NCBI RefSeq assembly: GCF_009858335.1
Contig: NZ_VMSE01000001.1
Span: 1 to 64,000 of the forward strand
Length of the DNA: 64,000 nucleotides
DNA from: Methylovorus glucosotrophus
GTDB lineage: Bacteria > Pseudomonadota > Gammaproteobacteria > Burkholderiales > Methylophilaceae
Direction of reading: 5' to 3'
The notes beneath the pieces were generated by a model. The model had not been told where the DNA came from. It ran no database searches and worked only from the letters and a program-made list of their open reading frames with translations. The position numbers and the translations under genes were made by a program. This document shows, piece after piece, positions 1 through 64,000 of this stretch (within the stretch, counting starts at the first letter, position 1; each line of letters begins with the position of its first letter).

Positions 1-21
1 TCACACCTATCGATTGTTCAG

Positions 22-35
22 TTTGTTAAAGAGCA
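22..35 (-). promoter_or_regulatory. rRNA leader boxA antitermination site
   Basis: Read on the minus strand this is TGCTCTTTAACAAA, which matches the classic boxA element of bacterial rRNA leaders (TGCTCTTTAACA core). It lies downstream of four tandem minus-strand promoters, so transcription runs leftwards and the 16S gene should begin just beyond the left edge. Nus-factor binding at boxA is known for this element class; no 16S sequence is visible inside the window. Confidence 0.85.
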
Positions 36-86
36 GGTACTTCTTACTTCGCTTTCACTCATCAACGTTTCCGTTGAGAGGTGCGC

Positions 87-114
87 ATTATACAGACCGT
101 TTTAATTCAGTCAA
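87..114 (-). promoter_or_regulatory. rRNA operon promoter 1 (most downstream)
   Basis: On the minus strand there is TTGACT (109-114), a 16-bp spacer and a perfect TATAAT (87-92), followed by a GCGC discriminator. The GC-rich discriminator is typical of growth-rate and ppGpp controlled rRNA promoters. It is the copy closest to boxA. Confidence 0.85.
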
Positions 115-169
115 GAGAAATTTTGCTGCTAACTTCTCTGCACACCGCGTTGTTACTAGCGAGCCGCGC

Positions 170-197
170 ATTATACAGACCGTTTTTACTTGGTCAA
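170..197 (-). promoter_or_regulatory. rRNA operon promoter 2
   Basis: On the minus strand TTGACC (192-197), a 16-bp spacer and TATAAT (170-175), followed by GCGCGGCTCGC. The block is nearly the same as promoters 1 and 3, which suggests that the array arose by duplication of an 83-91 bp unit. Confidence 0.87.
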
Positions 198-260
198 GCG
201 AAACATAAAATCTTTTGTTTCGCCCTGTTTTGCACTGCCGCTTTCTCAAGCGAGCCGCGC

Positions 261-288
261 ATTTTACAGACCAAATTTATTTGGTCAA
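261..288 (-). promoter_or_regulatory. rRNA operon promoter 3
   Basis: On the minus strand TTGACC (283-288), a 16-bp spacer and TAAAAT (261-266), with the same GCGCGGCTCG discriminator as promoter 2. The -10 differs from consensus at one base. Confidence 0.83.
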
Positions 289-345
289 GGGAAATTTTCT
301 ACTGCTTGATTTCCTGCCCGACGTCGCCGTTGAAGCGAGCCGCGC

Positions 346-373
346 ATTCTACGGATTGGCCGAATGACGTCAA
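346..373 (-). promoter_or_regulatory. rRNA operon promoter 4 (most upstream) with A/T-rich UP region
   Basis: On the minus strand TTGACG (368-373), a 16-bp spacer and TAGAAT (346-351), then the shared GCGCGGCTCGC discriminator. Upstream, about 382-404, is an A/T-rich stretch of the kind bound by RNA polymerase alpha subunits (UP element). The tyrS stop codon is only 34 bp upstream of the -35, and I see no clear terminator between them, so tyrS transcripts may read into the rRNA operon. Confidence 0.75.
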
Positions 374-407
374 TACCCAATCCGCGATTATTACAAATTA
401 TTTACAA

Positions 408-1610
408 TTAACCGCGATTGATAGTAATGCGGGCAAATTTGCGCTTACCAACCTGCGCCACTACTGTTACGCCAGCCGCCAGTTGCAGAGCCTTATCTTC
501 AACCTTCTCAGTATCCAGCTTAACGCCGCCTTGCTCTATCATGCGCAACGCCTCGGAGGTGCTTGCGACCAACCCGGCCTGCTTCAGCAAGGCGGCAATA
601 CCTATCTGATCCTGAGCCAGTGCGATACTTACCTCAGGCACATCGTCCGGTATTCCACCTTTGGAGCGCAGGGAGAAATCTGCCAGCGCCTGCTCTGCAG
701 CTTCGGCAGAATGGAAACGGGTGACCAGCTCCTGGGCAAACCTTACCTTTATATTGCGAGGATTTTCACCCGCCTCTACCGATTGCTTCCAGGATGCAAT
801 GGTTTCCATGGACTCAAACGACAGCAACTCTATATAACGCCACATCAAAGTATCGGATATGGACATCAATTTACTGAAGATGTCGTTTGCTGGTTCCGCT
901 ATACCTATATAGTTACCGAGCGACTTGGACATCTTATTGACGCCATCAAGCCCTTCCAGCAAAGGCATGGTCAACACGCATTGCGGCGATTGGCCATAAT
1001 GCTTTTGCAATTCACGCCCCATTAGCAGGTTGAATTTCTGATCCGTACCGCCGAGCTCCAGATCCGCTTTCAGCTCCACGGAGTCATATCCCTGCAATAA
1101 AGGATAGAGGAATTCATGAATAGCGATAGGCTGATTATTTTTATATCGCTTGCTGAAATCATCGCGCTCCAGCATGCGGGCGACAGTATGTGTCGCCGCC
1201 AGCTTTAACATGCCGGCAGCCCCTAGCTGACTGATCCAGGCAGAGTTAAAAACTACTTCCGTTTGCTCAGGCTTTAATATCTTGAAAACCTGGGCTTCAT
1301 ACGATTTGGCATTTTCCTGAACCTGCTCAGCCGTCAGCGGTGGCCGAGTAGCACTCTTGCCGGTTGGGTCGCCGATCATTCCGGTGAAATCGCCTATCAA
1401 AAAGAGCACGTGATGCCCAAGCTCTTGCAACTGACGCAATTTGTTGAGCAATACAGTATGCCCCAGATGCAAATCAGGCGCGGTGGGATCAAAACCGGCC
1501 TTGACGCGCAAAGGTCGGCCCAGCTTGAGCTTTTCTACCAGCTCTTGCTCAATCAGCAGTTCATCGCATCCGCGCTTGATCAGCGCCAAATCTTCATTTA
1601 AAGCACGCAT
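408..1610 (-). CDS. tyrS: Tyrosyl-tRNA synthetase
   Basis: A 400-residue class I aminoacyl-tRNA synthetase that charges tRNA-Tyr with tyrosine in the cytoplasm. The HIGH-type motif is HLGH at residues 48-51, within the stretch [15 protein letters not shown], and the KMSKS motif is intact near residue 230 ([10 protein letters not shown]). The C-terminal part (about 335-400) looks like an S4 RNA-binding domain. Length is usual for the bacterial TyrZ-like branch. It is transcribed divergently from the M23 peptidase gene, with 97 bp between the two starts, and it sits immediately upstream of the rRNA promoter array. Confidence 0.96.
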
Positions 1611-1707
1611 TCTTTGTTATCTTTCATGCCTCTGGCATTTTGCCTTCACCAGGAATAGGTTTTCTGTTAGCATCCCCTATCCCTATCATGTATTTGAGGT
1701 AGCTCCA

Positions 1708-3054
1708 GTGCAGCGAAGCGAACCTAGTTCCAAACCCGGCATTTTATCGCAAAACCGCAGATTTAAAGAACGAAAGCTACGCCTCCGCTGGTTATTGGCC
1801 TTTTCAAGCCTTCCTCTATTCGGCATTTTCACGGCATTCGGTATTGCGCCACAGACTTCGGTTCAAGACATCAACATCCATACCGTGGTCGAAAATATTG
1901 AGCTTCCCGAGACAATTGCGCCGATGGTGCAAGTGGATGCGCAAAATAGTTCGTTCTGGCAAGCAGACCAGATCCGGCGCGACGATACCCTCGCCAGCTT
2001 GCTTTCTCGGCTCAATATCACGAATGATGATGCCATTGAATTCCTCAAGCGCAACCCTGATGCCAGAGCATTGGCAACACAACTACGCCCAGGCAGATCC
2101 ATTCAGGCACAAACCAATCAGGATGGTCAGCTATTAAAGCTGCAATACCAGACTGACAACAACTCTACCCTGCATGTAGAACTAACCGCGAACGGCTATG
2201 AAGCTCATGTCGCTGAAACAGTGATGGAAACTCATCCTGTCCTGAAATCTGCAGAAATCAAAAGCTCGCTTTTCGGCGCTACCGATGAAGCGGGCATTCC
2301 TGATGCGATTGCCATACAACTGGCCGAGATATTTTCTTCGGATATCGATTTTCATAGCGATCTCCGCCGTGGGGACCGCTTTGTGGTCGTCTATGAAGCG
2401 AGCTATTGGAATGGGGAACTGGCCCGCACTGGCCAAGTACTGGCAGCCGAATTCATTAATGACGGCAAAACCTATCGTGCCGTCAGGTATCGCAACCCCG
2501 AAGGTCAAGTCAGTTATTACACGCCTGAAGGCAAAAGCCTGCACAAGTCTTTCCTGCGCTCTCCATTAGAGTTCAGCCGTATCAGTTCTGGTTTCAGCCT
2601 CGGTCGTTTCCATCCGATTCTGCAAAAAATGCGTGCGCATAAAGGCGTGGATTACGCCGCACCCATTGGGACTCGAGTCAAAGCCTCCGCCGATGCCGTC
2701 GTGGATTTTGTCGGTGTCAAAAGCGGGTACGGCAATGTTGTTGTGCTGCGCCATCAAAACGGCATCAGCACGGTATACGGGCACTTATCCCGATTTGCTG
2801 CGGGTTTGCATCGCGGTAGCAAAGTCAGTCAAGGGGACATCATTGCCTACGTGGGCATGACAGGCTTGGCCACTGGTCCGCATCTTCATTATGAGTTTCT
2901 GCTGAACGGCCAGCATCGCGATCCGCTCACCGTGGCCTTGCCTAACGCTGTTCCGATTGCGCCAAAATACAAAGCTGACTTTCTGGCCAACAGCAGCAAG
3001 CTGGTTGCCCAGTTACAGCTGCTGATCAGCAGCAACCTTGCCTCTCTCGAGTAA
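1708..3054 (+). CDS. M23 family metallopeptidase (MepM-like peptidoglycan endopeptidase)
   Basis: A membrane-anchored or exported peptidoglycan endopeptidase, 448 residues from the chosen start. GTG at 1708 has a GAGG ribosome site 8 bp upstream; the frame stays open further upstream but overlaps tyrS. A hydrophobic segment (RWLLAFSSLPLFGIFTAFGI) near the N-terminus is a signal anchor. The middle part resembles the OapA/LysM-like region of MepM proteins. The C-terminal LytM domain carries the zinc ligands in HKGVDYAAP (HxxxD) and GPHLHYEF (HxH). It cleaves peptide cross-links in this family. anmK follows on the same strand, so the pair may serve wall remodelling and recycling. Confidence 0.88.
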   Translation: MQRSEPSSKPGILSQNRRFKERKLRLRWLLAFSSLPLFGIFTAFGIAPQTSVQDINIHTVVENIELPETIAPMVQVDAQNSSFWQADQIRRDDTLASLLSRLNITNDDAIEFLKRNPDARALATQLRPGRSIQAQTNQDGQLLKLQYQTDNNSTLHVELTANGYEAHVAETVMETHPVLKSAEIKSSLFGATDEAGIPDAIAIQLAEIFSSDIDFHSDLRRGDRFVVVYEASYWNGELARTGQVLAAEFINDGKTYRAVRYRNPEGQVSYYTPEGKSLHKSFLRSPLEFSRISSGFSLGRFHPILQKMRAHKGVDYAAPIGTRVKASADAVVDFVGVKSGYGNVVVLRHQNGISTVYGHLSRFAAGLHRGSKVSQGDIIAYVGMTGLATGPHLHYEFLLNGQHRDPLTVALPNAVPIAPKYKADFLANSSKLVAQLQLLISSNLASLE

Positions 3055-3081
3055 TCCTTTCCATGGACTGCCATCTCACAG

Positions 3082-3110
3082 GCTCAGGTGAATATCGTAT
3101 TCACTTGAGC
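3082..3110 (+). other. 13-bp stem hairpin just upstream of anmK
   Basis: GCTCAGGTGAATA (3082-3094), loop TCG, then TATTCACTTGAGC (3098-3110); all 13 positions pair if one G-U is allowed. There is no T-run after it, and the anmK start is only 13 bp downstream. It could be a weak terminator for the peptidase gene or an mRNA structure that affects anmK translation. Confidence 0.5.
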
Positions 3111-3123
3111 ATCGTCTAGTTCT

Positions 3124-4218
3124 ATGTCAACCGAGCTTTATATCGGCATGATGTCCGGCACCAGCATGGACGGCGTCGATGCGGTTATTGCGGAATTGGA
3201 CGGGCATAGCTGCCATGTACGCCACACCTATTCCATTCCTTATTCTGCCGAGTTACGTGCTGCATTGCTGGATTTGCACACGCCCGCCCATAATGAGCTT
3301 GAGCTGGCCGCAAGCGCAGCCAATCAGCTAGCCCATCTTTACGCCGAGACAGTACGTGCCCTGCTGGCAAGTGCGTATGTTGATAAATCGCGTATCCGCG
3401 CCATTGGCTGTCACGGTCAAACCATTCGCCATCGCCCGGAGTTGGGTTTTACGCTGCAACTGGGCAATGCGGCATTGCTGGCTGAGTTACTCGACATGAC
3501 AGTCATCGCGGACTTTCGGAGCCGTGATGTTGCCGCAGGCGGCCAGGGAGCACCGCTGGTGCCCGCCTTTCATCAGGCTGTATTTGCTCACCCACAAGCG
3601 AATCGCGCCGTCATCAATATCGGTGGGATTGCCAATATCACAGACTTGCCAAGCGCAGGCGAGGTCAGGGGCTTTGACTCCGGGCCCGGCAATATGCTGA
3701 TGGATGCCTGGACAGAGAAACATCTGGGCGAGCGATATGATGCAGGGGGCCGATGGGCCGCAACGGGCACGGTGATCGAAAAATTGCTCCAGCAATGGCT
3801 GCAATATCCCTATTTTAGTGCATCCCCGCCCAAAAGCACGGGCAGGGACAGCTTCAATATGACCTGGCTGGGGCAACATCTGGAAGATGCATATGCACCT
3901 GAAGATGTGCAGCGCACCTTGCTTGAGCTGACTGCGAGGAGCATTGCCAATGCCATCAACGACTTTTGCGACAATGTGGACGAGGCTTATATATGTGGCG
4001 GCGGGGCGCACAACACCCTGCTACTGGAACGCTTGCAGGAGCTGCTGCCAGCGATCAAGATCCGCTTAAGCGATAGCTTGGGGATAGGCGTAAATTGGGT
4101 GGAGGCGGCAGCCTTTGCATGGCTGGCTCAACAATGCATGGAAGGCAAACCTGCCAACCTGCCAGCAGTTACCGGCGCCAAAGGGCCGCGTATTCTGGGC
4201 GCGATTTATGCTAGGTAA
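3124..4218 (+). CDS. anmK: Anhydro-N-acetylmuramic acid kinase
   Basis: Phosphorylates and opens 1,6-anhydro-MurNAc to MurNAc-6-phosphate during peptidoglycan recycling. The 364-residue protein starts with the family signature IGMMSGTSMDGVDAV (ATP-binding site) and has GPGNMLMDAW and CGGGAHN motifs typical of AnmK. Length matches the family. No convincing Shine-Dalgarno precedes ATG 3124, and a strong hairpin lies 13 bp upstream, so translation may be structure-dependent or coupled. It follows the M23 peptidase gene at a distance of 69 bp. Confidence 0.95.
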   Translation: MSTELYIGMMSGTSMDGVDAVIAELDGHSCHVRHTYSIPYSAELRAALLDLHTPAHNELELAASAANQLAHLYAETVRALLASAYVDKSRIRAIGCHGQTIRHRPELGFTLQLGNAALLAELLDMTVIADFRSRDVAAGGQGAPLVPAFHQAVFAHPQANRAVINIGGIANITDLPSAGEVRGFDSGPGNMLMDAWTEKHLGERYDAGGRWAATGTVIEKLLQQWLQYPYFSASPPKSTGRDSFNMTWLGQHLEDAYAPEDVQRTLLELTARSIANAINDFCDNVDEAYICGGGAHNTLLLERLQELLPAIKIRLSDSLGIGVNWVEAAAFAWLAQQCMEGKPANLPAVTGAKGPRILGAIYAR

Positions 4219-4254
4219 TTTGGCATTCACCGCCGCATTCACTAAAATACAAAA

Positions 4255-5556
4255 ATGACTATGACAAAGCCCACCAAAGTAACACTCACTTTTGACAATG
4301 GCGCCCCTCCCATTGAATTGCCTGTCGTTTCAGGCAACTTGGGTAGCGACGTCATTGATATTCGTAATCTCGGCAAGCACGGCGTATTTACTTACGACCC
4401 TGGCTTTTTATCGACAGCCTCTTGCAGCTCAAATATCACCTTTATTGATGGCGACGAAGGCCTGCTCTACTATCGCGGCTATCCCATTGAGCAATTGGCC
4501 AAGAATTGCGACTTCCTTGAAGTCTCGTATTTGCTCATGCACGGGGAATTGCCCGATGCCACGCAGAAAAAATCGTTTACTGACAGCATTGCGCAGCACA
4601 CCATGCTGCACGATCAGCTGACCAACGTTTTCCGTGGATTCCGCCGCGATGCTCATCCCATGGCTGTCATGGTAGGCGTCGTGGGGTCCATGTCCGCGTT
4701 TTATCATGACGCCATGGATGTCAAGGATCCACAGAGCCGCAAAATATCCGCCTATCGCCTGCTCTCCAAAGTGCCGACCATCGCTGCCTGGAGCTACAAA
4801 TACAATATAGGCGAACCGTTCATGTATCCGCAGAACCGGTTCAATTTTGCGGAAAACTTCATGCACATGATGTTTGCGACGCCGTGTGAAACGTATGAAC
4901 CGAATCCGATTCTGGCAAAAGCCTTTGATCGCATCCTGATTCTGCATGCGGATCATGAACAGAACGCCTCAACCTCCACAGTGCGCCTGGCAGGCTCCAG
5001 CGGTGCCAATCCATTCGCCTGTATTGCCGCAGGGATTGCGTCGCTCTGGGGCCCTGCGCATGGCGGTGCAAACGAAGCCACCCTGAACATGCTGGAAGAA
5101 ATTGGCGATGTGAGCCGCATAGGCGAATTCATCAAGCGCGCCAAGGATAAATCGGATTCTTTCAGACTCATGGGTTTTGGGCATCGCGTCTATCGCAATA
5201 TGGACCCACGTGCGGCCATCATGCGTGAAACCTGTCACCAGGTGCTGGATGAACTCGGCTTGCATGATGATCCAATGTTCAAGCTGGCACTCAAGCTGGA
5301 GCAAATTGCGCTGGAAGATGAGTATTTTGTCAGCCGTCGACTTTACCCGAATGTCGACTTCTATTCCGGTATCGTCATGCGCGCCATGGGCATTCCAAAT
5401 TCCATGTTCACCGCAATTTTTGCCCTTGCCCGCACCGCTGGCTGGGTATCACAGTGGAACGAGATGATGTCGGATCCGGAAGCCAAGATCGGTCGACCAC
5501 GTCAACTTTACACAGGCTCAACCCGTCGCGATTTTGTGCCGATTGATCAGCGATAA
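4255..5556 (+). CDS. gltA: Citrate synthase
   Basis: Condenses acetyl-CoA and oxaloacetate to citrate, the entry step of the TCA cycle. The 433-residue protein has the hexameric type II layout, with an N-terminal beta domain ([14 protein letters not shown]). It carries the catalytic histidine regions [10 protein letters not shown] and [14 protein letters not shown], and the catalytic aspartate in [12 protein letters not shown] 4255 and ATG 4261 are both possible starts. The gene stands alone between anmK and a bidirectional terminator. With mqo at the right edge, it shows that TCA reactions are encoded in this apparent methylotroph. Confidence 0.95.
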
Positions 5557-5574
5557 CTGGATGTAGCACCAAAT

Positions 5575-5602
5575 AAAAAAGGAGCCATAGGCTCCTTTTT
5601 TA
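5575..5602. terminator. Bidirectional rho-independent terminator (gltA / erpA)
   Basis: GGAGCC-ATA-GGCTCC (5581-5595) is flanked by six A on the left and seven T on the right, so it works in both directions for the converging gltA and erpA transcripts. Confidence 0.9.
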
Positions 5603-5611
5603 TTGATTGAA

Positions 5612-5642
5612 ATTAACCGACCCGTTTCGGGGCCCGGTTAAT
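5612..5642 (-). terminator. Hairpin after erpA
   Basis: ATTAACCG (5612-5619) pairs with CGGTTAAT (5635-5642), and an inner CCCG/CGGG pair tightens the stem. It lies 10 bp beyond the erpA stop. There is no clean T-run, so it may only support the stronger terminator at 5575-5602. Confidence 0.45.
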
Positions 5643-5652
5643 CCACGTTCAT

Positions 5653-6003
5653 TTATACCGAGAAAGACGAACCGCAACCACACGTCGTCGTCGCATTCGG
5701 ATTGCGAATCACAAACTGTGAACCCTGCAGGCTATCCTGATAATCGATCTCGGCACCTGTCAGATATTGCAGGCTCATCGGGTCGATCAGCAGTGTCACG
5801 GTATCTTTCTGCACCTGGGTGTCGTCTTCGTTCACCGTATCTTCAAAAGTAAAGCCATACTGGAAACCGGAGCAGCCGCCACCGCTAACAAAAACGCGCA
5901 GTTTGAGGTCAGGCGAGCCTTCCTCTTCAATCAATTCCTTTACTTTCTTGGCAGCGTTGTCCGTAAAGACCAAAGGGCTTGGCATTTCAGTAATCGCGTT
6001 CAT
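5653..6003 (-). CDS. erpA: Iron-sulfur cluster insertion protein ErpA
   Basis: A 116-residue A-type Fe-S carrier that delivers clusters to apoproteins. The three conserved cysteines are present in [11 protein letters not shown] and in CGCGSSF at the C-terminus. The length and the start [17 protein letters not shown] fit the ErpA branch rather than IscA or SufA, which I judge from the N-terminal part. It is the last gene of a minus-strand group argC, coiled-coil protein, bactofilin, erpA. Confidence 0.92.
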
Positions 6004-6059
6004 TTTTCACACTCCTTAAATTCTTAATAAAATCATTATCCTGCGGACTTGATAGCAGG

Positions 6060-6467
6060 TCAATCTTCCAGCGTTTTATTATCCTTCGCAGGGGACTCTT
6101 TATCGTCACCCAGGTAAACAAGCTTTCCTTCAATGACAGCGCCCGTATGCATTTCCAGCGTTTGATAATGCACATCTCCGACAATGCGTGATTTGCTCTG
6201 CAACTCAAGATAATGACTGGCACGAACCGGGCCGTTCACATTGCCATTCAGTACCGCATGCGCAACCTTGATGGCCCCATCGATACTGCCATGCTCGCTT
6301 AATACCAAGGTACAGGCACTGGCCTCTGCTTCCGTCACATCACCTTTGATTTTTCCATCAACCCGCAGCCCTCCATTGAATCTGACATTACCCTCGATGC
6401 TGGACTCTACGCCGATCAAGGTATCAATGCGGCTTTGCGGCTTATTCTTGTTTCTGGAAAACATCAT
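6060..6467 (-). CDS. Bactofilin family cytoskeletal protein
   Basis: A 135-residue bactofilin (polymer-forming CcmA/BacM family). The central right-handed beta-helix shows as repeated short strands with glycine and valine (IEGNVRFNGGLRVDGKI, then IDGAIKVAHAVLNGNV and IVGDVHYQTLEM). The N-terminal tail (FSRNKNKPQSRID) and the charged C-terminal tail are short, as usual. Such proteins form filaments at the membrane and place peptidoglycan or polysaccharide enzymes. It lies 56 bp upstream of erpA and 24 bp downstream of the coiled-coil protein gene. Confidence 0.88.
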   Translation of the reverse strand: MMFSRNKNKPQSRIDTLIGVESSIEGNVRFNGGLRVDGKIKGDVTEAEASACTLVLSEHGSIDGAIKVAHAVLNGNVNGPVRASHYLELQSKSRIVGDVHYQTLEMHTGAVIEGKLVYLGDDKESPAKDNKTLED

Positions 6468-6491
6468 GACCCTTTCATGGTTGAGTATTCG

Positions 6492-7205
6492 CTACTGAGC
6501 AGGAATCTCTACCTTTTCACTTATATTGGCACGGGTTGCCCCTTTTTCAACAAATTCCAGCAATAAATATCCAGATTTGACATTGGCGGGCAAAGAAAAT
6601 TTACCGTCCACCTGTTGATAATATTTAAAACTCAGATTTTGTTTCAGATTGGGGTTGCCCTGTAGCGAAATAGCCTGAGGTTCCACTCCACCTGCCGGCG
6701 CTCCATATAACGTCAACGTCAGGCTACCGTCGACAACTTTATCATGGTTGCCTGCCTGCATCAGCAGAATGTGGTAATCATAATCCCCATTGCCCAGCGC
6801 TTTATTCACCTTGAAGGTATGAAGACGTATCTCCCGTAAAGCCTTGCGTTCACTGAAGATATTTTGATAAAAGCCAATATCTTCCTTGAGCCGCATACTC
6901 TCTGCCTGCACGCTATCCAGCTCTCGTGACAAGTTGGCTTGGGCTGCCCGCTCCACCTGCAATTGGCGCTCAGCCTGCACGAGCTTGAACTGCATAACCT
7001 GGTTTCGCGCATCCACATCTGCCAATTTTTGATGTATGCCACGGACTTGGCTCCCGGCAAATTGTACATAGGCCGCACCATAGCCCACAACAAGGGCAAC
7101 AAGCGCCGTCAAAGGCAACCAATACCAGGCCAGATGCGCACGCACAGCAACACGATGCGCAGTCGCACCGAAGTGTCGCCGTAGCTTGCGTTTGACAGAT
7201 CGCAT
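6492..7205 (-). CDS. Single-pass membrane protein with coiled coil (DUF6776-like)
   Basis: Function unknown. The 237-residue protein has a basic N-terminus, one membrane segment at about residues 29-50 (WYWLPLTALVALVVGYGAAY), a coiled coil at about 55-115 rich in Q, E, L and R, and a C-terminal beta-rich domain. The layout fits a group of proteobacterial proteins that I recall as DUF6776; the family name is from memory. It is 2 bp downstream of argC and upstream of the bactofilin gene, so it may be a membrane partner of the bactofilin filament (inference). Confidence 0.7.
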   Translation of the reverse strand: MRSVKRKLRRHFGATAHRVAVRAHLAWYWLPLTALVALVVGYGAAYVQFAGSQVRGIHQKLADVDARNQVMQFKLVQAERQLQVERAAQANLSRELDSVQAESMRLKEDIGFYQNIFSERKALREIRLHTFKVNKALGNGDYDYHILLMQAGNHDKVVDGSLTLTLYGAPAGGVEPQAISLQGNPNLKQNLSFKYYQQVDGKFSLPANVKSGYLLLEFVEKGATRANISEKVEIPAQ

Positions 7206-7207
7206 TG

Positions 7208-8248
7208 TTAAGGCAGCAAGGGCACGATTTCCAGCCCTGCATTCTCAGCAAAGCCGAACATGATGTTCATATTTTGCACAGCCTGCCCGGCAGCCCCCTT
7301 GACCAGGTTATCGATAACCGACAATACGACAACCGTGTCGCCACCTTGTGGCCTATGCACAGCAATACGGCATTGGTTGGAACCTCTCACCGAGCGCGTC
7401 TCAGGATGCGCCCCCTTGGGCAGCACGTCTACAAAACGCTCATTAGCGTAGCGTTGTTCAAATAAAGCCTGCAAATCAGCCTCTTTATTCAGCCGGCCAT
7501 ACAGAGTGGCGTGAATACCCCGAATCAACGGCGTCAAATGCGGTACAAAGGTTAAGCCCACTGGCTTGCCTGCCATATGGGTCAGGCCTTGACTGATTTC
7601 CGGCAAATGGCGATGCCCTGCTACACCATACGCCTTGAAATTGTCTCCAGCTTCAGCAAACAGAATATGCGTTTCCGCCTTGCGGCCAGCGCCACTCACC
7701 CCGGACTTGGCATCTGCAATCAAGTATTGAGGATCAATCAGCCCCGCTTCGAGAAGCGGCATAAACCCAAGCTGCACCGCCGTGGGATAGCATCCTGGAT
7801 TTGCCACCAGCTGCGCAGCCTTGATTTGTTCACGATTCATTTCCGGCAAGCCATATACCGCCTGTGACAAAAGCTCCGGACAGGCATGGGTCATGCCATA
7901 CCATTTTTCCCAGGTAGCCACATCCTGAATGCGGAAGTCAGCTGCCAAGTCGATAATCCGCACCCCCGCTGCCAGCAACTCTCTGGTCTGCTGCATGGCA
8001 ATACCATTAGGCGTGGCAAAAAAGACCAGGTCACAGCTGGCCAAGTCTGATTTGGCCGGATCACTAAAGCTCAAGTCGATATAGCCGCGCAAGCTGGGAA
8101 ACATGTCTGCCACGGGCAAACCAGCTTCGCCACGCGACGTAATCACACTCAACTCCACCGATGGGTGGATCGCCAGTATTCTTAGCAACTCAACACCGGT
8201 ATAGCCAGTGCCGCCTACAATACCTACCTTGATTTTAGATGTTTGCAT
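7208..8248 (-). CDS. argC: N-acetyl-gamma-glutamyl-phosphate reductase
   Basis: Third step of arginine synthesis: NADPH-dependent reduction of N-acetylglutamyl phosphate. The 346-residue protein has the nucleotide-binding start [16 protein letters not shown] and the active-site cysteine in [14 protein letters not shown]. Length is that of the long ArgC type. It heads a minus-strand group with the coiled-coil, bactofilin and erpA genes, and is set off from rpsI by two hairpins. argH lies far away at 32347-33759, so the arginine genes are scattered. Confidence 0.95.
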
Positions 8249-8260
8249 GATCTGATTTCT

Positions 8261-8287
8261 ATGAATAAAACGCCAGCTTAAGCTGGC
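8261..8287 (-). terminator. Terminator-like hairpin upstream of argC
   Basis: On the minus strand GCCAGC-TTAA-GCTGGC is followed by GTTTTATT. It is the second hairpin after rpsI and separates the ribosomal operon from argC. Confidence 0.65.
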
Positions 8288-8350
8288 TTTGTTGCGCTTA
8301 TGGTATCAAAGCTTACGGGGCTCACCTAACCGATTGAGTGTGCGAAAAGC

Positions 8351-8376
8351 AAAAAGCCGCACAAGTGCGGCTTTTT
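8351..8376 (-). terminator. Rho-independent terminator of rplM-rpsI
   Basis: A 12-bp stem, AAAAAGCCGCAC paired with GTGCGGCTTTTT around an AA loop, lies 22 bp after the rpsI stop. Its A and T arms make it effective in both directions. Confidence 0.9.
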
Positions 8377-8398
8377 GTACATGGTAAAGCAGTCCTGC

Positions 8399-8791
8399 TT
8401 AACGCTTGGAGAACTGTTTACGACGACGTGCTTTACGGAAGCCGACTTTCTTACGCTCAACTTCACGTGCATCGCGGGTAACGAAGCCTGCCTTGGACAG
8501 GGCGCTCTTCAGCGCTGCATCGTAATCTACCAGTGCACGGGTAATACCGTGGCGAACTGCACCAGCCTGACCGGACTCACCGCCGCCATCCACATTGACC
8601 ATGATGTCAAAGCTGGCAACGTTGTCGGTCAATTCCAGTGGTTGACGCACGATCATGCGTGAAGTCACGCGGGAGAAATACTGGTCAACAGGCTTGTCGT
8701 TAACAACGATATTGCCGCTGCCGGACTTAATGAAGACACGAGCTACCGAGCTTTTGCGGCGGCCAGTACCGTAGTTATATTTACCAATCAT
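8399..8791 (-). CDS. rpsI: 30S ribosomal protein S9
   Basis: A 130-residue S9 protein of the small ribosomal subunit. It has the conserved start [16 protein letters not shown] and the basic C-terminal tail ending in [11 protein letters not shown], which reaches towards the P-site tRNA in this family. It follows rplM by 9 bp in the universal rplM-rpsI pair. Confidence 0.97.
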
Positions 8792-8800
8792 CGTTTATCC

Positions 8801-9241
8801 TTACGCTTGGCTTTGAATAGTCAAAGGTTGTGGCTGTTGTGCCGCGTGGTCATGCTTAGGACCAGCATATACCTTCAGCTTGCGGAACATGGCATAGCCC
8901 AGAGGACCCTTGGGCAGCATGCCCTTGACAGCCTTTTCCAGCGCGCGACCAGGAAAGCGGTCTTGCATCTTGGCAAAGGTCGTGGTGGAAATACCGCCTG
9001 GGTAACCAGAGTGGCGATGGTACAGCTTGTCGCCTGCCTTGTTGCCGGTTACTTTGATCTTGTCGGCGTTAACCACGACAATGTAATCGCCCGTATCCAC
9101 GTGCGGAGTGTAAATCGTTTTATGCTTGCCACGCAGACGGTGGGCAATCTCGCTGGCCAGTCGGCCCAGCACCAGATCCGTGGCATCTACCACGAACCAG
9201 TCGCGCTTTACTTCATGCGCTTTTGCAGAAAAGGTCTTCAT
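8801..9241 (-). CDS. rplM: 50S ribosomal protein L13
   Basis: A 146-residue L13 with the family hallmarks [16 protein letters not shown] and [18 protein letters not shown], and the HSGYPGG loop. It is the first gene of the rplM-rpsI operon and is preceded by a near-consensus promoter at 9279-9308. Confidence 0.97.
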
Positions 9242-9278
9242 CGGACAACCATTAATCGCTGAAAAAATTAAGAGGCGG

Positions 9279-9308
9279 ATTTTATGTCACGCAAGTAACG
9301 CTTGTCAA
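9279..9308 (-). promoter_or_regulatory. Sigma-70 promoter of rplM-rpsI
   Basis: On the minus strand a perfect TTGACA (9303-9308), an 18-bp spacer and TAAAAT (9279-9284). The GC-rich discriminator CCGCC fits stringent control of ribosomal genes. The transcript would have a leader of about 30 bases. Confidence 0.8.
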
Positions 9309-9334
9309 ACGATATATTGCGTTTGCTAGCGGTT

Positions 9335-10210
9335 TTATGACGAAAAATGAAGAGCATAACTTGCTGCCAGCCCGAAAAACACCACCGCACCCAACCAGTT
9401 ATTATGCAAAAACGCCTTGAAGCAGCGTGCTGGTTGACGCTCACGAATGAGCAGGTAGTGGTAAACCGCGAGCATGGCGGCAATGATCAAACCGAGATAA
9501 TAAGGCCAGTCCAAGCCATAATGAAGGCCCGTAAGGAGCAATACTCCCAGCAAGACTCCGTACGATAGCATAATGGCCGCCACATCCCTAGGACCAAAAA
9601 AGATAGCCGAAGAACGGATACCGATCTTCAGGTCATCCGCCCGATCCACCATGGCGTATTCCGTATCATAAGCGATGGCCCAGAACACGTTTCCCAGCAG
9701 CAGAAACCAGGCAATGCCAGGGATGCTACCCGTCTGTGCGGCATATGCCATGGGAATGCCAAAACCAAAGGCCACGCCAAGATAGGCCTGGGGAATCGCA
9801 ATCACGCGCTTGGTCAATGGATAGCTGGCCGCCAGGAACAGGGCCGGGAAAGACAGTAGCACCGTCAGCTTGTTTAATTGCATGACCAATGCGAAAGCGA
9901 TCAGGCTTAATATCATCGCCAGCAACAATGCCTCTTTAACACTGACCTCACCCGTCGCCAGGGGGCGATGGCGCGTGCGAGCGACATGCCCATCAAAATT
10001 GCGATCCGCCATATCGTTCATGACACAGCCAGCGGCCCGCATAAGCACCGTACCCAAGACAAACACCGCTAATACTTTCAGGTCTGGTTTGCCGGCACTG
10101 GCGAGCCACAGCGCCCAGAGCGTGGGCCACAGCAGCAGCAGTATGCCGATGGGTTTATCCATGCGCGTCAATCGCCAGTAGGCGCTACTCTTCTTCACTA
10201 GCCAGTTCAT
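9335..10210 (-). CDS. ubiA: 4-hydroxybenzoate octaprenyltransferase
   Basis: Attaches the polyprenyl tail to 4-hydroxybenzoate in ubiquinone synthesis, within the inner membrane. The 291-residue protein has about eight membrane segments, the first aspartate motif in NDMADRNFD followed by RTRHRPLATG, and the second in the DTEYAMVDRADD loop. ATG 10210 is chosen because it overlaps the ubiC stop as ATGA; a longer in-frame start exists inside ubiC. It is the last gene of the recG-ubiC-ubiA group. Confidence 0.94.
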   Translation of the reverse strand: MNWLVKKSSAYWRLTRMDKPIGILLLLWPTLWALWLASAGKPDLKVLAVFVLGTVLMRAAGCVMNDMADRNFDGHVARTRHRPLATGEVSVKEALLLAMILSLIAFALVMQLNKLTVLLSFPALFLAASYPLTKRVIAIPQAYLGVAFGFGIPMAYAAQTGSIPGIAWFLLLGNVFWAIAYDTEYAMVDRADDLKIGIRSSAIFFGPRDVAAIMLSYGVLLGVLLLTGLHYGLDWPYYLGLIIAAMLAVYHYLLIRERQPARCFKAFLHNNWLGAVVFFGLAASYALHFSS

Positions 10211-10755
10211 AAGGTTAAGACCGAGGGTAAAAAAACTTCCGTGACCAGAATGGCGGAACACTCAAGGTGAAAGACCGAGCGCCTTGCCCACACGTAGGCT
10301 GGTTTATTGTGCAAATGCGCCACAGCCTGCCTGTATAGCGCATGCTGCGCTGTCAGTTTGCGATAACTTAATGGCGCACGACTCACCCGGGGATTGGAAA
10401 ACAGCATGGAACCCAGCGAACGGTTCCCCAACCGCCCGAGACCACGCCAGGCGCCACGCAAACTCGATTGTGGCAACACACTGGATGCATAGACGGCTGG
10501 CGCGCCATTGCAAAGCAAATGCACGTTTCGCATCAGGGAAGTACGCCGCGAAGGGATACCCAGTAACACGGCATCTTCCAGAGCAGGCATTGCCTGCCTC
10601 AAGCCAAGCGTATGAACGGCGAATGTTGTCGAACGGGATTGCAGGCGTTGCGTCAGAGATGCCGTCTCTACCAGCCATGAGCGATAGGCGCCGCTGCCTA
10701 TCGGTTGGCGCAACCAGTGCTGACGTTGTTGGGGGAAGGCGCGGACAATTCTCAC
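10207..10755 (-). CDS. ubiC: Chorismate pyruvate-lyase
   Basis: Converts chorismate to 4-hydroxybenzoate and pyruvate, supplying UbiA. The 182-residue protein shows family features: SLTQRLQSR near residue 33, RNVHLLCNG, a SSVLPQSSL stretch, LGRLGNRSLGSMLF, the ARRSVF segment and the C-terminal TEVFLPS with its conserved glutamate. The stop overlaps the ubiA start by 4 bp, so translation is probably coupled. It begins 22 bp after recG. Confidence 0.9.
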   Translation of the reverse strand: MRIVRAFPQQRQHWLRQPIGSGAYRSWLVETASLTQRLQSRSTTFAVHTLGLRQAMPALEDAVLLGIPSRRTSLMRNVHLLCNGAPAVYASSVLPQSSLRGAWRGLGRLGNRSLGSMLFSNPRVSRAPLSYRKLTAQHALYRQAVAHLHNKPAYVWARRSVFHLECSAILVTEVFLPSVLTL

Positions 10756-10777
10756 GGCGCTATTATCGCAGGCTCAA

Positions 10778-12829
10778 TCACACTTTGACCAATTCTTGGG
10801 CCTGATGCAGCCAACGCTGCAAATGCGCTTCGGCTGCCTGGGGATGCTTTTGCAATAACCAGTCAGCCATGGCCTGAGCTTCCTCCAGCAACCCGGCATC
10901 TCTTTCCAGGTCGGCAATCTTCAGCATGGGGGTACCACTCTGCCGGATGCCCATGAACTCACCCGGCCCCCGCAAGTGCAAGTCGGCCTGGGCAATTTCG
11001 AACCCATCACTCGATTCATAAATAATCTTGAGGCGCGCACGCGCCGTTTCCGACAACGGCGTCTGGTAAAGCAGAATGCAGGCACTACTGGCGGCCCCCC
11101 GCCCTACCCGCCCACGCAGCTGATGCAATTGCGAAAGCCCCATGCGCTCGGCGTGTTCTATCACCATCAGGCTGGCATTCGGCACATCCACCCCGACCTC
11201 AATCACCGTCGTCGCCACCAGCAAATGGATTTGATTGGCGGCAAACGCTTGCATGACGGCCTGCTTGTCGGCCGGTTTCATGCGGCCATGCACCAACCCC
11301 ACCTGCAACTCGGGAAACGCCTCTTGCAATGCCATATGGGTATCCACGGCCGTCTGTAGCTGCAAGGCTTCACTTTCTTCGATCAGAGGGCAAACCCAAT
11401 AGGCTTGCCTGCCCTGACTGCAAGCTGCACGCACCCGCTCGAAGACTTCTTCACGGCGCGCATCGGATACCAGCTTGGTCACCACCGGGGTTCTCCCGGG
11501 CGGCAGCTCATCAATCACCGATACATCCAGATCGGCAAAATAGCTCATGGAAAGCGTACGCGGTATCGGCGTGGCACTCATCATCAGCTGATGCGGCTGT
11601 GCGCCCTTCTGCCGCAGCGCCAGGCGTTGCTGCACACCAAAACGATGCTGCTCATCCACAACCACGAGGCCAAGCCTGGCAAACTGTACCTGGTCCTGAA
11701 ACACGGCATGGGTGCCGATCACCAGTTGCGCCTCGCCACTGGCAATCGCGGCCAAAGCCTCTGCTCTCGCCTTTTTGCCCTGGCTGCCAGCCACCCACAC
11801 CACGCGCACCGGAGCTGCGCCAGCCGCCAGATTTTGCAGCCAGGTATTCAGCTTATTGAAATGCTGCTCGGCGAGAATCTCGGTAGGCGCCATGATGGCC
11901 GCTTGCCAGCCATGCTCAATCGCCTGCAAGGCAGCCATGGCCGCCACAATGGTCTTGCCGCTACCAACATCGCCTTGCAACAGGCGCTGCATGGGATAAC
12001 TGCGGCCAAGATCGTGCTGAATATCGGTGAATACGCGCTGCTGGGCTGCTGTCAGGCCAAACGGCAGGGATTTCAATAATGCGGAGACCAGCTTTTTGGA
12101 AGGCGGCATGGCAGGCGCGCCCAGACCACGACGACGGGCGTAATGCTTGCGCATGGAAATCTGCTGAGCCAGCAGCTCGTCAAATGCCAGGCGTTGCCAG
12201 GCGGGGGTAGTTTTTTCCTGCAGGGCATGCTGATCAGCATCGGGTGGCGGATAGTGCAACTGCAGCAGGCTTTGCTGAAAATCAGGCCAGGCTTTGCCCT
12301 GATACACCTTGGCCGGCAGAAGTTCATCATGGCTGGCCGTCTCAAGGGCGCGCCCTATCCATTTCCGCAGCGAAGGCTGCGACAAGCCTGCCGTGGTCGG
12401 ATAGACCGGCGTCAAGGTCTGCTTGACCGCAGCCCCTTCTCGCACCGGCTTGCACTGCGGGTGCACCATTTCATAGCCGAAAAAGCCATTCCTCACTTCA
12501 CCCAGTGCGCGCAAACGGTTGGCTTCTTTCAGCGCCGCAATCTGACTGGGATAAAAATTGAGAAAGCGCAAGGTCAGGATGCCACTGGCATCCTGCAATC
12601 TTGCAATCAGGGCTTTACGGGGTTTGTACTGGACTTCGGCATGAATAATCTCGCCTTCGACCTGCGCCTGCTCGCCGAGCCGCAGGTCGCGAATCGGCGT
12701 TACGTGCGTTTCATCCACATAGCGCAGGGGCAGGTGGAGGAGCAAGTCTTCAATACTATGAATGCCAAGCTTGCGCAGCCCGCTTAGCACCGGCTGCGTG
12801 ATGCCCTTGAGGTCTTGCAGCGGTTTCAG
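10778..12829 (-). CDS. recG: ATP-dependent DNA helicase RecG, probable CTG start
   Basis: Branch-migration helicase that rescues stalled replication forks and processes recombination intermediates. It has an N-terminal wedge/OB domain, Walker A GDVGSGKT, the DEQH box (VVDEQHRFG), and helicase motifs SATPIPRT and QLRGRVGRG. The usual start choice, GTG 12790, gives 670 residues and lacks a good ribosome site. The frame continues upstream as KPLQDLKGITQP, which aligns with the N-terminus of E. coli RecG (PLSSLTGVG). A CTG codon at 12827-12829 has AAGGA 6 bp upstream, giving 683 residues. I prefer this start. It is 32 bp downstream of ridA. Confidence 0.9.
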   Translation of the reverse strand: MKPLQDLKGITQPVLSGLRKLGIHSIEDLLLHLPLRYVDETHVTPIRDLRLGEQAQVEGEIIHAEVQYKPRKALIARLQDASGILTLRFLNFYPSQIAALKEANRLRALGEVRNGFFGYEMVHPQCKPVREGAAVKQTLTPVYPTTAGLSQPSLRKWIGRALETASHDELLPAKVYQGKAWPDFQQSLLQLHYPPPDADQHALQEKTTPAWQRLAFDELLAQQISMRKHYARRRGLGAPAMPPSKKLVSALLKSLPFGLTAAQQRVFTDIQHDLGRSYPMQRLLQGDVGSGKTIVAAMAALQAIEHGWQAAIMAPTEILAEQHFNKLNTWLQNLAAGAAPVRVVWVAGSQGKKARAEALAAIASGEAQLVIGTHAVFQDQVQFARLGLVVVDEQHRFGVQQRLALRQKGAQPHQLMMSATPIPRTLSMSYFADLDVSVIDELPPGRTPVVTKLVSDARREEVFERVRAACSQGRQAYWVCPLIEESEALQLQTAVDTHMALQEAFPELQVGLVHGRMKPADKQAVMQAFAANQIHLLVATTVIEVGVDVPNASLMVIEHAERMGLSQLHQLRGRVGRGAASSACILLYQTPLSETARARLKIIYESSDGFEIAQADLHLRGPGEFMGIRQSGTPMLKIADLERDAGLLEEAQAMADWLLQKHPQAAEAHLQRWLHQAQELVKV

Positions 12830-12861
12830 AGACTATCCTTGCCAGCGGAGAAATTAAAGAC

Positions 12862-13242
12862 TCAGGCGAGCACCATGACGGCATCGGCTTCCACCAGCGC
12901 ACCACGTGGCAGTGTGGCGACGCCAACGGCAGCACGCGCAGGATAAGGCTCGCTGAAATATTCAGACATGATGGAATTGACCAGGGCAAAGTGACCGAGA
13001 TCGGTCAGAAAAATATTCAGTTTCACGACATCCGCCAGAGAACCACCAGCCGCTTCAGCCACGGCCTTGAGGTTGGTGAATACACGATGCACCTGTGCTT
13101 CAATACCCTCTACCAGCTCCATGCTGGCGGGGTCCAGGCCAATCTGCCCTGACAGGTAAACGGTGCCATTGACGGCAACCGCCTGCGAGTAAGTGCCAAT
13201 CGCTTTAGGAGCGTGGTCGGTATGGATGATCTTTTTTGCCAT
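12862..13242 (-). CDS. ridA: RidA family enamine/imine deaminase
   Basis: Hydrolyses reactive enamine and imine intermediates, such as 2-aminoacrylate, released by PLP enzymes. The 126-residue protein has the YjgF/RidA core: [18 protein letters not shown], the [11 protein letters not shown] segment, and the arginine of [23 protein letters not shown], which binds the substrate carboxylate. It lies between the ppGpp enzyme gene and recG, where enterobacteria have trmH. Confidence 0.93.
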
Positions 13243-13297
13243 GGTTTTCCTCAGGTCTTGGTTTTCAGGATATTAGGTTTGCGTGATGTAGCCGAGC

Positions 13298-15520
13298 CTA
13301 CTGTATGCGCTGTTCGGTGCCGGCACCCTTGACGCGATTGATGCGCACCACGTCAGGAATCTTGCGGATACGCCGCATCAGTTCGGCCAGGTGCACGCGA
13401 TTTTCCACCTGCACGGTGAAATGCATATTGGTATAGGCACTGCTGTCTGACTCTTCCATGCTGACATGGTCAATATTGGAGCCCGCCTCGGCAATGGTAG
13501 ATGCGATCTGCGCCAGCATGCCGCGCTGATTGGCGACCACCAGCTTCAGGTTCACATTGAACAGGCGCTTGCCATCCGGATCCCATTCGACATCCAGCCA
13601 CTTTTCGGGGTCGACACGGAATTTGCGAATGGCCGGGCAATCATGCGTATGAATGACCAGTCCCTTGTCCTTGTTGATAAAGCCAAGGATGGGGTCGCCA
13701 GGTATCGGGCGGCAGCATTGGGCGAACTGCACCGCCATGCCCTCGGAGCCGCGTATGGTGATCGTGCCTAGCGGTTTGTTGGTATGCTTGGCATGGCGCT
13801 CGCCCTGCTCTTCGCTCATCGCCAGCAGTTGATGCGCGACCATGACATTCAGCCGCTTGCCCAGGCCGATATCGGTGAGAATTTCTTCCTTGTTCTTGGC
13901 GCCATAATCGCGCAGCAGTTTCTGCCAATGCGTGTCGTCGATCTTCGCGACATCCGCATGCAACGCGCGCAAGGCCTGGTTGAGCAAGCGCTCACCAAGA
14001 TGGGCAGATTCGGTCGTCTGCAAGGACTTGAGAAAATGGCGGATATGCGCCCGCGCCTTGCCGGTGGCAACATAATTGAGCCAGGCCGGGTTGGGGTGCG
14101 CATGGGCAGCGGTGATGATCTCCACATGGTCACCGTTATGCAGCTCGGTACGTAACGGCGCCAGTTCCTGATTGATCTTGACGGCTACGCAGCGATTGCC
14201 AATATCCGTATGCACGGCGTAGGCAAAGTCCACCGCCGTCGCGCCTTTGGGCAGCGCCATGATCTTGCCCTTGGGCGTAAATACATACACCTCATCCGGG
14301 AACAGATCGACCTTGAAGTGCTCGAGAAACTCCAGCGAGTCCGTGCTTTCGCTCTGGATATCCAGCAAGCGCTGCAACCATTGGTGGGTCTGCTGCTGCA
14401 GTTCCGTCAGATGCGCGTCAGTGGTTTTGTACAGCCAGTGGGCCGCTACGCCCGCATCAGCAATGTTATGCATCTCGCGGCTGCGTATCTGCACTTCAAT
14501 CGGTGTGCCAAACGGGCCAAACAGCGTGGTGTGCAGCGACTGGTAGCCATTGGCTTTGGGGATGGCGATGTAATCCTTGAACTTGCCTGGGATAGGCTTA
14601 TACAAACCGTGCAATACTCCCAGCGCCAGATAGCAGCTGGACAAATCCTTGACGATGATGCGGAAACCGTAAATGTCGTAGATCTGCGAAAAGGTCACAG
14701 TTTTACCGGTCATCTTGCGGTAAATACTATAAAGATGCTTTTCGCGCCCCGTCACCTCGGCTTCTATGTGCATCTCGCCCAGGCGCTCGCGTATGGCATC
14801 CAGAATCTTGCCAACCACTTCCTTGCGATTGCCGCGCGCAGCCAGAATCGCCTTGGAGATGACCGAATAGCGCATGGGATACAAATGCTTGAAGCTGAGA
14901 TCTTCGAGCTCCTGGTAGATGGCATTCAGCCCCAGGCGATTGGCAATGGGCGCGTAAATTTCCAGGGTTTCGCGCGCAGTGCGACGGCGTTTTTCCGGAG
15001 TCATCACCCCCAGCGTACTCATGTTGTGCAGGCGGTCGGCAAGCTTGACCAGAATGACGCGCACGTCTTGCGACATCGCCAGCAGCATCTTGCGGAAGTT
15101 TTCCGCCTGGGCTTCGGTCTCGGTACTGAACTTGATCTTGTCCAGCTTGGAAAGTCCATCCACCAGCTCGGCTACCTGTTTGCCAAAGCGCTCACTCACC
15201 TCCTGGGTGGTGACACCAGTATCTTCCACCACGTCGTGCAATAAGGCGGCCACCAGCGTTGGCACATCCATATGCAGCTCGGCCAGGATGCAGGCCACCG
15301 ACACCGGGTGCGTGATATACGGCTCGCCGCTCTTGCGCAGCTGGCCGGTATGCGCCATATCGCTGAAACGATACGCCGCCCAGACCTGTTCAATATCTTC
15401 GGGCTTGAGGTAAACCCGCAAGCGCTGCGTCAGTAGCGAATCTTCGCTATCGGCGGGCAATAGGGGGGCTGCCACATGTTTCAGCGACTCTGCTGGACGT
15501 TTGGCTACCAATTTAGGCAT
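13298..15520 (-). CDS. spoT: Bifunctional (p)ppGpp synthetase/hydrolase (RSH family)
   Basis: Makes and degrades the stringent-response alarmone (p)ppGpp. The 740-residue protein has the HD hydrolase domain with an intact HDVVED at 95-100. The synthetase domain holds IYDIYGFRIIVKD and GKFKDYIAIPKANGYQSLHT, then TGS (KGKIMALPKGATAVDFAY), a helical/zinc-finger region with QCCRPIPGDPI, and a C-terminal ACT domain. The intact HD site and the gene order rpoZ-spoT-recG favour SpoT or Rel over mono-functional RelA. The GC-rich discriminators at the rRNA and rplM promoters in this window are typical ppGpp targets. Confidence 0.95.
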   Translation of the reverse strand: MPKLVAKRPAESLKHVAAPLLPADSEDSLLTQRLRVYLKPEDIEQVWAAYRFSDMAHTGQLRKSGEPYITHPVSVACILAELHMDVPTLVAALLHDVVEDTGVTTQEVSERFGKQVAELVDGLSKLDKIKFSTETEAQAENFRKMLLAMSQDVRVILVKLADRLHNMSTLGVMTPEKRRRTARETLEIYAPIANRLGLNAIYQELEDLSFKHLYPMRYSVISKAILAARGNRKEVVGKILDAIRERLGEMHIEAEVTGREKHLYSIYRKMTGKTVTFSQIYDIYGFRIIVKDLSSCYLALGVLHGLYKPIPGKFKDYIAIPKANGYQSLHTTLFGPFGTPIEVQIRSREMHNIADAGVAAHWLYKTTDAHLTELQQQTHQWLQRLLDIQSESTDSLEFLEHFKVDLFPDEVYVFTPKGKIMALPKGATAVDFAYAVHTDIGNRCVAVKINQELAPLRTELHNGDHVEIITAAHAHPNPAWLNYVATGKARAHIRHFLKSLQTTESAHLGERLLNQALRALHADVAKIDDTHWQKLLRDYGAKNKEEILTDIGLGKRLNVMVAHQLLAMSEEQGERHAKHTNKPLGTITIRGSEGMAVQFAQCCRPIPGDPILGFINKDKGLVIHTHDCPAIRKFRVDPEKWLDVEWDPDGKRLFNVNLKLVVANQRGMLAQIASTIAEAGSNIDHVSMEESDSSAYTNMHFTVQVENRVHLAELMRRIRKIPDVVRINRVKGAGTEQRIQ

Positions 15521-15630
15521 GCTGACTCAACCACCTGTGACTATCCATAAGCTTCTAAAGGGTTTTACCAAAAAAACAAGGCACCGATTGAACACACATA
15601 ATGCCTTCAAACAGCGCCTTGCTTGATCTT

Positions 15631-15647
15631 CGGTGCATCTAGCACCG
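15631..15647 (-). other. Short hairpin between rpoZ and the RSH gene
   Basis: CGGTGC-ATCTA-GCACCG lies 10 bp after the rpoZ stop. There is no T-run; it may attenuate or process the gmk-rpoZ-spoT transcript. Confidence 0.45.
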
Positions 15648-15657
15648 GATGTTGAAC

Positions 15658-15870
15658 TTAGGCTTGGCCGCGGTTCAGCACTTCCAGACCGACCTTGCCG
15701 GATGCGATTTCGCGCAATGCCAGCACTGTGGGCTTGTCCTTCTGGCCATGGGTATTGACCAAAGGTTCCGAGCCGTTGGCCAATTGGCGCGAACGGTACG
15801 CTGCTACCAGCGTCAGTTGAAAGCGATTAGGGATTTTTTCGAGACAATCATCTACTGTCATGCGAGCCAT
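15658..15870 (-). CDS. rpoZ: RNA polymerase omega subunit
   Basis: The 70-residue omega subunit, which helps assemble the beta-prime subunit and forms part of one ppGpp site on RNA polymerase in proteobacteria. It begins [18 protein letters not shown] and contains the family core [10 protein letters not shown] and [15 protein letters not shown]. It lies between gmk and the ppGpp enzyme gene, the conserved order. Confidence 0.95.
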
Positions 15871-15890
15871 GTGTTATTCCTCCGTATGAT

Positions 15891-16499
15891 CTATATGAGT
15901 TTTTCCAGCAGATCCTGGTGCCGCAGCAACTGCTTTTCGCGCTGCAAACGCTGGGTGCGGATGATGGCGCGCAGATCATTTAGCGCCACCTCAAAATCGT
16001 CGTTAATTGTAACATAGTCGAACTCGACCACATGGCGCATCTCATCGCGAGCAGCCGCCAGTCGACGGGCAATCACCTCGGCGCTATCCTGCCCACGGCC
16101 GTGCAGGCGCTGCTCCAGCGCCTCCAGCGAAGGTGGCAGAATAAAAATGCTGATGGCTTGCGGGTAAAGACTGCGCACTTGGGCAGCGCCCTGCCAGTCA
16201 ATCTCCAGAATCAGGTCATTGCCTTGCTGCAACACGCTTTCCACCCGGCTTTGCGATGTTCCATAGCGCGCACCATGCACATGCGCACTTTCCAGAAAGT
16301 CGCTGGCTTCCAGCATGCGCATGAATTCAGCCTCTTCCACAAAGTGATAATGCACCCCGTCCACCTCGCCTGGTCGCGGCTTGCGGGTGGTGTACGACAC
16401 CGATAGCTGGATCTGGCTGTCTGACGCCAGCAATTCGCGCACCAGACTGGTTTTGCCCGCGCCAGAAGCTGCGGTGATGATAAATAGATTGCCTGTCAT
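15891..16499 (-). CDS. gmk: Guanylate kinase
   Basis: Phosphorylates GMP to GDP. From ATG 16499 the protein is 202 residues, starting TGNLFIITAASGAGKTSLV with the P-loop SGAGKTS. The GMP-binding part is SVSYTTRKPRPGEVDGVHYHFV. A longer in-frame start at 16580 adds 27 unlike residues and is not favoured. It is 20 bp upstream of rpoZ. Confidence 0.95.
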   Translation of the reverse strand: MTGNLFIITAASGAGKTSLVRELLASDSQIQLSVSYTTRKPRPGEVDGVHYHFVEEAEFMRMLEASDFLESAHVHGARYGTSQSRVESVLQQGNDLILEIDWQGAAQVRSLYPQAISIFILPPSLEALEQRLHGRGQDSAEVIARRLAAARDEMRHVVEFDYVTINDDFEVALNDLRAIIRTQRLQREKQLLRHQDLLEKLI

Positions 16500-16586
16500 G
16501 CTCGTGATTTCTTTTAAATGGTCTGCGCCGGCTGGCGGCGATTGCAAGATGGGCTGCCCGTTTCCGCGCTGCCCTTTCAAATGTGA

Positions 16587-17453
16587 TTACTCGATATTTT
16601 GAATCTGTTCACGCATCTGTTCAATCAATACTTTAAGCGCCATCGCGGTTTGCGATACTTCGGTTGAGACCGACTTGGAACCCAGCGTATTCGCTTCGCG
16701 ATTCAGCTCCTGCATCAGGAAATCCAGACGCTTGCCGGCGGCGCCCTTGGCACCGAGAATGCGCTTCACCTCTTCAATATGCGCGGTGAGGCGTGTGAGC
16801 TCCTCGTCCACATCCACGCGTTGTGCAAACAGCACCAGCTCCTGCCGCACGCGCTCTTCATCCACCGATTTCAGCGCCTCCTGCAGCTTGGCAACCAGGC
16901 GCTCCTGATAGGCCTTGATCTGCAATGGCAACAGCGGCTTGACCTGGGCAACTTCGCGCTCCATCTCGGCCAGGCGCTCGCGGATCACCGCGGCCAGCTT
17001 GGCCCCTTCACGTGCCCGCGCGGCGCTCATGTCCTGCAACACCTGCTCCAGAATCGCTCTGACCTGATCCCCCAGCGCAGCCGTATCGATGCCATCGCTC
17101 ATCACCACACCAGGCCAGCGCAGAATATCAGCTACGGTCAACGGTGCACTGGCAGGCATGTGCTGCTGTACATCGGCTGACAGCTTGGCCAGCTGCTGCA
17201 CGATGCTGACATCAAGCTCGGCTTTTTTCGTAGCATCCTGGCTGCGCATCAGGCTCATGCGGCACTCCACCTTGCCACGGCCCAGATGGGCTGCAATCAG
17301 TTCGCGTGCCATGGGCTCAAAACTGCGCAGACTGTCATCCAGCTTCATGTGCAATTCAAGATAGCGGTGATTGACGGAGCGCAACTCGATAATGAGGGTA
17401 ACGCCGCTGACCTCGCGCTCCAGCGAGGCAAATCCGGTCATACTGAATGTCAT
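16587..17453 (-). CDS. yicC: YicC family endoribonuclease-type protein
   Basis: A 288-residue member of the YicC/YloC family, described as an endoribonuclease that affects stress RNAs. It starts FSMTGFASLEREV, has the SVNHRYLELHMK segment, a long central coiled coil, and the conserved C-terminal DUF1732 part GKRLDFLMQELNREANTLGSKS. It is upstream of gmk and divergent from the kinase gene. Confidence 0.92.
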   Translation of the reverse strand: MTFSMTGFASLEREVSGVTLIIELRSVNHRYLELHMKLDDSLRSFEPMARELIAAHLGRGKVECRMSLMRSQDATKKAELDVSIVQQLAKLSADVQQHMPASAPLTVADILRWPGVVMSDGIDTAALGDQVRAILEQVLQDMSAARAREGAKLAAVIRERLAEMEREVAQVKPLLPLQIKAYQERLVAKLQEALKSVDEERVRQELVLFAQRVDVDEELTRLTAHIEEVKRILGAKGAAGKRLDFLMQELNREANTLGSKSVSTEVSQTAMALKVLIEQMREQIQNIE

Positions 17454-17622
17454 GGAAAATTCCTGGGGGAGATGAAGATTTTAAAGTTGGGGCATGGTAT
17501 CAAATCCCGCCGGATTCATGCCAAAATAAGCTGGTGCCTCGCCGCGGCGGCACATGGTTTTCTGATGATGATGCGCATTTTTTATTCATGCCACGGCCGA
17601 CACTTGGGATGTATCGTTCAGT

Positions 17623-18564
17623 ATGCAGGCTACGCAAAACCAGTCTCTCCCCATTGGACACCCGCTACAGGACTATGTCATCAAGAAGGTTCTGAGCGCG
17701 GGTGGCTTCAGCGTGGTCTACCTGGCCGAGGATGCCAGCAAGAATACCGTCGCTATCAAGGAGTATCTTCCTACCGGTCTTGCCTTGCGCAGCGAAGGCA
17801 GCAAAGTGCAGATCAACTCCGCCGCCGCCTCGACCAATTTCAAGCATGGCCTCAAATGTTTTTTTGAAGAAGGGCGAGCACTCGCTACCATCGAACACCG
17901 CAATATAGTGCGGGTGCTGAATTTTTTCCGCGCCAATGATACCGTTTACATGGTCATGCAATACGAGCGTGGCAAATCCCTGCAGGCTTCCATCCTCAAC
18001 CAGTCGCAACCCTTGGGGGAGAATTTCATCCGTCGCGTTTTCTGCGAGTTGCTGAATGGCCTGCGTGAAGTGCATGCCCGCAAGCTGTTACATCTGGACA
18101 TCAAGCCCGCCAACATCTATATCCGGCTCGATGGCTCGCCTGTGCTGCTGGATTTCGGCTCGGCCCGGCAAACATTGTCCGCCACCCAGCCCAGCCTGCC
18201 GCCCAGTTATACGCCGGGCTTTGCCTCCCCCGAGCAATACTTCGACAAGACCCTGCTGGGGCCATGGAGCGATATCTACAGCGTGGGCGCCAGTATGTAT
18301 GCCTGTATCAGTCGCGGCACGCCACCCGCCGCCGATGCCCGCCGCAAGGAGGATAAACTCATCCCCGCCGTCCGCCTCGGCAAAGCCCATTACTCGCCGG
18401 CACTGCTGGAAATTATTGATCGCTGCCTGGCACTGGACCACATGCAACGCCCGCAAAGCGTGCTGACCCTGCAGAAAATGCTGGCGGACAATATCCCCAG
18501 TGCGCCAGTCGCCAAAGCCGGCCTGATGGACAAGCTTCGTCAGTACTTGCGGCCAGACACATGA
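17623..18564 (+). CDS. Serine/threonine protein kinase (non-RD, Hanks type)
   Basis: A soluble Hanks-type kinase of 313 residues with no membrane segment or extra sensor domain. Visible elements are the glycine loop SAGGFSVVY (25-33), catalytic lysine in VAIKE (K46), HLDIKPAN (157-164, Asp159 as base) and DFGSAR (177-182), then the SPEQYF activation segment. The usual HRD is HLD, so it belongs to the non-RD class, in which activation-loop phosphorylation is often not needed. The stop overlaps the start of a PP2C phosphatase gene as ATGA, so the pair is translationally coupled. Confidence 0.9.
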   Translation: MQATQNQSLPIGHPLQDYVIKKVLSAGGFSVVYLAEDASKNTVAIKEYLPTGLALRSEGSKVQINSAAASTNFKHGLKCFFEEGRALATIEHRNIVRVLNFFRANDTVYMVMQYERGKSLQASILNQSQPLGENFIRRVFCELLNGLREVHARKLLHLDIKPANIYIRLDGSPVLLDFGSARQTLSATQPSLPPSYTPGFASPEQYFDKTLLGPWSDIYSVGASMYACISRGTPPAADARRKEDKLIPAVRLGKAHYSPALLEIIDRCLALDHMQRPQSVLTLQKMLADNIPSAPVAKAGLMDKLRQYLRPDT

Positions 18565-19463
18565 AATTCAGCATTTACCAAAGCAGCCGCAAAGGGCCGC
18601 GCGCGCATAATCAGGACCGGCTGGCCTATGCTTACAGCCGCGATGCCGTGCTGATGGTGCTGGCCGATGGCATGGGTGGCCATCGCCACGGTGAAGTGGC
18701 GGCTCGCATGGCCGTCAAAACCCTGACCGAGGATTTCAAAAAAAGAGCGGTAGACCTGCTACCGCATCCCGGACGTTACCTGATGGAGCAAATCCAGATC
18801 ATTCATCAGGCCCTGCATCAACTCAAGCACACCCAGCATATGCTCGAGGCACCATGCACTACCATCGTGGCCGCCATTATTCAGCAGCATCGTCTGTACA
18901 CCGCCCATGTGGGCGACTCCCGCCTTTATCATTTCCGCAGCGGGCGCAGCATTTACCACACAGAGGATCACTCCGTGGTGCAAAAGATGTTTCGCCAGGG
19001 CTTGCTGCATCGCGATGAGATGGCGCGTCATCCGGAGCGTCACAAAATCTATAACTGCCTGGGCAGTAGCCATACGCCCAAAATCGAGCTGACGCCCCCG
19101 CGCAAGCTGATGGATGGCGACATTCTGCTGCTGTGCTCGGATGGCCTGTGGTCAGGCTTGAGCGAAGAACAAATGGCCGAGATGATCTACCAGCATCCGG
19201 TCGACATTGCCATTCCCAGGATGCTGGAAACTGCCGAGGAGCAAAATGGCAGTGAAGGCGACAATGCCAGTGCCATCGGGCTGCGTCTGGGCCAAGCCGA
19301 GCTGATGCTGTCTTCTCATGATATGGCGATGGGTGCCATCACCACCATTCTGAACCCGGTGACCGAAAGCGCAGGTCAGGCAGAAGATGTCGAGCTCAGC
19401 GAAGCGCAGATAGACCTGGCAATTGCCGAGATACAGGCCGCCATTAGCAAATCACGCGGCTAG
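18561..19463 (+). CDS. PP2C family protein serine/threonine phosphatase
   Basis: A metal-dependent phosphatase of 300 residues that probably reverses the work of the adjacent kinase. PP2C motifs are complete: AHNQDR (metal aspartate), VLADGMGGHRHGEVAA, HVGDSRLYHF, LLCSDGLWSGL and GDNASAIGL. A C-terminal tail of about 60 residues (from about 240) after the catalytic domain has no recognised domain. The family target proteins cannot be told from the sequence. Confidence 0.91.
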   Translation: MKFSIYQSSRKGPRAHNQDRLAYAYSRDAVLMVLADGMGGHRHGEVAARMAVKTLTEDFKKRAVDLLPHPGRYLMEQIQIIHQALHQLKHTQHMLEAPCTTIVAAIIQQHRLYTAHVGDSRLYHFRSGRSIYHTEDHSVVQKMFRQGLLHRDEMARHPERHKIYNCLGSSHTPKIELTPPRKLMDGDILLLCSDGLWSGLSEEQMAEMIYQHPVDIAIPRMLETAEEQNGSEGDNASAIGLRLGQAELMLSSHDMAMGAITTILNPVTESAGQAEDVELSEAQIDLAIAEIQAAISKSRG

Positions 19464-19491
19464 TCGCCTGCCAGGCGGCGCCGTTTCACGT

Positions 19492-19507
19492 GGAACCCGG
19501 CATTATT
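19492..19507. other. Candidate parS-like (ParB-binding) site
   Basis: CGTTTCACGTGGAACC matches 13 of 16 positions of the bacterial parS consensus TGTTTCACGTGAAACA, with the CACGTG centre intact. It lies in the intergenic region upstream of rph. One other near-match is at 47726-47741. ParB binding is not proven, and parAB is not in the window. Confidence 0.4.
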
Positions 19508-19558
19508 GAATTCCCCATGACTGGCTTATAATCAGGGTTTTGACAGAGCGAAACCATC

Positions 19559-20275
19559 ATGCGCCCCAGCCAGCGAGAAACCCACCAGCTACGCCCCATT
19601 GAAATCATCCGGCACTACACCAAGCATGCCGAGGGCTCGGTACTCGTCAAATTTGGCGATACCCATGTACTGTGCACCGCCAGCGTGGACGAAAAAGTAC
19701 CCGGGTTTTTGCGCGGCAAAAATCAGGGCTGGGTAACCGCAGAGTACGGCATGCTGCCCCGCTCTACCGGCAGCCGCATGGACCGCGAAGCGGCACGCGG
19801 CAAGCAGAGTGGGCGCACACAAGAAATTCAGCGCCTGATTGGCCGCTCCCTGCGCGCTATCATCGATCTGGAAAAACTGGGCGAGCGCAGCATACAGATA
19901 GACTGTGATGTGATTCAGGCTGACGGCGGCACCCGCACCGCCAGCATCACCGGCGCCTATGTCGCCCTGCATGATGCCATCAGCCGTTTGCTGGCGCAGG
20001 GTCTTATCAGCGAATCGCCCTTGCGTGATTCGGTCGCTGCGGTGTCGGTCGGTGTATACCAGGGCACGCCGGTGCTGGACCTTGACTACATTGAAGATTC
20101 AGACTGTGATACCGACATGAATGTCGTGATGACAGGCAGCGGCGGCTACGTGGAAATTCAGGGCACGGCTGAAGGTGTGCCGTTTCAGCGTGCCGATATG
20201 GATCGCATGCTGGACCTCGCCGCCGCAGGCATACGTGAGCTGACCAGCCTGCAAGCCAAGGCGCTGGGCTTGTAA
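19559..20275 (+). CDS. rph: Ribonuclease PH
   Basis: A phosphorolytic 3'-5' exoribonuclease that trims tRNA 3' ends. The 238-residue protein has typical blocks: [50 protein letters not shown] and [20 protein letters not shown], with the catalytic region [18 protein letters not shown]. Full length, no truncation. It is followed after 1 bp by rdgB. Confidence 0.97.
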
Positions 20276-20276
20276 C

Positions 20277-20882
20277 ATGGCGCTGCCCTTCAACCAACTG
20301 GTGATCGCCAGCGGCAACGCTGGCAAGTTGCGTGAGATCCGCCATCTGCTGGCGCCGCTCGACCTGGAAATCATCCCACAATCGACCCTGAATGTGCCGG
20401 AAGCGGAAGAGCCCTACTGCACGTTTATTGAAAATGCGTTGACCAAGGCGCGCCATGCCAGCCGCCATACCGGATTGCCCGCGCTGGCCGATGATTCCGG
20501 CCTGTGCGTGGATGCCCTGCAGGGCGCGCCTGGCGTGCTGTCAGCGCGTTATGCCGGTGAACCAAAATCGGATGCCCGTAATAATGCGAAACTGCTGGAG
20601 GTCATGCAGGGTCTCACCCAGCGGCAGGCACATTTTTATTGCGTGATCGTGCTGGTGCGGCATGCTGACGACCCGGAACCGCTGATTGCCGAAGGCGTAT
20701 GGCAAGGCGAGATACTGGACTCATTGCGCGGCGAAGATGGCTTCGGCTATGACCCTTTGTTTCTGGATGCCAAAACCGGCAAGACCGTCGCCGAATTACC
20801 CCTGGATATTAAGAGCCGCATCAGCCATCGAGGCCAGGCCATGGCCCGCTTGCTGCATAGGCTGGAGAGATTGGCAACATGA
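20277..20882 (+). CDS. rdgB: RdgB/HAM1 non-canonical purine NTP pyrophosphatase
   Basis: Removes dITP, XTP and similar purine nucleotides from the pool to protect DNA. The 201-residue protein has the family blocks LVIASGNAGKLREI, ENALTKARHAS, ADDSGLCVDALQGAPGVLSARYAG, and GEDGFGYDPLF with SHRGQAM at the end. It follows rph by 1 bp and overlaps the next small gene by 4 bp, so the group is one operon. Confidence 0.95.
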   Translation: MALPFNQLVIASGNAGKLREIRHLLAPLDLEIIPQSTLNVPEAEEPYCTFIENALTKARHASRHTGLPALADDSGLCVDALQGAPGVLSARYAGEPKSDARNNAKLLEVMQGLTQRQAHFYCVIVLVRHADDPEPLIAEGVWQGEILDSLRGEDGFGYDPLFLDAKTGKTVAELPLDIKSRISHRGQAMARLLHRLERLAT

Positions 20883-21097
20883 GTAGCAACGACTGGCCCA
20901 AATGGGTACGTGATGACAACAGCGTGGTCTCCTGCACCGAAAAAGTGAAGGTGATGACCGAGAATTTTGACGAGCTGAAACAGATTGCGCAGGATGCGCT
21001 GGAGGACGGCCTGTTGATGGAAGTCTCCGAGCAGCAGATGCGTGACGCCTTGCACCAGCTGGTCGACAGCCTGATCAATCCGTACAACAAAGCTTAG
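20879..21097 (+). CDS. Small conserved-context protein of unknown function
   Basis: I do not recognise this 72-residue protein. It is acidic and mostly helical, with WPKWVRDDNSVVSC at the start and a heptad-like helix (NFDELKQIAQDALEDGLLM) after it. It has no signal peptide and one cysteine (Cys19). The start overlaps the rdgB stop as ATGA and hemW follows after 16 bp, so it is surely within the rph-rdgB-hemW operon and likely translated. Confidence 0.75.
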   Translation: MSSNDWPKWVRDDNSVVSCTEKVKVMTENFDELKQIAQDALEDGLLMEVSEQQMRDALHQLVDSLINPYNKA

Positions 21098-21113
21098 CGC
21101 TTATCCGCGCCGC

Positions 21114-22331
21114 ATGATACCCATCATTCCGATTGCGCCTGCCCCGGTGACTGAAAATCCGCTGGTCGGCCAGCTCACCAGCAGCGGCCTGCGCAATCCG
21201 CCACCACTCAGCCTGTATATCCATATCCCCTGGTGCGTGCGCAAATGCCCTTATTGCGATTTCAATTCACATGAGTCGCGCAACCCTATCCCGGAAAGCG
21301 CCTATGTTGATGCGCTGATTGCCGACCTTGAGCAAGCCACGCCGCTGGTATGGGGCCGCAAGGTGCGCAGCATCTTTTTTGGTGGTGGCACGCCCAGCCT
21401 GTTCAGTGCGGAGTCCATAGACCGCATTCTCAGTCATGTGCGCATGCTCACACCGCTGGAATACGAAGCGGAAATCACGCTGGAAGCCAACCCTGGTACT
21501 TTTGAAGCGGAACGCTTTGCAGGCTACCGTGATGCCGGGGTCAACCGCATTTCCATTGGTATACAAAGTTTTAATCCGCGCCATTTGCAGGCCTTGGGGC
21601 GCATACATAACAGCGAAGAAGCGCAATACGCCGCCGAGCACGCCATCAAGATTTTCGGCAACGTCAATCTGGATTTAATGTACGCGCTGCCTGAACAAAC
21701 GCTGGAAGAAGCGCTGCAGGATATGCGCACCGCCATTGCGTTAGGCCCCACGCACATCTCCGCTTATCACCTGACACTGGAACCCAACACCCCGTTTTAC
21801 TACAAGCCACCGGCTCTGCCCGACGATGACACCAGCGCCACCATGCAGGAAGCCATCGAACATCTGCTGGCAGAACATGGCTATGGCCATTACGAAACCT
21901 CGGCCTTTGGCAAAGCGGGCAAACGTTGTCGGCATAACCTGAATTACTGGGTGTTTGGGGATTATCTGGGCATCGGTGCGGGCGCTCACAGCAAGCTGAG
22001 CTTTCACGACCGCATTCTGCGGCAATCCCGCATCAAGCAACCCAATGCTTACATGAAAGCCGTGGCAGAAACCGGCCACATTGAGGAAGAACGCCTGCTG
22101 GACCGGGCTGACCTCGGCTTTGAATTCATGATGAATGCCCTGCGCCTGACCGAAGGCTTTGACCCCATGCTGTTTACCACCATGACAGGACAGGCACTCA
22201 GCACGGTGGAACCGGCCCTGCAGCAGGCCGAGCAGCGCGGGCTGATCACCCGCACGCCGGAGCTGATTGCCCCCACCGCGCTGGGGCAGCGCTTTTTGAA
22301 TGAGCTGTTGCAACTCTTTCTGGAAGAATAA
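21114..22331 (+). CDS. hemW: HemW, radical SAM heme chaperone (HemN-like)
   Basis: A 405-residue radical SAM protein of the HemW type, a heme-binding chaperone that supplies heme to respiratory enzymes; older annotation calls it coproporphyrinogen III oxidase-like. The cluster motif is CVRKCPYCDFNSH (CxxxCxxC), with FFGGGTPSLF for SAM binding and the HemN C-terminal domain after residue 300. True HemN has an extra N-terminal part with a fourth cysteine, which is absent here. A proline-rich N-terminal extension of about 30 residues precedes the core, so a later start is possible. Confidence 0.92.
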   Translation: MIPIIPIAPAPVTENPLVGQLTSSGLRNPPPLSLYIHIPWCVRKCPYCDFNSHESRNPIPESAYVDALIADLEQATPLVWGRKVRSIFFGGGTPSLFSAESIDRILSHVRMLTPLEYEAEITLEANPGTFEAERFAGYRDAGVNRISIGIQSFNPRHLQALGRIHNSEEAQYAAEHAIKIFGNVNLDLMYALPEQTLEEALQDMRTAIALGPTHISAYHLTLEPNTPFYYKPPALPDDDTSATMQEAIEHLLAEHGYGHYETSAFGKAGKRCRHNLNYWVFGDYLGIGAGAHSKLSFHDRILRQSRIKQPNAYMKAVAETGHIEEERLLDRADLGFEFMMNALRLTEGFDPMLFTTMTGQALSTVEPALQQAEQRGLITRTPELIAPTALGQRFLNELLQLFLEE

Positions 22332-22397
22332 ACAGCGCAGTAACCGCGCCAGAGGTCCCAGTCTCGCGGCAGATCACACTCGATCTACCAGCCCGGC

Positions 22398-25028
22398 TTA
22401 ATAAAGCCCGTTGAATGTTCTGGTCGGTAAGTCCGTACTTAATACGGATTGCAGCGATTCAAACAATACCCGTAAAAACAGCATGCCCGTCTCGTCCCTG
22501 TACTGCGGTGCATTGCGCTCGGAGAGCGCACCGCCGATCTGCAGCCTGTCGTTGATGCGCCAGACACCAGTCGCTTCCGCGGTATAGCTCATGCCATTAT
22601 TTTTGCTGGAGGCATAGCTATTGCCGTCGTCATTGCCGGGAAACCACGGCGAGGCCGCTTCGGCGATGGACACGGTGGCAAACGCCAGACGCCCCTTCAC
22701 GATAAACTGCTGGTTTTCACGAGTTAAAAAGTCCAGCGCCGGGCCTATGCTAACAAAGCGTTCCGGGCTGAAATATCCCCCATGCCCCAGCGTGAAATGA
22801 CTGAGATTTTTTTGATAATGGTCATAATTGAACCCCAACCCCAGCACCGCATATGAAAATGCTGGCAAGTCGAGGTTTTTGCCCACACTGGCAAACACAC
22901 CCGCATGGCGATTCGTCTCCACACTCTCGCCGTCCAGATATTCCAGGTTAATGGCAGCGCTCACGGACCAGTTATTCCCCAGTTGCTGCAGGCCATTCAA
23001 ACGAACACCTTTGCGCAGCACGCGCCCCCATTGCTTGCCGGTATAGGGGTCACGCATACCGGTATACGACAGGATGGATTCACGCACCGGCTCTACATAC
23101 AAACTGCTGGTGAGCGTCGCCAGTTTGCTCATGCTCTGATGCGCCACATAGCCCGTTGGGCGGCTGCTGACCTCGCCGTTATCCGGCGTCATGCCCAAGG
23201 CGATATCCCACACATCGTCGCGCCAGCTCACTCGCGGCTCCAGGCCGGTGGTAGAGGTGGTTGGGGAATAGCGCCAGGCACCGGAACTGCCAGAGCCCAC
23301 CAGCGCATCGCGTGACAATGTGCCGCTATCCAGACGGACCTCGCGCAATGACACATTCAGCTCGCCATAGTTACCCGTCGGCATGCTGGCCTCCAGCACC
23401 GGTACCTGACGTATGCTCAACTGCGATAAGCCCTGCGTGCCACTCTTGTCGCGCAACGCGATCCCGGCACCGGCCTGTGGCGCGGCTATGCCACCGGCAT
23501 CGCCATAGGTGTCAGCATCCAGCGCGCGCGCTTCAAAAAAACGCTTCTGCCCAAACAGCCCTGCCGCCACATGATGCTTGTATTGGCTGGCCAGCGGCTC
23601 AGTGGTCGCCAGCGGAGCTATGTCATCTGCCCGGTCCAGCTTGAGATAACTCGCCATGACGCCCGCGGCACTTTCTTCATCCGGCTGCGCCCGGTAAAGG
23701 CTGGCAAACACATCGGCAGCCTGTGTGGTATTCCCCAATCCAAACTGGGACCAGGCCTCCATCAGCGAGGCATAGCGAGGCAAGGCCCCGGCCTGCTTTG
23801 CCTGCTGCAAGTAGTTCAGCGTCTGCTGACTATCCTGTTGCCCGTAGGCCTGTTTTGCCAGTGCCAGGTAAGCATTCAGCAGCAGATCATTACGCCCGGC
23901 ATCGTTCGCCGGCAAGCCCTGGGCCACCGTAATCGCTTCTTCGTGATTTTGCTCGCGCGCGAAGACCAAGGCGAGGCCATAGCGTGCATTGTCATTCTGC
24001 GGGTCCATTGCCAGTGCGGTCGCAAACAAATCCTGCGCTGCGGCCAGTCGCTCCAGCTTGAAGTCATGCCAGGCCACCAGCAATAGCTGGCTGATATCTT
24101 TTCGGGCCACGATCTCTGGCTGCAACTGCTCAAACAGGCGGTCCACCCTGGCATTGTCATGCTGCTTGATGGCAAGCGCCAGACCCTCTACCCCGTTCTG
24201 GTATACCAGTTGCTGAAAAAGCTCCTCACCACGCGCCGTACGCGAGGTGGCCGCACCAAGCGCAATCAAGGCCTCCCATTCCTCACGGCTGAGCCAGTGT
24301 TGGGCTTTGTACAGAGTGGCGAGCCTGTCTTCTTCCTTCTCGCACTGGGTGACCAGATGCTGCAGCTGCGCTTGCAAGGATTCGCGCTGCCCCAGCGTCG
24401 CGCGGGCGGCGGCCAGTGCCCAGGCCTTGTCTATGGCCGCGCAGGAGAAGGCTTCCGGGTATTGCTCACCCAGCTTCACCAGCGCCTCGGTATCCTGCTC
24501 GCGGATGACCTGCTCCAGGCGTTGCTCCCTACGCTTTTGCGCCAGCAGCCCCACCAGCTCAGACGGCGCTTTCCAGTCCGGATACTGACTCTGCAGCCTG
24601 GCAATGCCCTGCTCCACAAGGTCATACTCATGCTGGTTGAATAGCTTCCACAGGGGGCGGGTATCAGGCGCGCTGGGTGCGGCGTCTTGCTTGGCAGCTA
24701 CCGCAGCCGGCGCTTTTTTTGCGGGCGTCAGAAAACTGGAAAGCGGCACATTGTTGATCAGCGGCTGGCTTTGCACGCGGCCATTTTTCTCTGGCGTTTG
24801 CGATTCGATGGCATCGGATACCGCCTTGGGTTCGCTGATGACATTGGACGGCACAGCCTTGATGGTTGCCTGTGATGCATTTGATTCCTGCTCTGCGACG
24901 ACTGCCCATGCAGATGGGGTGGCCGTCACCGCGCGCATATTGCCAGCGGCCTCGTCTGCACAAGCAATAACCGGGCATTCGGCCAAGCCGGCCACGGACA
25001 GCATCACCACCAGAGCCTTGTATTTCAA
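22398..25028 (-). CDS. bcsC: Cellulose synthase outer-membrane export subunit (BcsC-like)
   Basis: An 876-residue secreted protein with a signal peptide (KYKALVVMLSVAGLAECPVIACA). About residues 110-540 contain TPR-like helical repeats for a periplasmic scaffold. The last 290 residues or so form a beta-barrel of the BcsC type (GGYFSPERFVSIGP, and LFLRVLFES near the end) that lets the glucan chain through the outer membrane. It is shorter than E. coli BcsC (about 1150 residues), so there are fewer TPRs. The start overlaps the stop of bcsZ as ATGA, so the two are coupled. Confidence 0.88.
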   Translation of the reverse strand: MKYKALVVMLSVAGLAECPVIACADEAAGNMRAVTATPSAWAVVAEQESNASQATIKAVPSNVISEPKAVSDAIESQTPEKNGRVQSQPLINNVPLSSFLTPAKKAPAAVAAKQDAAPSAPDTRPLWKLFNQHEYDLVEQGIARLQSQYPDWKAPSELVGLLAQKRREQRLEQVIREQDTEALVKLGEQYPEAFSCAAIDKAWALAAARATLGQRESLQAQLQHLVTQCEKEEDRLATLYKAQHWLSREEWEALIALGAATSRTARGEELFQQLVYQNGVEGLALAIKQHDNARVDRLFEQLQPEIVARKDISQLLLVAWHDFKLERLAAAQDLFATALAMDPQNDNARYGLALVFAREQNHEEAITVAQGLPANDAGRNDLLLNAYLALAKQAYGQQDSQQTLNYLQQAKQAGALPRYASLMEAWSQFGLGNTTQAADVFASLYRAQPDEESAAGVMASYLKLDRADDIAPLATTEPLASQYKHHVAAGLFGQKRFFEARALDADTYGDAGGIAAPQAGAGIALRDKSGTQGLSQLSIRQVPVLEASMPTGNYGELNVSLREVRLDSGTLSRDALVGSGSSGAWRYSPTTSTTGLEPRVSWRDDVWDIALGMTPDNGEVSSRPTGYVAHQSMSKLATLTSSLYVEPVRESILSYTGMRDPYTGKQWGRVLRKGVRLNGLQQLGNNWSVSAAINLEYLDGESVETNRHAGVFASVGKNLDLPAFSYAVLGLGFNYDHYQKNLSHFTLGHGGYFSPERFVSIGPALDFLTRENQQFIVKGRLAFATVSIAEAASPWFPGNDDGNSYASSKNNGMSYTAEATGVWRINDRLQIGGALSERNAPQYRDETGMLFLRVLFESLQSVLSTDLPTRTFNGLY

Positions 25029-26053
25029 CGTGCCTGCTCCCCGACCATCATATCGGCCAGCAGCAACAGCGTGGCCGAGTAATAATCCTGCGTGTTGATC
25101 GGATAGTCAGGCCGGGGCGCTACCGCTGGAAAACGGCATGTGAGGTCGGCAATATTGAGTATGCCGGGCGCCGCACCATACGGGGCCACTGCATCGTTTT
25201 CCATGCTGACGGTAGGCGGCAGATACGGGGTTTTCTGGTAATAGCCCCAGAACGCCTGGAAAGGTGCCAGCAGGTTGGCGTTGGCTTTTTTGCCCCACAT
25301 GAGGAAAAACGGCACGCGCACTGCGTCATACCCAAATTGCGCCGGGAACCCTGGCGCTGGCGTCACCTTGCTGCCGAGCTGCACCCAGTCAGTGGGCAAC
25401 TGCCATTTGCCAAAATGACTTTCACGGATGATGGCGACGCCGCTCTCGCCCAGTTGATCCCACAGCGGGTCCGGCGCATACCGACTGAAATCATTCAAGG
25501 CCGGAAAAATCCAGTAAGACAGATTGACGATCTGGCCAGCGGGTTTTTCAAAACCTGCCGAGCCGGGCAGAATCACGGGGCCCCACTTGCTCGGCTTTAC
25601 CAGTAGCCGCTTCACATCGTTGAGAATTGCCTCTGCTGCCTTTTTATACGCGGGCACATGCCATTTATCCGCGGCGCGCAGCAACGCCCACGCCACATAC
25701 AAGTCGCCATCCGTGGCATTGTTGAAGTCGTTCACCCCTTGTTTGGTGGTCCAGCGCCAGGCGAGCAAGCGATCCTTGCGCACCTGCAGTGCGCTTTGCG
25801 TCCACTGCCACAGCCGATCAAAGGTTTTTTGATCGTTGTAATGCACAGCCAGCAGCATGGTGACGCCCTGGCCTTCGGAATGGCTGATGCCGCCATTGCC
25901 CACATCCACCACCCGCCCCTCGGCCAGCACAAAGCGCTGCTTGAATTCCGTCCAATCGGCCTGGCCTGCCATGGCAGAAGCGCTGCCAAATTGAACTAGC
26001 AAACCCAGCAGCAGTGCCTTAAAGTAAGATAAAGACTTATCCCTCATAAACAT
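25025..26053 (-). CDS. bcsZ: Periplasmic endo-1,4-beta-glucanase, GH8 (BcsZ)
   Basis: A family 8 glycoside hydrolase that trims nascent cellulose. From ATG 26053, which has GAGAG upstream, it has 342 residues with a signal peptide ending in ASAMA. The probable acid glutamate is in HSEGQGV and the probable base aspartate in DGDLYVAWALLRA. The frame extends 24 codons upstream into the divergent cyclase-like gene, which I judge not to be used. Because that gene lies between bcsB and bcsZ on the other strand, bcsZ-bcsC must have their own promoter or be read through antisense to it. Confidence 0.9.
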   Translation of the reverse strand: MFMRDKSLSYFKALLLGLLVQFGSASAMAGQADWTEFKQRFVLAEGRVVDVGNGGISHSEGQGVTMLLAVHYNDQKTFDRLWQWTQSALQVRKDRLLAWRWTTKQGVNDFNNATDGDLYVAWALLRAADKWHVPAYKKAAEAILNDVKRLLVKPSKWGPVILPGSAGFEKPAGQIVNLSYWIFPALNDFSRYAPDPLWDQLGESGVAIIRESHFGKWQLPTDWVQLGSKVTPAPGFPAQFGYDAVRVPFFLMWGKKANANLLAPFQAFWGYYQKTPYLPPTVSMENDAVAPYGAAPGILNIADLTCRFPAVAPRPDYPINTQDYYSATLLLLADMMVGEQAR

Positions 26054-26085
26054 AACGTCTCTCAAAAATGACTGACAGGGTAACG

Positions 26086-26730
26086 ATGACAGGCTCCGCA
26101 CAATTACAACAAGGGCATCCGGCACATGAAGCCCGGATGACCATTCAGGTTTTCAGCCACAGCGATGAGGCTTTGCAGCAAGTTCGTCAGCTGGCGCAAG
26201 AGGCGGTGACAGAACACACCGGCAGTATCAGCACGGAAGACGCGTACTGGGTCGCCCGCTTTGCCAGTACCGACGCCAGCCTCGAGGCCGCCATCGCCAT
26301 ACAGCGCGCGACTGACCTCTTCAATTTTGATAACGGCAGCCACCCGCCCATACTGTTGGGTATTCATATCGCATACGATGAAAATATCACGGCAGCTCTG
26401 CCACCCCCACCAGCGGCTTTTCTGCGTCCGGGGGAAATTCATCTGTCAGAAAGCGCATACCGCGCTATCCACCACGATCAGCCTATCAAATTCAGGACGG
26501 TGGATCATGCCAGCACCACCGCCTACAAAGCCATCTGGAAAATGCAGGAGTTCGAGCTGGCAGGCCCCGTGCATCATCAAGGCGCGCCTTCCGTTGGCTT
26601 TTTCATCAAGGTCATCCTCATTTGCCTGATCCCGTTTCTGCTGGTGCTTCTGTATACCTGGCGCGAGCCACTGCAGCACGGCTTAAGCTCGCTGGATGGC
26701 ACGCGCACCATTGATCACCAGCTGGAATAA
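26086..26730 (+). CDS. Tail-anchored protein with a degenerate class III nucleotide-cyclase-like domain
   Basis: Function unknown. The 214-residue protein (ATG 26086, with AGGG 5 bp upstream) has a cytoplasmic part that resembles class III adenylate/guanylate cyclases. WVARFASTDASLEAAIAIQRA (split as 55-75), LLGIHIAYDEN and LRPGEIHLSESAYRAI match the second half of that fold. The metal-binding aspartates and the usual GD motif are not seen, so it is probably catalytically dead and may bind a nucleotide. A single membrane segment lies at 171-191, followed by a short tail. It lies alone on the plus strand between bcsB and bcsZ, whose transcripts run the other way. A role in cellulose control is inferred from location only. 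Confidence 0.7.
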   Translation: MTGSAQLQQGHPAHEARMTIQVFSHSDEALQQVRQLAQEAVTEHTGSISTEDAYWVARFASTDASLEAAIAIQRATDLFNFDNGSHPPILLGIHIAYDENITAALPPPPAAFLRPGEIHLSESAYRAIHHDQPIKFRTVDHASTTAYKAIWKMQEFELAGPVHHQGAPSVGFFIKVILICLIPFLLVLLYTWREPLQHGLSSLDGTRTIDHQLE

Positions 26731-26737
26731 AGCCACT

Positions 26738-28876
26738 TTAAACCGGCCGCCCTGCCACACGCTTCTTGCGATACCGGCGCAGCACCACAAACAGGGTGAT
26801 GGCAAAACCGATGGTCAGCAAAATCACCAGCCCGTAATAGATATAGGGATGGGTGTACAGGTAGGACTGCCAGAATGATTTCTTGCCGGATTTACCTGTG
26901 GTGTAGGTGGTTTCAGGCTTGAAGCTTTTCACAATCGCCTTGTCCTCCTGCGAGGCAAGGTCCAGCATGGTCAGCTCGCCCTCGGTCTGCGCCTGCACTT
27001 CGGACTTCAGCAAGGCCTCGCTCAGGCTGAGCAGATTTTTCGAATCCCGTGCGGCGAATACCATGCCGGTGCGTCCCGACTCATACGGCGATTCAAACTG
27101 CATCAGATAGCCTTGACCTTCGCCCAGCTGGCTCGATTGCACACTGCTGATCAGCACCGGATCTGACGCCCAGTCCCGTACCAGGGCATAAGGCACGGCA
27201 GATTTGCCCTTGGTAAAAGGCAGACTCTTGCCGCCCAACGCGGCAGAAATGCTGTCTGGCGACCCCAGCATGATGAAGTCACCCTTCCATGGATTGGCCA
27301 GAGCCTTGTCCAGCTGGATGGCATACAAGGGGAAGCCGCTTTTCTGCGTCATCAAACCGATCAGATTCATGGCTGCAGACAGGGTGTTGTCATCGGTCTG
27401 GGTCAGCACCACCTTGCTTTCGTAGCCATCCGCCCAGCGCGTAAACGGGAAGCCACTCAGCATGAACAGTTCAAGATTGGGCAGCTCGACAAAGTGCGGC
27501 ATGTCGGGGAAGCTGAAGGTGGTGTCATCAAACACGGTCAGGAACATATTGCCGGTCAGCATGAGGTCGCATTCTTTCAAGGGCGGATGCAACTCGGTCG
27601 CAAACGAAATGCGGTTGCTGCCCGGCTGAAACAGACGCGTGGGGATTTCAATCACGTAATTCTGAAACGAGGCGCCATCCGTATTGCCGAGGTGGATGCC
27701 CTTCACGATCTTGCCATTCACCACGATATTCATCGCGGAGGTTTCACGCATGCCGGCGCCATAGGCAAAGTGCAAGGCCAGCTTGGCAGACAGGTTGGGC
27801 CGTATCATGAAATCCGGCGGCAAACGGAAATTGATATCCTTGCCGCTGGCGTTGCCACCCTGGAAAGTCGCCGTCGGGAAATTCAGCGCCTTGAGGGTAT
27901 ATTCCTTGCCCGGCTCAATCAGCTCACGTCCACTGTATTCCCTGAGCTTGGGTAACTTGAATTCATACGCGCTCAAGCTGGGCGTGCCGGGAAAGGTCGA
28001 CATGCTGGCAAAGGTTTCAGCCGCGAGCTTGACGTCATCGACCTGCTTGCCTGTGACCACCACCAGCGCATGTCCGGCATCCTGCCCGCCTCCCGCCTGC
28101 GGCAGAGGCAGCATGCTGACATAGCCACCCTGCTCGTGGTCAGCCAAGGCAAGCTTGGACTCGCCCAGCAAGCCCTGGACAGACGCGTGCTTGCCCACCA
28201 GGATGTTATCCACCCCTGGTTTCAACTGGCGTGAAACCGTGAAGCTGACCTGGCGGTAATCAAAATGATGCGCCACGCCGGAGGCCACTATCGACAGCGG
28301 GTTCAGCAATTCGCCATCCTGGGTATCCGTGACGAGATGCACTTCCGCCTGCGGGAAGACTTTTGGATCAAACAGCAGGGTGCCCACACTGGACAATGCC
28401 ACGGGTACCGCTTTGTTTTCGTAGTCGATCGCCAGCACCGAGCGCTTGAGGTCTATGGTCGTCCACATATCGGGCGAGCATCCCTTTTCGCAGCCTTTGC
28501 TTTCACTATGCTGTGCCACGGCAAAGGAGAGTTTGTTATAGCCTGCGCTCAGATACTGCACAGGCAGATTGAGCTGCACCAGCACATCCGGGCTCAAGGC
28601 ATCGAGCTTGGTCTGCGCGATGGGCATGCCGTTCAGCTTGACCACCAGCTGGGATTGGCTGGTAATCAGGTTGATGGAGGAAACATAATGCAGGTTCAGC
28701 GTCACCTTTTTCACATTCCAGCGATGTGCCAGCGGAATATCCAGCCCCTGCTCATCCCCGGTACATTTCAAGGTGAGCGTGGGCGCTGCAATCAGCTTGT
28801 CGAGCTCAACCTGCTGGGTATTGGCATACCCCAGCAGCGGAAACATCCATAAAACGACATACATCCATACTTTCAT
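26738..28876 (-). CDS. bcsB: Cellulose synthase periplasmic subunit BcsB
   Basis: The membrane-anchored periplasmic partner of BcsA that guides the glucan. From ATG 28876, which has GGGGG just upstream, it has 712 residues with a signal peptide ending in LGYA. It has two carbohydrate-binding/flavodoxin-like repeats and a C-terminal membrane helix (YYGLVILLTIGFAITLFVVL) that packs on BcsA. An earlier in-frame ATG at 28897 lacks a ribosome site. It follows bcsA by 32 bp, and its stop is 7 bp from the end of the converging cyclase-like gene. Confidence 0.9.
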   Translation of the reverse strand: MKVWMYVVLWMFPLLGYANTQQVELDKLIAAPTLTLKCTGDEQGLDIPLAHRWNVKKVTLNLHYVSSINLITSQSQLVVKLNGMPIAQTKLDALSPDVLVQLNLPVQYLSAGYNKLSFAVAQHSESKGCEKGCSPDMWTTIDLKRSVLAIDYENKAVPVALSSVGTLLFDPKVFPQAEVHLVTDTQDGELLNPLSIVASGVAHHFDYRQVSFTVSRQLKPGVDNILVGKHASVQGLLGESKLALADHEQGGYVSMLPLPQAGGGQDAGHALVVVTGKQVDDVKLAAETFASMSTFPGTPSLSAYEFKLPKLREYSGRELIEPGKEYTLKALNFPTATFQGGNASGKDINFRLPPDFMIRPNLSAKLALHFAYGAGMRETSAMNIVVNGKIVKGIHLGNTDGASFQNYVIEIPTRLFQPGSNRISFATELHPPLKECDLMLTGNMFLTVFDDTTFSFPDMPHFVELPNLELFMLSGFPFTRWADGYESKVVLTQTDDNTLSAAMNLIGLMTQKSGFPLYAIQLDKALANPWKGDFIMLGSPDSISAALGGKSLPFTKGKSAVPYALVRDWASDPVLISSVQSSQLGEGQGYLMQFESPYESGRTGMVFAARDSKNLLSLSEALLKSEVQAQTEGELTMLDLASQEDKAIVKSFKPETTYTTGKSGKKSFWQSYLYTHPYIYYGLVILLTIGFAITLFVVLRRYRKKRVAGRPV

Positions 28877-28908
28877 ACGACCCCCGAACTTCCCCATGAT
28901 TGATTGGT

Positions 28909-31143
28909 TTATTTTTTTGCGTATTTTCTTTGCAAGGCCATCAGGTACTGCACACCTGATGACGTCATGATTCCGAAGCTTTCCGCCATGCCTTTGATGC
29001 CAGACACAAACAGGTGGCCCAGCATTCTGAATGTCTTCTCATTGCGGGTTTTCTTGGCCCAGAAACGCGTCCAGCGCCCGCTATCGCCATACAAATAAGC
29101 CACGGCCTGGGCGTAACTCTGCTTGTCCAGCACAAATTCCGTCCCGCAATAAAACACGCCGTTACGCTCAATCACCCGCTTGAACACCGCGTTAAAGACA
29201 AATTTCCTGCCATCGCTGCTGGTGGTTTCCAGTATCACCGGGTCCGAGACCTTGGGTGCCTGGGGCAGCTTGACCTTGAACCCCAGGCCCGTGATGGAAA
29301 GGTCCATGGTCTCCCCTGTGTATTCGGCATCCCCGCCCGGCAAGCGCATCCTGACAGACTCTTCCACATTGATGCGGTGGAACTGGCGCATCTGCTTGCG
29401 CTCCCAGAAGGCACCCAGCGAAATGACCGCCAATACCACATTGTAAGTACACCATACCGCCGTCACGGACAAGGTATCGCGCAGGATAGGATCGGTAAAC
29501 CAGCTGATGACCCCGGCACCAATCGCCAGGATATTCACCAGGATAATGACAAAAAAGATGGCCGCCAGAGGATTGAGAAAATCCTGCTCCTGCGTGTTGC
29601 CCTTGGGCGTGACCTTGAACGAGGGCTTGTGCGGGTTAAAGAGTACGGCGATGACCGCCGGTGCCAGGAAAATCGACTGCACGCTCTCATAAATTTCCGA
29701 GAAAAACGGCTGGCGCGCCCGGCCATAAAAGAAATCCATCAGCATGAAAGTCGAGAAGATATACGGCACGGCATAGCTGATGACCTGCGTGAACGACGCA
29801 AAGTAAATCTTGAGACTGAGCAGCAGGAACAAGGCGGGCGCGATAAAAAACATCACACGCGCCAGCCCAAAGAACCAGTAAAAGCAGAAGTTGAAATAGC
29901 ACAAGCGCTGGTGGAAACTCAGCCCTTTGGCCATCAGCGGATTGCTCAGCAGGAATAGCTGCACCATGCCCTGCGCCCAGCGGGTGCGCTGCAGGATGTA
30001 ATCCTTGTAGCTCTCAGGCGATAGCCCGCACACCATGGGGCGATCCAGATAAATGCTGTTATAGCCCAGGCTGTGCAGGTGAAAGGAGGTTTCGGCATCT
30101 TCAGTAATGGTTTTACCGGCAATACCGCCTACTTCCATCACATAGCGGCGACGTAACAATGCAGCCGAGCCACAGAAGTAACTGGAGTTCCAGAAATCCA
30201 GCGAACGGTGGATTTCCTTGTAAAACATATCGTTTTCACGATTGGGATTACCCACGCCGATAAGGTTTTTCTCGACGGGCGTGGGATTAATGAAGAAGTG
30301 CGGCGTCTGCACCAGAAACAGCTTGGGATCGGCCGCAAAGAAACCCACGGTGCGGCGCAGGATGTCATGGGTGGGCACGTGGTCACAATCCAGCACCAGG
30401 AAAAGCTCGCCATGGGTCTGATGCAGGGCATGGTTGAGATTGCCCGCCTTGGCAGCAACATTGGTTTCGCGGGTGATGTAGTTGGCGCCCAGATCCTGCG
30501 CCAGCCTGCGCAAGCGGTAATAGCGTGCCCAGGCGACCTCGGCGGTGGCCGGATTATTGCGTTTGTTTATTGTGCTGCCATCGTCGCAGATATGAATACG
30601 CAGCTTGTCCTTGGGATAATCAATCTGGCTGGCAGCGATGGTAGTAATGCGGATGATGTCGTCCGACTCATCGTAAGTAGGGATGAAGACATCGACAGTT
30701 GGATAGTCTGCCAGATTGGGCGGTAGCTTGAGCGGACGGTTACGCAGAGGCCAGAGATTAAGCAGGATACCCAGCATGTAAATGGTGAGCGAATACACCT
30801 CGGCCAGATACAGCAGCGTCATGGCAATGAAATCGAGCGGGCCGGTATAGATCAGGGTTTCGGTGCTGCGCCAGATCAGGTAGCGCAGCGCCAGAAAGCC
30901 GGAAAGCAGAATAAACAAAAAGCGCCATGGTGGGCGCTTGGTGACTTGCCATTTGTACATGCACGCCAGAATCACAAACACGCCCCAGGAGAGCATGAGC
31001 TGGCGCTGAAGATCAAAGACGTCAATGGATACCTTGAGCAGGTACATCAACAAACTGGCAAACCCCAGTAGCAGCCACCCGATGGAGAGTGATTGACTTT
31101 TGGGGTCCTCATTAAAAAATGGGAACAGCGCCTTTGATTTCAT
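28909..31143 (-). CDS. bcsA: Cellulose synthase catalytic subunit BcsA (UDP-forming, PilZ)
   Basis: Polymerises UDP-glucose into beta-1,4-glucan and moves it across the inner membrane. The 744-residue protein has N-terminal membrane helices, a family 2 glycosyltransferase domain with CDD (186-188), DCD (252-254), TED (347-349) and QRTRW (385-389), then further helices. The C-terminal PilZ domain has RQFHR (586-590) and DLSITG (614-619), the c-di-GMP contact motifs. All are intact, so the enzyme should be switched on by c-di-GMP. It leads bcsB. The PAS-GGDEF-EAL protein at 55220-58930 could be one source or sink of c-di-GMP (inference). Confidence 0.95.
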   Translation of the reverse strand: MKSKALFPFFNEDPKSQSLSIGWLLLGFASLLMYLLKVSIDVFDLQRQLMLSWGVFVILACMYKWQVTKRPPWRFLFILLSGFLALRYLIWRSTETLIYTGPLDFIAMTLLYLAEVYSLTIYMLGILLNLWPLRNRPLKLPPNLADYPTVDVFIPTYDESDDIIRITTIAASQIDYPKDKLRIHICDDGSTINKRNNPATAEVAWARYYRLRRLAQDLGANYITRETNVAAKAGNLNHALHQTHGELFLVLDCDHVPTHDILRRTVGFFAADPKLFLVQTPHFFINPTPVEKNLIGVGNPNRENDMFYKEIHRSLDFWNSSYFCGSAALLRRRYVMEVGGIAGKTITEDAETSFHLHSLGYNSIYLDRPMVCGLSPESYKDYILQRTRWAQGMVQLFLLSNPLMAKGLSFHQRLCYFNFCFYWFFGLARVMFFIAPALFLLLSLKIYFASFTQVISYAVPYIFSTFMLMDFFYGRARQPFFSEIYESVQSIFLAPAVIAVLFNPHKPSFKVTPKGNTQEQDFLNPLAAIFFVIILVNILAIGAGVISWFTDPILRDTLSVTAVWCTYNVVLAVISLGAFWERKQMRQFHRINVEESVRMRLPGGDAEYTGETMDLSITGLGFKVKLPQAPKVSDPVILETTSSDGRKFVFNAVFKRVIERNGVFYCGTEFVLDKQSYAQAVAYLYGDSGRWTRFWAKKTRNEKTFRMLGHLFVSGIKGMAESFGIMTSSGVQYLMALQRKYAKK

Positions 31144-31470
31144 TATCTTTTTCTATTAATTCTTAAATATCACAGATGAACCCCTGGATCTCATCTGACG
31201 CGGCTGATCTTCCCTACCCCCAGCCTACCCCCAGCCGCACGCCACTTTATCATCAAGCCCGCGATTGCCGATAGCCTGCACAGACATCCACGCTTGCTCA
31301 AACAGGAGAACTAGCAACTCTTGTACCGCCCGCTGCAACTTGGGCGCCAAGTTTTAAAATCCTCTAACAATCATCAAGTTAACACAAAAGGCCTGGCGCG
31401 GTCACACAGGCAGGCACCCGCCCTTTTGCTACAGATGTGCGAAATTCAGCAAACAATGCACCGCTTTGCC
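31144..31470. repeat. Non-coding stretch upstream of bcsA with an 11-bp tandem repeat
   Basis: This 327-bp stretch holds the bcsA upstream region and the 3' side of the hydrolase gene. The only clear structure is a perfect direct repeat of CTACCCCCAGC at 31214-31224 and 31225-31235. I see no RNA gene and no convincing promoter or terminator. Confidence 0.5.
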
Positions 31471-32328
31471 TCAGCTCCGGCCTGTATGGTGATCCAGAAA
31501 GTCTGCAATTTGCAGTGGCATGACCTGATGAAAGGCGACACGGTCAAAGCCCGGGGGATCAAGCGCCGGAGCCAGGCCAGGCCGCTGCATCGCCTGCGGA
31601 AACGGGCTCAGGAAAGAAAAATGTCCGGCATTCTTTACCTCGTGCCAGCTCACACTCGCTGGCTGCTGCACACCCTTGATCACCAGGTCGGCATGCCATT
31701 GCGGGGTAATGTCATCGTGCTCACCGGTGAGGATGAGGATGGGAAGATTAACGGCGCTCAGGGCGCCCTCGGGCAGATAGTAGGCCGTGGCTGGCGCCAG
31801 CAGCACCAGGGTAGAGATGCGATCATCAGCCTCCACTGGCACGGCCTCCCGCTCCTGAGTCCAGGGCTGTCCGCCCGCCAGCGCAAGCGCGGTATACGCC
31901 CCCAGCGAATGGCCGATAACGGCAATGCGGGTGAAATCAAGATAGGGGGAATACTGCGGATGCGAGGCCAGATGGTCTATGGTCAGCGAGACATGGCGCG
32001 GACGATTCTGCAGATTTTGCCAGGTGCCTTTAAGGCTGTTATCTAGCCGATTATTGCCTGGATGCTCCAGCAACACGACCACATAGCCGCGGGCAGCCAA
32101 GGCCAGGGCGATGGTGCGATACAAGATCGGCGCCCCACCGCTACCGTGTGAAATCACGACTAGCGGATAAACGCCGGGGGCCACCGGAGCATCCAGCGCC
32201 ACTTCCATGCTGTAAGGGCCTATCGTGTGTGGCTGCGGAGCCTGGGTGGCAGGGTAAAAAGCAATAACGGGAAAGGTCAGATGCTGGGAAGCATCTGACA
32301 CGCTGAATGTATGAAATCCGACCGGCAT
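31471..32328 (-). CDS. Alpha/beta hydrolase (dienelactone hydrolase/PAF-acetylhydrolase-like)
   Basis: A cytoplasmic hydrolase of 285 residues with unknown substrate. The nucleophile elbow is GHSLG (in IAVIGHSLGAYTALALA), the acid is probably in LTGEHDDITP, and the histidine in NAGHFSF. The oxyanion region VVISHGSGGAP is typical of the dienelactone hydrolase-like group. No signal peptide is seen. It follows argH by 18 bp on the same strand, but nothing in arginine synthesis calls for it, so the link is positional. Confidence 0.8.
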   Translation of the reverse strand: MPVGFHTFSVSDASQHLTFPVIAFYPATQAPQPHTIGPYSMEVALDAPVAPGVYPLVVISHGSGGAPILYRTIALALAARGYVVVLLEHPGNNRLDNSLKGTWQNLQNRPRHVSLTIDHLASHPQYSPYLDFTRIAVIGHSLGAYTALALAGGQPWTQEREAVPVEADDRISTLVLLAPATAYYLPEGALSAVNLPILILTGEHDDITPQWHADLVIKGVQQPASVSWHEVKNAGHFSFLSPFPQAMQRPGLAPALDPPGFDRVAFHQVMPLQIADFLDHHTGRS

Positions 32329-32346
32329 GCCTAGGGCGGCGAGCGC

Positions 32347-33759
32347 TCAGGCCAAGGCTTGACGGGCGCGGCCTATGGCGAGCCTGACCTGCTCCGGCGC
32401 CGTACCGCCAATGTGATTGCGACTGGCAAGCGAGCCCTCCAGCGTCAGCACGGCATAAACATCATCGCTGATCTGGGTGCTGAATTTCTGCAGCTCGGCC
32501 AAAGGCAGGTCTGACAGGTCGCAGCCTTTTTCCACCGCATAACGCACTGCCAGCGCCACCACTTCATGGGCATCGCGGAAAGGCGTGCCTTTTTTCACCA
32601 GATAGTCGGCAAGGTCGGTGGCGGTAGCAAAGCCTTCGCTGGCCGCAGCGCGCATGGCGGCCTTGTCCACCTTGATACCACGCAGCATGTCGGCATAAAT
32701 CTGCAAGGTCACCAGGATGGTATCGGCGGTGTCAAACAAGGGTTCCTTGTCTTCCTGATTATCCTTGTTGTAAGCCAGTGGCTGGCTTTTCATCAAGGTG
32801 AGCAGTGCCACCAGATGGCCATTCACGCGCCCCGTCTTGCCACGTACCAGCTCGGGTACGTCAGGATTTTTTTTCTGCGGCATGATGCTGGAGCCGGTAC
32901 AGAAGCGATCGGCAATATCGATAAAGCCAAAGCGCGGGCTGGACCACAAAATCAGCTCTTCGGAAAAGCGCGACAGATGGGTCATCAGCAGCGCCGCAGC
33001 GGCGGTAAATTCAATGGCAAAATCACGGTCGGATACGGCGTCGAGCGAGTTCTGGCAGACCGCATCAAAGCCCAGTTGCTGCGCGACGTATTCACGATCT
33101 ATCGGGTAGCTGGTGCCCGCCAGCGCGGCGGCGCCCAGCGGCAGGCGATTGATACGCTTGCGCGCATCGGCAAAACGCTCAGCATCGCGCTGTAACATCT
33201 CGAAATAAGCCAGCAGGTGATGACCAAAGGTCACCGGCTGGGCCACTTGCAAATGGGTAAAGCCAGGCATCACGGTATCACTATGAGCTTCGGCCAGATC
33301 CAGCAGCGAAGCCTGCAGGCCACGAATGCCAGCGATCACATCATCGGTGGTGGCGCGCAGCCACAAGCGCACATCGGTGGCCACCTGGTCATTGCGTGAG
33401 CGGCCTGTGTGCAGGCGCTTGCCTGCATCGCCTATCTTGTCGGTCAGGCGCTTCTCAATATTCAAATGCACATCTTCCAGATCCAGCAACCACTCAAATT
33501 CGCCGGCGCGAATCTCCTGCAGGATAGAGGCCAGCCCCTGCTCAATGGCGCTGACATCCTCATGGCTGATAATGCCCTGCTTGCCCAGCATGCGGGCGTG
33601 GGCGAGCGACCCCTGAATATCAAACTCGGCCAGGCGTTTGTCGAAATCCACCGATGCCGTGTAGCGCTTGACTAGCTCGGCGACCGGCTCGTTAAAGCGG
33701 CCGGACCAGGCTTTGTCTTTTGCATCGAGTGAATTGGGGGTGCGGGATTGTTCTTGCAT
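32347..33759 (-). CDS. argH: Argininosuccinate lyase
   Basis: Last step of arginine synthesis: splits argininosuccinate into arginine and fumarate. The 470-residue protein has WSGRF at the start, [20 protein letters not shown], and the superfamily signature [12 protein letters not shown] with its catalytic serine. Full length. It is divergent from algZ with only 29 bp between starts, and this neighbourhood (argH/algZ-algR-hemC-hemD) is also that of Pseudomonas. Confidence 0.96.
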
Positions 33760-33788
33760 GAGACGTTTTCGTTAAGAATAATGAGCTT

Positions 33789-34838
33789 ATGACAAGTATA
33801 AAGCAAAAGCCCGGCCTTACGCTCACTGCGACCGCGGCGGGGGCGCTGCAGAAACTGCCGGATTTTCGTAATCCCGGCATCGCCTTGCGCATCCTGTTAC
33901 TGGTCAATCTGCTCATGCTGCTCTCTGCTGCAGTGCAAAACACCAGCTTGTCGGCAACGCTCAGCCACTTCACCGAACAATCGGCGTTTGGTCAGCCAGC
34001 CTTGTTGCTGAGCTTGCTCGTGCTTTATCTGGCATACCCATGGCTTTTACGGCTGCGGTACAGCCTGGCGATGCTGCTGGCAGGGGGAAGCGCCATGCTG
34101 GTGGTGACCTTGCTGTACCTCGCGGGCACGCAGATACTGGGCATGGATGCCCTGCCGCCTCTAACCAGAATCTGGCTACTGAGCCTGAGTGCCTGCCTGA
34201 TCACCGCTTACTACCTGCATCTGCGTTACCGGGCTATGTCGCCCGCGATGGCCGAGGCACGTTTGCAGGCATTGCAGGCGCGCATACGCCCACACTTTCT
34301 GTTCAACAGCCTGAATGCTGTGCTATCGCTGGTGCGCAGCCAGCCACAGCGGGCAGAAGCCGCCCTGGAAGACATGGCGGAACTGTTCCGTGTATTGATG
34401 GCGGACAATCGCGAACTGGTGCCCCTGGCACAGGAAATCAGCCTGTGCCGCCAATACCTGGCACTGGAAAAACTGCGGCTGGATGAGCGCCTGCTCGTCA
34501 CATGGCAAATGGATACCATGCCGCCCGATGCCATGGTGCCGCCGCTGGTGTTGCAACCATTACTGGAGAATGCGGTTTACCATGGCATAGAGCCGCTGAG
34601 CGAAGGCGGCGAGATCATCATCAAGATTTACACTGTGCATAATGATGTACACCTGCTGCTCTCAAACCCGCTGGCTCCCGAGCAGAACCGCACCTCGGGC
34701 AACAAAATGGCGCTGGCCAATATCAGGGAGCGCCTGGCCTTGCACTTCGATGTCGCCGCCACACTCTCCAGTTCTGTGCGTGATGGCCGTTATGAAGTGC
34801 ATATCGTGTTGCCTTACCAGCGCCATCGCCATGGCTGA
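33789..34838 (+). CDS. algZ: LytS/AlgZ-type sensor histidine kinase
   Basis: A membrane sensor kinase of 349 residues with about four membrane segments (34-52, 68-86, 91-112, 126-144), no large periplasmic domain, and a His_kinase domain of the LytS/YehU type. The phospho-acceptor is His169 in RIRPHFLFNSLNA. The N-box is PLLENAVYHGIEP, and the later G-box is poor. The response regulator gene follows after 71 bp. The order argH/algZ-algR-hemC is the same as in Pseudomonas, where AlgZ (FimS) and AlgR control alginate and type IV pili; the targets here are not known. Confidence 0.85.
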   Translation: MTSIKQKPGLTLTATAAGALQKLPDFRNPGIALRILLLVNLLMLLSAAVQNTSLSATLSHFTEQSAFGQPALLLSLLVLYLAYPWLLRLRYSLAMLLAGGSAMLVVTLLYLAGTQILGMDALPPLTRIWLLSLSACLITAYYLHLRYRAMSPAMAEARLQALQARIRPHFLFNSLNAVLSLVRSQPQRAEAALEDMAELFRVLMADNRELVPLAQEISLCRQYLALEKLRLDERLLVTWQMDTMPPDAMVPPLVLQPLLENAVYHGIEPLSEGGEIIIKIYTVHNDVHLLLSNPLAPEQNRTSGNKMALANIRERLALHFDVAATLSSSVRDGRYEVHIVLPYQRHRHG

Positions 34839-34909
34839 CACACGCTATTGAAATGAGAAATGGCACGATGCCAAACAACTGGATTTCAAGATGCAGTTAC
34901 CACTGAACC

Positions 34910-35650
34910 ATGGTTGATCAAGCCGTCACGCTCATCATCGCCGACGACGAGGCGCCTGCACGCAACCGCCTGCGCGAGCTGCTGGCCGACATGCCCGGCG
35001 TCAGCATTGCTGGAGAAGCACGCCATGGGGCCGAGGCCATTGCCCTGGCGCAGCAAAGCGGAGCCAATCTGGTGTTGCTGGATATCCGCATGCCGCAGAT
35101 GGATGGCATAGAAGCGGCTGCCCATCTGCAGAAAATGTCCTCGCCCCCCGCGATCATATTCACCACCGCTTACGATGCTTACGCGCTGCAGGCATTTGAC
35201 ATGAGTGCCATCGATTACCTGCTAAAGCCCATCCGCCGCGAACGGCTGCTCACCGCCATCAACAAGGCTCGCGCCCTGCTGCCAGCGCAACTGGCGGCTA
35301 TACGCCCCATGCAGCCCCAGCGTAGCCATTTCAGCATCAGCGAGCGCGGACGTGTCTTGCTGGTTCCGGTCAACGAGGTGATCTATCTGCGTGCAGAGCT
35401 GAAATACACCACCTTGCGCACGGCACAGCATGAATACCTGATCGAAGACAGCCTCAACAGCATAGAGCAGGAATTTGGCGAACGTTTTTTGCGGCTGCAT
35501 CGTAACTGCCTGGTCAATCCGCACTATCTGCTTGGGTATCAGAAAATGGCGGAGGGGGAGCACCAATGGGTTGCGCTGCTGAAAGGCATTCCGGAAACCG
35601 TGGGCGTCAGTCGGCGGCAACTGCACCTGCTTAAATATCTGGCAGGCTGA
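34910..35650 (+). CDS. algR: LytTR-family response regulator (AlgR-like)
   Basis: A 246-residue DNA-binding response regulator. The receiver domain has ADDE (11-14), the phosphorylation site Asp58 in LVLLDIRMPQMDG, and the lysine in YLLKPIRRERL. The C-terminal half (about 140-240) is a LytTR domain (VNEVIYLRAELKYTTLRT and FLRLHRNCLVNPHYL). It is cotranscribed with the sensor kinase gene and precedes hemC by 83 bp. Confidence 0.88.
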   Translation: MVDQAVTLIIADDEAPARNRLRELLADMPGVSIAGEARHGAEAIALAQQSGANLVLLDIRMPQMDGIEAAAHLQKMSSPPAIIFTTAYDAYALQAFDMSAIDYLLKPIRRERLLTAINKARALLPAQLAAIRPMQPQRSHFSISERGRVLLVPVNEVIYLRAELKYTTLRTAQHEYLIEDSLNSIEQEFGERFLRLHRNCLVNPHYLLGYQKMAEGEHQWVALLKGIPETVGVSRRQLHLLKYLAG

Positions 35651-35733
35651 CCAGACGCACAAAGCGGTCATCATCCGTATGTTAAAATAGCGTTTTATTC
35701 GATTTTTCGGGCGTTGCGCCCCGCCAGCCCACT

Positions 35734-36696
35734 ATGACTTCGACTTCCCCCATCAGCATCCCAGAAAAACTTGTTATTGCCTCGCGTGAGAGTGCGCTGG
35801 CCATGTGGCAGGCACGCCACATCCAGGCTCGCTTGCAGGCGCTGTACCCCAGCACGCAGGTAGAAATTCTGGGCATGACGACCACCGGCGACCAAATTCT
35901 GGATTCCCCGCTGGCACGCATTGGCGGCAAGGGGCTGTTTGTAAAAGAGCTGGAGCAGGCATTGGCCGATGGCCGCGCCGATCTGGCGGTGCACTCGATG
36001 AAAGATGTGCCCATGCATTTGCCCGAAGGCTTTGCCATGGCAGCGATAGGCGAACGCGAAGACCCACGGGATGCTTTTGTATCGAATGATTACCCATCGC
36101 TGGAAGCCTTGCCTGCGGGCAGCATCGTCGGTACCTCCAGCCTGCGCCGCCAGAGCCAGTTGCAAGCGCGCTTTCCGCATCTGGTGATTGAGTCCCTGCG
36201 CGGCAATCTGCAAACCCGCCTGCGCAAACTGGATGAAGGCCAATATGCGGCCATCATTCTGGCAGCCGCGGGCCTGATACGTTTGGGCCTGGGTAATCGT
36301 ATTGCGCAAACCATTGCGCCAGAAGACAGTATTCCCGCCGTGGGCCAGGGTGCGCTGGGGATTGAAATCAACGCAGCGCGTACCGATCTGTTAACGGTAT
36401 TGGCGCCCCTGAACCACGCGGATACAGCCGCCTGCGTGGAAGCCGAGCGCGGCATGAGCCGGGCGCTGGCCGGCAGCTGCACGGTGCCGCTGGGGGCTTA
36501 TGCCACCAAGCAGGGCGAGAACATCACCATCCATGGCTTCGTCGCCAGTGTAGATGGCAAACAGATGCTGCGTGCCGAAGCCACAGGAAATGCGGCCCAG
36601 CCTGAACTATTGGGCCAGCAGCTAGCCCAATCCCTGATTGCAAGGGGCGCAGACAAGATTCTGCAGGCGCTCGCTGAACAAAGCGCGCATGGCTGA
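35734..36696 (+). CDS. hemC: Porphobilinogen deaminase (hydroxymethylbilane synthase)
   Basis: Joins four porphobilinogens into hydroxymethylbilane in heme synthesis. The 320-residue protein has [16 protein letters not shown] at the start, [33 protein letters not shown], and the cofactor-binding cysteine in [11 protein letters not shown]. It overlaps hemD by 8 bp. Confidence 0.96.
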
Positions 36697-37492
36697 TTTA
36701 CCACTGAGCAGTGTGGCATTGACAGGGTTGTCGGTGGCGATCACCCGGCCGTTGGATCAGGCCACGCGCTTGTCGCGCTTGATCGTGGAAGCAGGCGGAA
36801 CGCCCTATGGCTTTCCGCTGATTGAAATTGCCCCGCTGGCAGATTACAGCGCATTTGATGCCCAGCTGCATGAGCTCGGCAAGTACGATTGGACTATTTT
36901 TATCAGCAGTAATGCGGTTCAGAATGCCATACCAAGGATGCTGAATCTGATAGGCCAGCCGCCAGCCACATTGCGGCATGCTGCCATTGGCCCGGTCACC
37001 GCTGCCGAACTGACCAGCCTGGGCATCGTGCCAGTGCTAACGCCACAAGGCAGGTATGATAGTGAATCGCTACTGGCACTCCCCGAGATGCAACAGGTAA
37101 AGGGGCAACGGTTTTTGATTTTCCGTGGAGTGGGTGGCCGGGAACTGTTGGCAGAGAGCCTGCGAGCCCGCGGGGCTACTGTGGATTTTGCCGAGTGCTA
37201 CCGCCGCATCAACCCGCAAGCCAGCGCAGAGCCACTGGAACAGCGTTGGCAACAACAGCAGCTTGATGCCGTTGTAGTCACCAGCAGTGAAGCCATGCGC
37301 CATTTGCTGAACATGACGAATAACGGACAGCACGCCTGGATACGCGATGTGACACTGTGTGTGAATCATGCACGCATTGCCGAACTGCCCATTGAGCTTG
37401 GATTGCACGTCATCGTGGCAGAAGCGCCGGGAGACGATGCCATGCTGCAATGCCTGAATACTGTAGCCCTCTTGAAACAACAACGACACTGA
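36689..37492 (+). CDS. hemD: Uroporphyrinogen-III synthase
   Basis: Closes hydroxymethylbilane to uroporphyrinogen III. The family is weakly conserved; the 267-residue length, [55 protein letters not shown] and [13 protein letters not shown] fit it. The start at ATG 36689 overlaps the end of hemC by 8 bp; a longer start lies wholly inside hemC and is rejected. hemX begins 2 bp downstream of its stop. Confidence 0.92.
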
Positions 37493-37494
37493 AT

Positions 37495-38619
37495 ATGAGC
37501 GAACAACCCACGCCTTCCCAGCCAGCTGAAACGCCCGCCATAGCGACCTCCAACGTGCCTGCACAAGAGGTCTTGCAGGAAGAGGTTGCGCCCTCTGCGA
37601 CCAGCAACAACTGGCTGACCCAGCTTGCGCTCGTCATCGCGCTGGCAGCGGCGATTGCCATGGCATGGCAGTGGTATCACGCGCGCCAGCGTTTCGCCGT
37701 GCTGGAGCAGGAGCTATCGCAAAAACTTGAGCAATTCAATGGCGTGAACCAGCAAGCCCTGGCCCTGGCCCGCAATGCCGATGAGCGCAGCACCGAAGTC
37801 AGTGCCCGCGCCTCGCTGTTTGAGCAAAAACTGGCGGAATCACGCGATCAGGCCGAAGCCTTGCAGACGCTTTACCTGGAGCTTGCCAACAATCGCGAGG
37901 AACGCACGATTGCCGAAGTTGAGCAATTGATCATCATCGCCAACCAGCAGCTGCAGCTGGCCGGCAATATCAAGCCCGCCCTGCTGGCCCTGCAAACTGC
38001 GGATACCCGCTTGCAGCATCTGGATAGCGGCCAGGTCGTGCAGTTGCGCAAATCCATAGGCCAGGATATTCAGCGCCTGCAAAACATGCCGCAAGTCGAC
38101 ACAGTAGGCATCAGCCTGAAACTGGAAAACCTGGCGGAATCCGTCGGCACGCTGCCTTTGGTAAGCGAGCGCCATCCACAATCCGCGCCAGCGCTGGCTC
38201 CTGAATGGGACAGCAATCCATGGCGGCGCCTGGCCCAGGAGGTATGGCAGGACTTGCGCACCATGATCCGTCTGGAGCGTATCGACCGGCCGGAACCGCC
38301 ATTGCTGGCCCCGGAGCAGAATTTCTTCCTGCGCGAAAACATCAAGCTGCATTTGCTGACAGCACGCATTGCCCTGCTACAACATGATGAAGCGACCTAT
38401 CGGGCAGATCTGCAAGCCGCCGAAAAATGGTTGAAAAGCCATTTTGACCCGCGAGATAGTGGCACACAGCTGGCGTTAAACATCCTGAAAGAGCTTTCTT
38501 CCAAGGAAATCGTGATTGACCTGCCTGATGTGAACGAAAGCCTGTCGCTTGTCAGCAAGTACAAACTTTCGCTGGAACGCCTGAGCACACCAGCAAAAAG
38601 CAACACGGAGCGTAAATAG
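37495..38619 (+). CDS. hemX: HemX family membrane protein
   Basis: A 374-residue inner-membrane protein with a proline-rich cytoplasmic start, one membrane helix (about 41-58, WLTQLALVIALAAAIAMAW), and a large periplasmic coiled-coil/helical part. It matches the HemX family once called uroporphyrinogen methyltransferase, though no methyltransferase motif is present; its real role is not settled. It sits in hemC-hemD-hemX-hemY, the usual order. Its TAG stop overlaps the GTG of hemY by one base. Confidence 0.85.
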   Translation: MSEQPTPSQPAETPAIATSNVPAQEVLQEEVAPSATSNNWLTQLALVIALAAAIAMAWQWYHARQRFAVLEQELSQKLEQFNGVNQQALALARNADERSTEVSARASLFEQKLAESRDQAEALQTLYLELANNREERTIAEVEQLIIIANQQLQLAGNIKPALLALQTADTRLQHLDSGQVVQLRKSIGQDIQRLQNMPQVDTVGISLKLENLAESVGTLPLVSERHPQSAPALAPEWDSNPWRRLAQEVWQDLRTMIRLERIDRPEPPLLAPEQNFFLRENIKLHLLTARIALLQHDEATYRADLQAAEKWLKSHFDPRDSGTQLALNILKELSSKEIVIDLPDVNESLSLVSKYKLSLERLSTPAKSNTERK

Positions 38620-39800
38620 TGCGTTGGCTGTTCTGGATTTTACTGATTCTGGGGCTGGCGGTAGGCATCTCGCTGCTGGCAGTCAATAATCAAGGGTATG
38701 TGCTGATCGTACGGCCGCCTTACCGCATGGAGCTATCGCTCAACCTGCTGCTGGTGATGATACTGGGCGGCTTTATCAGCCTGCACCTCTTGTTGCGGCT
38801 GATTCAATACACGCGCCATCTGCCAGCCAGTGTTCGCAGCTATAAGGAAGAACGCCGCATTCGCCTGGGCCGTGCCGCCTTGAGTGAAGGCCTGCAATCG
38901 CTGGCGGAAGGCCGCTATCTGCTCGCCGAAAAGGCAGCGAATAAAGCCCTGGCTCTGGAAGAAAATCCAGGCTTGTCCACGCTGGTGGCTGCGCGGGCCG
39001 CGCACAAGCTCAAAAACAAATCGCAGCGCGATTTTTATCTGGCCGAGGCCGAACGCATTGCGCCAGATGCTGCCGTTGCCCGCCTGCTTTACCAGGCCGA
39101 ATTCATGCTGGATGACCGCCGTTACAACGAAGCATTGAATGTACTGCACAAGCTGGACAAACTGGAATCCAAGTACCCACCCGCCTTGCGCCTGGAGTTG
39201 AAAGCCCAGGTGCACCTGAAAAACTGGGAACAGGTGCTGGTAACCCTGCGCCGCCTGGAAAAGCATGATGCGATTGAAAGCTGGCATTTGCGCGAACTGC
39301 GTCAACAGGCGCATACCCATCTCTTGCAACGTCTGGCAGACGATCTGGACAAGCTGAATGCCTACTGGAAAAAGATGCCGGAAGAGGATCGGCTGAACAA
39401 CCGCATCGCCTGTATTGCCGCTCAGACCTTTATTCAGGCAGGTGCTGGTGACCAGGCTGCGGAAATTGTAGAAATGAGCCTGACCAAAGGCTGGGATAGC
39501 AAGCTGGCGGGAATGCTGGGCGACTGCCTGTCCTCACAACCGCAAAAGCAGCTGCAACAGGCCGAACACTGGTTGCTGAGCCATGAAAATGACGCAGACC
39601 TGCTACGCTCATTGGGCAATTTGTGTGTACGCCTGAGTTTATGGGGCAAGGCGCAGAGTTACTTTGAGGCCAGCCTTAGCGTAAAACCAAGTGCCGCCAC
39701 CCATCTGGCACTGGCGCGCCTGTTGGACGAGCGCGGCGAGACAGAAGCGGCCAATCACCAATTCCGTCTTAGCACGCAATTCTGTCCGGGGTTCGAATAA
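38619..39800 (+). CDS. hemY: HemY family TPR membrane protein
   Basis: A 393-residue protein with two N-terminal membrane helices (about 1-21 and 40-61) and TPR-like repeats from about residue 85 to the end. This is the proteobacterial HemY, which should not be confused with the Bacillus protoporphyrinogen oxidase of that name. GTG 38619 is used and overlaps the hemX stop. Genes hemX and hemY are thought to help heme synthesis or complex assembly; the mechanism is not known. Confidence 0.85.
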   Translation: MRWLFWILLILGLAVGISLLAVNNQGYVLIVRPPYRMELSLNLLLVMILGGFISLHLLLRLIQYTRHLPASVRSYKEERRIRLGRAALSEGLQSLAEGRYLLAEKAANKALALEENPGLSTLVAARAAHKLKNKSQRDFYLAEAERIAPDAAVARLLYQAEFMLDDRRYNEALNVLHKLDKLESKYPPALRLELKAQVHLKNWEQVLVTLRRLEKHDAIESWHLRELRQQAHTHLLQRLADDLDKLNAYWKKMPEEDRLNNRIACIAAQTFIQAGAGDQAAEIVEMSLTKGWDSKLAGMLGDCLSSQPQKQLQQAEHWLLSHENDADLLRSLGNLCVRLSLWGKAQSYFEASLSVKPSAATHLALARLLDERGETEAANHQFRLSTQFCPGFE

Positions 39801-39826
39801 GGGCAGTGCCGCTCGGCCAACTGCCC
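39801..39826 (+). terminator. Hairpin immediately after hemY
   Basis: GGGCAGT (39801-39807) pairs with ACTGCCC (39820-39826), and GCC/GGC pair inside the loop. It begins at the base after the hemY stop. The following bases are GTTGAGTT, a poor T-run, so termination may be weak. Confidence 0.5.
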
Positions 39827-39852
39827 GTTGAGTTAAGGCTTGCGCCTCAGGA

Positions 39853-40887
39853 TCATGCTGCCGCAGGCTTGGGCGGAGGATTGGAGAAGGTAAACGCGTC
39901 CGAAAAGAACTCGTCTTCTGGCAAGCCCTTCAGCTGGAAAGCCTGATGGGCAACATCCACCATCTGCGGCGCGCCACAGCAATACACCTGATACGCACTC
40001 AGATCGGCAAAGTCTTCCAATACGGCTTCATGCACCAAACCACGCCGGCCTTGCCAGCCGTCTTCGTCCTTGGGCTCGGATAATACCGGCACGTAACTGA
40101 AAAGATTGGATTCCTCCAGCCAGCGCATGGGCAGTTCCGGCATGTAAAGGTCTTCCAGAGAGCGAGCCCCCCAGTACAGCACCATCTTGCGAGGCGTTTT
40201 CTGATGCAGGATATGCTCGATAATGCCTTTGATAGGCGCAAAACCGGTACCACCTGCGACGAAAATGATGGGCTTCTCATGATCCTCACGCAGGTAAAAA
40301 CTGCCAAATGGCCCTTCCAGACGCAAAATGGCTTTTTCCTGCATTTCGTTGAAAACGTATTCGGTGAAGGTCCCGCCCGGAATCAGGCGCAGATGCAATT
40401 CCAGTAATTCATCATGATGCGGCGCATTCGCCAGAGAAAAGGCGCGGCGCTTGCCGTCTTTAAGCAGAAATTCTATGTATTGGCCAGCCAGAAACTGCAT
40501 GCGCTCGTTGCTGGGCAGCTTCAAGTACAAGGCCATCACATCGTGTGACAGCTTTTCCATTTTCTGCACGCGGGCCGGCATGATACGAGGCCGTATGCCA
40601 TTGCTGCCTGTGGCTTCGCGGCATTCAATAACCAGATCGGTTTGCGGAACCGCACAGCACAGCAGTGCCAGGCCATTGGCCTTGTCGGCATCCGTCAGGG
40701 CGGAGGCCTGATGATCGTTATGGCTCACTTCTCCTTGCAGCACTTTGCCTTTGCAGGCGCCACAGGCACCGTTACGGCAACCATAGGGCAAGCCCAGGCC
40801 CGCATCAATGGCGGCGCTCAATACGGTGGCGTCGCCTTCAACAACAAAGCTATGGCCGCTAGGCTTGACTGTTACTTGGTGAGACAT
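39853..40887 (-). CDS. 2Fe-2S ferredoxin/FAD/NAD(P)H oxidoreductase (CDP-6-deoxy-delta-3,4-glucoseen reductase-like)
   Basis: A 344-residue single-chain electron-transfer flavoprotein. An N-terminal plant-type ferredoxin has cysteines in CRNGACGACKGKV and in ALLCCAV. An FNR module follows, with FAD motif RAFSLANAP and pyridine nucleotide motif VAGGTGFAPIKG. ATG 40887 is chosen because AGGAA lies 8 bp upstream; a longer frame to 40950 lacks this. The family name comes from a sugar enzyme (AscD), but no deoxysugar genes are near, so the partner is unknown. It may be a general reductase, for example for an oxygenase. Confidence 0.85.
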   Translation of the reverse strand: MSHQVTVKPSGHSFVVEGDATVLSAAIDAGLGLPYGCRNGACGACKGKVLQGEVSHNDHQASALTDADKANGLALLCCAVPQTDLVIECREATGSNGIRPRIMPARVQKMEKLSHDVMALYLKLPSNERMQFLAGQYIEFLLKDGKRRAFSLANAPHHDELLELHLRLIPGGTFTEYVFNEMQEKAILRLEGPFGSFYLREDHEKPIIFVAGGTGFAPIKGIIEHILHQKTPRKMVLYWGARSLEDLYMPELPMRWLEESNLFSYVPVLSEPKDEDGWQGRRGLVHEAVLEDFADLSAYQVYCCGAPQMVDVAHQAFQLKGLPEDEFFSDAFTFSNPPPKPAAA

Positions 40888-41075
40888 GCGTTCAGTTCCT
40901 GATTCTACAATGATGAAAGTGGCATCAAGTCTGGTCGGCCCTGCGACCACAAAGAATTAATGCACACAAAAACAAACCATTAGGTGAGGCGCGAGTTTAA
41001 CACAAGCCTTGGATCAAGCTGCATGCCGACCTGCAAACAGAGCTTGCATAGCCCCAGGGCATTGCAGGATTGTCA

Positions 41076-41498
41076 TTAATCTTCGCGGGTATATTCACCC
41101 TCAATAACATCATCATTCGCGGCTGGTGGCCTGCGGCTCTGGCGAGGCTCTGCCTGTACCGTTTCATCAAAAACATCCGGCTTGGCCGAGGGCAGTAGCA
41201 GCAGAATCACGGCAATGGCATCAGTCACCACGCCTGGAACAATCAGCAAGATGCCGGCGAGCATGTTTTTGGCACCACTGAACAAAGCGCGGGCGGGGGC
41301 GCCACCCTGGCTCAGGGTTTGGGTCATGCGCCCCAGCATCATCAGCTTTTCGTCCTGTATCAAACGCCAGCCCAGAATGGCGACCACCACCAGGTAAACC
41401 AGTACCCAAACGCCATAGCGCCCGGCCAGTTCTATCAATAACCATATCTCGACAACGGGGAATGCGAGTAAAATCAGCAGCAGCAAGGGTAAAGGCAT
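41076..41498 (-). CDS. fxsA: FxsA family membrane protein
   Basis: A 140-residue inner-membrane protein with three or four hydrophobic helices. It has the FxsA start PLLLLILLAFPVVEIWLLI, the central GWRLIQDEK, and the second helix block MLAGILLIVPGVVTDAIAV. FxsA is known for relieving F-plasmid exclusion of phage T7; its normal role is unclear. It is divergent from cutA. Confidence 0.88.
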   Translation of the reverse strand: MPLPLLLLILLAFPVVEIWLLIELAGRYGVWVLVYLVVVAILGWRLIQDEKLMMLGRMTQTLSQGGAPARALFSGAKNMLAGILLIVPGVVTDAIAVILLLLPSAKPDVFDETVQAEPRQSRRPPAANDDVIEGEYTRED

Positions 41499-41609
41499 AT
41501 AAACGGTACTTTAAAAATAGCGAAGCAAGGGTCTGACGTCGCGTCATCGCGCTTGTTCCCTTGTAAATGATGCTTCACGTGGATATTTCAAGTCGGGGAT
41601 GCTGACATC

Positions 41610-41963
41610 ATGTCACATGACACCTTATCAAATGCAGTCACGGCCAGCGAGGCGATTCTGGTACTGACCAATATGCCGGATCAAACGTCGGCGAACAGCT
41701 TGGCCGCGTCCCTGGTCAACGCGCGGCTGGCGGCCTGCGTCAATATTCTGGCGCCCTGCACTTCGGTCTATCGCTGGCAGGGCAAAGTCGAAACTGCCAA
41801 TGAAATCCCCTTGTTGATCAAAACATGTCGCACGCAATATGCCGCCTTGCAGCAAGCCATTGTGCAGCAGCATCCTTACGAACTTCCCGAAATCCTCTGT
41901 GTCCCAATCAGCACTGGATTGCCTGCCTACCTGGCGTGGCTTAACGAGGAAACGACGGCCTGA
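41610..41963 (+). CDS. cutA: CutA1 divalent ion tolerance protein
   Basis: A 117-residue trimeric CutA1 protein. Signature stretches are AILVLTNMPDQTSANSLA, LAACVNILAPCTSVYRWQGKVE and EIPLLIKTC, with YELPEILCVPI at the end. It was first linked to copper tolerance. It lies 4 bp upstream of dsbD (cutA2), the same pair as in E. coli. Confidence 0.94.
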   Translation: MSHDTLSNAVTASEAILVLTNMPDQTSANSLAASLVNARLAACVNILAPCTSVYRWQGKVETANEIPLLIKTCRTQYAALQQAIVQQHPYELPEILCVPISTGLPAYLAWLNEETTA

Positions 41964-41967
41964 CCCC

Positions 41968-43809
41968 ATGAAACACCTTTTGAACGCGCTGCTGATGTTA
42001 TGCAGCCTCCTCCCCGCCCTGTCCAGCGCACCCGCTACCGCCGCGCCGCTCAGCAGCAAGCTGGCGCTCTTTACCAGCGACGATGATGGCATACTGCCGC
42101 CTGATGAAGCCTTCAAGCTGGAAGTGGGCTCGATACGGCAGGATACCCTGCAAGCCGTTTTCCAGATTGCTCCCGGTCATTACATTTACCGGGATCGCAT
42201 CAAGTTTTCCAGTGCAACCCCGGGCGTGACGGTCACCGATACCAGCTTGCCCCCAGGGGAATCCAAAAAAGATCCCACCTTTGGTACTACCTATGTTTTT
42301 CACCGTGAAGCCGAGGCCAAACTGCAACTCGCGTTCAGCGGCGATGTTCCTGCCATTCTCAAGCTCAATGCGACCTACCAGGGCTGTAGTGAAAAAGGCC
42401 TGTGCTATCCGCCTATCCATAAAACGCTGGATGTGAGTCTGGGTGGGGACGGCACCGACCAAACCTCTATAGCAACTCCACCCGAGCAGGATCGTATTGC
42501 AGGTCTGCTGGGTAGCGGAAAACTATGGTTGATACTGAGCGGCTTTTTTGGCATAGGTCTGCTGCTTGCCTTCACGCCCTGCATGTTGCCCATGATTCCT
42601 ATCCTCTCCGGCATTATCGTCGGCAGCAAGTCGCATAATCATGGAGGGAAAGGTCACGCCATCCTGTTATCCGCCGCCTATGTGTTCGGCATGTCTCTCA
42701 GCTACACCTTGGCAGGCATCGCCGCCGGCCTGTCCGGGCAACTGCTGAGCAACGCCCTGCAGACCCCATGGGTGCTGGGAGCCACGGCACTACTGTTCGT
42801 CCTGCTCGCGCTTTCCATGTTCGGCTTTTATGAAATCCGCATGCCGCAGTCACTGGCAGATCGCCTGACCGGTACCCACAGCCGTATCCGCGGTGGGCAT
42901 TTTGTCGGGGTGTTTCTGATGGGCGTAGTATCTGCGCTGATTGTGAGCCCGTGTGTGGCCGCCCCATTGGCGGGCGCCCTGTTGTATATCAGCCAGACGC
43001 GCGATGTCTGGCTGGGTGGTGGCGCCTTGTTTGCGCTATCGCTGGGCATGGGCTTGCCACTGCTATTGATCGGCGCTTCGGCAGGCAGCCTGTTACCGAA
43101 AGCGGGCCCGTGGATGGAACGCATACGGCAACTTTTTGGCGTGGTCATGCTCTATGTCGCCTTGCTGCTGATCAGCCCGGTGATTCCATTACCCGTGCAG
43201 ATGGCATTGTGGGCGGCCCTGCTGATAGTACCTGCCATCTTTCTGCATGCGCTTGATCGCTTGCCGGAAACGGCGACGGGTTGGCAACGCGTGTGGAAGG
43301 GGCTGGGGATTATTCTGCTGCTGCTGGGCGTGATGATGCTGATAGGCGCATTCAGCGGGGCAAGATCTCCCCTGCAGCCGTTCTCGGGATTTAATGCCGT
43401 CAGTCTGCAAAAAACCTCCTCAGCCCCTGCACTGCCCTTCAAACGCATTCATAGTCTGGGAGAGCTGCAGCAATCGCTGGCTGATGCCAAAGGCAAGATC
43501 GTAATGCTGGATTTTTATGCGGATTGGTGCGTTGCCTGCAAAGAGCTCGAACAGTTCACCTTTAGCGACCCACGGGTACAGCAATCCCTCGAGAATGTTG
43601 TGATACTTCAAGCGGATGTTACCCAGAATACGCCCGCAGATGCCGCTTTGCTGCAACGTTTCCAGCTGTTCGGCCCGCCTGCCATCCTGTTTTTCCATGG
43701 GCAGGATCAACGTGATCCTAAACTCAAGCTGATTGGCTATCAGAATAGCGAGCAATTCTTGCGCGCACGCCATACGCTGGGCTGTGAAACCGGCATCGCC
43801 TATTGCTGA
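41968..43809 (+). CDS. dsbD: Thiol:disulfide interchange protein DsbD
   Basis: Carries electrons from cytoplasmic thioredoxin to periplasmic thiol proteins. From ATG 41968 it has 613 residues with a signal peptide (KHLLNALLMLCSLLPALSSA). The N-terminal alpha domain has the cysteine pair in YQGCSEKGLCYPP. The eight-helix beta domain has the cysteines FTPCMLPM and SPCVAAP. The C-terminal gamma thioredoxin domain has WCVACKELE. All redox cysteines are present. It is followed at once by a TlpA-like gene that it may reduce; this route serves cytochrome c maturation. Confidence 0.94.
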   Translation: MKHLLNALLMLCSLLPALSSAPATAAPLSSKLALFTSDDDGILPPDEAFKLEVGSIRQDTLQAVFQIAPGHYIYRDRIKFSSATPGVTVTDTSLPPGESKKDPTFGTTYVFHREAEAKLQLAFSGDVPAILKLNATYQGCSEKGLCYPPIHKTLDVSLGGDGTDQTSIATPPEQDRIAGLLGSGKLWLILSGFFGIGLLLAFTPCMLPMIPILSGIIVGSKSHNHGGKGHAILLSAAYVFGMSLSYTLAGIAAGLSGQLLSNALQTPWVLGATALLFVLLALSMFGFYEIRMPQSLADRLTGTHSRIRGGHFVGVFLMGVVSALIVSPCVAAPLAGALLYISQTRDVWLGGGALFALSLGMGLPLLLIGASAGSLLPKAGPWMERIRQLFGVVMLYVALLLISPVIPLPVQMALWAALLIVPAIFLHALDRLPETATGWQRVWKGLGIILLLLGVMMLIGAFSGARSPLQPFSGFNAVSLQKTSSAPALPFKRIHSLGELQQSLADAKGKIVMLDFYADWCVACKELEQFTFSDPRVQQSLENVVILQADVTQNTPADAALLQRFQLFGPPAILFFHGQDQRDPKLKLIGYQNSEQFLRARHTLGCETGIAYC

Positions 43810-43810
43810 T

Positions 43811-44365
43811 ATGAAAATTTCCCGGCGCGCCCTGTTCATCCTTGCCTTGCTGCTGATTGCCGCAGGCGCGTATTCGCTGGTCAGCCGCTGGCAAGAGGCC
43901 GGCTTCAGCCAGGATCATCCCGCTGCCAGCAGCGCCCGCTTTTTTGCCGTGATATTGCCCGATGTCAAAGGTACCATGCAGCCGATGTCCGAATTGCGAG
44001 GACGGATTCTGGTGGTAAATTTCTGGGCAAGCTGGTGTCCGCCCTGCCGTGAAGAAATGCCCGAGCTAAGCGAACTTCAGGCGATGTACCGCGATCAAGG
44101 CCTGCTCGTGCTGGGCATTGCCGCCGAAGATCAGGAAAGTGTAAATCAGTTTGCCAGTGAGTCGCCGGTAGGCTATCCTCTTTTCGCAGCGGATACAGAA
44201 GCTGGCCCCTTGAGCTATAGTCTGGGCAACCATCGCAGCGTCTTGCCTTACACTGTCGTTATTGATCGCGATGGTCATATCGTCAAAACATACTTTGGCC
44301 GTATCACGCGCCATTTGCTCGAACAAACCGTCAAGCCCTTACTGCAAGCCAGCACCGCCCCTTAG
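43811..44365 (+). CDS. TlpA/ResA-like periplasmic thioredoxin
   Basis: A 184-residue membrane-anchored thioredoxin with an N-terminal helix (RALFILALLLIAAGAYSLV) and a periplasmic TlpA-like redoxin domain. The active site is WCPPC in NFWASWCPPCREEMPEL, and the cis-proline is in VLPYTVVIDRDG. ATG 43811 follows the dsbD stop by 1 bp. It is probably reduced by DsbD and may serve apocytochrome c or other thiols (inference). Confidence 0.88.
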   Translation: MKISRRALFILALLLIAAGAYSLVSRWQEAGFSQDHPAASSARFFAVILPDVKGTMQPMSELRGRILVVNFWASWCPPCREEMPELSELQAMYRDQGLLVLGIAAEDQESVNQFASESPVGYPLFAADTEAGPLSYSLGNHRSVLPYTVVIDRDGHIVKTYFGRITRHLLEQTVKPLLQASTAP

Positions 44366-44388
44366 AAGTTTTCAAAAACATCTAAATT

Positions 44389-44433
44389 CCGTAAATTTCG
44401 TCAATTCACTGGACAATATCCCCCAATTTACGG
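44389..44433. promoter_or_regulatory. Inverted repeat upstream of aroQ
   Basis: CCGTAAATT (44389-44397) and AATTTACGG (44425-44433) form a perfect 9-bp inverted repeat with a 27-bp gap. It lies 50 bp upstream of the aroQ start. It may be an operator pair; no regulator is suggested by the sequence. Confidence 0.35.
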
Positions 44434-44483
44434 CAAACTTGCTGCCATGAAAGCGCGTCTCCGGTCCTCCGAATCCCACTGCC

Positions 44484-44939
44484 ATGGTTGCTGATACGAT
44501 TCATTCCATCCTCGTATTGCATGGTCCCAACCTCAATATGCTGGGGTTGCGCGAACCTGACCATTACGGCAACGATACTCTTCAGGCGATCAACCAGCGC
44601 CTGCAGGAGCAGGCCGATACGCATGGCGTCACCCTGACAACGTTTCAGAGCAATGCCGAGGCGGAGCTGATTGCACGGATTCATGATCTCGCGCGAAATC
44701 CTGTCGATTTTGTGATCATCAACCCGGCTGCCTTCACCCACACCTCGGTCGCCCTGCGCGATGCCCTGTCCGCTGTCAAAGTACCGTTTATCGAAGTTCA
44801 CCTTTCCAACGTACACGCCCGTGAATCCTTCCGCCATCATTCGTATTTTTCGGATATCGCAGTCGGTGTCATCAGCGGGCTTGGCGCACATGGTTATTCT
44901 CTGGCGCTGGATTACGCCATCCGCCGTTTACAACATTAA
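44484..44939 (+). CDS. aroQ: 3-dehydroquinate dehydratase, type II
   Basis: Dehydrates 3-dehydroquinate in the shikimate pathway. The 151-residue protein has [21 protein letters not shown] with the catalytic tyrosine, [32 protein letters not shown] and [18 protein letters not shown]. Length is usual. It is followed 51 bp later by accB, an arrangement that is common in proteobacteria. Confidence 0.96.
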
Positions 44940-44990
44940 CTACCAACATAACCGCATGTTACATGCGCTTTAATCATTTAGAGGTTCAAC

Positions 44991-45443
44991 ATGGATTTAC
45001 GCAAACTGAAGAAACTGATCGACCTGGTCGAAGAATCCGGCATCTCCGAGCTGGAACTGACCGAAGGTGAAGAAAAAGTACGCATCAGTCGCAATCTGCC
45101 AAATGCTCATGCCGGCATGCAGTTCGCTCCACAGTATATCCAGGCTGCCCCTGCTCCGCAGGCCGCCGCTCCCGCCGTCGCAGAAACCGCTGCCGCTCCC
45201 GTCATTGAAGGGCATGTGGTGAAATCACCGATGGTCGGCACGTTCTACCGCTCGCCCTCCCCTGATGCCAAGCCATTTGTTGAAGTGGGTAGCAGCATCA
45301 CCGCAGGCAGCACACTCTGCATTATTGAAGCCATGAAATTGCTCAACGAAATCGAAGCGGATCACACCGGTGTGATCAAGGCGATACTTGTTGAAAACGG
45401 TCAGCCGGTAGAATACGGCGAACCACTCTTTATTATTGGCTAA
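44991..45443 (+). CDS. accB: Biotin carboxyl carrier protein of acetyl-CoA carboxylase
   Basis: Carries the biotin of acetyl-CoA carboxylase. The 150-residue protein has an N-terminal helical part, a flexible Ala/Pro linker at about 45-75, and the biotinyl domain with the modified lysine in [14 protein letters not shown]. It is preceded by a GAGG ribosome site and overlaps nothing; accC starts 10 bp downstream. Confidence 0.96.
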
Positions 45444-45453
45444 CGAGGTTTCC

Positions 45454-46803
45454 ATGTTTGAAAAAGTCCTCATTGCCAACCGCGGCGAAATTGCGCTGCG
45501 CATACAGCGCGCGTGTCGCGAGCTTGGCATCAAGACGGTTGCGGTGCATTCCGAAGCCGACCGTGAAGCCAAGTACGTCAAACTCGCAGATGAATCCGTC
45601 TGCATTGGCCCCGCGCCCTCCAGTCAAAGTTATCTGAATATTCCCGCCGTGATCAGTGCGGCAGAAGTCACCGATGCGGAAGCCATCCATCCCGGTTACG
45701 GCTTTTTGTCCGAAAACGCCGATTTCGCAGAACGTGTAGAGCAAAGTGGTTTTGTATTTATCGGCCCGCGTGCTGAAACCATACGCCTGATGGGTGACAA
45801 GGTCAGCGCCAAGGATGCGATGAAAGCCGCTGGCGTACCCTGCGTGCCAGGCTCCGAAGGCGCATTGCCCGATGATCCTGATGCAATTCTGCGTGCTGCC
45901 AAGGAAATTGGTTACCCTGTGATCATCAAGGCCGCAGGCGGCGGCGGTGGTCGCGGCATGCGTGTAGTGCATACGGAAGCCGCCTTGCTGAATTCGGTCA
46001 GCATGACCAAGGCAGAAGCAGGCGCAGCCTTTGGCAACCCGACTGTCTACATGGAAAAATTCCTTGAGCAGCCTCGCCATATTGAAATCCAGGTGCTGTC
46101 TGATGAACATGGCAATGCCGTATATCTGGGCGAACGCGATTGCTCCATGCAGCGCCGTCACCAAAAGGTACTGGAAGAAGCACCTGCGCCTGGTATCACC
46201 CAGAAAATGCGCGAAAAAATCGGCGAGCGTTGTGCCGATGCCTGCCGCCGCATCAACTACCGTGGTGCAGGTACCTTTGAGTTCCTTTATGAAAATGGCG
46301 AGTTCTACTTCATTGAAATGAACACCCGGGTCCAGGTGGAACATCCAGTCACGGAAATGATCACCGGCATTGATATCGTTCAGCAGCAGATCCTGATTGC
46401 AGCGGGCGAAAAGCTGTCCTTCAAGCAAAGCGACATCGTATTGCGTGGTCACGCCATCGAGTGCCGTATCAATGCAGAAGACCCATACAACTTCGTTCCT
46501 TCCCCCGGCCGTATCAACACTTTCCACATGCCTGGCGGTCCTGGCATTCGCGTTGATACCCATGCCTACCAGAACTACTTGGTTCCACCCCATTACGACT
46601 CCATGATAGGCAAGCTGATTGCTTACGGTGATACCCGTCAGCAGGCGATTGCCCGCATGCGCATCGCGCTGTCGGAAATGGTGGTCGAAGGCATTAAAAC
46701 CAATGTGCCGCTACACAGTGATTTGATGAACGATGCCGCGTTCCACCTCGGTGAAACCAGTATTCACTATCTCGAACACAAGCTGGGCATAAGCAGCAAG
46801 TAG
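45454..46803 (+). CDS. accC: Biotin carboxylase subunit of acetyl-CoA carboxylase
   Basis: Carboxylates biotin on AccB with ATP and bicarbonate. The 449-residue protein has [16 protein letters not shown] at the start, [15 protein letters not shown], the ATP-grasp glycine loop [12 protein letters not shown], and the [14 protein letters not shown] signature. ATG 45454 is chosen because GAGG lies 6 bp upstream. It is coupled with accB and followed by prmA after 1 bp. Confidence 0.97.
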
Positions 46804-46804
46804 C

Positions 46805-47692
46805 ATGGCCTGGGTATCGCTGAAAATAGAAGCCAGGGACAACACCGCCGACCTCATCAGTGACACCCTGATGGAACTTGGGGCGTTGTCCGCCAGTATT
46901 GAAGACGCCAACGCCGAAACCCCGGATGAACAGCCGATTTTTGGTGAACCAGGGGATCCCCCTCCCGGCATCTGGCAACACAACATTGTCAGTGCCCTGC
47001 TGGCAGAGTCGACCGATATTCCTGAACTGATGGGCGAGCTGGCCATCGCCACCGGGCTTGCCGACTTGCCCTACACGACGGAGCATGTGGCAGAACAGGA
47101 CTGGGTGCGTGCCACCCAATCCCAATTTGATCCTATACGTATTCGAGATGATTTATGGATAGTGCCATCCTGGCATGACGCCCCCAACCCGGATGCATTG
47201 AATATAGTGCTGGATCCCGGTCTGGCATTTGGCACGGGCAGCCACCCCACCACGCACCTGTGCCTGGCATGGCTGGCTGATCATGTCCGCAAGGATCTCA
47301 CCGTACTGGACTACGGCTGCGGTTCGGGCATTCTGGCAATTGCGGCCAGCAAATTGGGAGCGGGCAAGGTTGTTGGCGTCGATATTGACCCCCAGGCCAT
47401 ACAATCCAGTGAATTCAATGCCGAAAATAATGGCGTAGTAGCTGAGTTCTATCTTCCCAAGCAACTCCCTGATAGCTTTGCCGATCTGGTCGTTGCCAAT
47501 ATTCTCTCCAGCGCCCTGATGGTGCTAGCCCCAGCACTCGCCGCCGCCTGCAAGCCTCACGGCCGTATAGCGCTTTCCGGTATTTTGCGTGAGCAACAGG
47601 AGCAAGTCTCGGCGATCTATGCCGAATGGTTTGATATGGACACCCCGCAATTCATGGATAGCTGGGTGTTACTCACTGGTCGCAAAAGATGA
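46805..47692 (+). CDS. prmA: Ribosomal protein L11 methyltransferase
   Basis: Trimethylates ribosomal protein L11. The 295-residue protein has the N-terminal substrate domain and then GLAFGTGSHPTTHLCL, the SAM motif VLDYGCGSGILAIAA, VVGVDIDPQAI and the NPPY-like VVANILSS. It follows accC by 1 bp and overlaps the next gene by 4 bp. Confidence 0.95.
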   Translation: MAWVSLKIEARDNTADLISDTLMELGALSASIEDANAETPDEQPIFGEPGDPPPGIWQHNIVSALLAESTDIPELMGELAIATGLADLPYTTEHVAEQDWVRATQSQFDPIRIRDDLWIVPSWHDAPNPDALNIVLDPGLAFGTGSHPTTHLCLAWLADHVRKDLTVLDYGCGSGILAIAASKLGAGKVVGVDIDPQAIQSSEFNAENNGVVAEFYLPKQLPDSFADLVVANILSSALMVLAPALAAACKPHGRIALSGILREQQEQVSAIYAEWFDMDTPQFMDSWVLLTGRKR

Positions 47693-48606
47693 GTCTGATT
47701 ACCTCCTGCCCAGCGTGTTCCACCGTGTTTCACGTGAAGCCGGAGCAATTATCCTTGCGGCGGGGGATCGTACGGTGCGGCGAATGCCAGCATGTGTTTA
47801 ATGCATTGGATCATTTGCATGAGGCTGAGACTGTCGCACCTGAGACTGTCGCACCTGAGACTGCCGTACCTGAGACTGCCGTACCTGAGACTGTCGCACC
47901 TGAGACTGCCGTACCTGAGACTGCCGTACCTGAGACTGCCGTACCTGAGACTGCCGTACCTGAGACTGCCGTACCCGAGGCTGTCGTACCTGAGGCTGTC
48001 GTACCTGAGGCTCAGCCCCATGCCGCAGAAGCGCATATAACGCATCAGACTGCACCGCACATCCCTGCTCAGCCATCCTGGCATGACGCAGCGCCCAAAT
48101 CCAAGTTACAAACAGTCCTCGTTCAACCCAAGACCGTCCCCTGGCTGAGTGGCTTGTTTGCGTTGCTGCTGGTGATCACGATTGCTCTGCAACTGGCCTA
48201 TTTCCAGCGCAATGCGCTGGCACTGGCTTGGCCGGAAAGCAAACCTTATCTGCAACAAGCATGCGCCATGCTGAATTGCAAAATCGAACTGCCCAGGGAT
48301 GCGAGCAAACTGGTGATCGACGATGCCAATCTGCTGGAAGACAGCGACTACGAAGGCCTGTTGATCCTGACCAGCACCCTGATTAATCAGGCAAGACATG
48401 TGCAAGCCTATCCGCAGCTGGAATTAACCTTAACCGATGCGAATGATCAAGCCGTGTTGCGTCGCACATTCACCCCGGCAGAGTACCTGCCTGCCGGCAC
48501 TGTGGTAGAAAAAGGCATCCCGGCAGGAAAAGAGCTGCCTATCAAACTGCTGCTCACAGCAGATCATCAAACCGTCTCAGGCTACCGCTTGTTTGTGAAT
48601 TACTAA
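47689..48606 (+). CDS. Zinc-ribbon and DUF3426 membrane protein with pentapeptide-repeat linker
   Basis: Function unknown. The 305-residue protein starts with an MJ0042-type zinc ribbon whose cysteines lie in CPAC (7-10) and CGEC (30-33). It then has 12 pentapeptide units of ETAVP, ETVAP or EAVVP type (47-106), a membrane helix at about 148-166 (WLSGLFALLLVITIALQL), and a DUF3426 periplasmic domain that ends in YRLFVNY. The start overlaps prmA as ATGA. The repeats make length variation likely between strains. A hairpin terminator follows. Confidence 0.88.
   Translation: MSLITSCPACSTVFHVKPEQLSLRRGIVRCGECQHVFNALDHLHEAETVAPETVAPETAVPETAVPETVAPETAVPETAVPETAVPETAVPETAVPEAVVPEAVVPEAQPHAAEAHITHQTAPHIPAQPSWHDAAPKSKLQTVLVQPKTVPWLSGLFALLLVITIALQLAYFQRNALALAWPESKPYLQQACAMLNCKIELPRDASKLVIDDANLLEDSDYEGLLILTSTLINQARHVQAYPQLELTLTDANDQAVLRRTFTPAEYLPAGTVVEKGIPAGKELPIKLLLTADHQTVSGYRLFVNY
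47827..48006 (+). repeat. 12-copy 15-bp in-frame tandem repeat
   Basis: Twelve units of 15 bp (consensus GAGACTGCCGTACCT) run without interruption and keep the reading frame. The copies are nearly identical at the nucleotide level, the two last ones being more diverged (GAGGCTGTCGTACCT). High identity suggests recent slippage or recombination. The same period opens long false frames on the other strand. Confidence 0.95.
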
Positions 48607-48607
48607 G

Positions 48608-48634
48608 CACTCATGATTTTCATGAGTGTTCTTT
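48608..48634 (+). terminator. Terminator after the DUF3426 gene
   Basis: CACTCATGA-TTT-TCATGAGTG (48608-48628), a perfect 9-bp stem, followed by TTCTTT. It starts 2 bp beyond the stop codon and isolates pqqA. Confidence 0.75.
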
Positions 48635-48717
48635 CATGAAGCTGCGCATGCGCGCTGAGCCCTCACAAGCCTATGATGTGTTTCATGCAGTATCCATTGA
48701 CTACCAAGGAGATCACC

Positions 48718-48789
48718 ATGTGGACCAAACCAGAAGCTACTGAAATGCGTTTCGGCTTTGAAGTAACGATGTACGTTTGCAATCGTTAA
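48718..48789 (+). CDS. pqqA: PQQ precursor peptide PqqA
   Basis: A 23-residue peptide, WTKPEATEMRFGFEVTMYVC after the start Met, ending NR. The family motif is Glu-x-x-x-Tyr, here EVTMY (Glu16 and Tyr20), the two side chains that are joined to make pyrroloquinoline quinone. The ribosome site AAGGAG lies 6 bp upstream. No pqqB, pqqC, pqqD or pqqE lies nearby, so this is a free-standing copy. PQQ is the cofactor of XoxF, encoded 4 kb away. The gene is bounded by terminators on both sides, so it has its own promoter, which I could not identify. Confidence 0.9.
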   Translation: MWTKPEATEMRFGFEVTMYVCNR

Positions 48790-48802
48790 TTCAATAGCAT
48801 CA

Positions 48803-48828
48803 GGAGGTGTGGATTAGATCCACGCTCC
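48803..48828 (+). other. Hairpin just after pqqA
   Basis: GTGGAT-TAG-ATCCAC (48809-48823) with outer GGAG/CTCC pairing lies 19 bp beyond the pqqA stop and before the terminator. It could protect the short pqqA mRNA or act with the terminator. Confidence 0.45.
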
Positions 48829-48866
48829 CATTAAAAAAGGAGGCCATGGCCTCCTTTTTTAATGGG
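48827..48866. terminator. Bidirectional terminator between pqqA and oxyR
   Basis: A perfect 40-bp palindrome (20-bp arms): arms start CCCATTAAAAAAGGAGGCCA and are mirrored. A and T tracts make it active in both directions. It overlaps the 3' end of oxyR. Confidence 0.9.
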
Positions 48867-49767
48867 GTTTATTCACTTGTATGCATTCGGACTGTATGCC
48901 CCGTATGGCATGGGCAATTTCATCCACTGCTTTTTCGCGACCATAACTCTTGCGCCAGGCCAGAGCGATCTGGCGCTTGGGCACCGGCGCTTCAAAAGGC
49001 ACGACTTTGATCAGCGGATTCTGATAGCGCTCAACCGCCGCACTGGCAGGCAGCACGGTAATACCCAGGTTGGAAGCCACCATATTGCGTATGGTTTCAA
49101 GAGAATTGCCCTGCAGCATTTCGCCCTTGCGGGAGAGATCCGGGCAAGCCAGTAGCACTTGATTACTGAAGCAATGCCCTGTGTTCAGCAAGAGCACTTT
49201 TTCTTCGGCGAGATCATCTGGATTAATGCTCTTGCGGCCAGCCCAGGCGTGATCCGCAGGCACCACCACTACAAATTCTTCCTCATAAAGCAACTGAAGC
49301 TTGATGCCGGGAATATCGAATGGCAGGGCAATAATGGCGGCGTCTATATTGCCATTGCGTAATTGGGTTTCCAGATTGGCCGTCAGGTTTTCTTCCACCT
49401 CCAATGGCATATCGGGCGCGCTTTTACGCAATGGCGGAATAATTTCGGGCAAGAGATAGGGGCCAACGGAATAAATGACGCCCAGTTTAAATGTGCCGAT
49501 CAGCTGGTTGTTGCCCTGCTTGGCAAGCTCTTTGATGCGCCCCGCCTCTTCCAGCGTACGTATGGCCTGCTCGACGATACGTTCGCCCACCGGCGTCATG
49601 CTGACATCGCTACGGCTGCGCTCGAACAGCATCACGCCAAGCTCATCCTCGAGCTTTTTGACGGCGAGGCTGAGCGCTGGCTGACTGACAAAACTTTTTT
49701 CGGCAGCGCGTCTAAAATTACGCTCTCGGGCCACTGCCACGATGAAACGAAGTTCACTAAGGGTCAT
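48859..49767 (-). CDS. oxyR: OxyR, hydrogen peroxide-sensing LysR regulator
   Basis: A 302-residue LysR regulator with a winged helix (LSELRFIVAVARERNFRRAA) and the substrate domain. The redox pair is present: counting from ATG 49767 the cysteines are Cys199 and Cys208 (GHCFSNQVLLACPDL), the same numbers as in E. coli OxyR. An ATG 6 bp upstream would add two residues. It activates peroxide-defence genes in this family. It converges with pqqA; a functional link is not evident. Confidence 0.93.
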   Translation of the reverse strand: MTLSELRFIVAVARERNFRRAAEKSFVSQPALSLAVKKLEDELGVMLFERSRSDVSMTPVGERIVEQAIRTLEEAGRIKELAKQGNNQLIGTFKLGVIYSVGPYLLPEIIPPLRKSAPDMPLEVEENLTANLETQLRNGNIDAAIIALPFDIPGIKLQLLYEEEFVVVVPADHAWAGRKSINPDDLAEEKVLLLNTGHCFSNQVLLACPDLSRKGEMLQGNSLETIRNMVASNLGITVLPASAAVERYQNPLIKVVPFEAPVPKRQIALAWRKSYGREKAVDEIAHAIRGIQSECIQVNKPH

Positions 49768-49875
49768 GACCATCCCAACTTTACTGATAAAGCAAATATA
49801 TCAAAACATGCGTCAATTGGAATGATACATATCGACTATAGCAATTTTAGCTGGTTGTGGTATAGACACCTACCT

Positions 49876-50388
49876 CTACAATTTCACCACTTGCATCTCA
49901 TGCTGCTCCTTGCCGGAGGCGGCAATAATCTCGCGCGCCAGCTCGGTTTCATCACCAGAGCGCGTGTATGCCAGCAAGACAACGTAGCCATTATTGATCG
50001 CATCAATCACAAAATTACTGAAATCGCCTGATTTCTGCGCAATGCCAGCGCCCGCACCGGCAATGGCGCCCACTGCCGCTCCCCAGCCCACCATGGCCAA
50101 AGGTGCCAGCAGCGGACTGGCCACAAACAGGCTGACATTGGCAGCGACTATCGCCGCTTGGCCCAAGGCGCCTACTCCGCCGCCGACCACCGTTCCAATG
50201 GCTGTATCCTTGATGACGTCTTTCAATACATCGCGACTACCTTCCTGCTCGTGTGTAGCCTGACGATCTGAGGTCAGCAGATGAAGTTGCTCCGGCTGCA
50301 AACCACCCTCACGCAGCTTTTGCAGCGTGTTTTCTGCCTCTTGCGGATAAACGTATACGCCTGCTACTCGATGTTGATAATGGTCCAT
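49876..50388 (-). CDS. Glycine-zipper membrane protein, general stress protein 17M-like
   Basis: A 170-residue protein with an N-terminal ferredoxin-like part (VAGVYVYPQEAENTLQKL, HLLTSDRQ) similar to GSP17M/YflT. It then has a hydrophobic glycine-zipper segment (IGTVVGGGVGALGQAA and WGAAVGAIAGAGAGIA) and a C-terminal part ending in EMQVVKL. The exact role is unknown; related proteins are stress-induced. It is alone between oxyR and the AcoR-type gene. Confidence 0.7.
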   Translation of the reverse strand: MDHYQHRVAGVYVYPQEAENTLQKLREGGLQPEQLHLLTSDRQATHEQEGSRDVLKDVIKDTAIGTVVGGGVGALGQAAIVAANVSLFVASPLLAPLAMVGWGAAVGAIAGAGAGIAQKSGDFSNFVIDAINNGYVVLLAYTRSGDETELAREIIAASGKEQHEMQVVKL

Positions 50389-50520
50389 GATGATGACCTC
50401 CTGTTGTCTATAGCCTATGATCAGCCCTTTACCATACGGGAGAGCCTGCGCGGCCTGTATAGGTCTGGTCCGATTTAGCTGTAGGACGAACGGAAATCGC
50501 GATGAAGACGCGGGGAAAGA

Positions 50521-52437
50521 CTAAATGAGCTGCAAGGCCTTGAGCTTGCGATACAGGGTATTCCTGCTGATACCTAGCTGGCGTGCTACGGCAGATACGT
50601 TGCCCGCGTGTTGCTGCCAGGCATTGCGTACGGCCTCCGTTGTCACGGCATCGAGCGAGACCTGGGGAGACTCCTGAACGCGCTCCGGTGCTCCCACGCC
50701 CTGCTCAAGCTCATCCAGAAAATCCTGCATCAGGTGCATGGATTGAATCTTGCCGCCACCTGATAAGGCGAGAGCCGTCTTGACCACGTTATGCAGCTGG
50801 CGAATATTGCCAGGCCAGGGATGACACTCGAACAACTGCATGACTTCCGCATCGATAGGCGTAGTTTCAGCGTTTTCCGTCTGCAGGATAAGTTGTACCA
50901 GCGCGGCCAGGTCCGTGCGCTGCCGCAGAGGCGGCAGACTGACACTGAGGCCATTCAGCCGATAATACAGATCCCGCCGGAACTCGCCCTTCTCCACCCG
51001 TTCACGCAGCTTCTGGTTGGTCGCACTGACCAGCATGAAGTCCAGGGGTTTGGACTTGCTGCTACCCAATGGCGTAACACTGCGCTCTTGCAATACGCGT
51101 AGCAACCGCGCCTGCAGGCCCAAGGGCATATCGCCGATTTCGTCCAGGAACAAGGTTCCCCCGTTAGCCTGCTCCAGCTTGCCGGTGCTGCCCTTGCGGC
51201 GTGCACCGGTAAAGGCGCCGTCTTCATAGCCAAACAGTTCGGCCTCAATCAGGCCCTCAGGCAGGGCGGCGCAGTTAACCGCAACCCACGGGCCTTGAAA
51301 GCGCGTACTGGCCTCATGAATTGCCCGGGCAAACAACTCCTTGCCCGCCCCGGTTTCGCCTTCAATCAGAATCGGAATCTGCTGATTCAATACCAGGGTC
51401 ACCTGGCTGATCGCCCGCGCCACCTGAGGATCACCTGTATTCAGCATGCCCAGATTGGCCGCCGCATCACGTTTCTGAGGCTCTATCGCCGTCGCGGGGC
51501 GTGCAGGGCTGTTGGTGCGAGCCTCGGCACGGGCAAACAGGCGCGCACCATTGGTCAGACGCAAAGGGAATACCAAGGTACTCGCGCTCGCGGCTTCGAG
51601 CTTGCCCAAATCACTTTCAAAAATCTGATGGAAATAGACGCCACCTTGCGGCAACTCGGTGGGAGCCAAGCCCAACTGAAACTGTCCACTTCGATTGAGC
51701 GCGACCAGGCGGCCATCCGCTCCGAACATGGCGATGCCCTCCCACAAGGTGCCAATGAATTCTGGCCGGGCATGAAAATGCAGCACCATGTCGGCCTGGT
51801 GGCTGGCGCGGAAAAGGCGGTTCTCAATCATTTGCGCCGCCATTTTTACCAGCGCGAGGGTGTGTTGCTGCGGCATCATCAAATCATTGGAAACATCCAG
51901 TGTCCCCAACAGATTATTGTGTGCCCCGAATATCGGCACAGCGGAGCAGCTGAGAATCTGGTTGCGCTCCATGAAGTGCTCGGCACCGCGCACGGTAAGC
52001 GCAGATTGCTCGATCAGGGCCGTGCCAATGGCGTTGGTGCCCCGGTCCGCCTCATGCCATGAGCTACCGGGGTTAAGGGCAAGCTGTTGCGCCTCTGACA
52101 GAAACGCATTGTCTCCCAGGCTATGCAAAATCACGCCCTGGTCATCGGTCAGGATCACCATGCTGCGCGTGTGCGCAATCTGCTCATTGAGCGTGGTCAT
52201 TTCGGGACGCGCATGCGACAGCAGCAGATGGTACTGCTCCTGACGCTGGCGCAATTCATACTGCGTCAGTATCTGATTATCCACAGCCCCGGCGCTGTCC
52301 ATGCCATTGGCAAGGCAGCGCTGCCAGGAGCGGGCGATTTCTTCCGCCACGGCGCCTTGCTGCACCTGACCACTGACCAGAAATTGCGAGCGCGCATTTC
52401 TGATCTGGTGTGCCTCATCGGGAATGGAATATTGCAT
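50521..52437 (-). CDS. AcoR-type sigma-54-dependent transcriptional activator
   Basis: A 638-residue enhancer-binding protein with an N-terminal sensor (GAF-like about 70-210, then PAS-like about 225-310), an AAA+ domain and a FIS-type helix-turn-helix. The AAA+ domain has Walker A GETGAGKE (360-367), the sigma-54 loop GAFTGA (407-412), and Walker B GGTLFLDEIGDMP. The HTH is in VSAVARQLGISRNTLYRKL. The layout is that of AcoR, which senses acetoin or related compounds. It is divergent from xoxF, whose upstream region has a sigma-54 promoter, so it probably activates xoxF. The ligand is unknown. Confidence 0.9.
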   Translation of the reverse strand: MQYSIPDEAHQIRNARSQFLVSGQVQQGAVAEEIARSWQRCLANGMDSAGAVDNQILTQYELRQRQEQYHLLLSHARPEMTTLNEQIAHTRSMVILTDDQGVILHSLGDNAFLSEAQQLALNPGSSWHEADRGTNAIGTALIEQSALTVRGAEHFMERNQILSCSAVPIFGAHNNLLGTLDVSNDLMMPQQHTLALVKMAAQMIENRLFRASHQADMVLHFHARPEFIGTLWEGIAMFGADGRLVALNRSGQFQLGLAPTELPQGGVYFHQIFESDLGKLEAASASTLVFPLRLTNGARLFARAEARTNSPARPATAIEPQKRDAAANLGMLNTGDPQVARAISQVTLVLNQQIPILIEGETGAGKELFARAIHEASTRFQGPWVAVNCAALPEGLIEAELFGYEDGAFTGARRKGSTGKLEQANGGTLFLDEIGDMPLGLQARLLRVLQERSVTPLGSSKSKPLDFMLVSATNQKLRERVEKGEFRRDLYYRLNGLSVSLPPLRQRTDLAALVQLILQTENAETTPIDAEVMQLFECHPWPGNIRQLHNVVKTALALSGGGKIQSMHLMQDFLDELEQGVGAPERVQESPQVSLDAVTTEAVRNAWQQHAGNVSAVARQLGISRNTLYRKLKALQLI

Positions 52438-52481
52438 GGCTAGCTGTCAGTCTTTGGCTGGGGAAACGCAGGAAAATCACC

Positions 52482-52517
52482 TGTCACTGAATGTAACACC
52501 TGTTCATTTTCGTGACA
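52482..52517. promoter_or_regulatory. TGT-repeat region, candidate activator site
   Basis: TGTCAC (52482-52487) and GTGACA (52512-52517) are an inverted repeat, and between them TGT recurs at 52492 and 52501, roughly one helical turn apart. It lies about 115-150 bp upstream of the sigma-54 -24 element, the usual range for enhancer sites. Confidence 0.35.
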
Positions 52518-52527
52518 ACCACACGCC

Positions 52528-52541
52528 TGCCGCTAGCGGCA
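52528..52541. promoter_or_regulatory. 14-bp palindrome, candidate upstream activator sequence
   Basis: TGCCGCTAGCGGCA is a perfect palindrome. Its centre is about 95 bp upstream of the sigma-54 -24 box, and about 97 bp upstream of the AcoR-type gene, so it could serve both activation of xoxF and autoregulation. Confidence 0.5.
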
Positions 52542-52629
52542 TTCCCCCTACGGCCATGATTTTCACATCTCGCCCGCGAGCCTTATTCCGCGCGGCATCC
52601 AGGCAATCATCCCATCTCGGCTTCATGGC

Positions 52630-52645
52630 TGGCACAGCGATTGCA
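52630..52645 (+). promoter_or_regulatory. Sigma-54 (-24/-12) promoter of xoxF
   Basis: TGGCAC-AGCGA-TTGCA fits the sigma-54 consensus TGGCACRNNNNTTGCW at every defined position. Transcription should start near 52656, giving an untranslated leader of about 87 bases that includes a possible stem (CCACC at 52660 with GGTGG near 52693). The remaining part of the 305-bp divergent region has no other feature that I can support. Confidence 0.85.
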
Positions 52646-52742
52646 ATTAAGGCATTACTGCCACCGGCTTCTGGATCCCCCGCCGGAACTGGTGGCCAGT
52701 CACTCACATGCTGTTAAAACAAATTAACTATGGAGATTTAGC

Positions 52743-54611
52743 GTGAAGACAACAACCTTGAAACTCGCCTTAGCTGGCGTACTGGGTCTCAGCAGTTTGA
52801 GCAGCCTTGCCGCGACTGAACTTGAAAACCTGATGAAGGACGACAACCAGTGGGCGCATCCTCGTAAAGATTATGCGAATACCGGCTACAGCCGTTTGAG
52901 CCAGATCAACAAAGGCAATGTGCGCAACCTGAAAATGGCCTGGTCCTTTGCTACGGGTGTGAACCGCGGCCACGAAGGTGCCCCGCTGGTAATCAATGAT
53001 GTCATGTATGTACATACGGCATTCCCCAACAACGTATACGCGCTGGATCTGAACGACAACCAGAAGATCATCTGGTCTTACTTCCCCAAGCAGGATCCAT
53101 CGGTTCAGGCATTGCTGTGCTGCGATAACGTTAACCGCGGCCTGGGCTATGGCGATGGCAAGATTTTCCTGCAACAGAACGACGGCACTCTGGTTGCCCT
53201 GGATGCGAAGAACGGCAACAAGTTGTGGGACGTTAAGGTAGTAGACACCAAAACCGGCGCATCCAATACCAATGCGCCACACGTCATCAAGGACAAGGTC
53301 ATTACCGGCTGTTCCGGTGGCGAATATGGCGTACGTTGCTATATCTCGGCCTACAACATCAAGGATGGCTCCTTGGCATGGCGTGCATACAGCACCGGCC
53401 CGGACAGCGAAACGCTGATTGGCGACGGTTTCAACAAGGATAACCCGCACTACAGCGCGCTGTCGGTTTACGAAGACGTGAATGGCGGCAACAAGGAAGG
53501 CGGCTCATTCAAGGCCCTGACCAAGGATCAGATGAAGTTCCCGGAAAAAGAACTGGGCACCCGTACCTGGCTCAAGCCTCAGGCCATCAAGAACGGCTAT
53601 GAGCATGGCGGCGGCCCTACCTGGGGCTGGTACTCGTTTGATCCTGCGCTGAACCTGATGTACTACGGTACCGGCAACCCCGGCACCTGGAACCCTGATG
53701 TACGCCCTGGTGACAACAAGTGGTCCATGACGATTTTTGCACGCGATGTGGATACCGGCATGGCACGCTGGGGTTATCAGATGACACCGCATGACGAGTG
53801 GGATTACGACGGCATGAACGAGATCGTGTTGTGGGAAGCCAAGGGCAAGAAACTGGCCACACACTTTGACCGTAACGGCTTTGGCTACACCTTTGACCGC
53901 ACCAACGGCACGTTGCTGGTGGCTGAGAAGATGAATCCTTTCGTTAACTGGGCCACCAAGGTAGACCTGAAATCAGGCGTGCCGGTAAAGGATCCCAAGT
54001 TCTCGACTCACCAGGATTACAACGCCAAGGGTATTTGCCCATCGGCGCTGGGTGTTAAGGATGAGCAACCTTCTGCCTTCTCGCCCAAGACCGGCATGTT
54101 CTATGTTCCACTCAACCATGTGTGCATGACCTATGAACCCGTGGAGTCCAAGTACATCGCTGGCCAGCCATGGGTAGGCGCAACCCTGACCATGTTCGCA
54201 GGTCCTGACGGTGTCATGGGTGGCTTCATGGCTTGGGACGGCCTCAAGGGCAAATCAGCCTGGTACAACAAAGAGAAATTCTCTGCCTGGGGTGGCGCAT
54301 TGGTAACGTCCAGCGACATCGTGTTCTACGGCACCTTGGACCGCTGGTTCAAGGCGGTGGATGCACAAACCGGCAAGGAACTCTGGAAATTCCAGGTAGG
54401 TTCCGGTGTGGTTGGCAATGCCATTACCTATAGCCACAAGGGCAAGCAATACGTGGGCGTTCTGTCGGGTATCGGTGGCTGGGCAGGTGTGGCGATGAAT
54501 CTGGGTCTCACCAATGAAACCGATGGCCTGGGTGCAGCTGGCGGCTACAAGGAGCTGACCAAGTGGAATGCAGCGCCTGGTGGCGGTGCCATGAATGTAT
54601 TCAGTCTTTAA
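52743..54611 (+). CDS. xoxF: Lanthanide-dependent methanol dehydrogenase XoxF (PQQ), possibly XoxF4 type
   Basis: Periplasmic PQQ enzyme that oxidises methanol. The 622-residue protein starts at GTG 52743 with GGAG upstream and has a signal peptide ending LSSLAA. Eight-blade propeller features are present, including the vicinal disulfide Cys126-Cys127. Metal-site residues are Glu194 (SGGEYG), Asn312 (GTGNPGTWN) and Asp354 in PHDEWDYDG. The extra aspartate two residues later (Asp356) marks the lanthanide XoxF type; calcium-type MxaF has Ala. Relative to XoxF1/XoxF5 there are about 35 extra residues between Glu194 and Asn312, which I think fits the XoxF4 clade of Methylophilaceae. The cytochrome gene follows. 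Confidence 0.93.
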   Translation: MKTTTLKLALAGVLGLSSLSSLAATELENLMKDDNQWAHPRKDYANTGYSRLSQINKGNVRNLKMAWSFATGVNRGHEGAPLVINDVMYVHTAFPNNVYALDLNDNQKIIWSYFPKQDPSVQALLCCDNVNRGLGYGDGKIFLQQNDGTLVALDAKNGNKLWDVKVVDTKTGASNTNAPHVIKDKVITGCSGGEYGVRCYISAYNIKDGSLAWRAYSTGPDSETLIGDGFNKDNPHYSALSVYEDVNGGNKEGGSFKALTKDQMKFPEKELGTRTWLKPQAIKNGYEHGGGPTWGWYSFDPALNLMYYGTGNPGTWNPDVRPGDNKWSMTIFARDVDTGMARWGYQMTPHDEWDYDGMNEIVLWEAKGKKLATHFDRNGFGYTFDRTNGTLLVAEKMNPFVNWATKVDLKSGVPVKDPKFSTHQDYNAKGICPSALGVKDEQPSAFSPKTGMFYVPLNHVCMTYEPVESKYIAGQPWVGATLTMFAGPDGVMGGFMAWDGLKGKSAWYNKEKFSAWGGALVTSSDIVFYGTLDRWFKAVDAQTGKELWKFQVGSGVVGNAITYSHKGKQYVGVLSGIGGWAGVAMNLGLTNETDGLGAAGGYKELTKWNAAPGGGAMNVFSL

Positions 54612-54620
54612 ACCATAAAA

Positions 54621-54655
54621 AACGGTGGGAGGCCCTGTCTAGACGGGTCTCCCCG
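54621..54655 (+). other. Intercistronic hairpin between xoxF and the cytochrome gene
   Basis: A long imperfect palindrome: ACGG-GGGAG on the left pairs with CTCCC-CGT on the right around the central palindrome GTCTAGAC. There is no T-run. It begins 9 bp after the xoxF stop and ends 13 bp before the cytochrome ATG. It may cap the abundant xoxF mRNA at its 3' side or tune the ratio of the two proteins. Confidence 0.6.
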
Positions 54656-54668
54656 TGAGGAGAGCAAC

Positions 54669-55136
54669 ATGATGAAATTACGCTATATCGCCTTGTTGGC
54701 TATCGCCCTGCCTTACGCAGGTAACGCTGGCATCAGCCTGGTATCCACCATCGACAACAAACCGCTGGCGATCCCCGGCGCGATGTTTGATACCCCTGCC
54801 GCCAAGGAATTCATGAGTTCCGGCAAAAATGCCTATCTGGGCAATGCCGATGCCATCAAAACCGGCAAGAAAATTTTTCAGATGTATAGCTGCACTGCCT
54901 GCCATGGCGCAAAAGGCGAAGGTGCTGTCGGCCCCAACCTGATTGATGACAAATGGAACTACGCCAAGAATGCCAACGATCAGGGTATTTTTGAAACGAT
55001 CTGGGCCGGCACAGCCGGCGGCATGGGGGCCAAAGGCGCGGGCGCCATGGTACCGGATGATCCTACCCAGGGCCTTACCCCGGATGAAGTACTCAAAGTG
55101 GTCGCGTTTCTGCGCAGCAACGCGGTCAAGCATTAA
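54669..55136 (+). CDS. xoxG: Cytochrome c partner of XoxF (XoxG/cytochrome c-L like)
   Basis: A 155-residue periplasmic cytochrome with a signal peptide (KLRYIALLAIALPYAGNAG), one heme motif CTACH, and a later methionine ligand, probably within the GGMGAKGAGAMVPDDP region. GAGGAG lies 6 bp upstream of ATG 54669. It follows xoxF by 57 bp, so it is very likely the electron acceptor. No xoxJ gene is adjacent, unlike many xoxFGJ clusters. A strong terminator ends the unit. Confidence 0.85.
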   Translation: MMKLRYIALLAIALPYAGNAGISLVSTIDNKPLAIPGAMFDTPAAKEFMSSGKNAYLGNADAIKTGKKIFQMYSCTACHGAKGEGAVGPNLIDDKWNYAKNANDQGIFETIWAGTAGGMGAKGAGAMVPDDPTQGLTPDEVLKVVAFLRSNAVKH

Positions 55137-55189
55137 CGACTTGCTGCAGTAAGTTTATGCCTTATCTCCATTTGGCATATCCATAGCGT

Positions 55190-55221
55190 GGCCGGGTAAA
55201 CCTGTTTACCCGGCCTTTTTT
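55190..55221. terminator. Rho-independent terminator after xoxG
   Basis: GGCCGGGTAAA (55190-55200), loop CCTG, TTTACCCGGCC (55205-55215), then TTTTTT. It closes the xoxF-xoxG unit and touches the stop of the converging PAS-GGDEF-EAL gene. Confidence 0.92.
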
Positions 55222-58200
55222 ATATGTCGGCAGGCTTGCGGGTCAGGGCCTGCTCACGCAACATGGCTTCCAGCGCGGCCAGCGGCATGGGCCTGCCATA
55301 AAAGTAGCCCTGCACGGCACGGCAACCCGAGGCCTTGAGATAGTCCGATTGCACCTGGGTTTCCACACCCTCCGCCACGACATCCAGATTCAGGACATGG
55401 GCAATGGAGATCATGGCTTTCACCAGCTCGGATTTATGTGTGTCATGGGGCACATCCTTGACGAAGCTGCGATCAATCTTGATCTGCTTGACCGGGAAAC
55501 GATTGAGATAGCTCAGCGCAGAATAGCCGGTACCAAAATCATCGATCGAGATTACCAGCCCCATGGCATCAAAAGCGTTCAGGGTATTGAGAATATCGAG
55601 GTTGCTTTCCAGCAACAGGCTTTCGGTGATTTCCAGCTTGATCCATTCCGGACGACAGCCTGTTTCGTGCAGGATGCGGGTAACAGAGGCAAGCAAAGGA
55701 TTTTGAATAAACTGGCGAGTGGAGAGATTTACCGCTATTTTCAGTGGTTCGTCTTTATCCTTGTTCCATTGCATGGCCTGCCTACACGCCGTTGTGAGCA
55801 CCCACTCGCCAAGCTCGATAATCAGGCCGGTTTCCTCGGCCACCGGGATAAAGACATTGGGCATCATGAGCCCATGTTCGGTCTGGTTCCAGCGCAACAG
55901 CGCCTCTACCCCCACAATCCGGTTTTCGAGCAGATCCCATTGCGGCTGGTAATAAAGCTCCAGCTCCTGCTGCTGAATGGCGCGGCGCATCATGGTTTCA
56001 AGCTCAATCCGGGCAGATGAAACCTCGGTCAGCGCACTAACATAAAACTGGAAGTTGTTACGCCCCTGCGCCTTGGCGTGATACATCGCAGTATCGGCAA
56101 ACTTGAGCAGGGTATCGGCATCCTGGCTATCGGTCGGGTAACGGGCAATGCCCACACTGGTCGAGACAAACAGCTCCCTGCCCGCGACCAGGAAAGGCTG
56201 ACGAAACGCCTGGATCAAGGTCTGTGCCATGGCGATCAGTTCAGGCTCGGCATCGCCGGGGCGCAACAGCAGCACAAATTCATCGCCGCCCATGCGGGCG
56301 AGCATGTCACCTTCCCGAAGATGATCCTGCAACCGCGCTGCCGCCTCGCACAACAGCAAATCGCCGGTGCTGTGCCCCAGGGTTTCGTTGATCTGCTTGA
56401 AGCGGTCCAGATCCAGCACCATCAGGCTGAAAACCTGCTGTGCCCCTGCCGCTGCCAATATGCCGCTGCGCATCTGCTCCAGCAACATGGCACGGTTGGG
56501 CAAGCGGGTCAGCGCATCGTAGAACGCCATGTCGTGAATACGCTGGCGGTACTCCACGATCTCCGTAATATCGCGCCCGACAGCCAGCACACTGGCCACC
56601 GTGCCGTCGGGGTTGAACTCCGGCATCATGCGGATATGCCGCACGAGGAGCTTTCCATTCGATGCTTTCAGCGGTAGCTCCAGCTCATCGGGCTGGCCAG
56701 TCAGAAACGCCTGACGGATACGGGCCTCGTACTCTACCGTCACGCTGCCACCGGGGAAATCCCGCGGCGTGGTGTGGAGGACAACATCCGGGGTGGTATC
56801 AAAGTACTCCAGCATGCGCTGATTGACATACAGACGTCTGCAATTGGCGTCGTAGCGGGTAATCGTATCGGGCGAGTTATCCAGCAATGAACTAAGCTCA
56901 CGCTCACGCTCCTGCAACTGAGTATCCGAGCGATGACGCTCAATGGCGATGGCGACCAGATGGCTGGCCTGGTGAATAAAGTTGAGGTCTTCTGCACTGG
57001 GTGATCCTGCTTCGCGGCGATAAATGGCAAAGGTCCCCAGCATGCGATGAGTGGAGTCAAAAATGGGTTCAGACCAGCACGCCAGCAAATTGGCGGCCAA
57101 AGCGATCTCTTTATACGGCGCCCAATAGGGATGGGTGCGGATATCATCCACCAGCACTCGCTCTTGCAAGACGGCCGCCGTTCCGCACGATCCCACCCCC
57201 ATGCCGATGGCAATCCCATCCACCGCGGCGATAAATTCGGCGGGCAAACTGGGCGCATGGGTACACAGCAAGTGCGTGCCGGTATTGTCCAGCAGCATGA
57301 TGCTGCACAAAAAGCCCGGTTTGGCTTGCTCCATGTAGCGTGTGACCAGATCCAGTACGCTGGAGAAAGCGTCACCATGCGCGAGTGATTCCAGAATCAG
57401 CAAACGCATCTGCTCAAGCCGCTCATGCATGCGCAACTGGGTCATGTCGCGCCCCACCGCCAGCACGCTGATCACGCGTCCCTGCTGATCACTTTCCGGG
57501 ATCAGGCGCCACTCCAGATAACTCGGCTTGCCATTCAGCGCCACATCCAGGGTAACGGTAATAGCCTCTTCACGTTGGGCAACTTCCTGGATCGACTTCA
57601 AAATAGGGGCACTCTGCCCTGCCTCGCCCGGCCAGGTAATGCCCTGCTGCCCAATCAGGTCAGCGGCCTTCATGCCAAACGTTTCACAAAACGTCGGATT
57701 CACATACAGGTAACGCCCCTGCAGATCAAAGCGTGCGATGAGATCCGGGATATTTTCCAGAAGGCTGCTGAATTTGCGCTGGGCTTCCTTCAACATGCTC
57801 ACATCACGCCCCACCGCCAGCACGCCGGCAATCCGGCCCTCAGGATCACGTTCCGGCACCATGCGCACCGCGATCACCTTGTTGTGCACCTGAAGATCGC
57901 TAGGTTGCCTGTCCATAAAGAAATCAAAGTCGCTCGCCTCGCCGGTGGCGACCACGTGCTTCACCCGTTCCACATATTCTTGCAATGCCTGGGAGGCGGG
58001 ATTCAGTTCCAGACTGGTTTTCCCCAGCAACTCGGCTGTTGGCCGCTGTAACAGGGCCTCGGCAACCGGATTCAGAAAAACCCGTTTGCCTTCGCTGTCA
58101 TAACGAATGACCGGATCCGGCAAATGGTCCACCAGCGTGTGGTAGAGCTGCTCCTGACTGCGTAATTGCTGTTCTGCCGCTTTGCGATCGCCGATATCCC

Positions 58201-58930
58201 GGACCATGACCAGACGATAGGGTACGCCTTCATACTCAAACAGGCTGGCATGAATTTCCACGGGAAACTGGCTGCCATCCTGACGGGTGTGCATGGCTTC
58301 TGCCACCAGATGAGGCGCCGAATTGTTGAGTGTGGTACGGGTTATTTCCGGCCAACCATCCCGATGAATATCTCCCATCTCCATCTGTAGCAGCTCTTCC
58401 CGGCTATAGCCCAGAGCATGGCAGGCCGCATCATTCACATAGGTCAGGCGGTCATTTTCATCCAGCAGGTAGGCGGCTTCGCTCACCTGGTTGAGCGCAA
58501 AATTCATCAGTACACGATGCTGCTCCCCCAGTTTGCGATCAGTGATATTTTCAATGCGCAGAAGATAAAACAGCAGGGTGTTATCTTGGGAGCGTATGGG
58601 AGAAAAAGAGCTGCTGAGCCAGACATGACGCCCAGAGCGATGTTTGAACCTGTGCTCCAGCGGTTGGGCGCAACAGGCAGCGAGGACCTCGCGCCAGGTG
58701 AGCTTTTCAGCTCTCCTGTCCTCGGGGTGGACCAGGTCGCAATAACTGGTATTGAGCAGTTCAGCTTCGTCGTAGCCCAATTGCTGGCAACAGGGGGTAT
58801 TGGCGGCAAGCCAATGCCCATCGGTATCGACTATCGCCATGCTGATGCGCGCAAGATCACCGGCCATGGCGAGCAACTGTTTGCTGTCAGCCAGCGCCTT
58901 CTGGGCGTCAACGAGATATGTGGTCATCAT
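55220..58930 (-). CDS. Multi-PAS/GAF diguanylate cyclase and phosphodiesterase (GGDEF-EAL)
   Basis: A 1236-residue c-di-GMP enzyme without membrane helices. PAS-like domains are at about 25-135, 140-255, 265-380, 385-500 and 675-795, and a GAF domain at about 510-665. The GGDEF motif is intact at 881-885, with the inhibition site RxxD at 872-875. The EAL domain is intact (EAL at 1009-1011, DDFGTG and KIDRSFV later). Both activities look possible. Six sensor domains suggest redox, light or small-molecule input; no ligand can be named. Its output could reach the PilZ domain of BcsA in this window. Confidence 0.92.
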   Translation of the reverse strand: MMTTYLVDAQKALADSKQLLAMAGDLARISMAIVDTDGHWLAANTPCCQQLGYDEAELLNTSYCDLVHPEDRRAEKLTWREVLAACCAQPLEHRFKHRSGRHVWLSSSFSPIRSQDNTLLFYLLRIENITDRKLGEQHRVLMNFALNQVSEAAYLLDENDRLTYVNDAACHALGYSREELLQMEMGDIHRDGWPEITRTTLNNSAPHLVAEAMHTRQDGSQFPVEIHASLFEYEGVPYRLVMVRDIGDRKAAEQQLRSQEQLYHTLVDHLPDPVIRYDSEGKRVFLNPVAEALLQRPTAELLGKTSLELNPASQALQEYVERVKHVVATGEASDFDFFMDRQPSDLQVHNKVIAVRMVPERDPEGRIAGVLAVGRDVSMLKEAQRKFSSLLENIPDLIARFDLQGRYLYVNPTFCETFGMKAADLIGQQGITWPGEAGQSAPILKSIQEVAQREEAITVTLDVALNGKPSYLEWRLIPESDQQGRVISVLAVGRDMTQLRMHERLEQMRLLILESLAHGDAFSSVLDLVTRYMEQAKPGFLCSIMLLDNTGTHLLCTHAPSLPAEFIAAVDGIAIGMGVGSCGTAAVLQERVLVDDIRTHPYWAPYKEIALAANLLACWSEPIFDSTHRMLGTFAIYRREAGSPSAEDLNFIHQASHLVAIAIERHRSDTQLQERERELSSLLDNSPDTITRYDANCRRLYVNQRMLEYFDTTPDVVLHTTPRDFPGGSVTVEYEARIRQAFLTGQPDELELPLKASNGKLLVRHIRMMPEFNPDGTVASVLAVGRDITEIVEYRQRIHDMAFYDALTRLPNRAMLLEQMRSGILAAAGAQQVFSLMVLDLDRFKQINETLGHSTGDLLLCEAAARLQDHLREGDMLARMGGDEFVLLLRPGDAEPELIAMAQTLIQAFRQPFLVAGRELFVSTSVGIARYPTDSQDADTLLKFADTAMYHAKAQGRNNFQFYVSALTEVSSARIELETMMRRAIQQQELELYYQPQWDLLENRIVGVEALLRWNQTEHGLMMPNVFIPVAEETGLIIELGEWVLTTACRQAMQWNKDKDEPLKIAVNLSTRQFIQNPLLASVTRILHETGCRPEWIKLEITESLLLESNLDILNTLNAFDAMGLVISIDDFGTGYSALSYLNRFPVKQIKIDRSFVKDVPHDTHKSELVKAMISIAHVLNLDVVAEGVETQVQSDYLKASGCRAVQGYFYGRPMPLAALEAMLREQALTRKPADI

Positions 58931-59251
58931 TGCGATGTGCTCTTCCCATTATTCTCATGGTCATTAAACCGCCGTCGATATATCCCTGTAACGGAGCTCA
59001 TGACGCAAGAACTTATTATGCAAACAACCCCTTATAAAACTATCCCAATTGCTGCTGAGTGTCCAATTTAAATATGCGCGGCTCAGGGTAAAATGCCCAG
59101 GGCTGACACCCGGCTGACGCGATGCCTACCACATGCCCACTTTAAAACTTTTTCACCTGCAAATTGACCAACCCAGCATGTGTCCGGCCATATCATCTCG
59201 TCCTTATCAACCAAGAAAACCTAACCGGGCAATCGCCCCTCCCATGGATAT
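58931..59251. other. Gap upstream of the MFS gene and of the PAS-GGDEF-EAL gene
   Basis: This 321-bp divergent region holds the 5' ends of both genes. I found no RNA gene and no convincing promoter. A TTGACC at 59164-59169 has no TATAAT-like partner at a standard spacing. Confidence 0.5.
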
Positions 59252-60508
59252 ATGCCACTGATTCCTCGCAATAAATTATTTTCCAGCTCGACCACACTCG
59301 CCATCCTGCTTGCCGCACTTGCCATGCTGGGCCCTTTTTCGGTGGACACTTATCTGCCCGCTTTCCCAGCCATCCAGGCCTCCATCCATGCGACGCCGAT
59401 TGAGGTGCAGCAAACCCTGACGGCTTACATGTTCGCGTTTGCCGTCATGATTCTCTGGCATGGAGCGCTGTCTGATGCGTTTGGCCGTCGCAATATCGTG
59501 CTGGTAGCGCTGGCTGTGTTTGCCATCGGTTCGCTGGGCTGTGCCGCCTCCCACAGTGTGGAATACCTGTGGGCGTTTCGCATTCTGCAGGGGGTCTCGG
59601 CCGGGGCGGGCGTAGTGGTGGGGCGTGCCATCATTCGCGACCGCTACGACGATGTGCCTGCTGCGCGCCTGTTGTCCCTGGTGACGATGATCTTTTCCAT
59701 TGCCCCGGCCATCGCGCCTATCCTTGGTGGATGGATTGTGAAATGGTTTGATTGGCGCACCATATTTCTGGTGTTGTTTGTCTATACCATTCTGCTGTTC
59801 TGGGCCTGCTACAAGTTATTGCCCGAAACCTTGCCATTGGCCAAACGCCAGCCGTTTAATCCGCATTTTTTATGGGCCAGCTACAAGCAGGTATTCCGCT
59901 CGCCTTTGTTCCAGTTGAAGTCCGGTACCCTGGCCTTCAATTTTGCCGGTCTGTTTTTATATGTGGCTGCGGCACCCGTCTTTCTCACCGAACATTTGCA
60001 TCTGGGGCCTGACCAGTTCGGCTGGCAGTTTATTCCTGCGGTGTCGGGTATTTTTCTGGGGGCCTTGGCCGCCAATCGCATGGCGGGCAAATTGCCCGTG
60101 CAGCGCCAGGTTCACATCGGCTTTATCTTCATGGTGGGCGCCGGCCTGGCCAACGTGATTTACCATGCCATTTTCCCGCCTGCCCTGCCCTGGTCGGTCA
60201 TGCCGCTGTTTTTCTATACCATAGGCATGTCCATGGCCGCGCCTGGTATCACCTTGTTTGTGCTGGATCTATTCCCCGCCATCCGCGGGACCGTGGCTTC
60301 CTGCCAGTCCTTCACGCAAACCATGCTGTCGGCCGTTGTAGCAGGTGCGCTTGCGCCTGTGCTGTCTCATTCGGTATTGTGGCTGGCAGCAGGCCAACTG
60401 GGCTTCAGCCTGATTGGCCTCGTCTTATGGCTGGCTGGGCAACGTTATTATCGTCACAGCCAGCAACTGGAAGCTGAAAAGCTGAATGCCTGGGAAACCA
60501 TCAAATAA
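59252..60508 (+). CDS. Bcr/CflA family drug-resistance MFS transporter
   Basis: A 418-residue inner-membrane exporter with 12 predicted helices. The Bcr/CflA signature is visible: GPFSVDTYLPAFPAIQ in the first helix region, GALSDAFGRRNIVL loop, and RILQGVSAGAGVVVGRAIIRD. It exports drugs or small molecules by proton antiport. Start ATG 59252 lacks a strong ribosome site. No neighbour suggests the substrate. Confidence 0.88.
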   Translation: MPLIPRNKLFSSSTTLAILLAALAMLGPFSVDTYLPAFPAIQASIHATPIEVQQTLTAYMFAFAVMILWHGALSDAFGRRNIVLVALAVFAIGSLGCAASHSVEYLWAFRILQGVSAGAGVVVGRAIIRDRYDDVPAARLLSLVTMIFSIAPAIAPILGGWIVKWFDWRTIFLVLFVYTILLFWACYKLLPETLPLAKRQPFNPHFLWASYKQVFRSPLFQLKSGTLAFNFAGLFLYVAAAPVFLTEHLHLGPDQFGWQFIPAVSGIFLGALAANRMAGKLPVQRQVHIGFIFMVGAGLANVIYHAIFPPALPWSVMPLFFYTIGMSMAAPGITLFVLDLFPAIRGTVASCQSFTQTMLSAVVAGALAPVLSHSVLWLAAGQLGFSLIGLVLWLAGQRYYRHSQQLEAEKLNAWETIK

Positions 60509-60684
60509 AGCGCTAGTCCGACAGCCATGTCAGACCAGGCCTGATAGCCAGCCGATGCCATGCCCTTTAGACTGAGTATTCACTGTTGCTGCATGGATCA
60601 GATAGCGGCAACTTACTCGCAATAATGTACTCAGACGTTATGTTGGTTTTCACCGACTTCGTCACTCATCACAAGGAGAGCATC

Positions 60685-60780
60685 ATGAGATTGTTGATCA
60701 AGACTTTGGTGGTTGGTTATATCGTTAAGCGTGTTGCAAAGTCTTACCTGCATCGCGAACCTGCGAAAATCGCAGAATAA
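60685..60780 (+). CDS. 31-residue peptide, function unknown
   Basis: The short frame (RLLIKTLVVGYIVKRVAKSY after the start Met) is preceded by the strong ribosome site AAGGAG 6 bp before ATG 60685. It is hydrophobic in the first half and basic in the second, like a small membrane or membrane-surface peptide. It ends in KIAE. A longer upstream start would add 33 unlike residues. A hairpin follows. I do not recognise the family. Confidence 0.6.
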   Translation: MRLLIKTLVVGYIVKRVAKSYLHREPAKIAE

Positions 60781-60798
60781 GCTGACTGCAGCACAATC

Positions 60799-60822
60799 GG
60801 GCGCCCGCCAGCATGGGGCGCC
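60799..60822 (+). terminator. Hairpin after the 31-residue peptide gene
   Basis: GGCGCCC (60800-60806) and GGGCGCC (60816-60822) pair around a 9-base loop, followed by TGTAATAT. The T-run is poor. Confidence 0.4.
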
Positions 60823-60901
60823 TGTAATATCAGGGGCTTGCCCCCTGTCCGTTTTACCCTGCATTATCACTTCACATTAACAGGCTCGACTGGGATACAC
60901 G

Positions 60902-63136
60902 TTGATAAAGAACATTCACAACGGGCGCCCGCTCGGGCCTGCCGTCTTTTTTCTGATACTGATGGCGGCGTGCTGGCTGGCCATCAATCCCGGGCTTGCG
61001 CAGGCAGCGCCATCCAGTGGCCCGCAAGTACTCGATTTATCGGGCAGTTGGCAGTTCATGCCCACCAATCGCATCCCCGTCACGCCGCCCCTGATACCGC
61101 CTGCAGAAGGCTGGAAAACCATCAATGTGCCTGACAACTGGTTCCGGCAAGGTCAGGATATCTCTGGGCAAGCCTGGTATAACACGCGCTTCAAACTGGA
61201 TGAGAGCATGCGCGGCAAGCATGCCGAGTTGAAGTTTGAAGGGGTGGATTATCTGGCAGATGTCTGGGTCAATGGCCAGTATCTGGGTCACCATGAAGGT
61301 TATTTCCAGCCATTTTCGTTTGATATTACGCCGCATCTGCGCGATGGCGATAATGTCATTACCGTGCTGGTGGACAGCCCGCTGGAAAAACCTGAAGACT
61401 GGTCTTTGCATAAACGACTGGTGAAAGGGATATTCAGTCACCACGACACTCGCCCTGGCGGCGCGTGGTCAGTGCGTGGGCAAGAACAGAATACTGGCGG
61501 CATCTGGGCGCCGGTCAGCGTCGCCTTCAGTGATCAGCTTGCGATACAGGGTCTCAAGCTCACACCACGCCGCCATGGCAATGCCTGGCGCCTGGATGGC
61601 GAAGTCGCAGTGGCAGGAGATGTTTCACATGAAACCTTGGTTCAGGTTGAAGCCGAACTGGTGCCAGAAAATTTTGCAGGCCGCAGCTATCGTTTTGCAC
61701 AACCCCTCAAGTTAAAGCCTGGTAGCCAGACCTTTAACATGCAGTATGCGCTCACCCAGCCCGAGCTCTGGTGGCCAGCCGACTATGGCAAACCCAATCT
61801 GTATCGCTTCAAGCTGCGTATCACCAACAATGGTCGTGTATTGGACTCCCGAGAACAGGTGCTCGGTCTGCGAGAGATCCGTGTCGATGAAACCACTCAG
61901 CAGTGGTACATCAATAATCACCGCATGTTCATCCGTGGCACCAACTATATTGGCAGCCAGTGGCTGGCGGAAATGACGCCCGACCGTTATGAGCGCGATA
62001 TCCGCATGATGCGCGACGCCCATGTGAATGCCATCCGCGTGCATGCCCATATCGCATCGGCAGCGTTTTACGACGCCTGCGATCGCAATGGCATGCTGGT
62101 GATGCAGGATTTCCCCCTGCTCTGGGGATATAGCGATGACGAGGCTTTTCATCGTACCGCACGCGCGCAGGCGGCAGACATGGTCCGCACCCTGTACCAC
62201 CATCCCTCAGTGGTTTCCTGGACCATGCACAACGAACCGCCCTGGGATTCCCCATGGATGGTGAGCAAGTATCCGGACTATCGCGCTGATCAGAATCTCG
62301 CGCTGGATAATGCGCTTTATCAGGACGTGCGGGCGCTGGACGACACCCGCATCACACGCCGCGAATCCGGCACCAAGGAGCATGAATGGCTGGGCTGGTA
62401 CTCGGACAACTGGCATGCCTTCGCCCGCCCTGCTCCTAACCCATGGATTACCGAGTTTGGTGCGCAGGCATTGCCCGTTATGAGCAGCCTTCAGCGCCTG
62501 TTTACAGATGCAGAGATGTGGCCGCAAACGGAGCCACAATGGGAAAAATGGCAATTCCATAACTTTCAGCCACATGAAACCTTCAATATTGCCCATGTGC
62601 CGCGCGGCAACAATGTGCAGGAGCTGATGGAAAATACCCAGGCGTATCAATCGCGTCTGATTCAGTTTGCTGCCGAAAACTACCGGCGACAGCGCTATGC
62701 CCCGGTATCCGCCATTTTCCAATTCATGTTTGTAGAAAACTGGCCTTCCATCAACTGGGGGGTCGTGGATTACTGGCGCCAGCCCAAACCCGGCTATGAG
62801 GCCCTGCGCACGGCTTTTCAACCCGTGCTGCCCAGCCTGCAATGGGTGAAAGACCAATACGCGAGTGGTGAAACCATCATCATTGGTTTATGGGCCATTA
62901 ACGATCTTTGGCAGCCATACCCGCAGGCGAAGTACACCATCAGCCTGTTGCGAGATGGTCAGGCCGTAGATCAACGCGAATGGATGCTGGATATGGCCGC
63001 CGATAGCGGCAAAAAGCTGGAAGATTACCGCCTGGAACAAGCCAAACCAGGCCAGTACGAGCTGCAGGCAGAGTTACAGGATAGCCAGGGCAAGCGGCTC
63101 GGCAGCAACCGCTACCGGTTTACTGTCGCCCCTTAG
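60902..63136 (+). CDS. Exported glycoside hydrolase family 2 enzyme
   Basis: A 744-residue secreted GH2 hydrolase (beta-glucuronidase/beta-galactosidase/mannosidase class). It starts at TTG 60902 and has a signal peptide ending near residue 35 (LAQA). Sugar-binding jelly roll (about 40-200), Ig-like domain (205-325) and TIM barrel (330 onward) are in order. The acid/base is Glu445 in MHNEPPW and the nucleophile is probably Glu518 in WITEFGAQ. Both catalytic residues are present. The exact sugar is not clear. It lies alone, so no polysaccharide cluster gives a clue. Confidence 0.85.
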   Translation: MIKNIHNGRPLGPAVFFLILMAACWLAINPGLAQAAPSSGPQVLDLSGSWQFMPTNRIPVTPPLIPPAEGWKTINVPDNWFRQGQDISGQAWYNTRFKLDESMRGKHAELKFEGVDYLADVWVNGQYLGHHEGYFQPFSFDITPHLRDGDNVITVLVDSPLEKPEDWSLHKRLVKGIFSHHDTRPGGAWSVRGQEQNTGGIWAPVSVAFSDQLAIQGLKLTPRRHGNAWRLDGEVAVAGDVSHETLVQVEAELVPENFAGRSYRFAQPLKLKPGSQTFNMQYALTQPELWWPADYGKPNLYRFKLRITNNGRVLDSREQVLGLREIRVDETTQQWYINNHRMFIRGTNYIGSQWLAEMTPDRYERDIRMMRDAHVNAIRVHAHIASAAFYDACDRNGMLVMQDFPLLWGYSDDEAFHRTARAQAADMVRTLYHHPSVVSWTMHNEPPWDSPWMVSKYPDYRADQNLALDNALYQDVRALDDTRITRRESGTKEHEWLGWYSDNWHAFARPAPNPWITEFGAQALPVMSSLQRLFTDAEMWPQTEPQWEKWQFHNFQPHETFNIAHVPRGNNVQELMENTQAYQSRLIQFAAENYRRQRYAPVSAIFQFMFVENWPSINWGVVDYWRQPKPGYEALRTAFQPVLPSLQWVKDQYASGETIIIGLWAINDLWQPYPQAKYTISLLRDGQAVDQREWMLDMAADSGKKLEDYRLEQAKPGQYELQAELQDSQGKRLGSNRYRFTVAP

Positions 63137-63152
63137 GAAGCCGCCTGACTGA

Positions 63153-64000
63153 TCAAGCTTTCAGCTTGAGAGTGTGCAAGGTGCGAGTACGCACTTGCGC
63201 AAGCAAGTCCGCATCCTCAATCAAAGACTCGCCCCAGGAAGGCACCATGGCTTTCAATTGCTGTTGCCATGCCGTATCTTGCAGGCGCGCCTTGAAACAG
63301 CGCTGCAGCACATCCAGCATGGCCTGTACCGAGGTGGATGCCCCAGGGGAAGCCCCGAGCAATGCTGCCAGCGTACCGTCGGCCGAGGCGACTATCTCCG
63401 TGCCGAATTCAAGCTTGCCGCCTTTATCTTCACAGCGCTTGATGATCTGCACGCGCTGACCTGCCTTGGCGAGCGTCCAGTCTTCATCACGCGCTTGCGG
63501 GTAAAACTGGCGCAACGCTTCGACGCGTTTGCTGTGTGACTGAAACACCTCGCCTATCAGATACCGCGTCAGGTCAAGATTGTGCCGACCGGCCCCCAGC
63601 ATGGATTTGAGATTGCGTGGCTTCACCGAGGCCGGCAGGTTCAACCAGGAGCCTTGCTTGAGAAACTTGGTGGTGAACCCGGCATATGGACCAAACAGCA
63701 AGGCGGGCTTGCCATCAATATAGCGGGTATCCAGATGGGGTACCGACATGGGCGGCGCGCCCAGCGGGGCCTTGCCATAGACCTTGGCCTGATGCTGACG
63801 AATGATCTCCGGCTTGTTGCACACCAGCCATAAACCACTGACCGGAAAACCGCCATAGCCACGTGCTTCGGGAATGCCTGACTTCTGCAACAAAGGTAGC
63901 GCACCGCCGCCCGCACCCAGAAATACAAAGCCAGCCTCCACCACCTGGCTATTGGCGGCTTGCTTGCCTTTCAGTTGCACGCGCCAGCGGCCACTCGACA
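63153..64000 (-). CDS. mqo: Malate:quinone oxidoreductase, C-terminal part (cut by window edge)
   Basis: The 3' 848 bp of a gene for the membrane-associated FAD enzyme that oxidises malate to oxaloacetate with quinone. The frame is open to the right edge, so the N-terminal half with the FAD-binding start lies outside. Recognisable blocks are FVFLGAGGGALPLLQKSGIPE, GFPVSGLWLVC, KVYGKAPLGAPPMSVPHLDTR, LLFGPYAGFTTKFLK and the end GASPGASTSVQAML. With gltA it shows that the organism has TCA steps. Confidence 0.94.
   Translation of the reverse strand, partial: SSGRWRVQLKGKQAANSQVVEAGFVFLGAGGGALPLLQKSGIPEARGYGGFPVSGLWLVCNKPEIIRQHQAKVYGKAPLGAPPMSVPHLDTRYIDGKPALLFGPYAGFTTKFLKQGSWLNLPASVKPRNLKSMLGAGRHNLDLTRYLIGEVFQSHSKRVEALRQFYPQARDEDWTLAKAGQRVQIIKRCEDKGGKLEFGTEIVASADGTLAALLGASPGASTSVQAMLDVLQRCFKARLQDTAWQQQLKAMVPSWGESLIEDADLLAQVRTRTLHTLKLKA

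Follow-up and report, generated by a model that had tools for sequence, protein, structure and literature searches.

Sequence comparison points to a dedicated sigma-54 switch for xoxF of the XoxF4-2 type in Methylovorus glucosotrophus and other Methylophilaceae

Results

The xoxF promoter

In the window analysed here, a stretch of 64,000 nucleotides from Methylovorus glucosotrophus, an xoxF gene that is most likely of the XoxF4-2 type is very probably controlled by a dedicated sigma-54 switch, with a divergently transcribed AcoR-type activator and two TGT-N11-ACA sites (Table 1). Sequence comparison establishes the promoter, the activator, and the operator, and shows that the three are conserved together and, among the copies tested, confined to a single XoxF clade.

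Table 1. Features of the xoxF locus, in positions of the window.
Feature	Position	Strand	Basis or remark
AcoR-type sigma-54 activator, 638 aa; GAF, PAS-like, AAA+ with GAFTGA, Fis-type HTH	50521..52437	-	Pfam, model, DhaR-sensor match
Putative operator (UAS) site 1, TGTCACTGAATGTAACA, TGT-N11-ACA	52482..52498	.	Conserved block
Putative operator (UAS) site 2, TGTTCATTTTCGTGACA, TGT-N11-ACA	52501..52517	.	19 bp from site 1
Palindrome TGCCGCTAGCGGCA	52528..52541	.	Exact; 14 bp; 2/34 loci
Sigma-54 promoter, -24/-12 element TGGCACAGCGATTGCA	52630..52645	+	Exact match; core in 34/34 and 5/5 loci vs 0/40 controls
xoxF, most likely XoxF4-2 type, 622 aa, GTG start, HDEWDYD	52743..54611	+	Motif, tree
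RNA hairpin in the xoxF/cytochrome gap	54627..54653	+	Fold -21.2 kcal/mol, z -1.9, 10/200 shuffles as good
Cytochrome c (XoxG-like)	54669..55136	+	Pfam Cytochrom_C

The element TGGCACAGCGATTGCA lies 97 bases 5' of the xoxF GTG and combines a -24 GG and a -12 GC, separated by a 10-base spacer, in the TGGCAY-N5-TTGC context; the xoxF transcript would be expected to start near 52656. A single match of this kind in 64 kb is weak evidence, because sites with up to one mismatch are not more numerous in the window (four, with TGGCACAGCGATTGCA the sole one free of mismatches) than in shuffles of it (5.58), and it is the comparison across loci that makes the evidence strong. We searched 150 Methylophilaceae genomes for the activator and XoxF, and examined 89 loci for the promoter; once ten without xoxF had been dropped, the core was sought within 400 bp upstream in the remaining 79. 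The exact core TGGCAY-N5-TTGC was present in 34/34 loci of the main group and in 5/5 loci of a second divergent pair, and in 0/40 other methanol-dehydrogenase-type genes, namely five from the window's own genome (mxaF, three further XoxF4-like genes, and one distant PQQ dehydrogenase) and 35 hand-picked xoxF genes of the family; a one-mismatch site occurred in one of these 40, at -367. Six group members outside the 79-locus set (L038, L048-L052) all carry the exact core. Throughout the 39 loci of the main group and second pair, TGGCA and TTGC are invariant, the base after Y is a purine, and the site begins 87-146 bases 5' of the start codon (median 107).

These results agree with the sequence-only reading of this DNA, which had placed a sigma-54 promoter before xoxF and had proposed that the control is dedicated to this gene. 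It is hardly credible that the match is a coincidence and that some other promoter drives xoxF: the window count at up to one mismatch, being no higher than chance, would allow it, but the core is kept in 39/39 loci against 0/40 controls and at a fixed place before the start codon, whereas just 30 of 7800 resampled upstream regions (0.4 %) contain it, and we rejected this explanation based on conservation and resampling rate. Also rejected, on the 0/40 count, was a control common to all xoxF copies; in fact, only one of the four XoxF4-like genes in this genome has it, a feature that the earlier reading had not contained. On the scale of the whole genome there are 20 exact TGGCAY-N5-TTGCW sites, against none for the reversed control pattern, and one copy of rpoN (G000:C2:145377, where G000 is the window's own genome). 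The rpoN gene was found in 143 of the 150 family genomes, including all those that carry the activator-xoxF pair.

Recurrence of the activator-xoxF pair

As the sequence-only reading had asked, the divergent pair and its promoter were sought in other Methylophilaceae, and both recur: among 30 activator loci fetched with 1.5 kb flanks, a divergent xoxF adjoins the activator in 29. An XoxF at least 83 % identical to that of the window is encoded in 39 of the 150 genomes; a further one, whose frame is fragmentary, comes from G144. The activator adjoins xoxF in 39 of 40 XoxF4-2-type loci (33 of the 34 main-group loci in the 79-locus set), being interrupted in G070, and in all five second-pair loci, which belong to genus g11 and whose XoxF and activator are 78-79 % and 52-56 % identical, respectively, to those of the window.

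Three genomes depart from this arrangement. On G070:C28 (L157) the activator beside xoxF4-2 is in pieces, with one in-frame stop, yet the locus retains xoxF together with an exact sigma-54 site; this genome also has the second activator-xoxF pair. G061, the exception among the 30 activator loci, carries on contig C1 two activator copies (L138, L139) that keep the operator but adjoin neither an xoxF nor a sigma-54 site and are followed by a metallophosphatase-type gene, and the second activator-xoxF pair is again present in the genome. Lastly, xoxF4-2 on G018:C9 (L167, L227) has the promoter without a local activator, and its two-site layout is the same as that of the operator at L142 (G018:C13), which faces an aldehyde dehydrogenase with its own exact sigma-54 site. 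This suggests that xoxF4-2 of G018, a genome listed with 5 % contamination, may be controlled in trans.

The divergent activator

Pfam identifies GAF, Sigma54_activat (PF00158, 2e-65), AAA lid, and HTH_8 domains in the protein encoded opposite xoxF, and GAFTGA can be read in its sequence, so that the AAA+ sigma-54 interaction domain, the GAFTGA motif, and the Fis-type HTH of an enhancer-binding protein are all present. The structural model (53 sequences, mean pLDDT 89.6, pTM 0.55) contains a second alpha-beta domain at residues 217-306 which, having no Pfam match of its own, we read as PAS-like from the model and from the profile of the DhaR sensor (4lrx), to which the sensor half is similar (7e-29, profile positions 10-281). 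The protein thus has the GAF plus PAS sensor half of the AcoR/DhaR type, as well as the rest of the domain order of those activators, in line with the divergent, GAFTGA-containing AcoR-type activator that the earlier reading had described. It differs from them in that its target here would be a lanthanide-type methanol dehydrogenase, and in scoring 297 bits where the NCBIfam cut-off for the DhaR equivalog is 551. The closest proteins are named by their sources "regulator of acetoin/glycerol metabolism" or "sigma-54-dependent Fis family", and a fold search returned AAA+ activators among the matches listed (50 of 1593), which reflect the AAA+ region. Genome-wide there are 14 Sigma54_activat matches, eight of which exceed 160 bits, the window's activator among them.

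In a tree of 88 activators built with a quick method, the xoxF-linked proteins form one clade (support 99), with L142 and a group of seven branching next to it. At seven of these eight neighbouring-branch loci there is an ORF of the same type, 506-517 aa long, which Pfam assigned to aldehyde dehydrogenases in the three of three tested. An alcohol or an aldehyde as effector, as the earlier reading had guessed, would fit these relatives. Deriving the effector from the sensor structure was also considered and rejected, as the sensor is DhaR-like and a ligand is not inferable from model or profile.

The operator

Relative to the -24 element, sites 1 and 2 start 148 and 129 bases upstream, and no other inverted repeat in the intergenic region is as long as the one they form together (arms of 17 nt, 71 % complementary). 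They belong to a block that is conserved across the genera compared, just 5' of the palindrome position; the pair lies 10 to 46 bases 5' of the palindrome and within 52480-52545, the stretch that the earlier reading had named for footprinting. At least one TGT-N11-ACA is present in 34/34 main-group loci, 5/5 second-pair loci, and 3/40 controls, the controls being scanned between 320 and 115 bases 5' of the start codon and the others over the 190 bases before the sigma-54 site. Five of the six further group loci also have one, L038 being without a strict match, and by chance the motif occurs in 748 of 7800 resampled stretches (9.6 %). A looser operator search allowing two mismatches gave 88 places against 47 in the control, and was too loose for use. 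The sites have the TGT-N10-12-ACA form described, in the part of PMC6615313 drawn on here, for AdhR and for many, though not all, other sigma-54 activators, and found here as expected for an enhancer-binding protein of this class. We regard the two TGT-N11-ACA sites as the conserved operator, to which the activator is predicted to bind.

The palindrome TGCCGCTAGCGGCA noted by the earlier reading is exact, and a perfect palindrome between the activator gene and the promoter would be a natural place for the activator to work through. It is, however, found in only 2/34 orthologous loci, both from the window's genus, is missing from a third genome of that genus (L155), and is absent from all five second-pair loci, as opposed to TGT-N11-ACA in 34/34 and 5/5. 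The operator role was rejected on the 2/34 count; that the activator acts through this palindrome appears extremely unlikely, and TGCCGCTAGCGGCA is probably not part of the switch.

The XoxF clade

An additional aspartate two residues after the catalytic one, as in HDEWDxD, is the mark of lanthanide-dependent XoxF. HDEWDYD is found in the window's protein and in 34/34 XoxF of the group, while the genome's own MxaF has HDEWDFA, and the closest solved chain to the window's XoxF is that of XoxF 6oc5. In a midpoint-rooted tree of 80 dehydrogenases built with a quick method, all 39 sigma-54-linked XoxF fall in one clade with an SH-aLRT of 99, to which none of the 38 other XoxF4-like rows belongs. 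The XoxF tree nests the second pair within this clade, whereas the activator tree makes it sister to the main group (main-group support 85), and because of this disagreement the branching order of the duplication is not fixed.

Genome G077, which we take to be Methylotenera mobilis JLW8, an identity that its gene neighbours fit (PMC3728764), has two xoxF genes. The product of the first is 85 % identical to the window's XoxF, and the gene is followed by a 108-aa cytochrome and faces an activator; that of the second is 73.5 % identical, and downstream of its gene lie an xoxJ-like gene (305 aa, solute-binding-protein-like), two cytochromes, and another ORF. These surroundings fit those reported for mmol_1770 and mmol_2048 (PMC3728764, in part), which in M. 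mobilis are XoxF4-2 and XoxF4-1, respectively (PMC6028718, in part). The window's XoxF clades with the former, the 85 % copy beside the 108-aa cytochrome, and apart from the latter, which stays outside the clade. Since the G077 copy in its clade fits mmol_1770, XoxF4-2 is the most likely identity of the window's gene, and sigma-54 control would mark this subtype. The two subtypes are those already distinguished in M. mobilis, where their expression differs and for both of which JLW8 mutants have been published (PMC6028718); no sigma-54 promoter or activator is named in the portions of that work considered here (PMC6028718, PMC5723320, PMC3728764).

Occurrence outside the family

Among 399 genomes of the order, 47 gave an XoxF match, 13 of them Methylophilaceae. 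Upstream sequence was sufficient at 15 of the 17 outside loci; an exact core is present at none of these 15 and a core with one mismatch at four. With wider flanks, nine of 24 outside loci (L291, L292, L302, L305, L306, L309, L310, L313, L314) were seen to hold an activator 39-45 % identical to that of the window within about 9 kb of xoxF, and L291 and L292 have a one-mismatch sigma-54 site. TGT-N11-ACA, scanned upstream of xoxF in 14 of the 24, is present in 5/9 loci with an activator and in 0/5 without. Furthermore, on a Nevskia MAG contig (L098) the gene for an XoxF-like protein (57 %) is preceded at 212 bases by an exact sigma-54 site, and an AcoR-like activator (42 %) is encoded about 4.5 kb downstream. 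These loci hint that the activator-xoxF association may be wider than Methylophilaceae.

A likely second target in the genome

Two places in the genome, and none in the control, carry a tandem operator pair, and the same holds for an operator and a sigma-54 site at a distance of 83-113 bases. The place other than xoxF, C1:1538987-1539123, precedes the gene at C1:1535796-1538939 for a 1048-aa chemoreceptor (PDC-type, HAMP, MCPsignal), where the core AATGGAACACCTGTT differs by one base from that of xoxF, AATGTAACACCTGTT. The chemoreceptor gene (97 %) and the tandem operator are kept in all three genomes of the genus, and the sigma-54 core is exact in two; in G017 it is lost by a change at the -12 GC. 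This locus (G000:C1:1535796-1539123; L317, L363) is likely a second target of the activator, and because operator and sigma-54 site stand before a chemoreceptor gene as well, the regulon in this genome probably links methanol oxidation to chemotaxis. As a family-wide target the chemoreceptor was rejected, as it was not seen beyond the window's genus in the fetched places: among 15 non-xoxF places with operator and sigma-54 site, L348, of the window's genus, leads to the chemoreceptor; at 12 others the ORF reached has a different start and length, and two lead to no ORF. A motif regex for chemoreceptors flagged 0/15, missing even L348, and carries no evidential weight.

Discussion

MxbDM and MxcQE are two-component lanthanide switches. 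MxaY (PMC5018670) and PedS2/PedR2 (PMC6115532) are likewise described, in the passages of those papers used here, as two-component lanthanide switches. These systems, too, control PQQ alcohol dehydrogenases including XoxF; here, in contrast, a one-component sigma-54 activator adjoins the gene. In the switch proposed here, the activator would bind the two TGT-N11-ACA sites upstream of the -24 element, its GAF-PAS half would sense a small molecule in the cytoplasm, and the AAA+ GAFTGA domain would then open the sigma-54 polymerase at the promoter, so that xoxF and the downstream cytochrome would be made. Closest by description, rather than by sequence, are AdhR-adhA of Clostridium (PMC6615313) and BmoR of Thauera (PMC8784404), also sigma-54 activators for alcohol metabolism, whose targets, as far as those sources go in the parts used, are not XoxF. 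In a search of largely open-access literature, no paper turned up that describes xoxF as regulated through sigma-54 or an AcoR-type protein, as far as the passages returned show. The mechanism by which xoxF copies are differentially expressed in Methylophilaceae is left open in the sections of PMC5723320, PMC6028718, and PMC3728764 consulted. A control element found in every examined member of one subtype, and in none of the other copies tested, would offer a reason for their different switching, would reduce the puzzle of the xoxF copies to something testable on a single promoter, activator, and operator, and predicts which copies respond. The inducer of its sensor protein would reveal the signal that these bacteria answer in methane-fed communities.

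Published expression data, taken from part of PMC3728764, bear on the signal. There, mmol_1770 was 4-6-fold higher in a sediment incubation than in laboratory cultures, and for msip34_0016 of Methylovorus the level in sediment exceeded that in cells grown on methanol or methylamine about 100-fold, although in absolute terms it was relatively low. We consider msip34_0016 to be probably the ortholog of the window's xoxF, because a protein 98 % identical to the window's activator sits in a 90 % cluster named M. glucosotrophus. In-situ induction is neither unique to the switch nor ensured by it, since mmol_2048, the XoxF4-1 gene of M. mobilis, in which we found no sigma-54 promoter, showed a slight rise in situ as well, and expression of the M. 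versatilis homolog was low throughout (PMC3728764).

That methanol is the direct and sufficient inducer of the same switch seems unlikely. XoxF4-2 of M. mobilis does have its lowest Km for methanol, about ten times below that for other substrates, its low activity in extracts being put down to low expression (PMC6028718, in part), and BmoR answers C2-C8 alcohols (PMC8784404, in part); but the M. glucosotrophus homolog is about 100-fold lower on methanol or methylamine than in sediment and, being low on laboratory substrates that include methanol, makes methanol alone look insufficient (PMC3728764). Even less probable is that the signal of this switch is the lanthanide itself, which would make it a lanthanide switch working in the cytoplasm: by motif its target is a lanthanide enzyme, but the sensor half is DhaR-like, the activator's nearest relatives adjoin aldehyde dehydrogenases, and the three other XoxF4-like genes of the genome, of the lanthanide type by motif, are without the promoter. 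We tentatively propose, as a possibility and no firmer than that, that XoxF4-2 is commanded separately by an activator derived from an aldehyde dehydrogenase locus, which would respond to a signal other than bulk methanol, such as a compound of the sediment or of a methanotroph partner, and would switch on the dehydrogenase and, at least in Methylovorus, the chemoreceptor, outside the usual lanthanide switch. If this were true, the cell would swim towards its substrate and oxidise it solely in that environmental setting.

The downstream cytochrome and a repeat in the window

The cytochrome gene is presumably co-transcribed with xoxF, given the 57-base gap and the common strand. Its product scores 100.8 bits with the cytochrome c(L) model, below the cut-off of 147.8, and is 42 % identical to a cytochrome in the genome's own mxa locus, whereas in strain SIP3-4 the cytochrome beside the xoxF homolog is called not homologous to mxaG (PMC3728764, in part), a difference that counts against a simple reading of the published expression data. 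Elsewhere in the window, the zinc-ribbon-like protein encoded at 47689-48606 contains VPETAVPEA repeats in a row, and on the strand opposite this repeat two reading frames are open.
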